A stretch of DNA of 46,971 bases from Lentisphaeria bacterium (GTDB taxonomy: Bacteria; Verrucomicrobiota; Lentisphaeria; Oligosphaerales; Oligosphaeraceae), in contig JAKSPB010000023.1 in NCBI GenBank assembly GCA_024405215.1, forward strand, positions 1-46,971, written 5' to 3'. The translations under genes were made by a program, and so were the position numbers. Position 1 is the first letter of the stretch. Each line of letters opens with the position of its first letter. The notes beneath the pieces were generated by a model that saw nothing but the letters and a program-made list of their open reading frames with translations, made no database searches and was not told where the DNA came from. Positions 1 to 46,971 of the stretch are shown here, in pieces.

Positions 1-1070
1 AACATGAGCATGAGCATGAACATGAACATGAGCATGAACACATCCATGAGCATGAGCATGAACACATCCATGAGCATGAGCATGAACATGAACACCATCA
101 TCATGAGCACCGTCATCTGGCGGAGATTCGCGGGATTCTTTCCCGTGGCGAATTGTCGGATACGGCCCGTGCGCTGGCTCTGAAGATCTTCGGCATTGTG
201 GCGGAGGCGGAGGCCAAGGCCCATGGCGTTCCCGTGGAGGAGGTCCATTTCCATGAAGTCGGCGCCATTGATTCCATTGCGGATATCGTTGCGACGGCGG
301 TGGCTCTGGATGAGCTGAAGGTGGATGGCTGCGTGGTGGTCGGCCTGACCGACGGTTGCGGCACCATCCGCTGCGCCCATGGGGATCTGCCGGTGCCGGT
401 GCCAGCGGTGGCGAATATCGCCGCAGCCTATCGTCTTCCCTTGCGTTCCACTGCCATTCCCACGGAATTGGTGACTCCCACAGGCGCCGCCATTGTCGCC
501 GCTTTGCGTACGCAGTCAACCATGCCCTCCCACTACCAGATCTGCGGCATGGGGCAGGGCGCAGGCGAGCGGGAGATCGGCCAGCCCAATGTCCTTCGCA
601 CCATGCTTCTGGAAGAACTGGCGGACGCGCCTGCCGCGGATGGCGTCTGGGTTCTGGAGACCAATTTGGATGACGCTACGGGCGAACAGCTGGCCTTTAC
701 GCAGGAACTGCTACTGGAACATGGCGCACGGGATGTCTTTTTCCTGCCAATTACCATGAAGAAATCCCGCCCCGGCTGGATGCTCCAGGTCATTTGCGAT
801 GAGGAAAAAATCTCCCTGATGGAGGAGATTGTCTTTGCCAACACCACCACCATCGGGATTCGCCGGCATTTTTGCCAGCGCGTCTGTCTGCAGCGGGAGA
901 TTGTCACGGTTTCCACGAAGTGGGGCGAGGCCCGGGCGAAAGTCGTGAGGCTGCCGGATGGTGCAAAGCGCGCCTATCCGGAATACGAGAGCGTCCGGCA
1001 GTTGTCCAAGGCATCAGGCGTGGGGTTCCAGGATGTCTACGAGACGATTCGTCGTCGGATACAGGAGTAG
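1..1070 (+). CDS. larC: LarC, nickel-pincer cofactor biosynthesis protein (5'-truncated by window edge)
   Basis: The reading frame is open from base 3 and ends in TAG at 1068-1070, so the N-terminus lies outside the window. The first 36 or so codons form a His/Glu-rich loop of alternating HE pairs ending in four consecutive His, followed by a helix reading LAEIRGILSRGELSDTAR and then HGVPVEEVHFHEVGAIDSIADI, which is characteristic of LarC (DUF111). Known role of the family: CTP-dependent insertion of nickel into the pyridinium-bis-thiocarboxylate precursor to make the pincer cofactor of lactate racemase and relatives; the His-rich loop is a probable nickel store. In some lactobacilli larC is split by a programmed frameshift, whereas here the visible part is one uninterrupted frame. 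The next gene starts 3 bp downstream, suggesting co-transcription. Confidence 0.9.
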   Translation, partial: HEHEHEHEHEHEHIHEHEHEHIHEHEHEHEHHHHEHRHLAEIRGILSRGELSDTARALALKIFGIVAEAEAKAHGVPVEEVHFHEVGAIDSIADIVATAVALDELKVDGCVVVGLTDGCGTIRCAHGDLPVPVPAVANIAAAYRLPLRSTAIPTELVTPTGAAIVAALRTQSTMPSHYQICGMGQGAGEREIGQPNVLRTMLLEELADAPAADGVWVLETNLDDATGEQLAFTQELLLEHGARDVFFLPITMKKSRPGWMLQVICDEEKISLMEEIVFANTTTIGIRRHFCQRVCLQREIVTVSTKWGEARAKVVRLPDGAKRAYPEYESVRQLSKASGVGFQDVYETIRRRIQE

Positions 1071-1073
1071 CGG

Positions 1074-1766
1074 ATGGGAGTGATTCGTCGGCAAACGAAG
1101 AGAAACGGCGGTGTCCCGCTGATGGCCTGGGTTGTATTGGCGGCCATGATCGCCATTGTCATCGGGACGTGTCTCGTGATGACGACACGGTTGAAGAATG
1201 TCTTCGCCGTGGAGGAGCGCGTCAATCAGACTTGGGCGATTCTCCAGACGGAGAAGCTCAGTTTCTTGACGACGCAGCGTCAGGAGTGGCGTGCGCAGAT
1301 CAGTTCTACCCAGGCTGCCTGGTTCGGGATTGAAGAAGCGCAGGGATCCGTCCTGGCGGATGTCTTCTATGGCTATGACATGGGGAAATTGTCCCAGGGG
1401 GATATTGCCGTAGAGGAAGACGGTACGGTTGTCATCCAATTCCCGTCACCGGAAATCCTGACGGTTTCCCTGCGTCCCGAAACATACGAAAACGTTACCA
1501 AGCGCACGGGATTGATGAAGCTGAAGAGCTTGGTGTCCGACGGCGACGCCGAGATGCAGAAACGTCTGGCGTCGCTGAAACGGGATGTGCTGCTGGATAT
1601 GCTGCAGAATCAGCATTTGGATTTCCAGGAGCTGGAAGATGGCATCCGGCAGTTCCTGGATCCGCTCTTCGAGGCGCAGGACATTCCCTATCGGCTGGAG
1701 TTTCCGGAGAGGGCGCCGCAGAAGGCGATTCTGGACTACTATAAAAAGAACAAGGAGACGACCTGA
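1074..1766 (+). CDS. Membrane-anchored DUF4230-like protein
   Basis: The protein has 230 aa. Residues 1-16 are basic, residues about 17-37 form one transmembrane helix (WVVLAAMIAIVIGTCLVM), and the rest is a soluble, probably extracytoplasmic domain. The middle part contains a G(Y/K)DMGKLSQGDIAVEEDGTVV stretch followed by FPSPEILTVSL, which resembles the core of DUF4230 proteins (a hydrophilic 'D-x-x-k-i' strand, then a 'LPpaeIl' strand). The C-terminal third is helical. AGGAG at 1063-1067, inside the end of larC, is a reasonable ribosome site, so the gene is probably translationally linked to larC. No catalytic motif is visible and the function is unknown. The family assignment is from remembered pattern only. 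Confidence 0.6.
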   Translation: MGVIRRQTKRNGGVPLMAWVVLAAMIAIVIGTCLVMTTRLKNVFAVEERVNQTWAILQTEKLSFLTTQRQEWRAQISSTQAAWFGIEEAQGSVLADVFYGYDMGKLSQGDIAVEEDGTVVIQFPSPEILTVSLRPETYENVTKRTGLMKLKSLVSDGDAEMQKRLASLKRDVLLDMLQNQHLDFQELEDGIRQFLDPLFEAQDIPYRLEFPERAPQKAILDYYKKNKETT

Positions 1767-1772
1767 ACGAAC

Positions 1773-1888
1773 GGAAATCCGGATAGCAAAAGAGGCAAAA
1801 GGGAAATACGGATAGCAAAAGAAGCAAAAGGGAAATCCGGATAGCAAAAGAGGCAAAAGGGAAATCCGGATAGCAAAAGAAGCAAAAG
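1773..1888. repeat. 29-bp tandem repeat, four copies
   Basis: Four head-to-tail 29-bp units start at 1773, 1802, 1831 and 1860 (core GAAATCCGGATAGCAAAAG). They differ mainly by an A/G alternation (GAGGC versus GAAGC) and one C/A change. The last unit runs directly into the terminator stem. The opposite strand reads as an open frame rich in Phe/Cys/Ala, but this is a by-product of the repeat. Confidence 0.95.
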
Positions 1889-1915
1889 CCTTCGGCGTTA
1901 CGCCGAAGGCTTTTT
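1884..1915 (+). terminator. Rho-independent terminator after the larC/DUF4230 genes
   Basis: AGCCTTCGGCG (1887-1897) pairs perfectly with CGCCGAAGGCT (1901-1911) across a TTA loop. It is preceded by a run of A and followed by TTTT, so it could work in both directions. Confidence 0.9.
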
Positions 1916-1998
1916 GTGTATTTTGTGTATTTTGCGCTCCCGCCGCAGGCGGCAATGTTTTGCGTATTTTGTGTATTTTGCGCTCCCGCCGCAGGCGG
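1912..1998. repeat. Two direct copies of a 41-bp unit carrying a GC-rich hairpin
   Basis: Bases 1912-1952 and 1958-1998 are near-identical (one visible mismatch, GTGTAT versus GCGTAT near the start). Each consists of repeated TTTTGTGTA words followed by CGCTCCCGCCGCAGGCGG. In the second copy GCTCCCGCC (1982-1990) pairs with GGCGGGAGC (1994-2002). The first copy has only the inner six base pairs. Confidence 0.85.
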
Positions 1999-2031
1999 GA
2001 GCCTTAGGGAATTGCATCCATAAGGTGCCTG

Positions 2032-2114
2032 CGATTCCCCGAGGTTTGCGCCTCGGGCGCAGGACAAGTCCGCATCGTCGATCGATAACGGCGACTTAGG
2101 GATATGGTTCCCTA
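2032..2114 (+). repeat. Dispersed 83-bp intergenic repeat, copy 1
   Basis: This aligns almost without gaps to 30120-30202 and 41529-41611. It contains a CCCGAGG..GCGCCTCGGG hairpin on the left, a conserved ATAACGGCGACTTAGGGATA word, and a right-hand hairpin. It fills the rest of the gap between the larC operon and the convergent glycosidase-like gene. Confidence 0.8.
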
Positions 2115-2120
2115 TTTTTT
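2098..2120 (+). terminator. Terminator formed by the right end of the 83-bp repeat
   Basis: TAGGGA (2098-2103) pairs with TCCCTA (2109-2114) and is followed by TTTTTT. It overlaps the last codons of the convergent minus-strand gene. Confidence 0.6.
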
Positions 2121-5100
2121 CAAGTAGATAAGTGCGCAGTTGTATCCCTTGACGGGGACGGTCAGGCGGTTCCTTTCATCCACGGGGAGTTCCGCGCCGG
2201 TTTCCGCGTTTACGGCGGTATAGGCTTCAGGAAGCTGGAAGGAGCCTTCGCCGTCTAGGGAATCCAGGTTTCCGACCATGAGCAGGGCCTCTCCGTCGGC
2301 ACGTTTTACGTATGTCCCGCGGATCTTTCCGTCAGCCGGCTGCCCGACGGGATTCGTCGTGTCCCAGGCGGGCCAGACTTGTGTGTCCGCCCGTCCGTAT
2401 CCGAAGGCGAAGACGGCGTCTCGCAGCGTGAAGAATCTCTGTGTGCGTGTCAAGCCTGTGTCATTTTGCGCCAGCAGTCCGTATGCGAAGCAGGTGGCCA
2501 GGAGACTGTTTGTGGCGGCGGCGCCATTGGCGCCGGTGGAGTTGATGAGGACAAAAGGCGTGGTGCCGGTTTGCGTGCCCAGGGAATTGCAGCGGATGTA
2601 TGCGTCCGGGAAGCGTTCCGGGTAGGGGCGGTCGCCGAAATTCATCTCCCAGTCCAGGGAATGGGAGGCCAGGGAAAGCCACGGAATGACGTTGCAGTCG
2701 GTCATGTGGATCATCAGCAGGGGGCGTCCGTTCATCATGAGTCCCTTCTCGTAGGAGACGGTGGCGGCGCGGCGGACGAGTTCCCGGACGGAGAAGATGG
2801 GCCAGTATGGGGTGTCGTCGCCGTAGGGACTGAGCGCGGGGTCCCAGCAGAGCATGTCGAAGAGGTTGTCGATGTAGAGGGCGTTCCAGCCAAAGGGGAG
2901 GAGCCGCAGGGTGTTCCAGAGGAGGAAGTCGCAGAAGTTGTTGTCGGGATTGCAGCTGGTTTCGTTACGGAAGCTTCGGGCCGGGCGCCAGGGGCCATTG
3001 AACCATTCGTCCACGTACATCTCCCATTCCGGCCAGTCCGGGCAGCAGGAGCGTGGATTCATGTAGGCGAATCTGATTTGCAGGGCCTTCCAGAAACAGC
3101 ATCCCTGATACATTCGTGTGATGAGGTCGTCGCCGGGATCAGGTTCGCCGGTGTACCACTTGGAGTAGTTCTCGTCGGTCATTCCGATCTTTTCCAGATG
3201 TTTCCTGGCGAAGGCCTCCACCTCTTCTTTGGTTTTCCATTTCGCTTCGGTCAGGAACTTGACGAAGGACCAGTCGCCATTGGGCACCTGCACCAGACCG
3301 TCGTCGAAGCGTGCGCCGAGGAAGCGGACGAAGTTGTTGAGGTTGTAGTCCATGCAGATGGCCTCTGGTGGATTCTGGCAGTTGTACATGGTGCCGTACT
3401 GGTTGCGCCAATGGGACACCTGTGGACGGGTTGGCGTAGGCTGCAAAGCGAAGACATACTGCCGGGGCGCGTCCAATCGGAAGGCGTGGTTTGCCAGGTT
3501 CAGGCGGAAGATGGCGGTGTCTCCCTGGCGCAGGATCTCCTGCGCCGCTGTCTCTGGCGCGCGTTCCCATTTGGCGGGGGATTCGCAGACAAAGGCAAGG
3601 CCCTTGTAGAGCTCGCCTAGCCAGATATAGGGGCGGAAACCGCGAAGCGGGACGCCTTTGCCACTGTCGTCCAGGCTGTTCCAGACGACACCGTCCTTTT
3701 GCGGCAAAGCTGCATGGGTGTTCATGCGCATTCCGTTGCCCAGTGTGGAGACAAATTGGATATTTTCGCTTTTCAGCGGGATGTCCAGTCGCATGTCGTT
3801 GAGTGTCACGGCCTGTTTGGGGGTGACCGTCAGCGTCGCCTTGCAGAAGCCGTCGAAGTCATATTCCTGCTTCAGGGTGAAGGCGACCTTGCCTTCCCAA
3901 TCCAATTGGCTTTCCAGCGTGAATTGGGCATCGGAACTCTGCAGGATTGTGGGAGCGCCCACGGGTTTTGCCGCAATGCCGTCCAGCGTCAGTGTCACGG
4001 GAGCGGCCAGCAGGTTTTCGTCTTGCGCGAAGATTCCGTCCCAGAGTCCGGAGGTGCCGATTTGCCAAGCTGTCTGCAAGGCGGAAAGGCGGCCATTGGC
4101 GTAGGTCAGGGGGATGTATGGAGGCAGGACGGTGCGTTTCCCTCCCAGATTCTGTCCCTGCCAGGGGAATTTCCGGATGGCGAAGTCATGACGGACGATT
4201 TGCGGCTGGCCTTGCGCATCGGTGAAGATCGCCTCCAGATTGTAGCGGCCTTCGGGGAGTTCGGGAATTTCCCAGAGATCCTGGAGCTTTGAGGCAGGGA
4301 AGGGATGCACATTGTGCACTTCGCCTTGTTCGTCCACAATTCGGAAATCGGCGTCTTTGAGCCCGGAGAGTTTCTTCGCATTGCCGCAGGTAAGTCTCGC
4401 CTTGATGAGATGCCGGCTGGGATAGAGCGCCAGGTCCAGGACGTATGGCGGGTCGGGATCCACAAATCCGACGCCCCGATTCGCCTCCCAGCAGAAGTCA
4501 CGCTGGTAGAGGGGCTTGCCGTCGGCCACGTTGGTGATGGTGGACTGGAGGAGGCGTTCCAGTGGCTGGAAGATTCCCCGGATCTGCGCGGTTACTTCCT
4601 TGCCTTCTTGCGGAGTGAGGGTGGTGTTCAGGCTTCGCGGCGGATCGTTGGAGATCATTTGCGCGTCAACCTTGACCTGGGCATCTGCCAGGCCGGGGTT
4701 GGCTGCGGACCATTGGATTTCATAGCCCGTTCCCTTCCAGCGTGGCCCGAGGGTCTTGAAGCCTACTGCGGGGATTCCCTTTTCGGGAACGAATGCGCCG
4801 GCCTCCCCCCAGGACCAGATCACGTGCTCGTCGACATTCTTGAAATCGCGGGCGATTTGCAGACGGTACTTCTGTCCATAGGCAATGCCGTCCAAACCGA
4901 AGGCGCTCCAGGGGATGGCGGCCTCGAATTCCAGATATCCCCTCCGCTGGGTGACTGCCGCCCGGACTTCTGGAATTGTGCAGTATCCATCTGCGTTGAA
5001 AATAATTGTAGTAAGTTCTTCTTCGCCGAAGGAGACCAGGATGCGGTCGTCTGCGGAGAGCGTCATGGGTGGCTGGGGAAGTTCGCTTTGCTGGGCGAGG

Positions 5101-5357
5101 TAAAGGAAGTTGTCATCGTATCCAATGTGGTGGTGGACTTCCCGAAGGCTGAACATTCCTGTGGCGCTGGAATAGGAGCCGTATGTAGGAGAGGACATGA
5201 GCCATTCGGAAGAGTAGATCTTGCCGTCCACTTCAGGCGGCTGGGGCATGGGCGGCAGACGCAGGTAGGTGGGCAGGGGAAGCTCAAAGGCGCACAGTCC
5301 AAAGGAAATTACAGCGAGGAAGAGCAGGGCAATCTGGCGTTGGAAACAGGACCACAT
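2112..5357 (-). CDS. Secreted glycoside-hydrolase-like protein with N-terminal CBM9-like domain (DUF6067 type)
   Basis: The protein has 1081 aa. An N-terminal signal peptide (QIALLFLAVISFGLCAFE) predicts export. Residues about 40-200 look like a CBM9-type module: PEVDGKIYSSEW, then a strand-rich region with AAIPWSAFGLDG and a W-x-W near IWSWGE. A long beta-rich middle follows and a C-terminal barrel-like region of about 400 aa, with clustered aromatic and acidic residues (KWYTGEPDPGDDL, LYIDNLFDMLCWDP, YWPIFSVREL). This layout matches 'glycoside hydrolase domain' proteins of the DUF6067/GH123-like kind common in Lentisphaerae. The catalytic residues could not be assigned with confidence, so the substrate is unknown. 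The ATG at 5355-5357 is directly followed by the signal peptide. It stands alone, convergent with the larC operon. Confidence 0.7.
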   Translation of the reverse strand: MWSCFQRQIALLFLAVISFGLCAFELPLPTYLRLPPMPQPPEVDGKIYSSEWLMSSPTYGSYSSATGMFSLREVHHHIGYDDNFLYLAQQSELPQPPMTLSADDRILVSFGEEELTTIIFNADGYCTIPEVRAAVTQRRGYLEFEAAIPWSAFGLDGIAYGQKYRLQIARDFKNVDEHVIWSWGEAGAFVPEKGIPAVGFKTLGPRWKGTGYEIQWSAANPGLADAQVKVDAQMISNDPPRSLNTTLTPQEGKEVTAQIRGIFQPLERLLQSTITNVADGKPLYQRDFCWEANRGVGFVDPDPPYVLDLALYPSRHLIKARLTCGNAKKLSGLKDADFRIVDEQGEVHNVHPFPASKLQDLWEIPELPEGRYNLEAIFTDAQGQPQIVRHDFAIRKFPWQGQNLGGKRTVLPPYIPLTYANGRLSALQTAWQIGTSGLWDGIFAQDENLLAAPVTLTLDGIAAKPVGAPTILQSSDAQFTLESQLDWEGKVAFTLKQEYDFDGFCKATLTVTPKQAVTLNDMRLDIPLKSENIQFVSTLGNGMRMNTHAALPQKDGVVWNSLDDSGKGVPLRGFRPYIWLGELYKGLAFVCESPAKWERAPETAAQEILRQGDTAIFRLNLANHAFRLDAPRQYVFALQPTPTRPQVSHWRNQYGTMYNCQNPPEAICMDYNLNNFVRFLGARFDDGLVQVPNGDWSFVKFLTEAKWKTKEEVEAFARKHLEKIGMTDENYSKWYTGEPDPGDDLITRMYQGCCFWKALQIRFAYMNPRSCCPDWPEWEMYVDEWFNGPWRPARSFRNETSCNPDNNFCDFLLWNTLRLLPFGWNALYIDNLFDMLCWDPALSPYGDDTPYWPIFSVRELVRRAATVSYEKGLMMNGRPLLMIHMTDCNVIPWLSLASHSLDWEMNFGDRPYPERFPDAYIRCNSLGTQTGTTPFVLINSTGANGAAATNSLLATCFAYGLLAQNDTGLTRTQRFFTLRDAVFAFGYGRADTQVWPAWDTTNPVGQPADGKIRGTYVKRADGEALLMVGNLDSLDGEGSFQLPEAYTAVNAETGAELPVDERNRLTVPVKGYNCALIYLKK

Positions 5358-5713
5358 GTCTTTTATGTTCGGGAAAATTTGAGGTTATTCTGGAGGAAGT
5401 TCTTCCTTCTCAGGAGAAGGAGTCTCTTACGGAAATCAGGACAAAAACAATTCCGGAAATTCTATTTCACTTGAGTGTTAATATAATGTAACATGAGTAT
5501 CGGATTATGGATTAGGAAAAGCCCGATATTACGCCTGTTTTTTTGATGCATGACGGAGAATTTGATGCCTTTCTACAGGGAGAAGAGAATGGAAGAGTTG
5601 TGTTCTCCTGACTTGCTGCGGAAGGATTGCCGTTCTCCTCGGCAAAGCCAACGTCAGGCATTAGATTATTCAATAAAACGAGACGCTTAAGAGAGTCAGG
5701 AGGGATTTCCGCC

Positions 5714-7297
5714 ATGCCGAAGGATCTTACTTGCAGCACATATACATTTGAGGATTTGCGTAAAGGGAATTTCCTGTACGTGGACAAGACGGAGTATATC
5801 TGGAAGCTCCTGCAACCGTACAAGGCCCTGTACTTCCTCTCACGTCCTCGCCGCTTCGGCAAGTCCCTGACCCTCTCCACGCTGAAGGCCGTCTTCCAGG
5901 GGAAGAAGGAGCTCTTCAAGGGCCTGGCCCTCTACGACAAGCCCTACGACTGGAAGGTGCATCCCGTCATCCACGTCTCCATGAGCGGCTGGCTGCTGAC
6001 GCCCTATGAAAACTATGAGGAGAGCCTGCGGAACATCGTCCTGGAGCAGGCGAAGGAGAACGGCGTCGTCCTGGAGAAGGAGGCCGCGCCCACCATGTTC
6101 CGGAAGCTTCTCGCCGCGCTGACCGAAGGCGGCGCGCAGGCGGTGGTGCTCATCGACGAATACGACAAGCCGCTGATGGACAACGTGGGCGCGCCCGACA
6201 TCCAGCGCTACCTCTCCCTGCTGAAAAGCTTCTATTCCGTCCTCAAGGACCGGGAGCGGGACATCCGCCTCGCCTTCGTCACGGGCGTCACCAAGGTCTG
6301 CCACGTCTCCCTCTTCTCCGACCTGAACAACCTCCGCGACATCTCCATGGACGCCGCGTTCGCCACCATGCTCGGCTACACACAGCATGAGTTCGAGGGG
6401 AACTTCGCCGAGTGGATCGCCGAGACGGAGCCTCAACAGACGCTTCCCCACGAGCGGTTCCTTGGCAGGATCAAGACCTGGTACGACGGCTTCCGCTTCC
6501 ATCCCAAGGCGGAGAGCGTCTACAATCCCGTCTCCCTGGCCAGTTTCTTCCAGAACGGCGGCGAGTTCAGGAACTACTGGTTTTCCACGGGAACGCCCAC
6601 CATGCTCTTCCGCATGATGCGGCAGCAGTCATTCAACCTGCCGTTGACCTTGAAGGAGTCGGTCCCCATGGACTTCTTCGAGGCCTTCGAGATCGACCGC
6701 ATCGACGCCAAGACGCTGATGTACCAGACGGGCTATTTGACCATCGTCTCCGCCACGCAGCCTCCTGAAGAAATGGACGATGAATGGTGCCCTGTCTATC
6801 GTTTGGATTTCCCCAACTACGAAGTCCGCCATTCCTTCAACAGCCACCTGCTGAACTACTACGCCAATCTGACTTTCGGCGACTCCTTCCAGATTCTCGA
6901 GCGCCTGGCCAGGGCGGTCCGCGGCGGCGACGTGGCGGGCTTCGTGGAGGAGCTGAAGCGCCTCTTCGCGGGCATCCCCTACGACATGCGCGGCAAGGCG
7001 GAGGCGGACTACCAGACCATCGTCTACGTGGTCTTCATGATGCTGAACAGCTACGTGTCGGGAGAGCACCGCACAAGCAGCGGCCGCATCGACCTGGTGC
7101 TGACCGCCGCCGAGTGGACGTACGTCGTCGAGTTCAAGATCAACAAGTCCGCCAGGGAGGCCCTGAAGCAGATCCAGAACAGGGACTACGCGCGGCAGTT
7201 CCTGGGGCGCGGCCAGCGCGTGGTCGCCGTCGGCATCAACTTCGACACCCGCAAGCGCCAGATCTCCGGCTGGCTCCACGAGGAAGTCGTAGAATAG
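5714..7297 (+). CDS. AAA-ATPase-like / PD-(D/E)XK nuclease-superfamily protein, copy 1
   Basis: The protein has 527 aa. Residues about 43-51 (SRPRRFGKS) are a Walker-A-like P-loop and residues about 144-151 (VVLIDEYD) are Walker B. Near the C-terminus GRIDLVL and VVEFKINKS give the D...ExK pattern of the PD-(D/E)XK fold. This is the architecture of the AAA-ATPase-like plus DUF1703 family, which is often multicopy in gut bacteria and has no settled function. An in-frame ATG exists 87 bp upstream, but AGGAGGGA ends about 8 bp before the ATG at 5714, and the second copy has the same start. Bases 5843-7289 are identical to 23117-24563, while the first 129 bp of the gene differ at many sites. Confidence 0.85.
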   Translation: MPKDLTCSTYTFEDLRKGNFLYVDKTEYIWKLLQPYKALYFLSRPRRFGKSLTLSTLKAVFQGKKELFKGLALYDKPYDWKVHPVIHVSMSGWLLTPYENYEESLRNIVLEQAKENGVVLEKEAAPTMFRKLLAALTEGGAQAVVLIDEYDKPLMDNVGAPDIQRYLSLLKSFYSVLKDRERDIRLAFVTGVTKVCHVSLFSDLNNLRDISMDAAFATMLGYTQHEFEGNFAEWIAETEPQQTLPHERFLGRIKTWYDGFRFHPKAESVYNPVSLASFFQNGGEFRNYWFSTGTPTMLFRMMRQQSFNLPLTLKESVPMDFFEAFEIDRIDAKTLMYQTGYLTIVSATQPPEEMDDEWCPVYRLDFPNYEVRHSFNSHLLNYYANLTFGDSFQILERLARAVRGGDVAGFVEELKRLFAGIPYDMRGKAEADYQTIVYVVFMMLNSYVSGEHRTSSGRIDLVLTAAEWTYVVEFKINKSAREALKQIQNRDYARQFLGRGQRVVAVGINFDTRKRQISGWLHEEVVE

Positions 7298-7319
7298 CAT
7301 CCTGATTGAAGTGGTATTT

Positions 7320-7880
7320 ATGGCTTACACGACAAAAAAGACACTTCTTCAGCAGATCAAGTCAGGAGACGATGGAGCATGGTACGAGTTCTATCTGGTC
7401 TACACTCCGCTGATCAAATTCTGCGGACGCAAACGGGGCATTTCGGAGGATGACCTGGAAGATCTTGTGCAGATGGTGATGGTGCGCTTCCATAAGGCTC
7501 AGGAAAATTTCAACTACGACCAGTCAAAGGGACACTTCCGAAGCTATTTGGGCAGAGTGATCAACAGCGCCGTCGACGATTTGCTGAAACGGCGTGGCAC
7601 AACTACGGAAGAGGTCTTGGAGGATGTGCCCGATGCCCAGGACTGGGTGGCGAACTTGACAGACGAGGAATGGAGGAACTATCTGCAGGAGAATGCGCTG
7701 CCGCTTCTCCGCCAGCGTGTCAGCCCCACGACCTACCAGGCATTTGAATTATATGTTCTGAAAAGAAAGTCTCCCCAATTGGTAGCGCAGTTCCTGGATA
7801 TGGAGGTTACGCAGGTCTATAACGCCAAGGCACGTTGCCAGCGCATGCTTCAGGAGATTGTTCAAACTCTGGAAGGATAG
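7320..7880 (+). CDS. ECF-type RNA polymerase sigma factor
   Basis: The protein has 186 aa from ATG 7320; a GTG at 7311 would add three residues. The N-terminal half matches sigma region 2: ISEDDLEDLVQMVMVRFHKA followed by FRSYLGRVINSAVDDLLKRR. The C-terminal half resembles region 4, with a helix-turn-helix-like stretch SPQLVAQFLDMEVTQVYNAKARCQRML. There is no obvious anti-sigma gene nearby; instead the next gene on the same strand is a transmembrane Ser/Thr kinase. ECF groups encoded beside such kinases are known, for example EcfP and PknT in Xanthomonas, where phosphorylation activates the sigma factor. By analogy this sigma factor may be controlled by the kinase, but that is inference. Confidence 0.82.
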   Translation: MAYTTKKTLLQQIKSGDDGAWYEFYLVYTPLIKFCGRKRGISEDDLEDLVQMVMVRFHKAQENFNYDQSKGHFRSYLGRVINSAVDDLLKRRGTTTEEVLEDVPDAQDWVANLTDEEWRNYLQENALPLLRQRVSPTTYQAFELYVLKRKSPQLVAQFLDMEVTQVYNAKARCQRMLQEIVQTLEG

Positions 7881-8107
7881 ATGGTTGGCTTGTGCATGCG
7901 CAAAAGACGCAAATTGCATTTCATGAAAAAGTTAGAAGTCGGGGATAAAAGGAACTGCTGGGAGGGGTATATATGACGTAAAGTGTTTTGGTGTGTCGGC
8001 GAAAATCATCCGCAAGATGATGTATATTCGTGGAAATGTGTCGGTTGACATGAGTCTCAAGGTGATTGGATGGACTCCACGAAATCAAAAAACTTCTGAA
8101 AAGAGAA

Positions 8108-11100
8108 ATGTTTTTGCAGAAGGATGACAAATTAGGAACATATCGACTGATTGCCAAATGCGGTAGCGGCGCCTGCGGGGAAGTCTGGCGCGCCAAGGCG
8201 GAGAACGGACGCTTGGTCGCATTGAAGATTTTTCCCTTGGACAACGGCATGGGCGCAGATGAGGCCAGTGGCATTCAGGAGTATGCCAAAATGCCCAGGC
8301 AGCCGAATCTTATTGCGGTATGGGATGTGCAGTTTGTCGATGGCTACTGCTATTATTGCATGGAATTGGCGGATAATATGTCTCCCGAAGCGGATGAATA
8401 TATCCCGAAATCACTTGACCGCGTGATGGCAAACCAGAAGGGCATGCCTGCCCAAGAGGTCGCGGAACTGGCAATTCAGCTCCTGAACGGTTTGCAGGCA
8501 ATCCATGATGCAGGATTGGTTCACCGAGACATCAAGCCGGAGAATGTGCTTTTCGTCAACGGCGTGCCGAAGATCGCCGACATGGGCCTGATGGTTCAAA
8601 ACAACCATTTCAGGACGATGGGCGGGACCATCGGCTATATTCCCCCTGAAAGACTGACAGGAAGGGTGACGGGAGAATACACCAACAATGACGATCTCTA
8701 TGCCATGGGTAAAATCATCTACTGCCTATGGAGCGGCAATCCCGCAATCATGTTCCCCTCAGTGCCGGACAGATGCCTGGAAAGCGCGATGGATGCCGGA
8801 ATCAATCGTGTGCTTGGCATCGCCTGCAATACTCATCACAATCACCGTTTCAAAAGTGCAAGCGCCTTTGCAGAGGCACTGAGAAACTACGTGAAGAAGG
8901 TCCCTGCCGGTACGCGGACAGGGGGGAAGGCAGGAGGCGGATTGCGCAGGAAGCTTCTCTCTTGGGGACTGCTGCTCATGGCTTTGGGAATCATGGCTTT
9001 CGCAGGGGCGTATATGTTGCATTGGCCTGGCGAATATGACTCAAAGTCCGAGGGAGTTGAACAAAAGGACGTAGAGAATGCCGGTGTCCCTCGAAATGAC
9101 GCAAAGGGGTGGACGCCGTTGATGAAGAATGACAGCGGAAATTCTGTAACCGTGTCAAAGACCACGACAGACGGACAGACGGAGGTGGTGGCAAAGACGC
9201 TTTCGGGAAGCGGCGTCAACGAAGCGCTTCCCAACGGCGGTCCTTATGCCGCGACATGGGATTTCGCGGCGGATTGCCCAGGCGTCGTTCCGACGAATAT
9301 GGCAGTGGACGCGAAAGCCATGGCGGGAAATTATCTTGTCGTCGACCTGGAGACGGGTTCGCATCGATACACGATGTCCGCTCCGGATCTTTCCGACGAC
9401 ACCTGCCGCACGACAGAACTGTGGCTGCGCAGGATTCCGGCGGGGACTTTCATGATGGGCAGTCCGGAAAACGAAGTCGGGCGTTCCGGCGACGAACCGC
9501 TTCACGCCGTCACGCTGACGGAAGACTACTACATCGGCGTTTTCGAAGTGACGCAGAAGCAGTACGACCTGCTCTGCCCAAACAACATGTCCGATTGCAA
9601 GGGCGACTGCCGTCCCGTGGATAACATCTCCTACGATATCATCAGAGGCACGAAGAAAAAGGAAGGTGCGGGCTGGCCGCTTTATGGTCATGCCGTGGAC
9701 GAGATGTCCTTCCTCGGGACGCTTCGCAGTAGGACCGGGCTTGTCTTTGACCTTCCGACGGAGGCGCAATGGGAATACGCCTGCCGTGCAGGCGCCGCCA
9801 CGGCGCTCAATACAGGCAGGAATCTCATGGTGTCCGAACATGATTCGTCCATGAACGAGGCTGGACGATACGGCGGCAACCGTTCCGACGGCATGGGCGG
9901 CTACGGCGAGCATACGAAAGTGGGTTCGTATCTCCCTAACGCCTGGGGGCTCTACGACATGCACGGCAATGTCGGCGAATGGTGCCTTGACAGATACGGG
10001 GAATACGACCTTTCCATGCGGAACGATCCTGTCGGGGCCATGACAGGAAACGGGAGAGTCATACGCGGCGGAACATGGAACGCCTTCTATGTCTATGCAG
10101 GCAACTGCCGTAGCGCTGCACGCGGACAGGACACTTCCGAACGTCCGTTGAACATCTGGGGCTTCCGCGTCGTCTGTCTGCCTTCTGTATCGCTGACAAG
10201 ACACAAGTTGTCAGTCAACGGCGAAGAGTCGCAATGCCTTGAAGGCGACATGATCACGATAAACGCTCCCGTCAAGTCGGGCTACCTCTTCAAGGAATGG
10301 GTAGCCAAGGGGGTGACTCTTTCCGACACGGAATCACAGCTCACTGCCTTCAGAATGCCAGCCAACGATGTCAAGCTGACTGCAAGCTACGAACCGCCTC
10401 CTGCGTTGGAAAACACTCTCTATCTTGTCGTGAATCTGATAGATGGTTCGCTGCGATGCACCGATACGGCACCCGACCTCTCCGACGACACATGCCGCAC
10501 CACGGAACTGTGGCTACGCAGAATTCCAGCAGGCACTTTCATCATGGGAAGCCCGGAATACGAAGTGGGAAGGAAGGAGAATGAAAAACAGCATAAGGTG
10601 ACAATCAGCAATGATTATTACATCGGCGTTTTTGAAACGACCCAGAGGCAATGGAAGCTTGTCATGGGAACGGATCCTTCCTGTCGGAAAGGCGATTGCC
10701 GTCCCGTCGAGACGGTAACCTACGATTCCGTTGCCGATGCTTTCATGCGAAAAATATCGGCAAAGACCCATTTATTCTTTTCCCTCCCGTCGGAAGCCCA
10801 ATGGGAATATGCCTGCCGGGCGGGAACTGCCACTTCCCTCAATTCGGGCACGAACCTTACTGGAACCGGCATGGATTCCGAACTGTCGAAAATCGCGCGG
10901 TATCTTTTCAACAACCGCGACGGCAAAGGCGGTTACGAGGTCACGACGAAGGTGGGAATGTATCCTCCCAACGCCTGGGGACTTTACGACATGCATGGAA
11001 ACGTGGCGGAGTGGTGCGGGGACTGGTATGCAGAATATCCCGACGCAGCAACCCCAGCGACAGATCCGGAAGGTCCCCGGCATGGAACAATCCATGTGCG

Positions 11101-12493
11101 CAGAGGAGGCTGTTCAGAAGACACCGCGTTGAAATGCCGCTCGGCGTTCCGGGCTGTTGACGGCGATCCGCCAGGAGGCGATGGCGGACGCGGTTTCCGC
11201 GTGATGGTCCAGCCGGCGGCGCCTTGTCACTCTGTCGTCGTCAACGGCGAAATGCAGGGAAAAATCTATGAGAACGAAGAACTTGCCATTACTCCTGAAA
11301 TTCCAGAAGGAGCGGCTTTCGCGGAATGGATTCCCGAAGGCGTCTTTTTGAATGAAAAGCAACGGCATGCCAATCCGGTCTCCTTCGCGATGCCCGCCAA
11401 CGACGTGACGCTGACTGCGGAATATGAGAAGATTCACCGTATCGCCGTCAAGGATATCCATGCATCTCGGCATCCATCCGGAAACGACCTCGTGGACATC
11501 GTCTATTCCGTTGACTGCGATCTTGTGGACGCACAGGGGAATCCAGCGGAAATCTTCATGGATTTTGCCTTGGTCAACAATGACACGAAGGAAACTTTCA
11601 AGATCGCTTTGGTTACGGGAGACGGCGCGGACGCGCCAATAACCACAGGCGGGCCGTATGCCGTTGTCTGGGACAAACGCAACGACCTTCCAGAGATTTC
11701 CGGCGATTCCTTCTCCGTCGTTGTGAGCGCCAGGGCGATGCTCCCTACGCAGCCGATCCCTGGCGATCCAGTCGTTTATCTCCCGCTATCCGATTCGACG
11801 GCGTCTGCAGCCGAAACCGGACAGCCTCTGTCTTACTACGGGAAACCTACGTCCACAATCGTGGAGGGAATCCCATGCACGTATTTCGACGGAAAATCGG
11901 CTATCTACAATTCGCAATGCAGCTTCATTCCCGCGATGGCATCCTGCACCGTCAGCGCATGGGTCAGGATGTCGTTCGACATGGCGGACACTCCCGTGTG
12001 CGAACTCGGCATCTGGGAGGGATGGAATTCTGCCTTTATAGACATCTTCACTCCCGTGATACGTCCAGGAAAAGTATGCGTTTATACGAAACACAGCGAC
12101 AACACTGACGGCGATCTCCCCTATGAAGAATGGCATCATGTTCTTGTCTGGGGATCACGCCTGTCTGCCGGCGTTTATGTGGACGGCGCCTATGCCGCAA
12201 GCAATGAAGAAGAGGAGGACAACTTCTTGGAGGCGCGAATGGAGCCGATCCGAACCAGTTTTGTCATAGGAAGCAATCGCAATCGCGAGAAGCCGTATGG
12301 TCGCGATGGATTCTGGAGGGGGCACATTGCTTCCTTCAGGGTGTACGACCGCATTCTCAAGCAAAGCGAAATCAACGCTCTTGCGTGTGAATTCAGACCT
12401 GCCGAACTCCTTGACGAAGGCATGAGCGCTCCGCTGGAACTGAAAGCCTCCACTATTCTTCCGACCGTAAACGCTGTGGAAACCCAAAGGTAA
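8108..12493 (+). CDS. Transmembrane Ser/Thr protein kinase with two FGE-sulfatase domains and a LamG-like C-terminus
   Basis: The protein has 1461 aa from ATG 8108; TTG 8066 would add 14. Residues 10-270 are a PknB-like kinase: glycine loop CGSGACGEVW, ATP lysine in VALKIF (about 40), HRDIKPEN (about 139), DMG in place of DFG, and GTIGYIPPE. One transmembrane helix lies at about 282-303, so the rest is outside the membrane. FGE-sulfatase-type modules lie at about 435-690 and 795-1033 (both with AGTF.MGSP, EAQWEYACRAG, NAWGLYDMHGNV, GFRV). Each is followed by a Gly/Trp bacterial repeat ending MPANDV.LTA.YE. A LamG/concanavalin-like domain spans about 1221-1431. The FGE modules keep one Cys (CRSA) but lack the partner Cys of true formylglycine enzymes, suggesting sensing or binding. 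The frame stops inside a third repeat, as described in the next entry. Confidence 0.85.
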   Translation: MFLQKDDKLGTYRLIAKCGSGACGEVWRAKAENGRLVALKIFPLDNGMGADEASGIQEYAKMPRQPNLIAVWDVQFVDGYCYYCMELADNMSPEADEYIPKSLDRVMANQKGMPAQEVAELAIQLLNGLQAIHDAGLVHRDIKPENVLFVNGVPKIADMGLMVQNNHFRTMGGTIGYIPPERLTGRVTGEYTNNDDLYAMGKIIYCLWSGNPAIMFPSVPDRCLESAMDAGINRVLGIACNTHHNHRFKSASAFAEALRNYVKKVPAGTRTGGKAGGGLRRKLLSWGLLLMALGIMAFAGAYMLHWPGEYDSKSEGVEQKDVENAGVPRNDAKGWTPLMKNDSGNSVTVSKTTTDGQTEVVAKTLSGSGVNEALPNGGPYAATWDFAADCPGVVPTNMAVDAKAMAGNYLVVDLETGSHRYTMSAPDLSDDTCRTTELWLRRIPAGTFMMGSPENEVGRSGDEPLHAVTLTEDYYIGVFEVTQKQYDLLCPNNMSDCKGDCRPVDNISYDIIRGTKKKEGAGWPLYGHAVDEMSFLGTLRSRTGLVFDLPTEAQWEYACRAGAATALNTGRNLMVSEHDSSMNEAGRYGGNRSDGMGGYGEHTKVGSYLPNAWGLYDMHGNVGEWCLDRYGEYDLSMRNDPVGAMTGNGRVIRGGTWNAFYVYAGNCRSAARGQDTSERPLNIWGFRVVCLPSVSLTRHKLSVNGEESQCLEGDMITINAPVKSGYLFKEWVAKGVTLSDTESQLTAFRMPANDVKLTASYEPPPALENTLYLVVNLIDGSLRCTDTAPDLSDDTCRTTELWLRRIPAGTFIMGSPEYEVGRKENEKQHKVTISNDYYIGVFETTQRQWKLVMGTDPSCRKGDCRPVETVTYDSVADAFMRKISAKTHLFFSLPSEAQWEYACRAGTATSLNSGTNLTGTGMDSELSKIARYLFNNRDGKGGYEVTTKVGMYPPNAWGLYDMHGNVAEWCGDWYAEYPDAATPATDPEGPRHGTIHVRRGGCSEDTALKCRSAFRAVDGDPPGGDGGRGFRVMVQPAAPCHSVVVNGEMQGKIYENEELAITPEIPEGAAFAEWIPEGVFLNEKQRHANPVSFAMPANDVTLTAEYEKIHRIAVKDIHASRHPSGNDLVDIVYSVDCDLVDAQGNPAEIFMDFALVNNDTKETFKIALVTGDGADAPITTGGPYAVVWDKRNDLPEISGDSFSVVVSARAMLPTQPIPGDPVVYLPLSDSTASAAETGQPLSYYGKPTSTIVEGIPCTYFDGKSAIYNSQCSFIPAMASCTVSAWVRMSFDMADTPVCELGIWEGWNSAFIDIFTPVIRPGKVCVYTKHSDNTDGDLPYEEWHHVLVWGSRLSAGVYVDGAYAASNEEEEDNFLEARMEPIRTSFVIGSNRNREKPYGRDGFWRGHIASFRVYDRILKQSEINALACEFRPAELLDEGMSAPLELKASTILPTVNAVETQR

Positions 12494-12601
12494 TACGGCA
12501 GCAAAGTTGAAACCACGGCTCCCGCCAAGGAGGGGTGCGTCTTCCTGAAATGGTTCGCGGAGGGAATTGATTTGGACAACAGAAGTGCCCCGGCTGTAAG
12601 G
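12494..12601 (+). pseudogene. In-frame remnant of the kinase C-terminal repeat beyond a stop codon
   Basis: After the TAA at 12491-12493 the same frame reads YGSKVETTAPAKEGCVFLKW and then FAEGIDLDN. Joined to the residues before the stop (VNAVETQR) it aligns without gaps to the two earlier repeats in the kinase (VNGEESQCLEGDMITINAPV, KSGYLFKEWVAKGVTLSD). The stop therefore sits where a residue should be, and the similarity fades near 12595. The gene is probably 3'-truncated by a nonsense change plus loss of the tail. Confidence 0.75.
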
Positions 12602-12620
12602 GCGCATCCTGCGGCCAAGT

Positions 12621-12717
12621 GTTCGCCGCGTAGCAGTTGTACAACAAAACATAAACAGGATGCAATTCAACAACCTTCTTAGTTCGCCGCGAAGCAGCTG
12701 TACAACAAAACATAAAC
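12621..12717. repeat. Pair of 36-bp direct repeats
   Basis: GTTCGCCGCG(T/A)AGCAG(T/C)TGTACAACAAAACATAAAC occurs at 12621-12656 and 12682-12717, differing at two bases and separated by 25 bp. The first copy contains the perfect 10-bp palindrome GTTGTACAAC. Confidence 0.9.
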
Positions 12718-12786
12718 CCTTGGCCGGTGGCACCGCCCTTACTGCACTTCGCGCAAATGGCGCGCGCTTCTGCGAATATTGCGTTT

Positions 12787-12960
12787 ATTAATTCCTGAAC
12801 CCGTGAAGTTTCCGTGCGTTCTCGCACAACTCATTGCATGACATTCAATTGTAAAAATGCTCGACGTGCGGCCGGCACGCCTTCACATTTTTGCAACATA
12901 CTTTCAAGCAAGCAGTTGCATGATAGCATCACGTTGAACTTCACGGATTCAGTAATTGAA
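12787..12960. mobile_element. MITE-like element B with inverted terminal repeats
   Basis: The left end reads CCTGAACCCGTGAAGTTT (from 12793). The right end, as reverse complement of 12934-12960, reads TTCAATTACTGAATCCGTGAAGTTCAA. The interior also folds back (TGTAAAAATG...CATTTTTGCA around a GTGCGGCCGGCAC core). There is no open frame of note. The same terminal word occurs alone at 39850-39869. Length and folding fit a non-autonomous MITE; no clear target duplication was found. Confidence 0.55.
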
Positions 12961-13734
12961 TTGACCTCCACATCCTCCTGTCAATTATGTCCTTTTTGTT
13001 CCTTTCTCTTCCCATCCATCAACTTATTAATTGAGAATTGAGAATTACGAATTGAGAATTGCAAACACTCACAGAAATGGCCAAATTTGATGCCATTTGC
13101 CGTCAAGGGATATATATGCGTAAAAGGGCATGAAATGCAGCAGCGGCCATTCTAGGCCCACTAGCGTTGATGCGAGCGATGTTCAACACTCATTTTGAGT
13201 CATGGCAGACGCCAGAAGAAACGCCAACCACTTATTTCGCATGACAAGATGCACCCCATGCAATTGCGCTCCACTGCGCTTGCCACACACGAATCCCCCG
13301 GCCCTCACAAACCAGGTCGAACCAAGGCCTCCATACGGTCTTCCATCCCGCCCCCCCAACAAACTATACCGCGATGTGAACAGAATCCTGCCTTAAAAGG
13401 TGATATTCCGTAGCAACTCCCCCCCTCTTCAAAAAAATCGCAAAAAAAAGAAAAACACAAGATAAAAAAAATATTTTTCGTCGGTATATAGAGATATGTA
13501 GATCACATGTGCAGTGAAAAAGCTTCCTTCTGTTCCTGCAAAACTGCCCGAAATTAGGTCTCGCGTCAAAAAATGCTTGCGTAGGATCCCTAGTGGCTTA
13601 AGCAAACATGATTAAGCGTGTCTGGAATTTTAATTCAGCACGTCGGAAGCGTTCCTAGGTTCTTTTCACGTTCCCAAAAATCACATGAAGGTTGCTAACT
13701 TTTAAGTTTTTTTAGATTTACCTTTTCGTGAACT
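12961..13734. other. Gene-free AT-rich stretch at the left side of the island
   Basis: No credible gene lies here. Visible are short direct words of ATTGAGAATT between 13029 and 13060, the direct repeat R1 (13068-13200), A-rich runs near 13430-13490, and a drop in GC that continues through the following genes. The short frames at 13195-13413 overlap R1 and have no coding signature. Confidence 0.7.
13068..13200 (+). repeat. Direct repeat R1 at the left edge of the AT-rich island
   Basis: This aligns without gaps to 22090-22222 at roughly four identical bases out of five. Shared blocks include CTCACAGAAATGGCC, GCCGTCAAGGGATATATAT, AAAAGGGCATGAAATGCA and AGCGGCCATTCTAGG. Each copy is partly self-complementary (AATGGCC...GGCCATT), so a MITE-like origin is also possible. 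Confidence 0.85.
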
Positions 13735-13762
13735 TTGTGCTTTCTTTTCTAAAGAATAATAC
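13735..13762 (+). promoter_or_regulatory. Possible sigma-70-type promoter for the lipoprotein cluster
   Basis: TTGTGC (13735-13740), a 16-bp gap and TAATAC (13757-13762) lie about 95 bp upstream of the first lipoprotein start. In AT-rich DNA such matches arise easily. Confidence 0.3.
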
Positions 13763-13786
13763 GCATAGAGTTTTTTTACTGAAATC

Positions 13787-13831
13787 GTTACTGTTCAAAA
13801 TCTTACATTGGGTTGGCTTCTGAACAGTAAC
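13787..13831 (+). promoter_or_regulatory. Stem-loop in the leader of the first lipoprotein gene
   Basis: GTTACTGTTCA (13787-13797) is a perfect inverted repeat of TGAACAGTAAC (13821-13831) with a 23-nt loop, ending 25 bp before the start codon. It could be an operator or an mRNA hairpin. It lacks a T-run, so it is unlikely to be a terminator. Confidence 0.5.
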
Positions 13832-13856
13832 CCAAAAATCAAAAAAGGAAAAAAAG

Positions 13857-14777
13857 ATGAAAAATGTTTTTTTTGTTTTGATGTGTGTTGCTTTGGTTCT
13901 CGCAACAAGTTGTGCTAGTACAGGCACGAAAAAGAAAGTTAATAGTGAGGATGATATTAAGAAAAATCAGCAACTCTTAAATGAATTCCGTGAAGTTGCG
14001 AAAAAACCGATTTATGTGGAAAAGTGTGGAAATTCATTGGACCCATTGTGTGATAGTTGCAACAATATTTATGATCAAGTAGCAAAGCAAAATGTGGAGG
14101 TGTTTGAAAAGTTGCGAGGCAACGAAATCTCAGAAGAACTTGCTAGAGCATTTTGGGATGGCAGCAACGAAGAAGAGATCATACAGAAAGCAAACAATCG
14201 AATCGCAGGCATGGCAGATAGCGATAAAGAAAAATATACAGCAGAAGCCATGGTGGCGACAGCAAAGGAACAATTCTGCTTTGAAAGCTATACGGCGTAC
14301 AAGCAGGAATTAAAAGAAGCACTAGATGATGCAGCTCGCAATGAAATTACGACCAAGGCTCAGGCGGATGTCGAGTATTGGGCTCGTTTGGAAGCAGGGA
14401 AAACCGTTTTTGAAAGACGTTTTGACAAAGAAACCTGTGACAAATACGTGAGTACATTTGATGCTTTGGTTATTTCAATCCAAGAAGCTTCTAAGGGAAT
14501 TGTCTCTGCCGGCCAGGATCTCATTAAAAAACTTGGTGCTGATGCAAAGACAAAAATTTCTGAAGAAAAAGCCCGTCTTCAGGCAGAGGGAGTTAGCGGA
14601 TTGGAATTGCTAAAGGCCGTGAAGGGTGTTTCAGCTTCTATTACGGAACAGACCAAAAAAGAGACAGAAAACATCAAAGACCTGTTAAACGTGGCTCAAA
14701 AACAAGCTTCATTTGAACTTAAGACTATTGCTTGGTGCAAGGAGCAAACTGAAATCATGAAATCCTATAACGAGTAG
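13857..14777 (+). CDS. Predicted lipoprotein, helical, unknown function
   Basis: The protein has 306 aa. The N-terminus is a lipoprotein signal (FFVLMCVALVLATSC, lipid-modified Cys at 19) followed by ASTGTKKK, so the mature protein is probably tethered to a membrane. The rest is predicted largely helical and strongly charged, with a few Cys residues (KCGNSLDPLCDSC at about 57-69) that could form disulfides. No known domain was recognised. The gene is AT-rich compared with the genes on either side of the island, starts after an AAGG-type ribosome site, and is followed by a strong terminator, so it may be transcribed at higher level than the genes downstream. Confidence 0.75.
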   Translation: MKNVFFVLMCVALVLATSCASTGTKKKVNSEDDIKKNQQLLNEFREVAKKPIYVEKCGNSLDPLCDSCNNIYDQVAKQNVEVFEKLRGNEISEELARAFWDGSNEEEIIQKANNRIAGMADSDKEKYTAEAMVATAKEQFCFESYTAYKQELKEALDDAARNEITTKAQADVEYWARLEAGKTVFERRFDKETCDKYVSTFDALVISIQEASKGIVSAGQDLIKKLGADAKTKISEEKARLQAEGVSGLELLKAVKGVSASITEQTKKETENIKDLLNVAQKQASFELKTIAWCKEQTEIMKSYNE

Positions 14778-14784
14778 AATAGTA

Positions 14785-14817
14785 AAATACACGCCAGCCC
14801 AAGGCTGGCGTGTATTT
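14785..14817 (+). terminator. Terminator after the first lipoprotein gene
   Basis: AAATACACGCCAGCC (14785-14799) pairs perfectly over 15 bp with GGCTGGCGTGTATTT (14803-14817) across a CAA loop. Confidence 0.85.
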
Positions 14818-14852
14818 GTTAGAATTTCATTTATTCTTCTAAAAAAATAATT

Positions 14853-15929
14853 ATGAAAGTCATCAAAACATTTTCTTTTTGTGCCATTGCAATTTTTCTT
14901 TTCTGTTCCTGCGCTTCAACAACACCTGAATTGACTCATCAGGTAGGAAACGCGTATGACACTATGGAAGGATTACTGTTTTATACTAGAGGATATCTTC
15001 AAAAACAGAAAGAGATTAGTCTGCCAAAAGGAATCAACGAGAAACATTTCACAAAGTTGCCTTTGGGGGCACAGCCAGGATTTAAACAAGTAACTCGTGG
15101 GGAAAATTCATCTGATGTTATCCCCATGAAGATGTTTGATATGTTGAAAACCGATTTTGAATCAATGCTTAGCGGAATAGGACGCTTCCCCGTTGCGCAG
15201 ATCCTGGAAGGACGCGCAGATGCCGATCTGCAGCAGATGAATCGTGTCGGAATAGCACGTGTTGCAGAGCGTGATGTCAGTGAGATGACTGAAATCAAGA
15301 CCATTCTAAATGTAAGTGTCTCAAATTCTAAGACAGCCAGTTATCAAAATGGATACAGGACTACCAATCAGCAGATGGAGTGGAACTGTGTGCCAATGGA
15401 TGCTGTCAGCCAGGCTCCGGTCAGTTGGTGGCCGCCGACAAAAATCACATCCAATGAACAAATAGTCCAGAAGGTCTCTCCGACTGGGCAAGTGGTAGGG
15501 GGGCTTCGCACCGATAATGATGTAGAGCGTGAAGCTTTCTGGAGGAATTTGAGCAGAAAGGCTCAGCTTAAATTCATTCAATGGGTTTACGAGAACTTCC
15601 CGGCAGGAGGCGTGATTACTGATATGGATCTGGAAAGTAATCTGGCCACCATTGCAGCAAGCCGCTCTACTGGATTGCAAAATAATATGGAGGTTGTTGT
15701 TTACGCGCGAGAAAAGGGACGTAGCATTAGAGTTCCTTTGTTTAGTGCAACCGCCACAGCAGCCAATGAGGGGGATTCTGATTTGAAGATTTGGCGGTAT
15801 TCACAAGCTCCGAGAGCCCAAAAAATAATCAACCAACTTCGCACGAATTCGCTTGGTGAGATGGAGGAAACATACGAATTCTGGGGAGTTGTTTGGGGAT
15901 TGGCTGAACCGCCAGATTTCATTAATTGA
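14853..15929 (+). CDS. Predicted lipoprotein with CsgG-like and FlgT_C-like features
   Basis: The protein has 358 aa. A lipoprotein signal (FCAIAIFLFCSC) is followed by AST. Residues about 95-165 (MFDMLKTDFESMLSGIGRFP, then ARVAERDVSEMTEIKTILNV) resemble the core of the CsgG/LpoB-type fold, in which a small alpha-beta domain forms oligomeric rings. Residues about 250-300 (GGVITDMDLESNLATIAASR, then STGLQNNMEVVVYAREKG) resemble the small beta-barrel seen at the C-terminus of FlgT and of some CsgG-like proteins. Both readings are inferred from sequence pattern and need a profile search. The stop codon overlaps the next start (TGATG), indicating translational coupling with the following lipoprotein. 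Confidence 0.7.
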   Translation: MKVIKTFSFCAIAIFLFCSCASTTPELTHQVGNAYDTMEGLLFYTRGYLQKQKEISLPKGINEKHFTKLPLGAQPGFKQVTRGENSSDVIPMKMFDMLKTDFESMLSGIGRFPVAQILEGRADADLQQMNRVGIARVAERDVSEMTEIKTILNVSVSNSKTASYQNGYRTTNQQMEWNCVPMDAVSQAPVSWWPPTKITSNEQIVQKVSPTGQVVGGLRTDNDVEREAFWRNLSRKAQLKFIQWVYENFPAGGVITDMDLESNLATIAASRSTGLQNNMEVVVYAREKGRSIRVPLFSATATAANEGDSDLKIWRYSQAPRAQKIINQLRTNSLGEMEETYEFWGVVWGLAEPPDFIN

Positions 15930-17482
15930 TGCTGAACCGAAGTGAAACTATGCGATATATCGTTCTCTCATTGGTAATGACGGTGCTTCTGGTCCTGTTT
16001 TCTTCTTGTAGAACCAGTGACTCATACACTGTCAATCAAACCACAATTGTTAATGATGCAACCGTTGCTGTTGTCCAGGAACAGCAGGGAGACATTTTTG
16101 ATGTTAATAAAATTGTCGGCAAAATGAAGGAAAAAAACAGGCCTTTCCTCTGTGGACTTTCATCTGATGTCGGCGTGTGGGTCGTGTGTCGCGCTGATGT
16201 TCATTCCGATGGCGATATGCCTCAGGAGCAGATGCTGTCACTTGCTGAAATGCGGGCTAAACGCGACATCGCCTCCTGGATGAATACAGCAGTTTCTTCT
16301 GAGGCTAGTTTGGAACGGTCACAAACATTACAGGATGATGGGACCGTCAGTGTTAGTCAAGCTTATCACTCTTTGACGAAGACAAGTTCAGAGGCCCTTC
16401 TCAAAGGTGTGACCCTTCACTCTTTTGCGTCAGGGGAGGAAGGTATCAATGCCTTCTTCTATGCAACTGGATATAATGCTGATATGACCAGTGCTTTGGA
16501 AGCGCAACTCCGCGAAGCACCACCTGGTGTGGTCCGGGCGGTGGGGTTTGGTGTCATCGCCGACAGGGAAATCGCGTCAGCGAAGCGTCAGGCTGTGCAG
16601 GCCGCGCTGCGTAATGCAGTTGAGCAGGTTATGGGAGCGACTGTAGTGGGGCAAAGCCAGCTTATGGACAATGAAAAAGCAAAATCCAAACTGCTTTCCC
16701 AGACTGTTGGCAATGTCAAGGAATACAGAATTGTCAAAGAGGGAGAGCAAGGCGTTAGTTATCAAGTGATACTCAACGCTCGAGTGGATGAAAATGATCT
16801 TCTTGACAATTATGCCGCATTTGTGCGCTCTATGGGGAATCCCGGCTTTTACATTAGTTGCGCAGATGAAGACCTGGACACCACGTTGAATGATTTTTTT
16901 GCTGGTCTAGGCTTCTATGTCATTGAGGATGAAAACGAGGCACAATTTGAGGTGGAGGCCGAATGCAAGTACATTGAAGTGCTAGATAACTACTATGGGG
17001 AAGGAATTCAGATTGAAACTCATCTGACACTTTCTGACAGAAAAAGCGGTCAGCGCCTCATTTCTATGAGGAATCGTCCTGTATTGACTTCAACATATAG
17101 TGGGGCGTTCCATCAGAGACGTCAGGTCGCGGCTGGAAAGGCATTCAAGAGTATGCGCGAGGAATTGCATGAAAAACTGAATCAGGTGGTGATGGACTGG
17201 GTTCTTAATGGACGTGAGGTGAAGGTGGTTTTTAAAAGCGTTCCTGACGGGGTGGAAAAACTCATTCCGGAAATAATCAATGGTGTTCCTTGTGCCACGT
17301 ACCATACTTTGGAACGGAATGATTCAGATTTGACAGTTTTTTGTTCATACGTTGGGCCGACTGCTGATTTGGACTATTTCCTTAGTGATCGTCTGCATAA
17401 AGATTTGCCTCCTGAAATCTCATCTCCGAAAACGGAGCGTGTTGAACTTAACCTTCTGGAACTTGTTTTCCAGATTAACTAA
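15929..17482 (+). CDS. Predicted lipoprotein with LPP20/FlgT_N-like domain
   Basis: The protein has 517 aa from ATG 15929 (TGATG overlap with the upstream gene); ATG 15950 would give a more typical signal, MRYIVLSLVMTVLLVLFSSC. The cysteine at the end of this segment is a likely lipidation site. Residues about 190-300 read AVGFGVIADREIASAKRQAV, QAALRNAVEQVMGATVVGQS and later YRIVKEGEQGVSYQVILNARV, a classic FlgT N-terminal/LPP20-type pattern (AR..AI..A...AVEQ..G..V). A similar Ala-rich helix lies earlier (LSLAEMRAKRDIASWMN). The C-terminal 200 aa have no recognised match. In other bacteria such domains form outer-membrane-associated rings. Confidence 0.7.
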   Translation: MLNRSETMRYIVLSLVMTVLLVLFSSCRTSDSYTVNQTTIVNDATVAVVQEQQGDIFDVNKIVGKMKEKNRPFLCGLSSDVGVWVVCRADVHSDGDMPQEQMLSLAEMRAKRDIASWMNTAVSSEASLERSQTLQDDGTVSVSQAYHSLTKTSSEALLKGVTLHSFASGEEGINAFFYATGYNADMTSALEAQLREAPPGVVRAVGFGVIADREIASAKRQAVQAALRNAVEQVMGATVVGQSQLMDNEKAKSKLLSQTVGNVKEYRIVKEGEQGVSYQVILNARVDENDLLDNYAAFVRSMGNPGFYISCADEDLDTTLNDFFAGLGFYVIEDENEAQFEVEAECKYIEVLDNYYGEGIQIETHLTLSDRKSGQRLISMRNRPVLTSTYSGAFHQRRQVAAGKAFKSMREELHEKLNQVVMDWVLNGREVKVVFKSVPDGVEKLIPEIINGVPCATYHTLERNDSDLTVFCSYVGPTADLDYFLSDRLHKDLPPEISSPKTERVELNLLELVFQIN

Positions 17483-17506
17483 CCCACAACCCAAAAAAAC
17501 GTAAAA

Positions 17507-18856
17507 ATGAAAAAAACATTTGCATTTCTGTTCTCATTTGTTTTTTTACTTGTTAGCATTACCTTTGCGCAAGAAGAGGAACAGCCAAGCGTTGCTGATA
17601 CCAACCCAAGTGGTGGCGAACAGGTAGTTGCCGAAGTGGCGCAGTATTCTGCTAATGCTAAGACTCAACTTGAGGCAATTGCAAAAAAAGCAAAATTAAA
17701 GAAAGCCTCTCGAAAAGGAAAAGCAACTTACTCAATCCAAATTGCTTCAGTAGGTTGTAAACCAGACAGTAAAGACTATGCAACCAATCGACAGTCGGCG
17801 TTTGACCGAGCTTTTTTAGCAGCAAAGAGTGAAATTGCCCGTAATCTAGCTGCGCAGGTTAAGACTTCTGCAGAACTAGCGATGCAGACGGGAAAACTTG
17901 CAGAAGGACAGAGTGCGGCAAATGACAAGGTACAGAATATGGTGAATGCCGCAGTTTTTGAAATGCTTGTTGAACAAGGAGTTGATCTAGAGGATGAGGC
18001 CGCAGTTATGGCCGCATTGCCCAAAGTGCTTAATTCTACGGAATTTAAGCAAATGACAGAAACAGCAGCTGTTGCGTACATGATTGGAGTTCAAGCATTT
18101 GCTGTTGTTGCTGATAATAATAGCATTGGTGTACTTGCCACATATTCAGATGTTACACGTGACATGGCAGTGGCTATGTTCTCAGGAGAAAAGGTTAAGT
18201 TCAATGGCCCTCGGGTTGAGGATTTGAACGATATGCTGGATGAAATTGATGCCAATGTTCTTGCTAATACATTTGGTCTACGCGCTTTTATTGAAGATGA
18301 TGGAGAAGAGGAACAATTTGCTATGGTTTCTTTTGTTCAGGTTCATCAGGAATCGGATTCAGCTTCCTCTGAAGCAATTGCGAATGCAAAGGCAAGAACA
18401 ATTGCCGAAGGGCAGTATCGCGAATTCGCTGGGCAAAATGTAGCTGTCGTTGCCGCTCTAGAGCAATCTCAGAACATTACGGAACTTGCAGATAATTTGG
18501 GAGAATTAAGTGCGGTTGACCAGAACTTCAGCCAGAAATGTCAGGCACGCGGCGATAAACTTCAAATTTCAGGTATTAATCCCTTGGATTCCAAAACGGT
18601 TGTGTTGCCTTCAGGACATAAGGTTCTCTGCTCCAGTTTTGTATGGACGCCAGAATCTTCGCAATATGCTATGGTTAGTGTAGAAAAGAATCGCCAGGCT
18701 GAAAAGATTGTGAATCAGGGACCAAAGATTAAGGAAGCAATTCCTGTTGAAGCGCCTGCGAAAAAAACTACTGCTCCTGCAAAACCAGTTCATCGTCCAA
18801 ATATTTATCAAAATAAAGGGACAAGTGGAAGTGGACTTGGAGGCGGAGTGTTTTAG
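17507..18856 (+). CDS. Exported protein, DUF6844-like
   Basis: The protein has 449 aa. The Sec signal (MKKTFAFLFSFVFLLVSITFA, cleavage before QEEE) has no lipobox. Residues about 70-110 (ATYSIQIASVG, then RQSAFDRAFLAAKSEIARNL) again show an Ala-rich helix of the LPP20/FlgT kind. The general layout recalls DUF6844 proteins, an uncharacterised exported family. The C-terminus is low-complexity and ends in SGSGLGGGVF, perhaps a flexible tail. It starts 24 bp after the upstream lipoprotein gene and is surely in the same operon. The family name is a tentative recollection. Confidence 0.65.
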   Translation: MKKTFAFLFSFVFLLVSITFAQEEEQPSVADTNPSGGEQVVAEVAQYSANAKTQLEAIAKKAKLKKASRKGKATYSIQIASVGCKPDSKDYATNRQSAFDRAFLAAKSEIARNLAAQVKTSAELAMQTGKLAEGQSAANDKVQNMVNAAVFEMLVEQGVDLEDEAAVMAALPKVLNSTEFKQMTETAAVAYMIGVQAFAVVADNNSIGVLATYSDVTRDMAVAMFSGEKVKFNGPRVEDLNDMLDEIDANVLANTFGLRAFIEDDGEEEQFAMVSFVQVHQESDSASSEAIANAKARTIAEGQYREFAGQNVAVVAALEQSQNITELADNLGELSAVDQNFSQKCQARGDKLQISGINPLDSKTVVLPSGHKVLCSSFVWTPESSQYAMVSVEKNRQAEKIVNQGPKIKEAIPVEAPAKKTTAPAKPVHRPNIYQNKGTSGSGLGGGVF

Positions 18857-18873
18857 TAAGTGAAAGTTAATAG

Positions 18874-18915
18874 ACGAGCACGTTAAATATTTTTGATTGT
18901 ATCTAACGTGCTCGT
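18874..18915 (+). terminator. Hairpin between the DUF6844-like gene and the next gene
   Basis: ACGAGCACGTTA (18874-18885) pairs perfectly with TAACGTGCTCGT (18904-18915) around an 18-nt AT-rich loop. The T-run after it is short, so it may only partly stop transcription. Confidence 0.6.
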
Positions 18916-18935
18916 TTGGAGCAATAATAAATCAC

Positions 18936-20150
18936 ATGAATAGATCTATGAGTGGTTTTTTTTATATTTACATCTTTTTCTTTATGCTTTCAAGTGTTTT
19001 GTTTGCGGATAGCAAAATGCCAGACGTGGTTTTTCAAGCTAATGTGGATAAAATATTGTGCTCTCCGGTGATGGAATTGGAGGGATATGTCTTTTTATCT
19101 GGGCGGGTTAAACCTGCATCTGACTCATTGCAATCAAAGTTAATTGCTCAATCTATGGCGCGTTCGAAAGCAGAAAGTAATGGCTGGTTATTGCTTGCAA
19201 AGAAAGTCTCATATGAGAAAACCATTTTAGAGGGACGCACAGTATTACAAGATGTCTTCTTCAATGCTTGGCGCGCACTTGGACAGAAAGAAAATTATAC
19301 ATTACGCAATTCAGTATTAGTTTTTTCTAAAATGAAGGATGGGATTTTCTGTTGTGTAATTGCTGTTAAACCGGAAGACATCATATTTCAGGATACAGAA
19401 GCTATAACTTTTAATAAAATGCGCTCTGAAATTCTTTCGGACACTGCTAAACGTAATGAGTTGATTGTGTATGAGATTATGGAAGAGGCAGAGATTGACA
19501 CACACATTGCAGAAATTGCTGCTGGTTTAGAAAAAAAAGTGAATTGTAATTTTGCTCGAATGTTTTTGAATCTTGAACCTAAAACTCCACTGGAGAAGGG
19601 AATAGAATTTGCTCGCAAGAAACTTTCTTCTTTGGGAGAAAATGCAAAATTAGATGATTTATTGCAATTAACTTCTAATTTGCCATATGACCGAGAACTC
19701 TGTCAGCGTTTGGCAAGTGCTTTCCGAAAACGTGAGATGTTACGGTGGGCGTCTTTGATGGAGTATCTAGTAAATGATTATGGAAAACTTCAGAAAGAAT
19801 GGGAAAAAAGCAAGAAAGAACTTCAAGGCGATCAGAATTTTTCAACAAAAGATGTTGATCTTGAAAAAAAAGCTATTCCTATGGGAAAAACAAATCTTTC
19901 CAGTGGATGCGACTCTGCTAAAAATTCTGCAGAAAATAGTGATAATTTAGCATCCAAAGGTTGTTGTCCAGAATCTTTTCCATATGTTCAACTACGGAAA
20001 ACGAGTACACTAGATATGTCAAACAATAGACAAGAATACGTTAAAAAGATTCTCAACTTTGTTCCAGAATTGAAACAAAGTACGACCCAAAGTCCTACTT
20101 CTTTGGAAGAAAAAACTAAAGATCAATCAATAGACTTGAAAAAACAGTAA
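18936..20150 (+). CDS. Exported protein of the envelope cluster, unknown function
   Basis: The protein has 404 aa from ATG 18936; an in-frame TTG lies 13 codons upstream inside the hairpin and is unlikely. A hydrophobic signal-like segment (FFYIYIFFFMLSSVLFA) is followed by a 170-aa domain with SKLIAQSMARSKAESNGWLL, which again has the repeated Ala/Ser-rich helix seen in the two genes before it. The C-terminal 100 aa are Lys/Ser/Asn-rich and probably disordered. No catalytic motif is visible. Position and shared helix suggest it works with the upstream lipoproteins. Confidence 0.6.
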   Translation: MNRSMSGFFYIYIFFFMLSSVLFADSKMPDVVFQANVDKILCSPVMELEGYVFLSGRVKPASDSLQSKLIAQSMARSKAESNGWLLLAKKVSYEKTILEGRTVLQDVFFNAWRALGQKENYTLRNSVLVFSKMKDGIFCCVIAVKPEDIIFQDTEAITFNKMRSEILSDTAKRNELIVYEIMEEAEIDTHIAEIAAGLEKKVNCNFARMFLNLEPKTPLEKGIEFARKKLSSLGENAKLDDLLQLTSNLPYDRELCQRLASAFRKREMLRWASLMEYLVNDYGKLQKEWEKSKKELQGDQNFSTKDVDLEKKAIPMGKTNLSSGCDSAKNSAENSDNLASKGCCPESFPYVQLRKTSTLDMSNNRQEYVKKILNFVPELKQSTTQSPTSLEEKTKDQSIDLKKQ

Positions 20151-20182
20151 AATTTTTTACAATTTGAAAGGAATAAGTTAAC

Positions 20183-20563
20183 ATGAATACGGTTTCAATT
20201 TTGATTTCCATTCTCGTTGTGGTTGTTTTAGTTGCCTCTGTGTTTCATTCTATGTGGCATTTATCAAAAAAACTTGTCATTCCAATGCAGATTTGCCTTT
20301 TCATTCTGCTTCTGGTTCTTTTGTTTAAGACATTTGCTACAAAAGAAAATTTCAATCGCCTGAATGAACAAGTGGAAAAATCTGGTATTGTTGACATTGA
20401 GGTGAAAACTGTAAAGGATTCAGTAAAAGCAGTTGATGAGATGATAAAGAATGATGCTGAACCTGTGGTTAGACAGTCTCAAAAACAAGATACTGTTTCC
20501 CCTAAAAAAGAAGAAAAGAATGAGAAGAAAGAAATAACTGATTTTACACAATTTATGAAATAA
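20183..20563 (+). CDS. Small two-helix membrane protein
   Basis: The protein has 126 aa. Two transmembrane segments lie at about 4-22 (SILISILVVVVLVASVF) and 32-49 (LVIPMQICLFILLLVLLF), with a basic short loop between them. A charged, Lys/Glu-rich tail of about 75 aa follows, ending DFTQFMK. A GAAAGGA ribosome site precedes the ATG, 32 bp after the previous gene. It could anchor or regulate the envelope cluster; no family was recognised. Confidence 0.65.
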   Translation: MNTVSILISILVVVVLVASVFHSMWHLSKKLVIPMQICLFILLLVLLFKTFATKENFNRLNEQVEKSGIVDIEVKTVKDSVKAVDEMIKNDAEPVVRQSQKQDTVSPKKEEKNEKKEITDFTQFMK

Positions 20564-20657
20564 AAAAGAACAAAATTTTTTCAAAGAAATAGACAATTTT
20601 ACGTGAAATGTGGCGATCTTCTAAAACAAAGACCTTCCATTAATGCCATGAGCAGTT

Positions 20658-20677
20658 CCCAAAACACATGTTTTGGG
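20658..20677. promoter_or_regulatory. Short perfect inverted repeat upstream of the next gene
   Basis: CCCAAAAC (20658-20665) is complementary to GTTTTGGG (20670-20677) with a 4-nt loop, about 60 bp before the preferred start of the following gene. It could be an operator or a hairpin. Confidence 0.35.
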
Positions 20678-20736
20678 GGATGAGATTTTAACTGTTTATG
20701 AAACAAATGATCAAGCACATTAAAAGGATGAAGAAC

Positions 20737-21345
20737 ATGATTAGTAATGAACACTCAAAGAGTAGTTGTCCATTTTTGCAAGGGAATCATCTCAATGTTA
20801 ATAACACCTTGTCAAGAAATTTGCATGATATGATTCAACAATACAATGCATTCTATAAGCAATGTCTAGATGATGTCCTTGACATGTTTCAAGACTTGTC
20901 TGTAGATGATACAATAAAATATGCCGCATTATCTCGGTGCAAAATATGCGATGAAAAGTATCCTCATCAATGGCGTCTTTCCAATGAAACATTGCAAAAA
21001 TTTTATTGTAGTGTTATTACAAAAAAAGAAAAAATAATTGAATGTAAGGATTTTGAACAAATTTACGACATTATCAATAGGGCGAAAGTTCGTGGGATTG
21101 GTAATTTGACAGTATATGATACAAGTTTACGGATTGGGGCCAAGCTCAATTTGTTTCCTGAAAAAAAAGTTTATGCGTTTAATGGTGCATCAATTGCTGG
21201 TCAAAATGGTAGACACATTTTTGATAGAAATGAATTTAAGGAAGAATTTGCGAATATGTCTGCATATCATATTGAAGATTTCCTTTGTGTATATAAGGTT
21301 CAAAGGGAAAACTATGACATCGATGTTTTGAGGCCTATCCCTTGA
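20737..21345 (+). CDS. Conserved hypothetical protein with a GIG-LTVYD helix-hairpin-like motif
   Basis: The protein has 202 aa from ATG 20737, chosen because AAGGA (20724-20728) sits 8 bp upstream; ATG 20698 would add 13 residues. The N-terminal half has paired Cys (CKICDEKYPH). The C-terminal half reads IYDIINRAKVRGIGNLTVYD and then TSLRIGAKLNLFPEKKVYAF, a pattern recalled from uncharacterised gut-bacterial proteins and reminiscent of helix-hairpin-helix DNA-binding segments. No enzyme residues could be assigned. It is AT-rich like its neighbours and is not clearly part of the envelope operon. Confidence 0.6.
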   Translation: MISNEHSKSSCPFLQGNHLNVNNTLSRNLHDMIQQYNAFYKQCLDDVLDMFQDLSVDDTIKYAALSRCKICDEKYPHQWRLSNETLQKFYCSVITKKEKIIECKDFEQIYDIINRAKVRGIGNLTVYDTSLRIGAKLNLFPEKKVYAFNGASIAGQNGRHIFDRNEFKEEFANMSAYHIEDFLCVYKVQRENYDIDVLRPIP

Positions 21346-21362
21346 TAAGGAGATTAACATAA

Positions 21363-21455
21363 ATGAACAAGCAAGCATTCTGTTACTTCGACGCACTCGG
21401 GAGAGTCAAGGCAATTTGTATTGGTCCCCTTTTGCAAGGGAGGCCAATACGTTAA
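21363..21455 (+). CDS. 30-aa ORF with a strong ribosome site; possible 5' fragment of an interrupted gene
   Basis: ATG 21363 lies 10 bp after AAGGAG (21347-21352), which is one of the best ribosome sites in the island. The peptide starts MNKQAFCYFDALGRVKAI and then enters DNA that looks like the end of an insertion sequence, with a hairpin (TTGG..CCCTT/AAGGG..CCAA, 21420-21448), and stops at 21455. It is either a small peptide or the broken front of the membrane-protein gene that resumes at 21587. Confidence 0.4.
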   Translation: MNKQAFCYFDALGRVKAICIGPLLQGRPIR

Positions 21456-21482
21456 CCGGCCAAAAATCTCGAAAAAAAATTT

Positions 21483-21581
21483 TCAGGCCATCAAACAAGG
21501 GCCTTCTCTTCTTGTTGCATGGTAGAACCAGTTCTCGTATTCGATTGGACTTTCATAGCCCAGGGGCGAATGCAGGAACTC
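21483..21581 (-). mobile_element. Relic of an IS3-family transposase (C-terminal 32 codons)
   Basis: Read on the minus strand from 21581 to the TGA at 21483-21485, the frame gives HSPLGYESPIEYENWFYHAT, then RREGPCLMA. HS.LGY.SP.EYE is the hallmark C-terminal motif of IS3/IS150-type OrfB transposases. An in-frame stop lies immediately upstream, so only the tail survives. It is flanked by pieces of the island's own genes. Confidence 0.75.
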
Positions 21582-21586
21582 CTATA

Positions 21587-22033
21587 ATGGAACCAGTTTT
21601 AATCGGGCTCGTCATATTGGGAAAGGGGTTATGTAAATGTCATGCAATTCCCTTTCTCGGGCGCATGTTTACTTTTATTGTTTCATTGTCTATTGCAGTT
21701 TTCCTCATAGGTATTCTTTTGGTTGGGATTGGTTTGCCGCTGGTTTTTCTCAGTGCACTTTTTGTGTCTGGAGAGGCCTCAGAACCCAATTTTGATTGTA
21801 AAATGAAACTGATAGAATTTTACTGTACACATTTCAAATGGCTCGCTAATATGTGCAACTGCCTTTATACGCTGTATTATACAGAGGGAGCAGAAACATG
21901 TTCACCACTGCTTGGAATATTCAAGGCTTTTATGCTAAGTATTCCAATGATGGCGGCAAATTGTGTGCCTTTGTTATACTCTATTCGTATTGTGGCTTGG
22001 GCCGCTATAGTCTGGTCAGATGATTATCAATGA
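21587..22033 (+). CDS. Small membrane protein, possibly the 3' part of an IS-disrupted gene
   Basis: The protein has 148 aa from ATG 21587. An open frame continues upstream to 21416 but there it overlaps the transposase relic on the other strand and is unlikely to be genuine. A long hydrophobic region (MFTFIVSLSIAVFLIGILLV, then GIGLPLVFLSALFV) makes one or two transmembrane helices, with another near the C-terminus (YSIRIVAWAAIVW). Several Cys residues lie in between. No family was recognised. The start lies only a few bases from the relic boundary, so the original N-terminus may be the 30-aa ORF at 21363. Confidence 0.45.
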   Translation: MEPVLIGLVILGKGLCKCHAIPFLGRMFTFIVSLSIAVFLIGILLVGIGLPLVFLSALFVSGEASEPNFDCKMKLIEFYCTHFKWLANMCNCLYTLYYTEGAETCSPLLGIFKAFMLSIPMMAANCVPLLYSIRIVAWAAIVWSDDYQ

Positions 22034-22089
22034 TTACAACCGAAATTGACATATTGGAAATTGAAAACAGTCGACTGGCAAGGACAACG

Positions 22090-22222
22090 CTCACAGAAAT
22101 GGCCTATTTTGATGTGTTTTGCCGTCAAGGGATATATATACGCAAAAGGGCATGAAATGCAACAGCGGCCATTCTAGGCTCCTTAGCGTCGATCATAGTG
22201 ATTTTCAGCGGTCATTTTGGAC
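22090..22222 (+). repeat. Direct repeat R2 at the right edge of the AT-rich island
   Basis: This is the partner of 13068-13200 in the same orientation, aligned without gaps. After it the composition returns to the GC-rich background within about 50 bp. Confidence 0.85.
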
Positions 22223-22250
22223 TCCTGCGGGCGCGATTTTGCAATTGACA

Positions 22251-22374
22251 GGAGGGACAGAAGGGACAGAAGGGACCAAAGGGACTCAAGGGAACAAAGG
22301 GACAGAAGGGACCAGAGGGACTCAAGGGAACAAAGGGACAGAAGGGACCAGAGGGATCAAAGGGACCAGAGGGA
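22251..22374 (+). repeat. 36-bp tandem repeat built of 9-bp GGGACnnAA-type words
   Basis: Units start at 22263, 22299 and 22335, each 36 bp long and made of four related 9-bp words (GGGACAGAA, GGGACCAAA, GGGACTCAA, GGAACAAAG). In one frame this reads as Gly-Thr-X triplets like collagen, but no gene start supports translation. Confidence 0.9.
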
Positions 22375-22987
22375 CATTCTACCTCTAGCGTGATCTACGG
22401 TCTTCAATTGGTCTGCTAGCCCAACCATGCCATAAAAACATATCGCGATATAGGCGGAATCTTTCCCTAAAAACGCTATGTTCCCTAAGAAGATCGTTTG
22501 CCGACGAAGATCTTCATGAGTTGTTTCTTCCTGGCAGGCCGCCTGCCGGCGGATGGAACACAAAACACACAAAAGGCACATAACACACAAAAGGCTTTCT
22601 TTCCTTGAAAAACATTCTTTGTGTTTCACTGCCGTCCCATAATTTCATGAAACGCATGCTTTCCAAATACAGTTGAGCACGGAGACTTCGTCTTTCCAAG
22701 ATGCCCTTTTTTTGTGCAGGGAATTGATTGCGCAGATTTTCGGCGGATCCTTGCCTGGGCGCCCAGGCAGGGCGCCCAGGCCTGCCCCTAGGGGCAGAAG
22801 TGGATTAACCGTATGCAACGGCCCGGGAGGGGGCGTTGCATACGGCGGAGCCTCGTCAGGTCCCCCCGCCCTGGAAGTCCTATGGCATGCTGGTGGAACT
22901 GTAGTTTTTCTCTCAGGCAAAGCCAACGTCAGGCATTAGATTATCCAATAAAACGGAACGTTTAGAGAGTCGGGAGGGATTTCCGCC
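22375..22987. other. Gene-free stretch between the island and the second AAA-ATPase gene
   Basis: No credible gene is visible. It contains repeated ACACAAAAGGC words near 22567-22596, a GAAGATC/GATCTTC hairpin near 22490-22517, and a cluster of palindromes at 22753-22845. From about 22920 it is homologous to the DNA upstream of the first AAA-ATPase copy (shared GGCAAAGCCAACGTCAGGCA, then TTAGATTA). Confidence 0.75.
22753..22845. repeat. Cluster of three perfect palindromes
   Basis: GCCTGGGCGCCCAGGC (22753-22768) and CTGCCCCTAGGGGCAG (22782-22797) are perfect 16-bp palindromes. CCGTATGCAACG (22809-22820) pairs with CGTTGCATACGG (22834-22845) over 12 bp with a G-rich 13-nt loop. No T-run follows. 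Confidence 0.9.
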
Positions 22988-24571
22988 ATGCCGAAGGATC
23001 TTACTTGCAGCACATATACATTCGAGAAACTGCGCGAAGGGAATTTCCTGTACGTGGACAAGACGGAGTACATCTGGAAGCTCCTCCAGCCGTCAAGCGC
23101 CTTGTACTTCCTCGCCCGTCCTCGCCGCTTCGGCAAGTCCCTGACCCTCTCCACGCTGAAGGCCGTCTTCCAGGGGAAGAAGGAGCTCTTCAAGGGCCTG
23201 GCCCTCTACGACAAGCCCTACGACTGGAAGGTGCATCCCGTCATCCACGTCTCCATGAGCGGCTGGCTGCTGACGCCCTATGAAAACTATGAGGAGAGCC
23301 TGCGGAACATCGTCCTGGAGCAGGCGAAGGAGAACGGCGTCGTCCTGGAGAAGGAGGCCGCGCCCACCATGTTCCGGAAGCTTCTCGCCGCGCTGACCGA
23401 AGGCGGCGCGCAGGCGGTGGTGCTCATCGACGAATACGACAAGCCGCTGATGGACAACGTGGGCGCGCCCGACATCCAGCGCTACCTCTCCCTGCTGAAA
23501 AGCTTCTATTCCGTCCTCAAGGACCGGGAGCGGGACATCCGCCTCGCCTTCGTCACGGGCGTCACCAAGGTCTGCCACGTCTCCCTCTTCTCCGACCTGA
23601 ACAACCTCCGCGACATCTCCATGGACGCCGCGTTCGCCACCATGCTCGGCTACACACAGCATGAGTTCGAGGGGAACTTCGCCGAGTGGATCGCCGAGAC
23701 GGAGCCTCAACAGACGCTTCCCCACGAGCGGTTCCTTGGCAGGATCAAGACCTGGTACGACGGCTTCCGCTTCCATCCCAAGGCGGAGAGCGTCTACAAT
23801 CCCGTCTCCCTGGCCAGTTTCTTCCAGAACGGCGGCGAGTTCAGGAACTACTGGTTTTCCACGGGAACGCCCACCATGCTCTTCCGCATGATGCGGCAGC
23901 AGTCATTCAACCTGCCGTTGACCTTGAAGGAGTCGGTCCCCATGGACTTCTTCGAGGCCTTCGAGATCGACCGCATCGACGCCAAGACGCTGATGTACCA
24001 GACGGGCTATTTGACCATCGTCTCCGCCACGCAGCCTCCTGAAGAAATGGACGATGAATGGTGCCCTGTCTATCGTTTGGATTTCCCCAACTACGAAGTC
24101 CGCCATTCCTTCAACAGCCACCTGCTGAACTACTACGCCAATCTGACTTTCGGCGACTCCTTCCAGATTCTCGAGCGCCTGGCCAGGGCGGTCCGCGGCG
24201 GCGACGTGGCGGGCTTCGTGGAGGAGCTGAAGCGCCTCTTCGCGGGCATCCCCTACGACATGCGCGGCAAGGCGGAGGCGGACTACCAGACCATCGTCTA
24301 CGTGGTCTTCATGATGCTGAACAGCTACGTGTCGGGAGAGCACCGCACAAGCAGCGGCCGCATCGACCTGGTGCTGACCGCCGCCGAGTGGACGTACGTC
24401 GTCGAGTTCAAGATCAACAAGTCCGCCAGGGAGGCCCTGAAGCAGATCCAGAACAGGGACTACGCGCGGCAGTTCCTGGGGCGCGGCCAGCGCGTGGTCG
24501 CCGTCGGCATCAACTTCGACACCCGCAAGCGCCAGATCTCCGGCTGGCTCCACGAGGAAGTCGCAGAGTAG
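22988..24571 (+). CDS. AAA-ATPase-like / PD-(D/E)XK nuclease-superfamily protein, copy 2
   Basis: The protein has 527 aa, the same length and start context (GGGAGGGATTTCCGCCATG) as copy 1. The Walker A (RPRRFGKS), Walker B (VVLIDEYDKPL) and GRIDLVL...EFK nuclease-fold motifs are all intact. Differences from copy 1 are confined to the first 129 bp (for example EKLREGN for EDLRKGN, PSSALYFLA for PYKALYFLS) and the last few codons (EVAE for EVVE). Homology starts about 70 bp before the ATG, so the shared unit includes the leader. Both copies point the same way and together bracket the sigma-kinase pair and the AT-rich island. Confidence 0.85.
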   Translation: MPKDLTCSTYTFEKLREGNFLYVDKTEYIWKLLQPSSALYFLARPRRFGKSLTLSTLKAVFQGKKELFKGLALYDKPYDWKVHPVIHVSMSGWLLTPYENYEESLRNIVLEQAKENGVVLEKEAAPTMFRKLLAALTEGGAQAVVLIDEYDKPLMDNVGAPDIQRYLSLLKSFYSVLKDRERDIRLAFVTGVTKVCHVSLFSDLNNLRDISMDAAFATMLGYTQHEFEGNFAEWIAETEPQQTLPHERFLGRIKTWYDGFRFHPKAESVYNPVSLASFFQNGGEFRNYWFSTGTPTMLFRMMRQQSFNLPLTLKESVPMDFFEAFEIDRIDAKTLMYQTGYLTIVSATQPPEEMDDEWCPVYRLDFPNYEVRHSFNSHLLNYYANLTFGDSFQILERLARAVRGGDVAGFVEELKRLFAGIPYDMRGKAEADYQTIVYVVFMMLNSYVSGEHRTSSGRIDLVLTAAEWTYVVEFKINKSAREALKQIQNRDYARQFLGRGQRVVAVGINFDTRKRQISGWLHEEVAE

Positions 24572-24586
24572 GAATGAATATTGTCG

Positions 24587-24634
24587 CAAGGGCATTTGCC
24601 ATTCCCTCTTCAATACTGCAAATGCCCTTGTTTA
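24587..24634. terminator. Terminator between the convergent AAA-ATPase and beta-galactosidase-like genes
   Basis: CAAGGGCATTTGC (24587-24599) pairs perfectly with GCAAATGCCCTTG (24618-24630) over 13 bp, with an 18-nt loop and TTTA after it. It can serve both converging genes. Confidence 0.7.
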
Positions 24635-24656
24635 TGGTTCGGGAATGCCGTGGAAG

Positions 24657-27600
24657 CTATTCCTTTTCCAGCAGGAAACCGTAGGTCTGTCCGGCGATTG
24701 CCGTGAAGGGCTCCTGGTGGGAGATGGTGCCGCGGAATGGGCCGATGATGCCTTTGGCGCGCACTCCGTCGGGAAGTAGCAATTGCTTTTCGCCGCTGGA
24801 GTTGGCGTAGAGGAAAAGCACGTCGTTGCCTACCCACACGGGATCCTTTGCGCCCTTGGCGTATCGGTGGATGCCGAGGCGATCCATGAGCATTCCGTAG
24901 AATTCCGTGGGGAGGTTGGTGAGGGTGGAGAGGTAGTGCGTGGTGCCGTTCATGGTCTTGGATACCAGCACGGGCTGTTTGTTGCTGTCGTATCCCAGGA
25001 CTTCCTGGTAGCCGCTGATCGGATAGAACCAAGGCGAGGTCTTGTTGAAGTTCCTGCCGTGAAGACTGCCCCATTCTGGCGTCAGGTTTATGGTTGGCTG
25101 TAGAGTTTCCTCCACATCTGTTGTCTCGATGCCAAGGAAGTCGGCATTGAATACGCAGGAGTGGAATTTCGCCGGATAGTTTGGTCCTGCGGAATGGAGC
25201 CAGACTACGGATGCCTTTTCCGTCTCGAAACGCCGCAGGAGGGCCTGTCGCTGTTCCGTGGAGAGAATCAGCGTGGGGAGCATGATGTACAACTTGTGGG
25301 GAGGAACCGTGATGGCGGGATCCAGCAGGTCGCCGATGACCAGGCTGTGATAGGGCGCCGCCAGTTCGTTGAAATGCGGATAGAGGCCGGAGATGGCGCC
25401 TGTGAAGAGCCCGTCTGGACCGGCGGGTTTTACCAGGTAGGCGCTGTCCCGGTCGCCAACGATGGCGACTTCCACGGGAGTAAGCCCTTGGACGGACGGC
25501 AATTCCTGCAGGACCTTCAGCTGCTCCTGCATGACCTGGTGGGTGAGTTTTTCCGTCAGGCCGCCAGTGGAGATGTCGAAGTAGTAGAAGTTGGTCCCCG
25601 TCGCCAGGGCCATGCCCATGCCGCGGTTGAGCTGCCCTACGCTGTCAGCGGCTGAGGCGGCGATGCCCAGGTAGATTCGGTTCGTGTTGTCTGCCGAGGT
25701 GGTGAAGACTGTCCGGACATCCTGTTCGCAGAAAACGGTCTTGCCGTGCAGCAGGAAGGTGTTCCAGGGTTGCATGAGCTGGTCGGACATTCCGACTTTG
25801 CGATAGGTGTAGCGGGAGGGCGCCTGCACGAAGTCAATGTAGGGGGATTTCGCGACTTCCCAGAAACCGTTGTGTCCGGCAAGCTGCAGGCGCCAGTGGC
25901 TGTTTTCCGCCAGTTCCGTGAAGTATCCGTAGTAGGCGCCCGTGAGCCACTTGCCGTTGGTGGCCTCCTTGACGACTTTTCCGAAGGAGATGATGGCCTC
26001 GGCCAGGGCGCGGTTGCGGAAGATGTACCAGTCGATGATCTGGGCTTTTGCTACGGGATCAAAAAGTGTTCCTTGATAGGGGGATGTGTTTTCGGCAGTC
26101 GCAGGATCCGGCATCTGGGCGGAAGCGAGTGTTGCATCGCGCTGGGGACTGCGGCGCCAGGCATTGGCCAGTGCTTCGTCGGTGCCGTATTTTTCCCGGA
26201 GATACATCCGGAAGGTCTCGTAGTCGCTCTTGCTGAAACCGTTGCAGGAGGGCTTCTTGTTCATGTCGTTGACCATCCAGAACCATTCGCCGTTGCCGTT
26301 TTCGCAGAAGTTCATGCCCCAGATGCGGTCGGCGTAGGGGGATGCCTTCAAGTGGTTGATCAAGGCGCGGATGGGGACGGCGGCGTCCCGCAGCCACTGT
26401 TTGGAGCCCAGGGCCTGCTTGTCCCGGTCAAGCTGGCGTGGAGCGCCATTGTAGTGGACCGATTCGCTGTCGGGATTGGCCTTGAGCCACCAGTCCGGCA
26501 TGTGCGCATAGACCTGCACGGCCAGCGCGGCGTGGGGATTTGCGGTGAAGAGTCTGTCCATCGCCTCGTCGAAAATGCTGAAGTCATACTCTCCGTCCCC
26601 GCGCCAGAAATCCAGGAAGTCCGCGTGGAGGCGGAAATTCGTGAAGCCGCAGGCGGTGGAGAAGTCGCATTCATACATCCGTTCGCGTTCCTGGGCGACA
26701 ATCAAATGCCAGAGAATCGGATTTACCAGTTCGTTCCCCAATTGAATCATTGGTCGCGTGCCGACATTGAGGAACTGCGCCTTCTGAATCTCGGGAATCT
26801 GGCGCTGCTCGTTTTTGATGCGCACGCTGTCGTTCCCGGAAAGCGCCACGTAATCGTCATCTACCGTCAAAGTGAAATCCTTTCCCGTCCAGCGTGGAAC
26901 GGGGAAATGGAGTGCGATGGCTTCGCCGACTTTCCATTGACTGCTGTCGGGAGTGACGGCCAGGTCCATGGTGCGTATTGCGCCGTCGTCTGCTGTCAGT
27001 TTGAATTTCAGTCGTGAGACGGTCACGGGTGGAAGGTTCTTGACTTCCGCCTGGATGATGCCTGGCTGGAAGTCGTTGCCTTTCAATTCTCCGCCGGGTC
27101 CTGCGTAGCGGAAGTTGATGAGGCTTGCCCAGGGGGCGGTGGTGTTGGGGTCTCCCAGTTCCACTACGGGATGGTCGATTTTCTGCGGAATGGCATTGGT
27201 CAGGTTGCTGTCGGGGTCGCAACGCCAGGAGGAGTCGCTGTCCACATAGAGTTCCCGATTCGGGAGACGGATGTAGCCATTCACGACCAGTCCCGCGTTC
27301 TGCGTGCCGTTATAGACGCGTACCGCGATGTGGTTCTCTCCTTGCCGGAGGTAGGGCGTGATGAGCGCGCGGCCGCCCACGGAGAAGTGCTGTGTTCCGC
27401 CGACGTGTCTGCCGTTGACATAGACGTAGGAGGTGTCGTCCGCCAGGAAGGACAATGTGGCGAACTCCGGAAGTTCTTCCAGGGTAAACCTTTTCTCAAA
27501 CCATACGTTGGCGTCGAAGGGGCCCCATTCCTGTTGGGACCAGATCCATTGTCCGCGCCATTTTTCCTGGGAGGCGAAAGGGGCGCGATATTCGTCCAGC

Positions 27601-28376
27601 TGTTCTACCACGGGAAAGCCTTCGGCAGGTTGGGCGATGGAAAGAACGCCTTCCACGAGAGTTTCCGGGACTGTGAACTCCACGGATTCCTGTCCCGACA
27701 GCGCGATTTTCCAGTCGGGAATTGGGCGCAAGTTGTAGTCCAGTCCCGTGAGGGCCATCTCCGGCGCGGGACCGTCCTGCCAGGTGAGACGGCACCGTGT
27801 TCGCGGCCAGAGGTTCGTCAGGACGATGGGCTGGGACTGGTCAATGCAGCCGGCGTCGGGAATCAGATTGCGCCGTTGGGAAATCGTGACCTTCTTCAAT
27901 CCCAGCGTCGCGCCTGCTTCGCCGCTCCAGCCGAGTTCCCAGTTGGTGATGGTTCCGGTCCAGCGGGGATCCCTTGAGACATCGAAGACGATGGTGTGAT
28001 ATTCGCCGTCGGGATGGACGGAGATGTTCTTCAAGTTGCTGGGCGGCCGCTTGTCCTCGCCCTCGACTTTTGAACCGTAGGCAAAGCGGAAGAATCCCGG
28101 CTTGTCCGCTTTGACGGTGAACTCGATCTGTCGGATTTCCTCCGCTTCCCAGGCAAGGTGTATCTGGTAGAAGCCGCAGGCCTTCGTGCCGGTTTCCAGC
28201 ATCACGCTGTCGGCGTCCGACAGCACTTCCTCTCCCATGAAGGGGTAGATTTCCTTCAATAATTTCGCGCCTTCCCAGACGCGCTGTCCGTCGGTCGGCA
28301 CTTCTGTTTGGGCGTAAAGGGAGACGCTGGCGAAAAGAAAGGCAAAGAGCGCGCGGAGGGCGTGAAGGTGTTTCAT
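24657..28376 (-). CDS. Secreted beta-galactosidase-like glycoside hydrolase (clan GH-A, GH42-like)
   Basis: The protein has 1239 aa from ATG 28374-28376; a TTG 11 codons upstream gives a longer frame but would bury the signal peptide (MKHLHALRALFAFLFASVSLYA). Residues about 260-390 look like a GH2-type galactose-binding jelly roll (RGQWIWSQQEWGPFDANVWF, then SYVYVNGRHVGG, VRVYNGTQNAG). The C-terminal half is a TIM-barrel: NPHAALAVQVYAHMPDWW, then RIWGMNFCENGNGEWFWMV with a candidate acid/base Glu, YYGYFTELAENSHWRL, and HGKTVFCEQDVRT with a candidate nucleophile. A GH42-like trimerisation domain follows. Substrate is unknown; galactosides are a guess. It is divergent from the tRNA gene's terminator region and convergent with the AAA gene. 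Confidence 0.75.
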   Translation of the reverse strand: MKHLHALRALFAFLFASVSLYAQTEVPTDGQRVWEGAKLLKEIYPFMGEEVLSDADSVMLETGTKACGFYQIHLAWEAEEIRQIEFTVKADKPGFFRFAYGSKVEGEDKRPPSNLKNISVHPDGEYHTIVFDVSRDPRWTGTITNWELGWSGEAGATLGLKKVTISQRRNLIPDAGCIDQSQPIVLTNLWPRTRCRLTWQDGPAPEMALTGLDYNLRPIPDWKIALSGQESVEFTVPETLVEGVLSIAQPAEGFPVVEQLDEYRAPFASQEKWRGQWIWSQQEWGPFDANVWFEKRFTLEELPEFATLSFLADDTSYVYVNGRHVGGTQHFSVGGRALITPYLRQGENHIAVRVYNGTQNAGLVVNGYIRLPNRELYVDSDSSWRCDPDSNLTNAIPQKIDHPVVELGDPNTTAPWASLINFRYAGPGGELKGNDFQPGIIQAEVKNLPPVTVSRLKFKLTADDGAIRTMDLAVTPDSSQWKVGEAIALHFPVPRWTGKDFTLTVDDDYVALSGNDSVRIKNEQRQIPEIQKAQFLNVGTRPMIQLGNELVNPILWHLIVAQERERMYECDFSTACGFTNFRLHADFLDFWRGDGEYDFSIFDEAMDRLFTANPHAALAVQVYAHMPDWWLKANPDSESVHYNGAPRQLDRDKQALGSKQWLRDAAVPIRALINHLKASPYADRIWGMNFCENGNGEWFWMVNDMNKKPSCNGFSKSDYETFRMYLREKYGTDEALANAWRRSPQRDATLASAQMPDPATAENTSPYQGTLFDPVAKAQIIDWYIFRNRALAEAIISFGKVVKEATNGKWLTGAYYGYFTELAENSHWRLQLAGHNGFWEVAKSPYIDFVQAPSRYTYRKVGMSDQLMQPWNTFLLHGKTVFCEQDVRTVFTTSADNTNRIYLGIAASAADSVGQLNRGMGMALATGTNFYYFDISTGGLTEKLTHQVMQEQLKVLQELPSVQGLTPVEVAIVGDRDSAYLVKPAGPDGLFTGAISGLYPHFNELAAPYHSLVIGDLLDPAITVPPHKLYIMLPTLILSTEQRQALLRRFETEKASVVWLHSAGPNYPAKFHSCVFNADFLGIETTDVEETLQPTINLTPEWGSLHGRNFNKTSPWFYPISGYQEVLGYDSNKQPVLVSKTMNGTTHYLSTLTNLPTEFYGMLMDRLGIHRYAKGAKDPVWVGNDVLFLYANSSGEKQLLLPDGVRAKGIIGPFRGTISHQEPFTAIAGQTYGFLLEKE

Positions 28377-28422
28377 GGCGGCCAATACGATTCGTGGGGA
28401 AGGGGACAAGTCAGAAACAAAA

Positions 28423-28450
28423 AAACCTCATCGCGTACGCGATGAGGTTT
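28423..28450 (-). terminator. Terminator of the tRNA gene
   Basis: A 28-bp perfect palindrome (halves AAACCTCATCGCGT and ACGCGATGAGGTTT) is followed, reading on the minus strand, by seven T residues. It lies 7 bp beyond the tRNA 3' end. Confidence 0.9.
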
Positions 28451-28456
28451 GAAATT

Positions 28457-28532
28457 TGGTACCGGGCATAGGACTCGGACCTATGACACGTGGATTATGA
28501 TTCCACTGCTCTACCAACTGAGCTAGCCCGGC
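28457..28532 (-). tRNA. tRNA with CAU anticodon (elongator Met, or Ile2 if modified)
   Basis: The 76-nt cloverleaf includes an encoded CCA. Acceptor GCCGGGC/GCCCGGU (G1-U72 wobble), D-arm TAGCTCAGTTGGTAGAGCA, anticodon stem GTGGA/TCCAC with loop ATCATAA (anticodon CAT), and T-arm AGGTCCGAGTCCTA. It lacks initiator features such as the unpaired first base and the GGG/CCC anticodon stem. Position 32 is A, which is uncommon. Met versus lysidine-dependent Ile cannot be settled from sequence reading alone. Confidence 0.9.
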
Positions 28533-28764
28533 ACGTAAAGCGGTCCTACTATATAGGCTCTGCTGCGGTTTTCAAATCGGTTGGGCGTTTTTTTGAAAAA
28601 AAAGCGGAAATCGGTGTTGAAAGAGGGGCAGGAGGAAGTTCTGATAGCGCAACTTTTCGCAAAGAAGGTACATTAGGAGAGTCTCCGAAGACGCAACGGC
28701 CTCGTCCCCCGCGGCGCGATTGCGCTTTGGCAAAGTCAGATGCTTTTATGCTTGTAGCTTAGAG

Positions 28765-29586
28765 ATGTACACGATTTTTGATTCACATACCCACGTCTTT
28801 CCCGAAAAAGTCTGCCGTCGCGCCTTGCAAGTGATGGTGGAGAAGTCCCATGGCCTGGAGACCTTCACGGACGGTTCGGTCGCAGGACATGAGGCCGAGG
28901 CGCTCCGCGCCGGTTATTCCGGATGGCTGAATTGTCCGGTGGTGACCAGCGAGAAGCAGATGAAGTCCGTGAACGACTGGGTGGCCACCTGGAATCGCTG
29001 GCCCAGTCTTTCCCTGGGCGGGCTGTATCCCAACGCGCCGATGGACGTGGTGCTGGCGGAGGCGAAGCGTATCAAGACGCTCGGGTTGCTTGGCGTGAAA
29101 TTCCATCCGGAATATCAGCAGTTCAGTCCTGTGGACGAACGGCTGGAACCCCTGTGGGACTTGCTGGCCGAACTCCGGCTTCCCGTGCTCTTCCATGCGG
29201 GAAGCGACATCGGCTTCCTGGAGCAGGGGCGGCATTCCACTCCGGCGGATTTCGCGCGTTTTGCGGAAAGTCATCCCGCACTGACCGTCATCTGCGCCCA
29301 TCTGGGGGGCTGGAGGAACTGGGACGAGGTGGAGAGCGACCTCTGCGGCGCGCGGGTCTATCTGGATACCTCCTTTTCCAAGGGCTGGATGACAGACCAG
29401 GAGCAGTTTGAACGGATCATCCGCAAGCACGGTGTGGACCGGGTGCTCTTCGGAACGGATTCGCCTTGGACGAGCATGGCGGAGGGAATCCGCGAAGTGG
29501 AGGAAACCGCTCTTTCCTCCGAGGAAAAGCAGGCGATTTTCTATGACAACGCCGCAAGGCTCTTCCCTTTGCCGAAACTGAAATGA
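28765..29586 (+). CDS. Amidohydrolase-family metal-dependent hydrolase
   Basis: The protein has 273 aa from ATG 28765; a TTG 15 codons upstream is not conserved-looking. DSHTHVF at 6-12 gives the HxH metal site of amidohydrolase-2/TatD-type TIM barrels. Further metal or catalytic positions are GVKFHPEYQ, FHAGSD, ICAHLGG and GTDSPW near the C-terminus. The substrate is unknown. The last codons overlap the next gene (ATGA), so both are likely translated together, although no functional link to a release-factor-like protein is obvious. Confidence 0.82.
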   Translation: MYTIFDSHTHVFPEKVCRRALQVMVEKSHGLETFTDGSVAGHEAEALRAGYSGWLNCPVVTSEKQMKSVNDWVATWNRWPSLSLGGLYPNAPMDVVLAEAKRIKTLGLLGVKFHPEYQQFSPVDERLEPLWDLLAELRLPVLFHAGSDIGFLEQGRHSTPADFARFAESHPALTVICAHLGGWRNWDEVESDLCGARVYLDTSFSKGWMTDQEQFERIIRKHGVDRVLFGTDSPWTSMAEGIREVEETALSSEEKQAIFYDNAARLFPLPKLK

Positions 29587-30071
29587 ACAAATACGATCTG
29601 CTGAAAATGTCGGATGCGGAGCTGCTGAAGCAATGCCGTTTCGAGGCGCGGCGCGGCACTGGTCCGGGAGGGCAGAAGCGCAACAAGACTTCCACGGCAG
29701 CGCGGGTCACCCACGAGCCAAGCGGCCTGTCCGCCACGGATGACGTGACACGCTCCCAGCATCAGAATCTCGCCCATGCGTTGTGGAAACTCCGGTGCGA
29801 GATGGCGGTGAAACTGCCGTTGGCGGAGGGCGAATCCACGCCGGAAATTCCTCTTGAACCCGTGCCAAGGAGCTCATCGCCTGCCTTTGCGCCTTGGCTG
29901 GGACGGATCTTCGACGCCCTCCTGGCCAATGGCTTCCAGTTGGCGGCTACCGCGGCCGCATTGGGATGTTCGTCGTCGCAGTTGACGAAACTCCTGTCCA
30001 AGGACGACTTCGTCTGGCAGAAACTGGCCGAGGCGCGGCAGAAACTGCAACTGCCTCCATTGCATCGGTAG
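29583..30071 (+). CDS. GGQ release-factor-like peptidyl-tRNA hydrolase (ArfB/RF-H type)
   Basis: The protein has 162 aa. Residues 25-40 (GTGPGGQKRNKTSTAARV) contain the GGQ tripeptide at 29-31 used to hydrolyse peptidyl-tRNA in the ribosomal A-site. There is no codon-recognition domain, as in ArfB-like and RF-1-domain-only proteins that rescue stalled ribosomes. Instead the C-terminal 60 aa hold a helical region (FDALLANGFQLAATAAALGC, then SSSQLTKLLSKD) that looks like a helix-turn-helix. That differs from the basic tail of ArfB and is more like the release-factor-like proteins of Bacteroidetes/PVC bacteria. Start ATG overlaps the upstream stop. Confidence 0.85.
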   Translation: MNKYDLLKMSDAELLKQCRFEARRGTGPGGQKRNKTSTAARVTHEPSGLSATDDVTRSQHQNLAHALWKLRCEMAVKLPLAEGESTPEIPLEPVPRSSSPAFAPWLGRIFDALLANGFQLAATAAALGCSSSQLTKLLSKDDFVWQKLAEARQKLQLPPLHR

Positions 30072-30119
30072 GAAGGGAATTGGGAAATGGGAAACCTTTG
30101 TTTCCAGCTTGTTTAGGCA

Positions 30120-30202
30120 CGACTTCTTTGAGGCTTGCGCCGCAGGCAAAGGGCAAGTACGCGTCGCCAAGCCATGACGGCGACTTAGGGATATCGTTCC
30201 CA
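30120..30202 (+). repeat. Dispersed 83-bp intergenic repeat, copy 2
   Basis: This aligns to 2032-2114 and 41529-41611 (shared GACGGCGACTTAGGGATAT, then GTTCCC). Its left hairpin is degenerate and the right end lacks the T-run, so it is probably a decayed copy. Confidence 0.75.
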
Positions 30203-30256
30203 TGAATTTCGGGGGGATTTTGCTCTCTCCGATCGGATGCCGTGCGTTATATTAAG

Positions 30257-30412
30257 AGTCACTTGCAAAAGTCGCTTTGGCCACTTTTCGCTCTTTCGGG
30301 GCATTTTGCTCCAAGTGCTTCGCGTCGTAGTGGACTACGCCTTGGCGCACTTGAAGCAAACGGCCTCCGAAATCCCTGAAAAGTGCCTTCATATGGACTT
30401 TGCAAGTGGCTC
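30257..30412. mobile_element. MITE-like element A with terminal inverted repeats and putative target duplication
   Basis: The left end (AGTCACTTGCAAAAGTC, 30257-30273) and the reverse complement of the right end (GAGCCACTTGCAAAGTC, 30396-30412) match closely. The word ATTAAG flanks it on both sides (30251-30256 and 30413-30418), consistent with a 6-bp target duplication. The centre is a long palindrome (CAAGTGC..CGTAGTGGACTACG..GCACTTG). No coding capacity. It lies in the leader of the L,D-transpeptidase gene. Confidence 0.75.
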
Positions 30413-30454
30413 ATTAAGAAATCCTTCCTGTGTCTCTTCTTCCTACGGAGCAAA

Positions 30455-31441
30455 ATGTACTGGTATATCAAATATCCGCTGATTGCTATTCTGATTTTGG
30501 GCCTCTTCGGCGTAACGGGGTTGCTCTGGCGTTCTTGCACACGCACGGAAAATCCGGAAAATCCGCCCGAAGTGGTGGTGGAGCCGCCGCCGACCTCGCC
30601 TGTTCATGGCCAGCGGCCGCCAGCCAAGCCGGATGTTCCTGCTGTTTCCCAGCCGGTGCAGACGGTATTGCCCGGCGTTGAGGAACGCCTGGAGATGGCC
30701 AGGCGGCAGATGGACAAGGGGATGCTGGTGGCGGCGCGGCAGCTTGCACGGCAGATCCTCAAGCAGGAAGGCGTCAAGGAGTTCGATCCTACCTGGTTCA
30801 AGGTCGTGGAAGTGATCAACGACGTGGATCGTCGCCTGATGAATTCGTCGGCGCCGGCCGATGAGAAGAAGTTCTATCGCGTGGTGCGCGGGGATTCCCT
30901 GGCTCGCATCGCCAGCAACCACTACACCTGTGTGGGAGCGCTGATTCGCTGCAACGAGAGTCTCCAGCGTGATGACGGCCGCGATCCCATCATTCGCCCC
31001 AGCCAGACCCTTTGCTATATCCAGGGAACCTGGAGCATTCGCGTCTCCAAGCAACAGTATCTGTTGATGCTCTATCTGGACAATGAGCTCTACCGCGTCT
31101 GGAAGGTGGGCATTGGACGGGAGAATCGCACGCCCGTGGGCAAGTTCGTCATCGCGGGAAAATTGACGGATCCTGCCTGGACGCCGCCTGGGAAGTACAT
31201 CCCGGCCGGCGATCCGGAGAATGTCCTGGGGACGCGCTGGCTGAAGTTGACGCCTACGGAGGGGACGGACACCAGCCTGGAGGGCTATGGCATCCATGGC
31301 ACCACGGAGCCTGACACGGTGGGGACCAGCTGTTCTGCCGGTTGCGTTCGTCTGCGTAACGAGGAAGTGGAAGAGCTCTACGACTTCATTCCGGAACCGG
31401 GCGGGGCTACTCCGCCGGTGAAGGTCGTGATCGAGGAGTAG
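30455..31441 (+). CDS. Membrane-anchored L,D-transpeptidase with LysM domain
   Basis: The protein has 328 aa from ATG 30455, which follows CGGAG by 5 bp. One N-terminal transmembrane helix (YPLIAILILGLFGVTGLLW) is followed by a Pro-rich linker, a helical segment of about 60 aa, and a LysM module at about 139-185 (YRVVRGDSLARIASNHYTCV). A YkuD domain spans about 193-326. The catalytic pattern is HG (His 281) ... SAGCVRL with Cys 297. The family cross-links peptidoglycan or attaches proteins to it in the periplasm. It precedes accA by 6 bp, so the two form an operon, perhaps linking envelope growth with lipid synthesis. Confidence 0.88.
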   Translation: MYWYIKYPLIAILILGLFGVTGLLWRSCTRTENPENPPEVVVEPPPTSPVHGQRPPAKPDVPAVSQPVQTVLPGVEERLEMARRQMDKGMLVAARQLARQILKQEGVKEFDPTWFKVVEVINDVDRRLMNSSAPADEKKFYRVVRGDSLARIASNHYTCVGALIRCNESLQRDDGRDPIIRPSQTLCYIQGTWSIRVSKQQYLLMLYLDNELYRVWKVGIGRENRTPVGKFVIAGKLTDPAWTPPGKYIPAGDPENVLGTRWLKLTPTEGTDTSLEGYGIHGTTEPDTVGTSCSAGCVRLRNEEVEELYDFIPEPGGATPPVKVVIEE

Positions 31442-31447
31442 CGTTCC

Positions 31448-32404
31448 ATGAGCGAGGCGAATCTGGATTTTGCGGAACCCGTGCGCGAGCTGGTGCATCG
31501 CGCGGATGCCCTTCAGCGTCATGCGCAACTGCTGCATCTGCGCTTGGATTCCGAACTTAAGGTTCTTTTTCAGCGGGTCCAGGAGGTCGAGGAACGTTTT
31601 CAGGGGAGCCTGACGCCATGGCAGAAGGTCCGTCTGGCGCGTCATCCCATGCGACCTCATCCCCAGTATTTCTGCCGGATGATCTTCAATGATTTTTGGG
31701 AATTGCACGGTGATCGGCGTTATGGGGACGACTGGGCGGTCGGTGGCGGCTTCGCGCAACTGGATGGTCAGTCTGTAATGGTGATTTTTACCCGAAAGGG
31801 GCACAATCTGGAGCAGTATCTTCAAAACCATTTCGGATGCCCCGAACCGGAAGGGTATCGCAAGGCCTTGCGGTTGATGAGACTGGCGGAAAAGGCGCAG
31901 TGTCCGGTTGTTACGATCGTGGATACGCCTGGCGCCTATCCTGGCATCTCCGGCGGCGAACGTCATATCGGCGAGGCCATTGCCGTCAATCTGCGGGAGA
32001 TGTTCCGTTTGACCGTGCCTGTCCTTTGCGTGATTACGGGCGAGGGCGGTTCCGGCGGCGCGCTGGGGCTGGCCATCGGCAATCGTGTGCTGATGCTCTC
32101 CAACGCGTACTATTCCGCCATTACTCCTGAAGGCTGCGCGGCGATTCTCTGGCGGGACGGAAACAAGACAGCCGAGGCGGCAGCCGCCTTGAAGTTGACC
32201 GCAAACGACCTGTTGGGTCTGAAGATCATTGACGAAATCGTGCCCGAACCTCTGGGCGGCGCCCATTGCAATCCCGGCGAGGCTGCGGCCATCCTGAAGG
32301 CCGCGCTGATCCGGAACTTGAAGGCATTGAAGCGAAAATCTCCGTCCCGCCTGAAGGACGATCGCTATGCGCGGTTCCGGGCTCTGGGAGTTTTTGCCGA
32401 TTAG
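31448..32404 (+). CDS. accA: Acetyl-CoA carboxylase carboxyltransferase subunit alpha
   Basis: The protein has 318 aa, the usual length. An N-terminal helical region precedes the crotonase-like core: FWELHGDRRYGDDWAVGGGF, GHNLEQYLQNHFGCPEPEGYR, VDTPGAYPG, GEGGSGGALGLAIGN and YYSAITPEGCAAILWRD. All are hallmark AccA segments. It transfers the carboxyl group from biotin to acetyl-CoA to make malonyl-CoA, together with AccD, which is not in this window. The start at 31448 is 6 bp after the upstream gene. Confidence 0.96.
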   Translation: MSEANLDFAEPVRELVHRADALQRHAQLLHLRLDSELKVLFQRVQEVEERFQGSLTPWQKVRLARHPMRPHPQYFCRMIFNDFWELHGDRRYGDDWAVGGGFAQLDGQSVMVIFTRKGHNLEQYLQNHFGCPEPEGYRKALRLMRLAEKAQCPVVTIVDTPGAYPGISGGERHIGEAIAVNLREMFRLTVPVLCVITGEGGSGGALGLAIGNRVLMLSNAYYSAITPEGCAAILWRDGNKTAEAAAALKLTANDLLGLKIIDEIVPEPLGGAHCNPGEAAAILKAALIRNLKALKRKSPSRLKDDRYARFRALGVFAD

Positions 32405-32516
32405 GACTCAGATTGCGAAATTGACAGAAACGTAGCTTGCTAAAGTAACCAAGACACAACCTTGGCATTTCTTGGAACCCGAACAATCATTTTCCAATTT
32501 CAAGGCATCTTTCTCT

Positions 32517-33287
32517 ATGGAACAGAAAAACATCCTGGTGACTGGCGGCGGGCGTGGCATTGGCGCGGGCGTGGTGCGTGCGTTGGTGTCTGCCGGGCAG
32601 AACGTGGCTTTCTGCGGTCGTGCGCCGCAGGAGAAGTATGCGGAGTTCCTGACGGAACTGAGGGCGTTGCCGAATGCCGCCAAAGTGTGCTACTTCCAGT
32701 GTGATATTGCCAGTCGGGAGAACCGGGCCGCGCTGTTGGATTCCTTTGAACGGGAGGTCGGCGAACTGGATTGTCTTTGCAACAACGCGGGCGTGGCGCC
32801 GGAAGTGCGCAACGATGTTCTGGAGATGACCGAGGAGAGTTTCGACCGGGTGCTGGACATCAATCTGAAAGGGCCCTTCTTCCTGACCCAGGCGGCTGCC
32901 CGGCGGATGATGGGCAATGCCAACGGAAAATTCCATTGCATTATCAACACGGGGTCTATTTCGGCGGAGACCGCCAGCGTCAGCCGGGGCGAATACTGCA
33001 TTTCCAAAGCCGGCGTGGCCATGGCGACGAAGCTGTGGGCCGTGCGGCTGGCCGAGGCGGGAATTTGTGTCTACGAGATTCGTCCCGGCGTGATTCACAG
33101 CGACATGACGCGGTGCGTCGAAGGAAAATACGACAAATTGATCGCGGAAGGGCTGACCTTGCAACCACGCTGGGGTGAACCGGCGGACGTGGGGCGCGCG
33201 GTGCTTGCGCTGTGCGACGGCGCCTTTGCCTATTCCACTGGACAGGTTGTCCAGGTGGATGGCGGCATGAGCATCGCCAGGTTGTAG
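32517..33287 (+). CDS. Short-chain dehydrogenase/reductase
   Basis: The protein has 256 aa from ATG 32517; an in-frame TTG at 32472 would add 15 unlikely residues. TGGGRGIG at 9-16 binds the nucleotide, NNAG at about 88-91 stabilises the fold, and Tyr160-x3-Lys164 (YCISK) is the catalytic pair. The C-terminal GQVVQVDGGMSI is typical of classical SDRs such as FabG-like or sugar/sugar-alcohol dehydrogenases. Lying between accA and a flavoprotein/DUF4838 group, it could act in fatty-acid or carbohydrate metabolism; the sequence does not decide. Confidence 0.88.
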   Translation: MEQKNILVTGGGRGIGAGVVRALVSAGQNVAFCGRAPQEKYAEFLTELRALPNAAKVCYFQCDIASRENRAALLDSFEREVGELDCLCNNAGVAPEVRNDVLEMTEESFDRVLDINLKGPFFLTQAAARRMMGNANGKFHCIINTGSISAETASVSRGEYCISKAGVAMATKLWAVRLAEAGICVYEIRPGVIHSDMTRCVEGKYDKLIAEGLTLQPRWGEPADVGRAVLALCDGAFAYSTGQVVQVDGGMSIARL

Positions 33288-33342
33288 CTGGGAGCTGGTA
33301 TTGGCGGGTGGATTGTAGCTTAAGGTTGGTTGATTGGCAAAG

Positions 33343-35250
33343 ATGAAGATCTGGAACACGATTGTCATTGGCAGCGGTGCGGCTGGGCTCTCTTGCGCTT
33401 GCCAGTTGAAGGCGGCTGGCGTGGACGTGGCCATCTACACGGAGGGGCTGGACATGGGCACCTCCTTCAACACCGGCAGTGACAAGCAGACCTACTACAA
33501 GCTGGGAATGTATGGTTCCGAGGCGGATTCGCCCCGGCAGATGGCGCAGGACATGTGCGCGTCGGGCAGTTGCCATGGCGACATTGCTTTTGTGGAGGCG
33601 GCGCTGTCGTCCCTGGCGTTCCACAATCTGGTTTTAAAAGGCGTGCCATTTCCCCATGACGCCTTCGGGCAGCATATCGGCTACAAGACGGATCATGACC
33701 CGCGCCGTCGCGCCACCAGTTGCGGGCCATACACGTCCAAGGAGATGTGCATGGCGTTGCGGAAGGATGTGGCGCGTCTGGAAATTCCTGTTTTCGAGAA
33801 ACATATCGCTGTGCAACTTCTCCGTTCTGAGAGGGAGGGCCGTGTCGTCGGCGCGCATTTCCTTGACTTGACGACGCAGAAGAACCACGTGGTCTTCGCG
33901 GAGAATATCGTTTTGGCGACGGGCGGGCCTGGCGAAATGTATGCCAAGAGCGTCTATCCGACGAAACATACGGGGGCCATCGGGCTGGCGCTGGCCATTG
34001 GCGCACAGGCATGCAATCTGCAGGAATCGCAGTTCGGACTGGCATCCCTGGGCTTCCGCTGGAATGTCTCCGGAAGCTATTTGCAGGCGCTTCCGCGCAT
34101 GATCTCCACCAATGCGGACGGTTCGGACGAACGGGAGTTTCTGCGGGAGTATTTCAAGGACATCGCCGAATTGTACAACATGATTTTCTTGAAGGGATAT
34201 CAATGGCCTTTCGCTGCGGGACACGTGCCCGGCTCTTCGCTGGTGGATCTTTTTGTCTATGTGGAGACGGAATTGCGGCATCGCAAGGTCTGGCTGGATT
34301 ACCGCAACGACCCTGCGGATTTGCAACTGACGAAACTTTCCGCGGAGGCGCAGGAGTATCTGCGCAATTCAGGTGCGTTGTCGGGCACGACGCCGCTGGC
34401 GCGTCTGGCGGCCATCAACGCCCCGGCCATCGACCTCTATCGCGAGCACGGCATTGATTTGGAGCGGGAACCGCTGGAGGTCGGCATTTGCGCACAGCAC
34501 AATAACGGTGGCCTGGCGGGAAATCTCTGGTGGGAATCGGTCAATATCCGTCATCTTTTTGTAATCGGCGAACTTAACGGCTCTCACGGCGTGACGCGTC
34601 CTGGCGGCACCGCGCTGAACGCGGGGCAGGTGGGCGCATTCCGGGCAGCGGAGTTCATCGCGCATCGCTATCAGCAGAATACGCTGAGTGAGGCGGAATG
34701 CGTGGCGCGGAAGAAGGAAGTGCAGAGACTGTGGGATATGCGCTGCCAGGAGCCCTGCAAGCTGGATTGGCGTGAGGAACGTGCGATTCTGCAGGAGCGG
34801 ATGACACGCGCAGGCGCATTCCTGCGGCGCGAGAACGATGCGGGGCAGGCGCTATGCGAAAGCGATGCGCAATGGAACAAGCTGGTGCGGGAACCCCTGG
34901 GCGGCCTGTCAATGGCGGATCGTGCGGAGTTCCTGCGGACGGAATGGCTCTGCTTTGCGCAGCTCTTCTATCTGAAGGCCATTTTCGAACAGTGCCGCAG
35001 CGCGGGTTCTCGCGGCGGGTCCATCGTGCTTTCGGCGGAAGGCGCCGTCATCCATCCGAAACTGCCTGACGACTGGCGCATGAAGCCGGAGAATCCCGCC
35101 TACCGGCAGAAGGTGCTGAATGCGGTGGTCGAGGGAACCGTGGCGCCATATGCCGAGGTCTGCTGGTCTGCGTGCCGTGCCATTCCCGAAACCGACGGGT
35201 GGTTTGAGAATGTCTGGAAGGAATTTCGTTCAGGGAAACTGTTTTCATAA
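33343..35250 (+). CDS. FAD-dependent oxidoreductase (fumarate reductase/succinate dehydrogenase flavoprotein-like)
   Basis: The protein has 635 aa from ATG 33343; TTG 33334 lies 8 bp after AAGG and is an alternative start. VIGSGAAGLSCACQL is the N-terminal Rossmann FAD motif, LATGGPGEMYA a second conserved flavoprotein segment, and GGTALNAGQVGAFRAAEFIA the C-terminal FAD contact. The overall plan is that of the succinate dehydrogenase/L-aspartate oxidase/adenylylsulfate reductase superfamily, but the substrate Arg/His signature was not recognised. It starts 55 bp after the SDR gene and ends 19 bp before the DUF4838 gene, suggesting a shared catabolic operon. Confidence 0.8.
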   Translation: MKIWNTIVIGSGAAGLSCACQLKAAGVDVAIYTEGLDMGTSFNTGSDKQTYYKLGMYGSEADSPRQMAQDMCASGSCHGDIAFVEAALSSLAFHNLVLKGVPFPHDAFGQHIGYKTDHDPRRRATSCGPYTSKEMCMALRKDVARLEIPVFEKHIAVQLLRSEREGRVVGAHFLDLTTQKNHVVFAENIVLATGGPGEMYAKSVYPTKHTGAIGLALAIGAQACNLQESQFGLASLGFRWNVSGSYLQALPRMISTNADGSDEREFLREYFKDIAELYNMIFLKGYQWPFAAGHVPGSSLVDLFVYVETELRHRKVWLDYRNDPADLQLTKLSAEAQEYLRNSGALSGTTPLARLAAINAPAIDLYREHGIDLEREPLEVGICAQHNNGGLAGNLWWESVNIRHLFVIGELNGSHGVTRPGGTALNAGQVGAFRAAEFIAHRYQQNTLSEAECVARKKEVQRLWDMRCQEPCKLDWREERAILQERMTRAGAFLRRENDAGQALCESDAQWNKLVREPLGGLSMADRAEFLRTEWLCFAQLFYLKAIFEQCRSAGSRGGSIVLSAEGAVIHPKLPDDWRMKPENPAYRQKVLNAVVEGTVAPYAEVCWSACRAIPETDGWFENVWKEFRSGKLFS

Positions 35251-35269
35251 ACACAAAGAGGAGGAAAGT

Positions 35270-37810
35270 ATGAAGAAAGTTGTTGCATTCTGTCTGGCCC
35301 TGGTCATGGGGCTGGTAGTCTTGGCGGGAGACGTGCGCCTGACGATTGACGGCACGGCGGTCACGGCGGAAAGCCATTGCATTGTGTTGCCGGAAGAGGC
35401 CACTGCGCCGGAACAATGGGCTGCGGAGGAATTGCAGCGCTATCTGAAGAAGGCCACGGGAGAAGAGCTGTCCATTGTTTCCCAGGCAATGGAACTTCCT
35501 TCCACCAAGGGCATCTATCTGGGGCGCGCCACAGGAAAGGCCGATGTGGACTTCCAGAAACTGGGCAACGAGGGCATTCACATCGAGAGCCTTGACGGCG
35601 AATTGACGCTGGCCGGCGGACAGCGCGGCGTGCTCTATGCAGTCTACACCTTCCTGGAAGAGTGGCTGGACTGCCATTGGTATGCTTCGGACTGCATCGT
35701 GGTTCCCGGACATGGTGATTTCCAGGTCGTCAACGTCCGTAAAGTCTTTGTTCCGCCATTGGAATACCGAGATGTCAACTACACTTATCTTGTTTCCGAT
35801 CCTGTTTTCTATGTCCCCAACAAGCTGAACGGCGCCAGCTCCATTTCCAAGGAGCCAAGGTGGGGCGGCAATGTCAGCTACGGATGCTTCGTGCATACCA
35901 TGGATATCCTTGTGCCGACTGCGATCTACGGCAAGGAGCATCCGGAATACTACTCCCTGATTGACGGAAAGCGCGTGCTGGTGAATACCCAGCTGTGCCT
36001 GACCAATCCCGAGGTCCTGGCCATCGCCATCGAGAGTCTCCGGGAGATCATGCGCAAATATCCCCAATGCGCCATCTTCAGCGTCTCCCAGAACGACAAC
36101 TTCAACTACTGCCGCTGCGAAAAGTGCACCGCGCTGGCCGAGGAGGAGGGTTCCCAGGCGGGCCCCATGCTCCATTTCGTCAATGCCTGCGCCGACGCCG
36201 TGCGCGAGGAGTTTCCGGACAAGATCATCGACACCCTGGCCTATCAGTACACCCGCAAGCCGCCGAAGCACGTGAAGCCGGCTGCCAATGTGGCCGTGCG
36301 CCTCTGTTCCATTGAGTGCTGCTTTACCCATCCGTTGGAGACATGCCCCTTTAACAAGACCTTCATTGATGACATCCGCGAGTGGAACAAGCTGACCAAC
36401 CGGCTGCATATCTGGGACTACGTCATCAACTACGCCCATACCTTGCAGCCCTTCCCGAACCTGCGCGTCCTGGAGGACAATGTCCAGTTCTTCGTGAAGC
36501 ACGGCGTGACCGGCGTCTTCGAGGAGGCTAACTACTTCAGCCGCGGCGGGGAGCTTGGGGAATTGCGCACCTACTTGATTGCGAAGTGCCTATGGGATCC
36601 CGAGGTGGACTGGGAGGCCGAGAAGGACGCTTTCGTCAAGGCATATTATGGCCCTGCCGCCGAACAGGTGAACGAGTATCTGGAGCTCCTGCACGACATG
36701 GTCTGCCAAAAGGAGGATCTCCATGTCGGCATCTACGCGGCGCCGGATGTGTATCTGGAGAACGAAGCCTTCCTGAAGCGCTCCATGGAGCTCTTCGAAC
36801 AGGCGGAAGAGCGGGTAAAGGAGGATCCAGTGCTGCTTCGCCGCGTGAAGTTGGCGAAACTGTCCATCCTCTACACGAAACTGGCGATATTGAGCCTGAG
36901 TCCATACTGTCTGGAGGGCGATTCGCTGGTTCCGACTGTGACGAATCAGAAGGACATCGCTCTGGAATACCTGGATATTGTCCGCCAGGAGGGAATCGAA
37001 CGCTATGCGGAGGGAATAACCGCCAATGCAGCGGAGTTCGGCGAACAGGCTCTCTTCCGTACGGCGAAACATGATGTGACGGTGCTGGAGAACGATCGCA
37101 TGAAGCTCTGGCTGTTGCCGACTCTGGGCGGCCGCGTATGGCGCGCGATGGACAAGGCGACCGGCAAGGAACTCCTGCAGTTCAACTACGAGGACGGCAA
37201 GGGATATCTGCTGGTGCCGTGCCAGGAGGGCTACGAGGAGTTTTCCTCTGCAGGGTATAACCTGGCAGATGTGCAAAGACCTTTCCAGGTGCTGGAAATT
37301 GGCGCGGATTACGCGGTCATGCAGGCGAAATTCCCCAATGGGGCCACCTTGACCCGCCGGGTGGAGCTGCTGGCGGAGAAATGCGCTTTCCAGGTGACGA
37401 CGAAGCTGACTGCGGATACGCCGAAGGCCGGTGCAGTCTTCCGGGCGCATCCCGTCCTGTCCACGCCCAATGGCTCGAAGCTGTCGCTGCACTGGAAGGA
37501 CGCCTCGGGCGCTTGGCAAGGGCGTGCCTTGCAGGCCACTGACATTCCTCGCATAGACGGCGAGTTCTGGATGAGGGATGCTTTGCGCCCGGCCGGCATC
37601 TGGTGCGTGGCTAACGAGACCGACGGAACCGTGATTGTCAATACTTTCCAGAATGACTGCGTGGACTTCTGCTATGCCAATTGGAATCAGGTGGACAATC
37701 GCGTCAATCTGGAAGAGTGGTCCAAGCCCGTCGATGCGGATGCGGAGAACGGGCCGGTTCTCCAGAATACCTACGAACTGCTGCCGCTTTCCCAGGCTCC
37801 CTGGCGGTAG
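35270..37810 (+). CDS. Secreted DUF4838 protein (glycosidase-like)
   Basis: The protein has 846 aa from ATG 35270, preceded by GAGGAGGAAAG; the frame stays open upstream but inside the flavoprotein gene. Signal peptide: KKVVAFCLALVMGLVVLAG. Residues about 30-150 form the small alpha/beta domain seen before GH20/GH67-type barrels (WAAEELQRYLKKATGEE, IYLGRATGK, GVLYAVYTFLEEWLDCHWY). Residues about 150-480 contain the DUF4838 core with CRCEKCTALAEEEGSQAGPM, LAYQYTRKPPK and VFEEANYFSRGGELGELRTY. A C-terminal beta-sandwich follows. The family is abundant in Lentisphaerae and thought to act on polysaccharides, but the activity is not established. Confidence 0.87.
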   Translation: MKKVVAFCLALVMGLVVLAGDVRLTIDGTAVTAESHCIVLPEEATAPEQWAAEELQRYLKKATGEELSIVSQAMELPSTKGIYLGRATGKADVDFQKLGNEGIHIESLDGELTLAGGQRGVLYAVYTFLEEWLDCHWYASDCIVVPGHGDFQVVNVRKVFVPPLEYRDVNYTYLVSDPVFYVPNKLNGASSISKEPRWGGNVSYGCFVHTMDILVPTAIYGKEHPEYYSLIDGKRVLVNTQLCLTNPEVLAIAIESLREIMRKYPQCAIFSVSQNDNFNYCRCEKCTALAEEEGSQAGPMLHFVNACADAVREEFPDKIIDTLAYQYTRKPPKHVKPAANVAVRLCSIECCFTHPLETCPFNKTFIDDIREWNKLTNRLHIWDYVINYAHTLQPFPNLRVLEDNVQFFVKHGVTGVFEEANYFSRGGELGELRTYLIAKCLWDPEVDWEAEKDAFVKAYYGPAAEQVNEYLELLHDMVCQKEDLHVGIYAAPDVYLENEAFLKRSMELFEQAEERVKEDPVLLRRVKLAKLSILYTKLAILSLSPYCLEGDSLVPTVTNQKDIALEYLDIVRQEGIERYAEGITANAAEFGEQALFRTAKHDVTVLENDRMKLWLLPTLGGRVWRAMDKATGKELLQFNYEDGKGYLLVPCQEGYEEFSSAGYNLADVQRPFQVLEIGADYAVMQAKFPNGATLTRRVELLAEKCAFQVTTKLTADTPKAGAVFRAHPVLSTPNGSKLSLHWKDASGAWQGRALQATDIPRIDGEFWMRDALRPAGIWCVANETDGTVIVNTFQNDCVDFCYANWNQVDNRVNLEEWSKPVDADAENGPVLQNTYELLPLSQAPWR

Positions 37811-37853
37811 AAGCTTTGACTTCTAAACTGACCGATCTCGAACAGAATAACCC

Positions 37854-38282
37854 ATGTTTAACTACATTTGGCCAATCGGATTGGTGGTTTTGTCGAATGT
37901 GCTATATCAGATCTGCGCGAAGTCCGTCCCCACGACGATGGCGCCACTGGCATCTCTGACGGTGACCTACGCGGTGAGCACGGTAGTCTGCGCGGTTCTC
38001 TATTTCATTCTGCGCGAGAATGGCTCGTTGTTTCAGGAATACGGCAAGCTGAACTGGGCCGTTCTGCTTTTCGGCGTGGTCATTGTGGGTCTGGAAGTCG
38101 GGTGGATTTACGCTTACAAGGCAGGGTGGCCCGTCAGCACGGCCACCATTGTCCAGAGCGCGTTCCTGGCAGCCGCCCTCATTGTCGTGGGGCGGATGCT
38201 CTACAAGGAACCATTGAGTTGGAGCAAAATCGTCGGCATTCTCTTCTGTCTGGTTGGATTGCTCTTCATCAACCGAAAATAG
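37854..38282 (+). CDS. EamA/SMR-like small membrane transporter
   Basis: The protein has 142 aa with four predicted transmembrane helices: about 5-21, 31-51, 68-88 and 103-135 broken by LYKEPLSWSK. The motif MLYKEPLSWSKIVGILFCLV, then GLLFINRK, is typical of EamA half-size (DMT superfamily) transporters. It starts 43 bp after the DUF4838 gene and is probably co-transcribed, so it may move a product of that pathway, though DMT proteins have very varied substrates. Confidence 0.8.
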   Translation: MFNYIWPIGLVVLSNVLYQICAKSVPTTMAPLASLTVTYAVSTVVCAVLYFILRENGSLFQEYGKLNWAVLLFGVVIVGLEVGWIYAYKAGWPVSTATIVQSAFLAAALIVVGRMLYKEPLSWSKIVGILFCLVGLLFINRK

Positions 38283-38302
38283 TTTGCGGGACGATACATA
38301 AC

Positions 38303-38353
38303 GCCCAGAAAGACTTTCTTCCTTTTGGGAAAAAGCCTTTCTGGGCATTTTTT
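38303..38353 (+). terminator. Terminator after the transporter gene
   Basis: GCCCAGAAAG (38303-38312) pairs with CTTTCTGGGC (38337-38346), followed by ATTTTTTG. Confidence 0.85.
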
Positions 38354-38379
38354 GTGGCTTGCGCCGGAGCGCATCCTGC

Positions 38380-38460
38380 GGAAGGAGCGACTTGTTTATC
38401 CCCCCGGAAGGAGCGACTTGTTTATCCCCCAAGGAAACCTGCTCTCCTGGGGGATAAAAC
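38380..38460. repeat. Two 25-bp direct repeats plus an inverted third arm
   Basis: GGAAGGAGCGACTTGTTTAT followed by CCCCC occurs at 38380-38404 and 38406-38430. GTTTATCCCCC (38420-38430) can then pair with GGGGGATAAAAC (38449-38460) with one bulged A. It sits just beyond the 3' end of the minus-strand esterase gene. Confidence 0.8.
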
Positions 38461-38485
38461 TTTCCAGAAAGCAACTTTTCTGGAA

Positions 38486-39754
38486 CTATATCGCCTTCAG
38501 GAAGTTCAGGAGCATCCACCAGTCGTATGCGGCGATGCCGTGCTCTTCCGTGCGCCGGAAGTAACCTAGATAGGGGCCGATGGCGGATGTGTCGTAGTTG
38601 TCGGGGAAGGGGACCTTGGGCAGCCCGGGCAGTCCGAAGAGCTCCCAGGCCGGGCTGGCTGCCTGGCAGGAGAGGAAGTCGCCCAGGGTATCGAACCAGG
38701 GTTCGTTGAAGCCGGGCACCAGGAGCCGCCGGGGAGCGATTGTCGCCACCAGCAGGTGCTGGTCAAAGGTCAGCAACTGGGCGGGATTGCGGGCGTATTT
38801 TGCGTAAGCTGGGCAGAACCAGTGGGTGAACATCCGGGCTTCCGTGGCAACATTCTCGCCGTAGTCGTGCTTGGCCAGCGGAACGCCGCCGCCGCCGCTT
38901 TGGACGGGCATGCAGACCGGGAAGCGCTCGTCGCGGGCTGCCGCCAGAAGGGCGGTCTTGCCCAGACGGGAGCAGCCGGTGACAATGGCCTTCCTGGCGT
39001 CCAGCTCGGGGATGCGCTCGGCCAAATCCAGGCCACGGGAGAGCGCCCAGGCCCAGGCGCCGATGGCGGTGGTGTTGTCGTCGCGGGATTCGTCACGCTT
39101 GCCCCAGAGCTCGAAGACGCCTGTGTAGGCGAAATTCGCTTGCTGGAAGGCGGGGTTGGGTTCGCCGCTGTTGGGATCCGGAGAGACCTGTCCGTAATAC
39201 GCCGTCATGACCGCGTAGCCTGCGCTGAGGAGGATGCCGATGGGAAGGACCGTGTCGGAATTGGGATTGCAGAAGTTGCCCCGGACCTCAGGCAGGCGAT
39301 GGTCTTCCGTGTTGCGATGCCAGCAGTCGGGGACAATGACTTCCTGGTCGGGGATGAGCTCCTGGTTGCCATTGAAGTTCAAAAAGAGAATGACGGGAAC
39401 CGGGCCTTTGGCATGGCGCGGACGCAGCAGCAGCCAGTCGATGGCGGGACCAGACTTGTCCTGGCGGAACCACATCCGGTATTGGGAGCGGACTGCGAAA
39501 CCCGCCAGTGCGTCGGCTTTTTCCTCCACCAGCTCTGTTACCATGGTTTCCGGACGGGGAGGCTCCTCTCCGAACATCTCCTTCGCGAAGATGGAGAGGA
39601 TCTCCTTGCGGCGACGGGGCCAGTCCGCCGGGCCTTTAACGGGGGTGCCATCCAGGAAGGTCAGCGGATCTTCCAGGGTGAAGGCGGCTATGTTGTTTTC
39701 GTCATAGTTTGCCTTGTCGTAATCTGGACGAATGTCGGGAATAGGGGTGGACAT
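38486..39754 (-). CDS. CE15-type esterase (4-O-methyl-glucuronoyl methylesterase-like)
   Basis: The protein has 422 aa. IVTGCSRLGKTALLAAARDE contains GCSRxGK with the nucleophile Ser at about 262, the signature of CE15 alpha/beta hydrolases that cleave ester bonds between lignin alcohols and glucuronic acid of xylan. A candidate catalytic His lies in DQHLLVATIAPRRLL. There is no signal peptide: the protein starts MSTPIPDIRPDYDKANYDEN. Most CE15 enzymes are secreted, so either the start is further upstream and not seen, or this one acts inside the cell on imported oligosaccharides. It stands alone on the minus strand. Confidence 0.85.
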   Translation of the reverse strand: MSTPIPDIRPDYDKANYDENNIAAFTLEDPLTFLDGTPVKGPADWPRRRKEILSIFAKEMFGEEPPRPETMVTELVEEKADALAGFAVRSQYRMWFRQDKSGPAIDWLLLRPRHAKGPVPVILFLNFNGNQELIPDQEVIVPDCWHRNTEDHRLPEVRGNFCNPNSDTVLPIGILLSAGYAVMTAYYGQVSPDPNSGEPNPAFQQANFAYTGVFELWGKRDESRDDNTTAIGAWAWALSRGLDLAERIPELDARKAIVTGCSRLGKTALLAAARDERFPVCMPVQSGGGGVPLAKHDYGENVATEARMFTHWFCPAYAKYARNPAQLLTFDQHLLVATIAPRRLLVPGFNEPWFDTLGDFLSCQAASPAWELFGLPGLPKVPFPDNYDTSAIGPYLGYFRRTEEHGIAAYDWWMLLNFLKAI

Positions 39755-39849
39755 GGTGAAAAAGGAAAAAGGAACAACACGCGGGAGGAATTTTGATGAC
39801 CTTGCGGAACGGATGAAATGTTCCGATGAAAAACCCTAAATAAAATATA

Positions 39850-39869
39850 CCTGAATCCGTGAAGTTCAA
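39850..39869 (+). repeat. Isolated terminal repeat of MITE-like family B
   Basis: CCTGAATCCGTGAAGTTCAA matches the right terminal repeat of 12787-12960 exactly over CTGAATCCGTGAAGTTCAA. It coincides with the GTG start of the truncated gene that follows. Confidence 0.7.
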
Positions 39870-40626
39870 ATCCTGCAAAGTTGACGCGGATGAAATTGGC
39901 GATAAATTGGGGAACACCCTGCCAGTCCCATTTAGCCTTGACGAGAACCAGAGACGCAATGACACGACGACGGCCCACATTGCAATAAGAGAGGCTCTTG
40001 CAAACACCTTGGTTCACTGTGCCTACACAGGCAGTGGTAGTATTACTATAGATAGGTATATAGACCGCATTGTCATGTCAAACCCCGGAACAATGCTGGT
40101 CAGCCTTGAAGAATACTTTGAGGGCGGGCACAGTGTCTGCCGCAATCCGCTGCTTCAAAAGATGTTCATTTTTCTGGGCATAGGCGAAAAAGGCGGCAGT
40201 GGGGCGGATGTGATAGTCAAGGGCTGGAAAGACAACGGGTGGGAAACACCTTCCCTGATAGAAAAACAGAATCCGGACAGGGTGGAGACGATTCTTTCTG
40301 TATCTTCAGCCGAACATAAAAACGATTCCGGCATGGATGAAATTGCCGATAAATTGTCAATAAAACAGAAAATTGCCGACAAGTTGTCAATAAACAAGGA
40401 AATTGCCGACAAATACAAAGCAAATGGAGCATTTATCGACAAAATGGCTGAAATTATCATCTTCCTGAAAGCTAGACCGCATTCATCGACGGAGGCAGTT
40501 TCCCAGGTCGTCTCCAAAAGCATTTCGCGTACCAAAAATTACCTGCACGCCTTGGTTGATTTGCACTTCATTACAGCTGAAGGAGGCAATAAAAACCGTT
40601 CGTATGCACTCGTGGAGACAGATTGA
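39859..40626 (+). pseudogene. N-terminally truncated ATP-binding regulator (AlbA_2/RecG-like C-terminal part)
   Basis: The frame encodes 255 aa from a GTG that lies inside a MITE terminal repeat. REALANTLVHCAYTGSGSITI, NPGTMLVSLEEYFEGG and CRNPLLQKMFIFLGIGEKGG, then SGADVIVKGWKDNGW are the C-terminal HATPase-like block of COG2865 'putative transcriptional regulator/ATP-binding' proteins. These normally begin with a Schlafen-like AlbA_2 domain, which is missing here. The tail carries two IADKLSI repeats and a winged-helix-like end. The likely history is loss of the 5' half through an insertion or rearrangement, leaving a pseudogene, although the remaining frame is intact and could be expressed. 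Confidence 0.65.
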
Positions 40627-40659
40627 AAACAGGCAACGGCAAGGGGCCATGCGTGAAAT

Positions 40660-41505
40660 ATGTCGGCAGATGATTTGTTTCTGGTATTTCCGGAATGCGC
40701 TTGTCAGGAGCAAACTACTGCAAGTGCGAACAGCACGAATATGTTGATGGAAAATTTAGGAATAAGAGACGCCATTGTTGTCAATGAAAATTTATCTGAA
40801 GAAGATCAGGAATTGTTAAATATGGGAAGGATCGCTCGGCAACACGGGATGACAGGGGAGAAACTAGAACAACTATTAAAAGACAACGATGCAAAGGAAA
40901 AGGCCAAAAAACAAGTTAAGTCAATTCAAAAAGAAGAAATTGCAACTGCAAACGGAAAACAAGGCAATTCAAAGCCCGCGAATGATTCATTCCAGCAGGA
41001 ACTTCAGGACGAGCAACTTATTAACTCGGCATCTACATCTTCGCAGGTAGCACCGTCATCGGCCTTGATTGCTGAAACGGATTCTTCAAAACAAGGAAAT
41101 GTACAAAGAAGCAAGATGTTGACTGAAGAACAAAGAGCATACATAGAAGAGCAAAGTGGCGAGGCAGAGAATAAAGCCACGCAACCTGTTGAAACTACTG
41201 TTCTTAGAAGACCAAGAGATCCCAAGATCAAGGAGTATGTCCTAGAGCGTGAAAATGGTATTTGTCTGCTTTGTGGAAAACAAGGACCTTTTGAGTACAA
41301 CGGGCGTTATTTTTTGGAAGCGCACCACATTATTCCCTGCAAAGACGGGAGAGCCGACACGCCTGAAAATCAAGCCGCACTATGTCCAAACTGCCATAGG
41401 AAGATGCACTGTCTAAATCTGCCTGAAGATGTGTTGAAACTAAAGGAAAAAGTCTCTAAAACTAAAAAAAACAACAATGAAAAAAAATGGGAATTACATA
41501 CTTAA
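40660..41505 (+). CDS. HNH endonuclease-domain protein
   Basis: The protein has 281 aa. The last 90 residues are an HNH module: CLLCGKQGPF, EAHHIIPCKDGRADTPENQA, CPNCHRKMH, with two CxxC zinc ligands and the HH/N/H catalytic set. The first 190 residues are low-complexity, Gln/Lys/Ser-rich, without a recognised domain. A later ATG (40744) is an alternative start. It follows the truncated regulator by 33 bp and shares its lower GC content. It may belong to a restriction or mobile-element remnant; function beyond DNA cleavage is unknown. Confidence 0.75.
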   Translation: MSADDLFLVFPECACQEQTTASANSTNMLMENLGIRDAIVVNENLSEEDQELLNMGRIARQHGMTGEKLEQLLKDNDAKEKAKKQVKSIQKEEIATANGKQGNSKPANDSFQQELQDEQLINSASTSSQVAPSSALIAETDSSKQGNVQRSKMLTEEQRAYIEEQSGEAENKATQPVETTVLRRPRDPKIKEYVLERENGICLLCGKQGPFEYNGRYFLEAHHIIPCKDGRADTPENQAALCPNCHRKMHCLNLPEDVLKLKEKVSKTKKNNNEKKWELHT

Positions 41506-41528
41506 GTTGCCTACTTGTTCTGATGCTG

Positions 41529-41611
41529 CGTTTTCCCGAGGCTTGCGCCTCGTACACAGGACAAGTCCGTATCGTCAATCAATAACGGCAACTTAGGTAT
41601 ATAGTTCCCTT
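41529..41611 (+). repeat. Dispersed 83-bp intergenic repeat, copy 3
   Basis: This aligns to 2032-2114 and 30120-30202. CCCGAGGCTTGCGCCTCG forms the left hairpin, and ACTTAGGTATATAGTTCCC followed by T-runs forms the right end. Confidence 0.8.
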
Positions 41612-41817
41612 TTTTGGGGCGTTTCCGTGGGTTCCGCTATCGCTTCACCTACGGTTGCCGTCCGCCCTGCGCTGCGCTTGGGCGGAGACGCGCCTGCGGC
41701 GCTGGCCCTTCGGGCCGAGTCCCCATGCCAGACTCTATTTTGTGAATGGGAGGAAATTTACTGGGCACCCTAAATTGAAAGGTACGGCCTAGTTTGCGAA
41801 ATTGTGGGACGGCTGTG

Positions 41818-41868
41818 TTCCGAAATCTCGGAAAAATGCCTTCAAATGGACTTTTGCAATTGCCTCTT
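41818..41868. repeat. Partial end of MITE-like family A
   Basis: TTCCGAAATCTCGGAAAAAT, then GCCTTCAAATGGACTTTTGC, aligns to the right end of 30257-30412. It also folds against 41888-41935 as an inverted repeat. Confidence 0.65.
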
Positions 41869-41887
41869 CTGAAACTATATTTTCCTT

Positions 41888-42022
41888 GATTTTTTGCAAA
41901 AGTTCATTTGCAGGGATTTTCAAGGATTCCCGAGACCGTTTTGACCACGCGTGGCAAGACATTACTCGGAGAAATGTCCCCAAAGCGCAAGAAGTGTCCG
42001 AAGCGACTTTTGCAATTCCCTC
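41888..42022. mobile_element. Second MITE-like family A copy, inverted relative to the first
   Basis: The left part (TTTGCAAAAGTTCATTTGCA, then GGGATTTTCAAGGATT) matches the reverse complement of the right end of the 30257 element. The right part (GTCCGAAGCGACTTTTGCAA) matches the reverse complement of its left end. No clean target duplication was found. It ends a few bases before the permease start. Confidence 0.6.
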
Positions 42023-42028
42023 GTGTTC

Positions 42029-43669
42029 ATGCCGTTTGGAAATATGTGCATTCTCTTCGCCATTCTGCCTATTCTTCTCGCCCTGGTTCTGATGACGGGC
42101 TGCAAAGTCTCTCCCGGCAAGGCTCTCCCTCTGTCGCTTCTGACCTGCGGCGTGTTTGGCTATTTCGTCTGGAAGATGCCGCTGATGCAGCTTCTCGCCA
42201 TGAGCATCCTGGGGGTGCTGAAATCCCTGGACATCATCCTCATCGTCTTCGGCGCAGTCCTTTTGCTGAACATCCTTCGGCAAAGCGGCGCCATCCGCAC
42301 CATCAACCATAGTTTCGCCCATCTCTCTCCCGACCGCAGAATCCAGACACTCATCATCGCGTGGCTTTTCAGCAATTTCGCCGAGGGCGCCGCAGGCTTC
42401 GGCGCCGCGCCCGCTCTGGTGGCTCCGCTACTGGTCGGACTGGGCTTTCCCGTTGTTCCCGCGCTGGTGGTCGCATTGGTCTGCAATTCGCTGGCGGTGC
42501 CCTTCGGCGCCGTTGGAACACCCGTGCTGACGTTGAATTCTCTGCTGGTTCCCGAACTGGAAGCGCTGCAACGGAATGTCGATGCCTTCCAGCACCAGAT
42601 GCTTGGCGAATTCACCTCCATATCCGCACTTTCGGGTGCGCTTCTCCCCTTTGTCGCCGTGGCATTTATGATTCTGCTGTCGGCGGACAAACGGAAATGG
42701 CGCTCCATCTGCGAGATCTTCCCCTTGGCCCTGCTGGCTGGCGTCTTCTACGTCGTTCCCTGGAAATGCACCGCAATGTTCCTTGGACCTGAGCTGCCGT
42801 CGCTGCTTGCTTCGGTTATCGCTCTGCCACTTTTCCTGGCCGTCCTCAAAAGCGGCCTCCTGACACCCAGGCATGTCTGGGATTTTCCGGAGAATGACAC
42901 TGCGGCAGTCCAGACCGTCCCCGCGACACCACTTCCTGAAGGCCGTTCCATTCCGGCTCTGATGGCCTGGCTGCCTTATCTCGCCATCGCTCTCCTGCTG
43001 ACGGTGACACGACTGCCCGCCATGCCCCTGAAACAACTGCTGGCATCCTGCAGCACTCTCCGAATTCCCCAGCTCTTCGGCGTGGCAAATACCTCCTTCG
43101 CCTGGACAGTCCTGATGAATCCTGGGCTCTTCCCCTTCCTTCTCGTGGCTGTGCTTGCCGGATTCTCCCACGGCCTCTCCTCCCGTGACGTCGGCGCGGT
43201 CTTCTGTCAATCCGCCCGGCAGATCCTTTTCTCGGCCATTGCCATCGCCGCCAGCTTCGCGCTGGTGCAGATCATGATCGCCTCCGCACAGAACGAAGCA
43301 GGTCTTCCGGGAATGCTCGTCGCCATTGCCCAGGGGGCAGCCGCCCTGACAGGCAGGGCATACATCCTGCTTGCGCCGGTCATCGGCCTCTTCGGAACTT
43401 TCTTCACCGGCTCCTGCACCGTATCGAACATCCTCTTCGGCGTCCTGCAGTTCAATGCCGCGCAAGTGCTGGAACTTCCGGAAACCACTGTCGTCGCCCT
43501 GCAGGTCGTCGGCGGCGGTCTGGGCAGCATGCTGCGCCTCTCCGGCATTGTCGCGGCTTGCGCCACCGTCAACGCCACCGGAAAGGAAGGACGCCTCATT
43601 TTGCTCAACTGCATCCCCGCCGCCATCATGATTGTCCTGGCACTTGCGGCGATGTATGTTCTGTTTTAG
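42029..43669 (+). CDS. L-lactate permease family transporter (LctP)
   Basis: The protein has 546 aa from ATG 42029; ATG 42044 is equally possible, and a longer frame to 41951 is encoded by a MITE and rejected. About 12-14 transmembrane helices run along its length. [20 protein letters not shown] is the hallmark motif of the LctP family, and [20 protein letters not shown] is a second conserved segment. The family imports lactate or glycolate with protons; here the substrate is not proven. It is not in an operon with larC, which is at the other end of the window, but both would fit lactate use. Confidence 0.85.
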
Positions 43670-43694
43670 TCGGCCCCGTCGGCCCCGTCCTGTG

Positions 43695-43714
43695 CCCGAG
43701 GCGCAAGCCTCGGG
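43695..43714. repeat. CCCGAGGC-GCAA-GCCTCGGG hairpin
   Basis: A perfect 8-bp stem (43695-43702 with 43707-43714) closes a GCAA tetraloop. The stem is the same as the left hairpin of the 83-bp repeat family. It lies between the permease and the convergent Bat operon and lacks a T-run. Confidence 0.7.
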
Positions 43715-43785
43715 AGAAATGCCGAGTTTGAGCATGCGGCTCTTAATAAGTATAAAATCCCTCTAAAAAACGCTGAAGAAAAGTT

Positions 43786-44562
43786 CTATTTCGCCAGGTC
43801 GTCGGTCTTGATCCAGGCGGGGATGCCGCCGGGGAGGGTGGCGTAGGACCACTCGCCCCGTGTGCGGTGGACGGTGATTTCGGTGCCCGCATGGAGCGGT
43901 GCGCTGGTGGCGGGGGTGTAGGCTTCGCCGTCGCCTTTGCGGGGGAGGGTTTCCTGGGCAGTGATTACGGCAGGAGTATTCTGTTTCAGGTCGTATGCGG
44001 TGATGGCTGCTGAACTTCCGAAAAGCAGCGCGGCGATTCCCAGGAAGACGGCAAGGGCGCAAAGCCAAAGTGGGCGGCGCCAAAGCAGCCAAAGGGCGGT
44101 CAGCAGAAAGCCAATCCAGGTGCCGATGGCGAGATTTACGCGCAGGGGATAGCCAAAGTCATAGTGGAAGAAGGCCAGGGTGGGCAGAACGCCGGAGGGG
44201 GGCTCCTCGGCAAAGTGATCGGCACGCAGCTGGCGTGCCTGGTTCAGGTCTGCTTGGAGACGCGGATCACGCGGAGCGAAAAGGAGTCCCTTCTTCAAGT
44301 TCAGGATGGCGCGTCCCAGGTCGCCTTTGCGAAGATAGAGACTGCCCAGGTTGCCGAAGAAAGCCGCATTGGCCAGTCCTTCCTGGCCGGCGGTTTCGTA
44401 GAGACAGACGGCGGTATCAAGATGCGCTGCGGCTTCTTCCGGCGTCTTGGCTTCCAGGGCGAGGCGGCTCTCTTCTTCCGCAGTCATGAGGGTTCCTGCG
44501 TCATAACCGAAGATGGTCAATGCAGTGAGGAAAAGGGCTAGGATGAAAAATCGTTGAAACAT
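43786..44562 (-). CDS. BatE-like TPR/SH3 membrane protein
   Basis: The protein has 258 aa. A signal peptide (FFILALFLTALTIFG) is followed by TPR-like helices (about 30-115; AAFFGNLGSLYLRKGDLGRA). Two transmembrane helices follow (about 143-180) and a C-terminal bacterial SH3 domain (about 195-255; TEITVHRTRGEWSYATLPGG). This is the architecture of BatE, the last gene of the Bat (Bacteroides aerotolerance) operon, and it lies immediately downstream of a batD-like gene. The Bat proteins are envelope components of uncertain mechanism, usually linked to a MoxR ATPase and VWA proteins. Confidence 0.75.
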   Translation of the reverse strand: MFQRFFILALFLTALTIFGYDAGTLMTAEEESRLALEAKTPEEAAAHLDTAVCLYETAGQEGLANAAFFGNLGSLYLRKGDLGRAILNLKKGLLFAPRDPRLQADLNQARQLRADHFAEEPPSGVLPTLAFFHYDFGYPLRVNLAIGTWIGFLLTALWLLWRRPLWLCALAVFLGIAALLFGSSAAITAYDLKQNTPAVITAQETLPRKGDGEAYTPATSAPLHAGTEITVHRTRGEWSYATLPGGIPAWIKTDDLAK

Positions 44563-44729
44563 GGATCTTATGGGTGAAAAAGAAGAATTCGTAGAAGGGG
44601 AACTCGCGGTGGGCTATTCCGGAAGAGCAGAGCCCTACGAATAGACGTAGCAGGCAGGCGATGCTTCAATGGCGTTGCCTGCCTGCAAGAACAATGTCTC
44701 TATTCGTGTTCATTTGTGTCTATTTGTTT

Positions 44730-46589
44730 CTACAACGGCTTCACGGCCAGTAGGATGCGGTCTTTCAACTCCGTTGCGGAGATGACTGCCCCGCCGTATT
44801 GGGCGGCTTCGCATTGGGAAAGAAGTTCCTGAAGGGGTGCGGCGGTGTCATCGCTGTAGCCTTCCTGTTGGAGAGCCGCCTGGAGGTCGTGTGTGGTCAC
44901 GGCTCCGGAGAAGCCGAAACGGGAAGCCAGGAATGCCTGAAGGGCCTCGCCCAGTCGTCTGCCGGCGTCGCCTGCCTGGTCGTCAATTTGGCTCAAGGCG
45001 TGTTTCAAGGCGGATTTCGCGCCACGTGCGGCGATTTCCGCAGCGGAGCGTTTGCTGGATTTGCGGGCGATGGTGATTCCCGCGAAGCCCAGGAGCCATG
45101 CCCCTGCCGGAATCAGGAACCAGAAAAGGAGCCCTTTTCTGCCGCTGGGGGAGGGAAGTGGGGACCAGGTGTTTCGGCAGACTTCCAGCCAGTCCGCGCC
45201 TGCTGTGACGCCGGAGAGCTCCGTCAATTGCGTCTCTGGTTGCTCCGGAAGCACGGCAGTCGGGAGGGCCACTGGGATATTGGCATCCTGTAGCGTGATT
45301 TTCTTGGCTTCCTGAACATTCAAGGGGATGGACTTCGTGGTGGCGAAGTCGTATTTCTTTGTCGTCAGGTCGTAGTAGGGAATTTTCAAGGCGGGAATGG
45401 CGTTGACTTTCGGCGAAAGAACGCGCAGGGTTCGGGTGCATTCCCAATCGCCGTTGTCGTTCAGATGGGCGGGATCGTTGCCGGAAAGACGGAAGTGCCC
45501 GTCGGCTTCCAGTCCGGCTTTCAGGTCGGGAAGGCGGTCTTCTTCATTCAGGGTGTTTCCGTGCAGGGTGATCGTGATGGTAATGGGGTCGCCTACATAG
45601 ACATCGGTGATGTCTGCGTGGACGCTGGCTGTCAACGGGCCGATAAGGCCGCTGTAGTTCTCTGGGCGTCCTTCTTCCGGGAAGTCCTCGACGGTCAGAA
45701 TGACTTCGTCGCTGGCGGCAGTGTTTTCTTTCAGGGAACCACCTCCGAAGAGTCCATCAAAGGGATCGTCGAAGAAGGGATCGTCAAAGAAGCCACGGGA
45801 GCGCCTTCGGTTGTCCTGGGAGGCCGTGTAGTAGTTCATGCAACTGGGCGGAATGGTGAATTTCCCGGGATGCTTCGGCGTGAGACGGAGATTCTTGGTG
45901 ACAATCAGATAGCGGAGGCCGTCCTGGATGAGGGATTTCCGATCCCACTCCGCATCGTTGACACCGTCAAGGCGGAAATCCTTCAGCAGTGTTTCCAAGG
46001 GGATGTCCGGCGCAATCTTGCGCAGTTCCATCTGTTGGGGAACCATGAGTTCGAAGGTCAGGTAGACCGGGGCGCCCATGACGGTCGTGTCGCTGGAGAG
46101 ATACTGGCGGAAGACGGCGGTCTGGATGGGAGTTTCCTGCTGGGCTGCGCCTGGCTGTCGATTGGCGTTCTGCTGAGGGGAATCTAGGACGCGGATCGGG
46201 ATGGGCTTGGTCTGAAGGGTGGTTTTGCCGTAGGGAACGGCGATGGACGGAATCTGGTAGCTCCCCGACTTGGCTGCCTTCAGCAGATAGACCATGGTGT
46301 TGGTGCGGGTAAGGCTCTGCTGGCGTCTGCCGTTGGTGAAACTGAGATAACTTTGCGTCGATGTGGAGGGGCCCGCTTGACGCAGAACCTGGAAGGGGAA
46401 GTCCTTGGGCAGGGTAGGCAGGGACATTTCCGCGCCGTCGTCTCCATTTTCATCGATGACCTGAAGATAGAGCTTGATGGTGCCGCCTGTAGTGATGGCA
46501 TTCTGGTCGACAGTCGCCTGGGCGATGGCGGCGCCCCAGGTGGTGCCGCATAGCACGGATAGGAAAAATAGGGAAAGAATGAATCGCAT
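44730..46589 (-). CDS. BatD-like protein
   Basis: The protein has 619 aa from ATG 46587-46589; a TTG 19 codons upstream is less likely because the signal peptide (MRFILSLFFLSVLCGTTWGA) begins at this ATG. Repeated Ig-like beta domains fill residues about 25-470 (QATVDQNAITTGGTIKLYLQ, VYLLKAAKSGSYQIPSIAVP, VYVGDPITITITLHGN). A transmembrane helix follows (about 515-535; LLFWFLIPAGAWLLGFAGIT) and a cytoplasmic helical tail. This is the BatD 'oxygen tolerance' family layout. Order on the minus strand is batC-like, batD-like, batE-like. Confidence 0.85.
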   Translation of the reverse strand: MRFILSLFFLSVLCGTTWGAAIAQATVDQNAITTGGTIKLYLQVIDENGDDGAEMSLPTLPKDFPFQVLRQAGPSTSTQSYLSFTNGRRQQSLTRTNTMVYLLKAAKSGSYQIPSIAVPYGKTTLQTKPIPIRVLDSPQQNANRQPGAAQQETPIQTAVFRQYLSSDTTVMGAPVYLTFELMVPQQMELRKIAPDIPLETLLKDFRLDGVNDAEWDRKSLIQDGLRYLIVTKNLRLTPKHPGKFTIPPSCMNYYTASQDNRRRSRGFFDDPFFDDPFDGLFGGGSLKENTAASDEVILTVEDFPEEGRPENYSGLIGPLTASVHADITDVYVGDPITITITLHGNTLNEEDRLPDLKAGLEADGHFRLSGNDPAHLNDNGDWECTRTLRVLSPKVNAIPALKIPYYDLTTKKYDFATTKSIPLNVQEAKKITLQDANIPVALPTAVLPEQPETQLTELSGVTAGADWLEVCRNTWSPLPSPSGRKGLLFWFLIPAGAWLLGFAGITIARKSSKRSAAEIAARGAKSALKHALSQIDDQAGDAGRRLGEALQAFLASRFGFSGAVTTHDLQAALQQEGYSDDTAAPLQELLSQCEAAQYGGAVISATELKDRILLAVKPL

Positions 46590-46707
46590 TTTATTGGGTA
46601 AGGAAAGAAATACGGAGCGCAAAAACAAGGAAAATGCGGAGCGCAAAACTGCAAAAGCCTGCGGCGAGCACCGACGCAGGCAGGGCGAAGATTTCGACAG
46701 AGGTTAA

Positions 46708-46971
46708 CTACCAGTCTTTTTCCACAGGATTCTGACGGGAGGTTTCCATGCGCTTCTGCATTCTGCGTTGTTTTTCCTTGTCGATGATCTGCTGAAGTTC
46801 TGCAGGCAATGCCTGTTTCTCTTCAGAAGGGGATTTGTCGTCATCTTGTGCTTGGACAGCTTGAGCGGCTTTCTGTTCCTGCTGTTTCTGCTGTTCCTGC
46901 TGGTTCTGCTGTTCCTGCTGTTCCTGCTGTTCCTGCTGTTCCTGCTGTTCCTGCTGGTTCTGCTGTTCCTG
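46708..46971 (-). CDS. BatC-like protein, C-terminal 87 codons (cut by window edge)
   Basis: The minus-strand frame is open from the window end to TAG at 46708-46710. It begins with a long Gln/Glu tract of QEQQ repeats and ends AELQQIIDKEKQRRMQKRME, TSRQNPVEKDW. A Gln-rich stretch followed by such a basic helix and a terminal KDW is typical of BatC-type TPR proteins of Bat operons. The repetitive CTGTTC bases on the plus strand are therefore coding, not a satellite. The TPR part lies outside the window. Confidence 0.75.
   Translation of the reverse strand, partial: QEQQNQQEQQEQQEQQEQQEQQNQQEQQKQQEQKAAQAVQAQDDDKSPSEEKQALPAELQQIIDKEKQRRMQKRMETSRQNPVEKDW

Follow-up and report, generated by a model that had tools for sequence, protein, structure and literature searches.

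Six consecutive genes in the genome of a Lentisphaeria bacterium raise the question of whether their products build a common structure in the cell envelope. The genes lie on the forward strand at positions 13857-20563 of contig JAKSPB010000023.1 (assembly GCA_024405215.1); coordinates follow the numbering of the window, the whole stretch of 46,971 nucleotides that was analyzed. All six open reading frames were found. As the original prediction had held, they encode three lipoproteins (genes 1, 2 and 3, with the lipoboxes TSC, CSC and SSC, respectively), two exported proteins (genes 4 and 5, which carry a signal peptide without the lipobox cysteine) and one membrane protein with two hydrophobic helices. 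Searches of Pfam, NCBIfam and the PDB with single proteins yielded almost nothing: the only two relevant Pfam matches in the whole cluster were weak and below threshold, FlgT_N for gene 3 (20.7 bits; cut-off 28.8) and DUF6844 for gene 4 (22.7 bits; cut-off 27). PADLOC gave no match, and Rfam gave none between positions 12000 and 23000. Family profiles were therefore needed, and with them the similarities became secure.

Two Lentisphaerae MAGs carry the complete six-gene set in unchanged order (22-52% identity). Its core, genes 2-4 (families F2-F3-F4), occurs in order at 18 deeply diverged loci from many families across Verrucomicrobiota, Victivallis vadensis included, and F5 comes after F4 at 13 of them. 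The same genome also holds a second, diverged copy of the cluster. Since the six-gene order recurs in two other genomes and the core order at 18 loci, the cluster is beyond chance. The original prediction had asked for this search of other PVC genomes and was to fall if the gene set was conserved nowhere else or if profiles revealed no similarity to CsgG, FlgT or LPP20; both points were tested, and both conservation and similarity were found. The gene set appears to be undescribed so far.

The window copy lies in an island of low GC content that is bracketed by two 134-bp direct repeats on the forward strand (13064-13197 on the left, 22086-22219 on the right), which are 84% identical and have just these two copies in the genome. 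The island copy was undetected in congeners, and its nearest relative belongs to another family. Together with the low GC content and the unique repeats, this indicates that the island was probably acquired horizontally. Given this composition and these repeats, the window copy could have arrived by transfer of the whole unit, in which case separate envelope proteins with common folds would travel together without any joint assembly. We give this explanation little credence, since the gene order is kept at the 18 diverged loci and a second copy is present in the same genome.

Gene 3 (P0003, F3; 15950-17482, + strand) encodes a lipoprotein of 510 residues with the lipobox LFSSC; its start is probably the ATG at 15950 rather than the mechanical ORF start at 15926. 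In the numbering of the longer, 518-residue reading, two SHS2/LPP20 domains occupy about residues 58-195 and 200-296; a third domain, of alpha/beta type, follows at 300-430, and another alpha/beta domain forms the C-terminal part at 430-515. Its family profile matched Campylobacter FlgP (9hmf_C) at 3.4e-8 via SHS2 domain 2, and among 13 relatives LPP20 was matched in eight (best 4.5e-7) and FlgT_N in seven (3.6e-5), which bears out the FlgT_N/LPP20 segment originally read from the gene. The alignment with FlgP runs without a gap over the helix-insert-strand stretch; an insert between the helix and the second strand of SHS2 domains has been linked to ring formation (PMC12222027). On profile comparison, gene 3 can be assigned to the FlgP/LPP20 SHS2 superfamily, insert included. 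The AlphaFold model of gene 3 is of low confidence (pTM 0.40, alignment of 11), with pLDDT <50 at the insert region (238-257); in Foldseek it matched FlgT (3w1e, 6.8e-7) and also Helicobacter Lpp20 (5OK8). Domain 3 scored 20.2 against the FlgT-like middle domain, which stays near the decoys (maximum 16.8). Relatives of gene 3 beyond its own clade are frequently without a lipobox. The basal-disc proteins FlgP and FlgQ of Campylobacter (9HMF) offer the closest comparison, in that FlgQ has been reported to carry tandem SHS2 domains (PMC12222027) as gene 3 does; gene 3 differs from them in its extra domains, its gene neighbourhood and the lack of a flagellum. Lpp20 shares with gene 3 the SHS2 fold and the lipid anchor but has one domain only.

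Gene 4 (P0004, F4; 17507-18856, + strand) encodes an exported protein whose own score lies below the DUF6844 (PF20891) cut-off but which its family profile places in that family, of which Francisella FTT_1539c is also a member. DUF6844 was matched in five of nine relatives (best 3e-12), the F4 profile retrieved canonical DUF6844 members at 1e-20 to 2e-30, and the family profile matched the structure of FTT_1539c (4QVR) at 1.8e-20. The apparent tandem of SHS2/LPP20-like domains spans about residues 72-224 and 273-392; its halves matched each other at 7e-10 and gene 3 domain 1 at 2e-6 and 3e-7, with decoys far lower. Judged from these comparisons of sequence, the DUF6844 family apparently consists of two tandem SHS2 domains. 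No paper on the family was found in the literature searched; the present comparisons supply a probable fold for it and place it in an operon. FTT_1539c itself has been reported to be immunoreactive in sera from mice given outer membrane vesicles (PMC10963506). Gene 5 (P0005, F5; 18936-20150, + strand) encodes an exported protein of 404 residues, with its start probably at the ATG at 18936 rather than the mechanical ORF start at 18897. It has one weaker SHS2-like domain (about residues 54-150 in the 417-residue reading), followed by a helical C-terminal region; the F5 profile scored 26.4 against gene 3 domain 1 (decoys 10.8 ± 1.8). The Ala-rich helices that had been expected to recur in these two genes are thus borne out as two SHS2-type domains in gene 4 and are probable in gene 5.

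Gene 2 (P0002, F2; 14853-15929, + strand) encodes a lipoprotein of 358 residues with a core resembling CsgG and the FlgT middle domain, and a FlgT_C-like beta domain; Cys20 is invariant across the 19-row family alignment. Its AlphaFold model (pLDDT 75.7, pTM 0.71) matched FlgT (8z5n_0, 4.9e-10; 3w1e, 5.5e-10), CsgG (4uv2, 1e-4) and PelC (4e-3) in Foldseek. The C-terminal part scored 13.2 against the FlgT-like C-terminal domain by profile comparison; this is near the decoys (maximum 14.0), so that the FlgT_C call depends chiefly on the Foldseek match of the model. The predicted structure thus upholds the original view of a CsgG-like protein with a FlgT_C-like end, which sequence favours weakly; membership in LpoB was rejected, as no LpoB model matched. 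Assignment to CsgG itself (PF03783) was likewise rejected, the curated cut-off being missed and only 2 of 12 relatives matching (best E 0.09). Set beside CsgG, LpoB and PelC, gene 2 shares a CsgG-like predicted fold of its core and a lipid anchor, but differs from them in matching no curated model. CsgG-family oligomers are secretion channels, and the CsgG and PelC matches are consistent with a surface polymer or amyloid export or accessory apparatus, in which gene 2 would form a pore or gasket and the other products would guide the substrate. This is improbable given the missed cut-off, a genome that holds no CsgG over cut-off, and a conserved neighbourhood without any recurring gene that could be recognised as encoding a substrate, a chaperone or a polysaccharide function.

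A sister DUF6844 operon with the order TPR-YcfL-LpoB-DUF6844-FlgT-like was found elsewhere, including on an Azospirillum plasmid; tblastn of plasmids returned one record with a DUF6844 relative as query and nothing with gene 3. In place of F1, F2, F3 and F5, this operon carries TPR, YcfL and LpoB together with a complete FlgT-like protein. The last protein has CsgG/FlgT_M matches and a conserved C-terminal domain and fits the FlgT architecture better; gene 3 domain 2 matched the N-terminal domain of these FlgT-like proteins at 8e-14. The YcfL is YcfL/DUF1425, and the LpoB is a true LpoB by TIGR02722 (145 bits; cut-off 110.55). Together with the score of the F2 CsgG part against the LpoB profile (25.9; decoys 11.4 ± 1.5), these two partners speak for a regulator of envelope growth or peptidoglycan, whose CsgG/LpoB-type lipoproteins would span the wall and switch peptidoglycan synthases while the SHS2 proteins modulate or position them, with no large ring. 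We consider such a regulator unlikely, since none of the LpoB models matched gene 2, its structure search points to FlgT and CsgG, and the cluster contains no PBP gene. FlgT proper was rejected for the cluster, as FlgT_N, FlgT_M and FlgT_C are not in one chain. In Vibrio FlgT (3W1E; LPHT ring 8Z5N), which the models of gene 2 (about 5e-10) and gene 3 (7e-7) match, the N, middle and C domains sit on one polypeptide of the flagellar motor, whereas the cluster distributes the parts between two lipoproteins, in a genome without FlgI.

The surrounding genome agrees with the original prediction that flagellar and curli genes are lacking: none was found among the cluster genes and near neighbours, and FlgI is absent from this genome and from 16 carriers (17 genomes). 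FlgT/FlgP-type ring domains stay together in bacteria without a detected flagellar P-ring gene. The cluster encodes no beta-barrel or secreted substrate. On another contig, a YscJ_FliF match (2.1e-25) with adjoining ORFs that resemble other type III secretion parts by eye suggests that the genome seems also to encode such a system. That the cluster supplies its accessory outer-membrane structure is highly improbable, as those genes are unlinked to it and no trace of the window copy was detected in congeners.

Gene 1 (P0001, F1; 13857-14777, + strand) encodes a helical lipoprotein of 306 residues (lipobox TSC-19) in which no known domain was found and whose family matched no solved structure. 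Counterparts occupy the same position in L011 and L012 (22-23% identity), L031 (phmmer 1.3e-6) and L085/L086. Gene 6 (P0006, F6; 20183-20563, + strand) encodes two hydrophobic helices and a charged tail and is probably an inner-membrane protein; its relatives in L011 and L012 are 33-35% identical.

We propose, with about an even chance of being right, that the cluster specifies a non-flagellar, outer-membrane-anchored, oligomeric scaffold in the periplasm, akin to the flagellar H-ring and basal-disc proteins. Its building blocks would be tandem SHS2 domains of the LPP20/FlgP/FlgT_N type, of which genes 3-5 encode about five, together with domains of CsgG/FlgT type from genes 2 and 3. The three lipoproteins would go to the outer membrane, where gene 2, with its FlgT middle and C-terminal-like parts, and gene 3, with its FlgP/FlgQ-like tandem and extra alpha/beta domains, would form a ring or disc. 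On the periplasmic side the DUF6844 protein and gene 5 would supply more SHS2 layers, and gene 6 would tie the complex to the inner membrane. The products may thereby form one assembly that acts, like an H-ring or basal disc, as an outer-membrane scaffold or bushing without a flagellum.

Several observations speak for such an assembly: the synteny in two genomes and at 18 loci, the gene 3-FlgP profile match, the FlgT and CsgG model matches, the SHS2 repeats of DUF6844 with the solved, reportedly immunoreactive homologue FTT_1539c, the sister operons that pair DUF6844 with LpoB, YcfL and a protein of FlgT architecture, and the absence of FlgI. On the other side, SHS2 and CsgG-like folds occur in non-ring proteins too, and Lpp20, LptE and others were also matched; the weak gene 3 model, the lipobox often missing in its relatives, the lack of a beta-barrel or substrate and the stem-loops described below point the same way. 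With more doubt than conviction, we suggest that FlgP/FlgT/DUF6844 SHS2 repeats and CsgG-like lipoproteins make up an undescribed class of ring or disc machines of the outer membrane that serve no flagellum, and that this class is widespread in Verrucomicrobiota and has a sister form elsewhere. If so, H-rings and basal discs perhaps derived from an older envelope-scaffold family, and confirmation would bear on the origin of flagellar accessory rings; Victivallis vadensis DSM 14823 is a cultured carrier in which the assembly could be sought.

Two long stem-loops on the + strand were detected by eye and through folding. One, in the gap between genes 4 and 5 (18869-18915), has a folding energy of -25.8 kcal/mol (z -6.5); the other, between genes 1 and 2 (14787-14817), has a perfect 13-bp stem (-23.3 kcal/mol, z -8.0). 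Promoter and terminator scans did no better than on shuffled sequence. Because strong stem-loops separate these genes, co-transcription of the cluster is uncertain, and the stem-loop between genes 1 and 2 may act as an attenuator or partial terminator.

Six ORFs are present on the plus strand at 13857–20563, and their export and membrane signals agree with the original prediction of an envelope gene cluster. Genes 1, 2 and 3 carry lipoprotein signals (TSC, CSC and SSC, respectively), the gene 4 and gene 5 products start with ordinary signal peptides, and that of gene 6 has a pair of hydrophobic helices whose short connecting loop contains lysines. In E. coli, lipoproteins without an aspartate after the cysteine go to the outer membrane; because this residue is absent after the lipobox cysteine of genes 1, 2 and 3, all three lipoproteins would, by the same rule, be outer-membrane-bound. 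ATG 15950 and ATG 18936 are the better starts of genes 3 and 5, respectively. Genes 2 and 3 are almost contiguous or overlap, and the gene 1–gene 2 and gene 4–gene 5 gaps each contain a strong stem-loop.

The set of six is conserved: all positions are occupied, in the same order, in two Lentisphaerae MAGs, SIG97 and SIG96, with identities of 23–52% for genes 2–6 and 22–23% for gene 1, whose counterparts are linked by a relative at a further locus (L031; 1.3e-6). A family profile search yielded 18 loci with the families of genes 2, 3 and 4 in order on a single strand (E-values are inflated for sequences used in building the profiles; gene order is unaffected). These include the window, a second copy in the same genome, Victivallis vadensis DSM 14823 and a Victivallis MAG, the remainder being spread over several families of the phylum; the same gene order thus recurs elsewhere in PVC genomes. 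The gene 5 family comes after that of gene 4 in 13 of the 18 loci, and one (L087) has an additional ORF between the gene 3 and gene 4 families. The second copy (locus L003 on contig C18, 7660–12848 of the locus) is diverged, carries another exported ORF and has its nearest relative in UBA3761. In two Lentisphaerae genomes, relatives of genes 1–3 precede kinase-like and sigma-factor-like ORFs, as judged by eye (L015, 10917–14827; L016, 4263–7409), and one genome contains five consecutive FlgT/LPP20-like ORFs around a gene 2 relative (L090, 1715–10832).

The predicted FlgT_N/LPP20-like segment of gene 3 was recovered: LPP20 is matched in 8 of 13 relatives and FlgT_N in 7 of 13, and the profile of the relatives matches Campylobacter FlgP (9hmf_C) at 2e-7, or 3.4e-8 after adding relatives, with weaker matches to other FlgP chains. 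The gene 3 model (mean pLDDT 68.6, pTM 0.40; top structural match FlgT, 6.8e-7) comprises two SHS2-type units followed by two further alpha/beta domains. Ring formation in the FlgP family is reported to accompany an insert that separates the SHS2 helix from the second strand (PMC12222027); gene 3 aligns with Campylobacter FlgP without gaps across this helix–insert–strand stretch. The proposed CsgG/LpoB-like nature of gene 2 stood in part, as its model (pLDDT 75.7, pTM 0.71) matches FlgT (about 5e-10) and CsgG (1e-4), but its family missed the cut-offs of the curated CsgG and LpoB models.

Similar helical domains recur in gene 4 and probably in gene 5. In profile comparisons, the two halves of gene 4 match one another (7e-10) as well as domain 1 of gene 3 (1.9e-6 and 2.8e-7), with scores of 43–65 against about 10 ± 2 for shuffled or reversed decoys; gene 5 contains a weaker SHS2-like domain (26.4 against 10.8 ± 1.8). 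DUF6844 is matched in 5 of 9 gene 4 relatives, and the family profile matches PDB 4QVR, Francisella FTT_1539c, at 1.8e-20, whereas a single-sequence search of the PDB with the gene 4 product gave no match. Independently of the profiles, the gene 3 model also picked 4QVR in a structure search (7e-4). Given these likenesses, DUF6844 most likely belongs to a protein of tandem SHS2 domains. In keeping with an envelope location, FTT_1539c is listed among the proteins immunoreactive with sera from mice that had been vaccinated with outer membrane vesicles (PMC10963506) and, in a second paper, among reactive antigens (PMC4207810).

A sister operon with the layout TPR lipoprotein–YcfL–LpoB–DUF6844–FlgT-like protein carries other DUF6844 genes in four genomes of the class, elsewhere in the phylum and on a plasmid of Azospirillum, some copies being incomplete or slightly reordered. 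Its FlgT-like protein matches CsgG, LpoB and FlgT_M, and the N-terminal SHS2 domain of this protein matches gene 3 domain 2 (8e-14). The presence of DUF6844, SHS2 and CsgG/LpoB-type parts in both operon types argues for a common envelope theme.

Most likely, the gene set would form a lipid-anchored, probably ring- or disc-like scaffold that combines SHS2 with FlgT/CsgG-type domains, lies against the outer membrane from the inside and may be tied to the inner membrane by gene 6. Of this reading, the domain content and the conservation are shown, the assembly and the role inferred. Alternatively, the set could regulate a peptidoglycan synthase, serve as an export gasket or as an accessory of type III secretion, or its products may act without joint assembly. 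As predicted, flagellar and curli genes were not seen: FlgI was found neither in this genome (96.8% complete) nor in 16 carriers, and CsgG gave nothing above cut-off in this genome. The genome does contain a YscJ-type gene (YscJ_FliF, 2.1e-25; contig C40) whose adjoining ORFs resemble type III secretion parts; this locus is unlinked to the cluster, which speaks against a type III secretion accessory. A literature search, with most subscription journals outside its scope, found no mention of DUF6844 and no description of the six-gene operon; that the operon is undescribed so far is not proven.

The genes lie in a low-GC island (GC 0.33–0.46 and GC3 0.29–0.45, against 0.55–0.61 and 0.63–0.90 in surrounding genes) whose edges are marked by 134-bp direct repeats (13064–13197 and 22086–22219; 84% identical) that occur nowhere else in the genome. 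In the gene 3 tree, the window protein groups, fully supported, with those of SIG97 and SIG96, which belong to another family, and genes 2–4 were undetected in two congeners and about twenty sampled family members. No integrase was seen. Collectively, composition, tree, absence from sampled relatives and edge repeats favour horizontal acquisition of the window copy as a unit. Within the repeats are two further low-GC ORFs matching no family (20698–21345, 215 aa; 21416–22033, 205 aa), and AGGGACNNA-like tandem repeats with a 9-bp period (22235–22385) adjoin the right repeat. Upstream, a 1475-aa protein (8066–12493) has, by eye, a Ser/Thr kinase-like N-terminus followed by two formylglycine-enzyme-like repeats.
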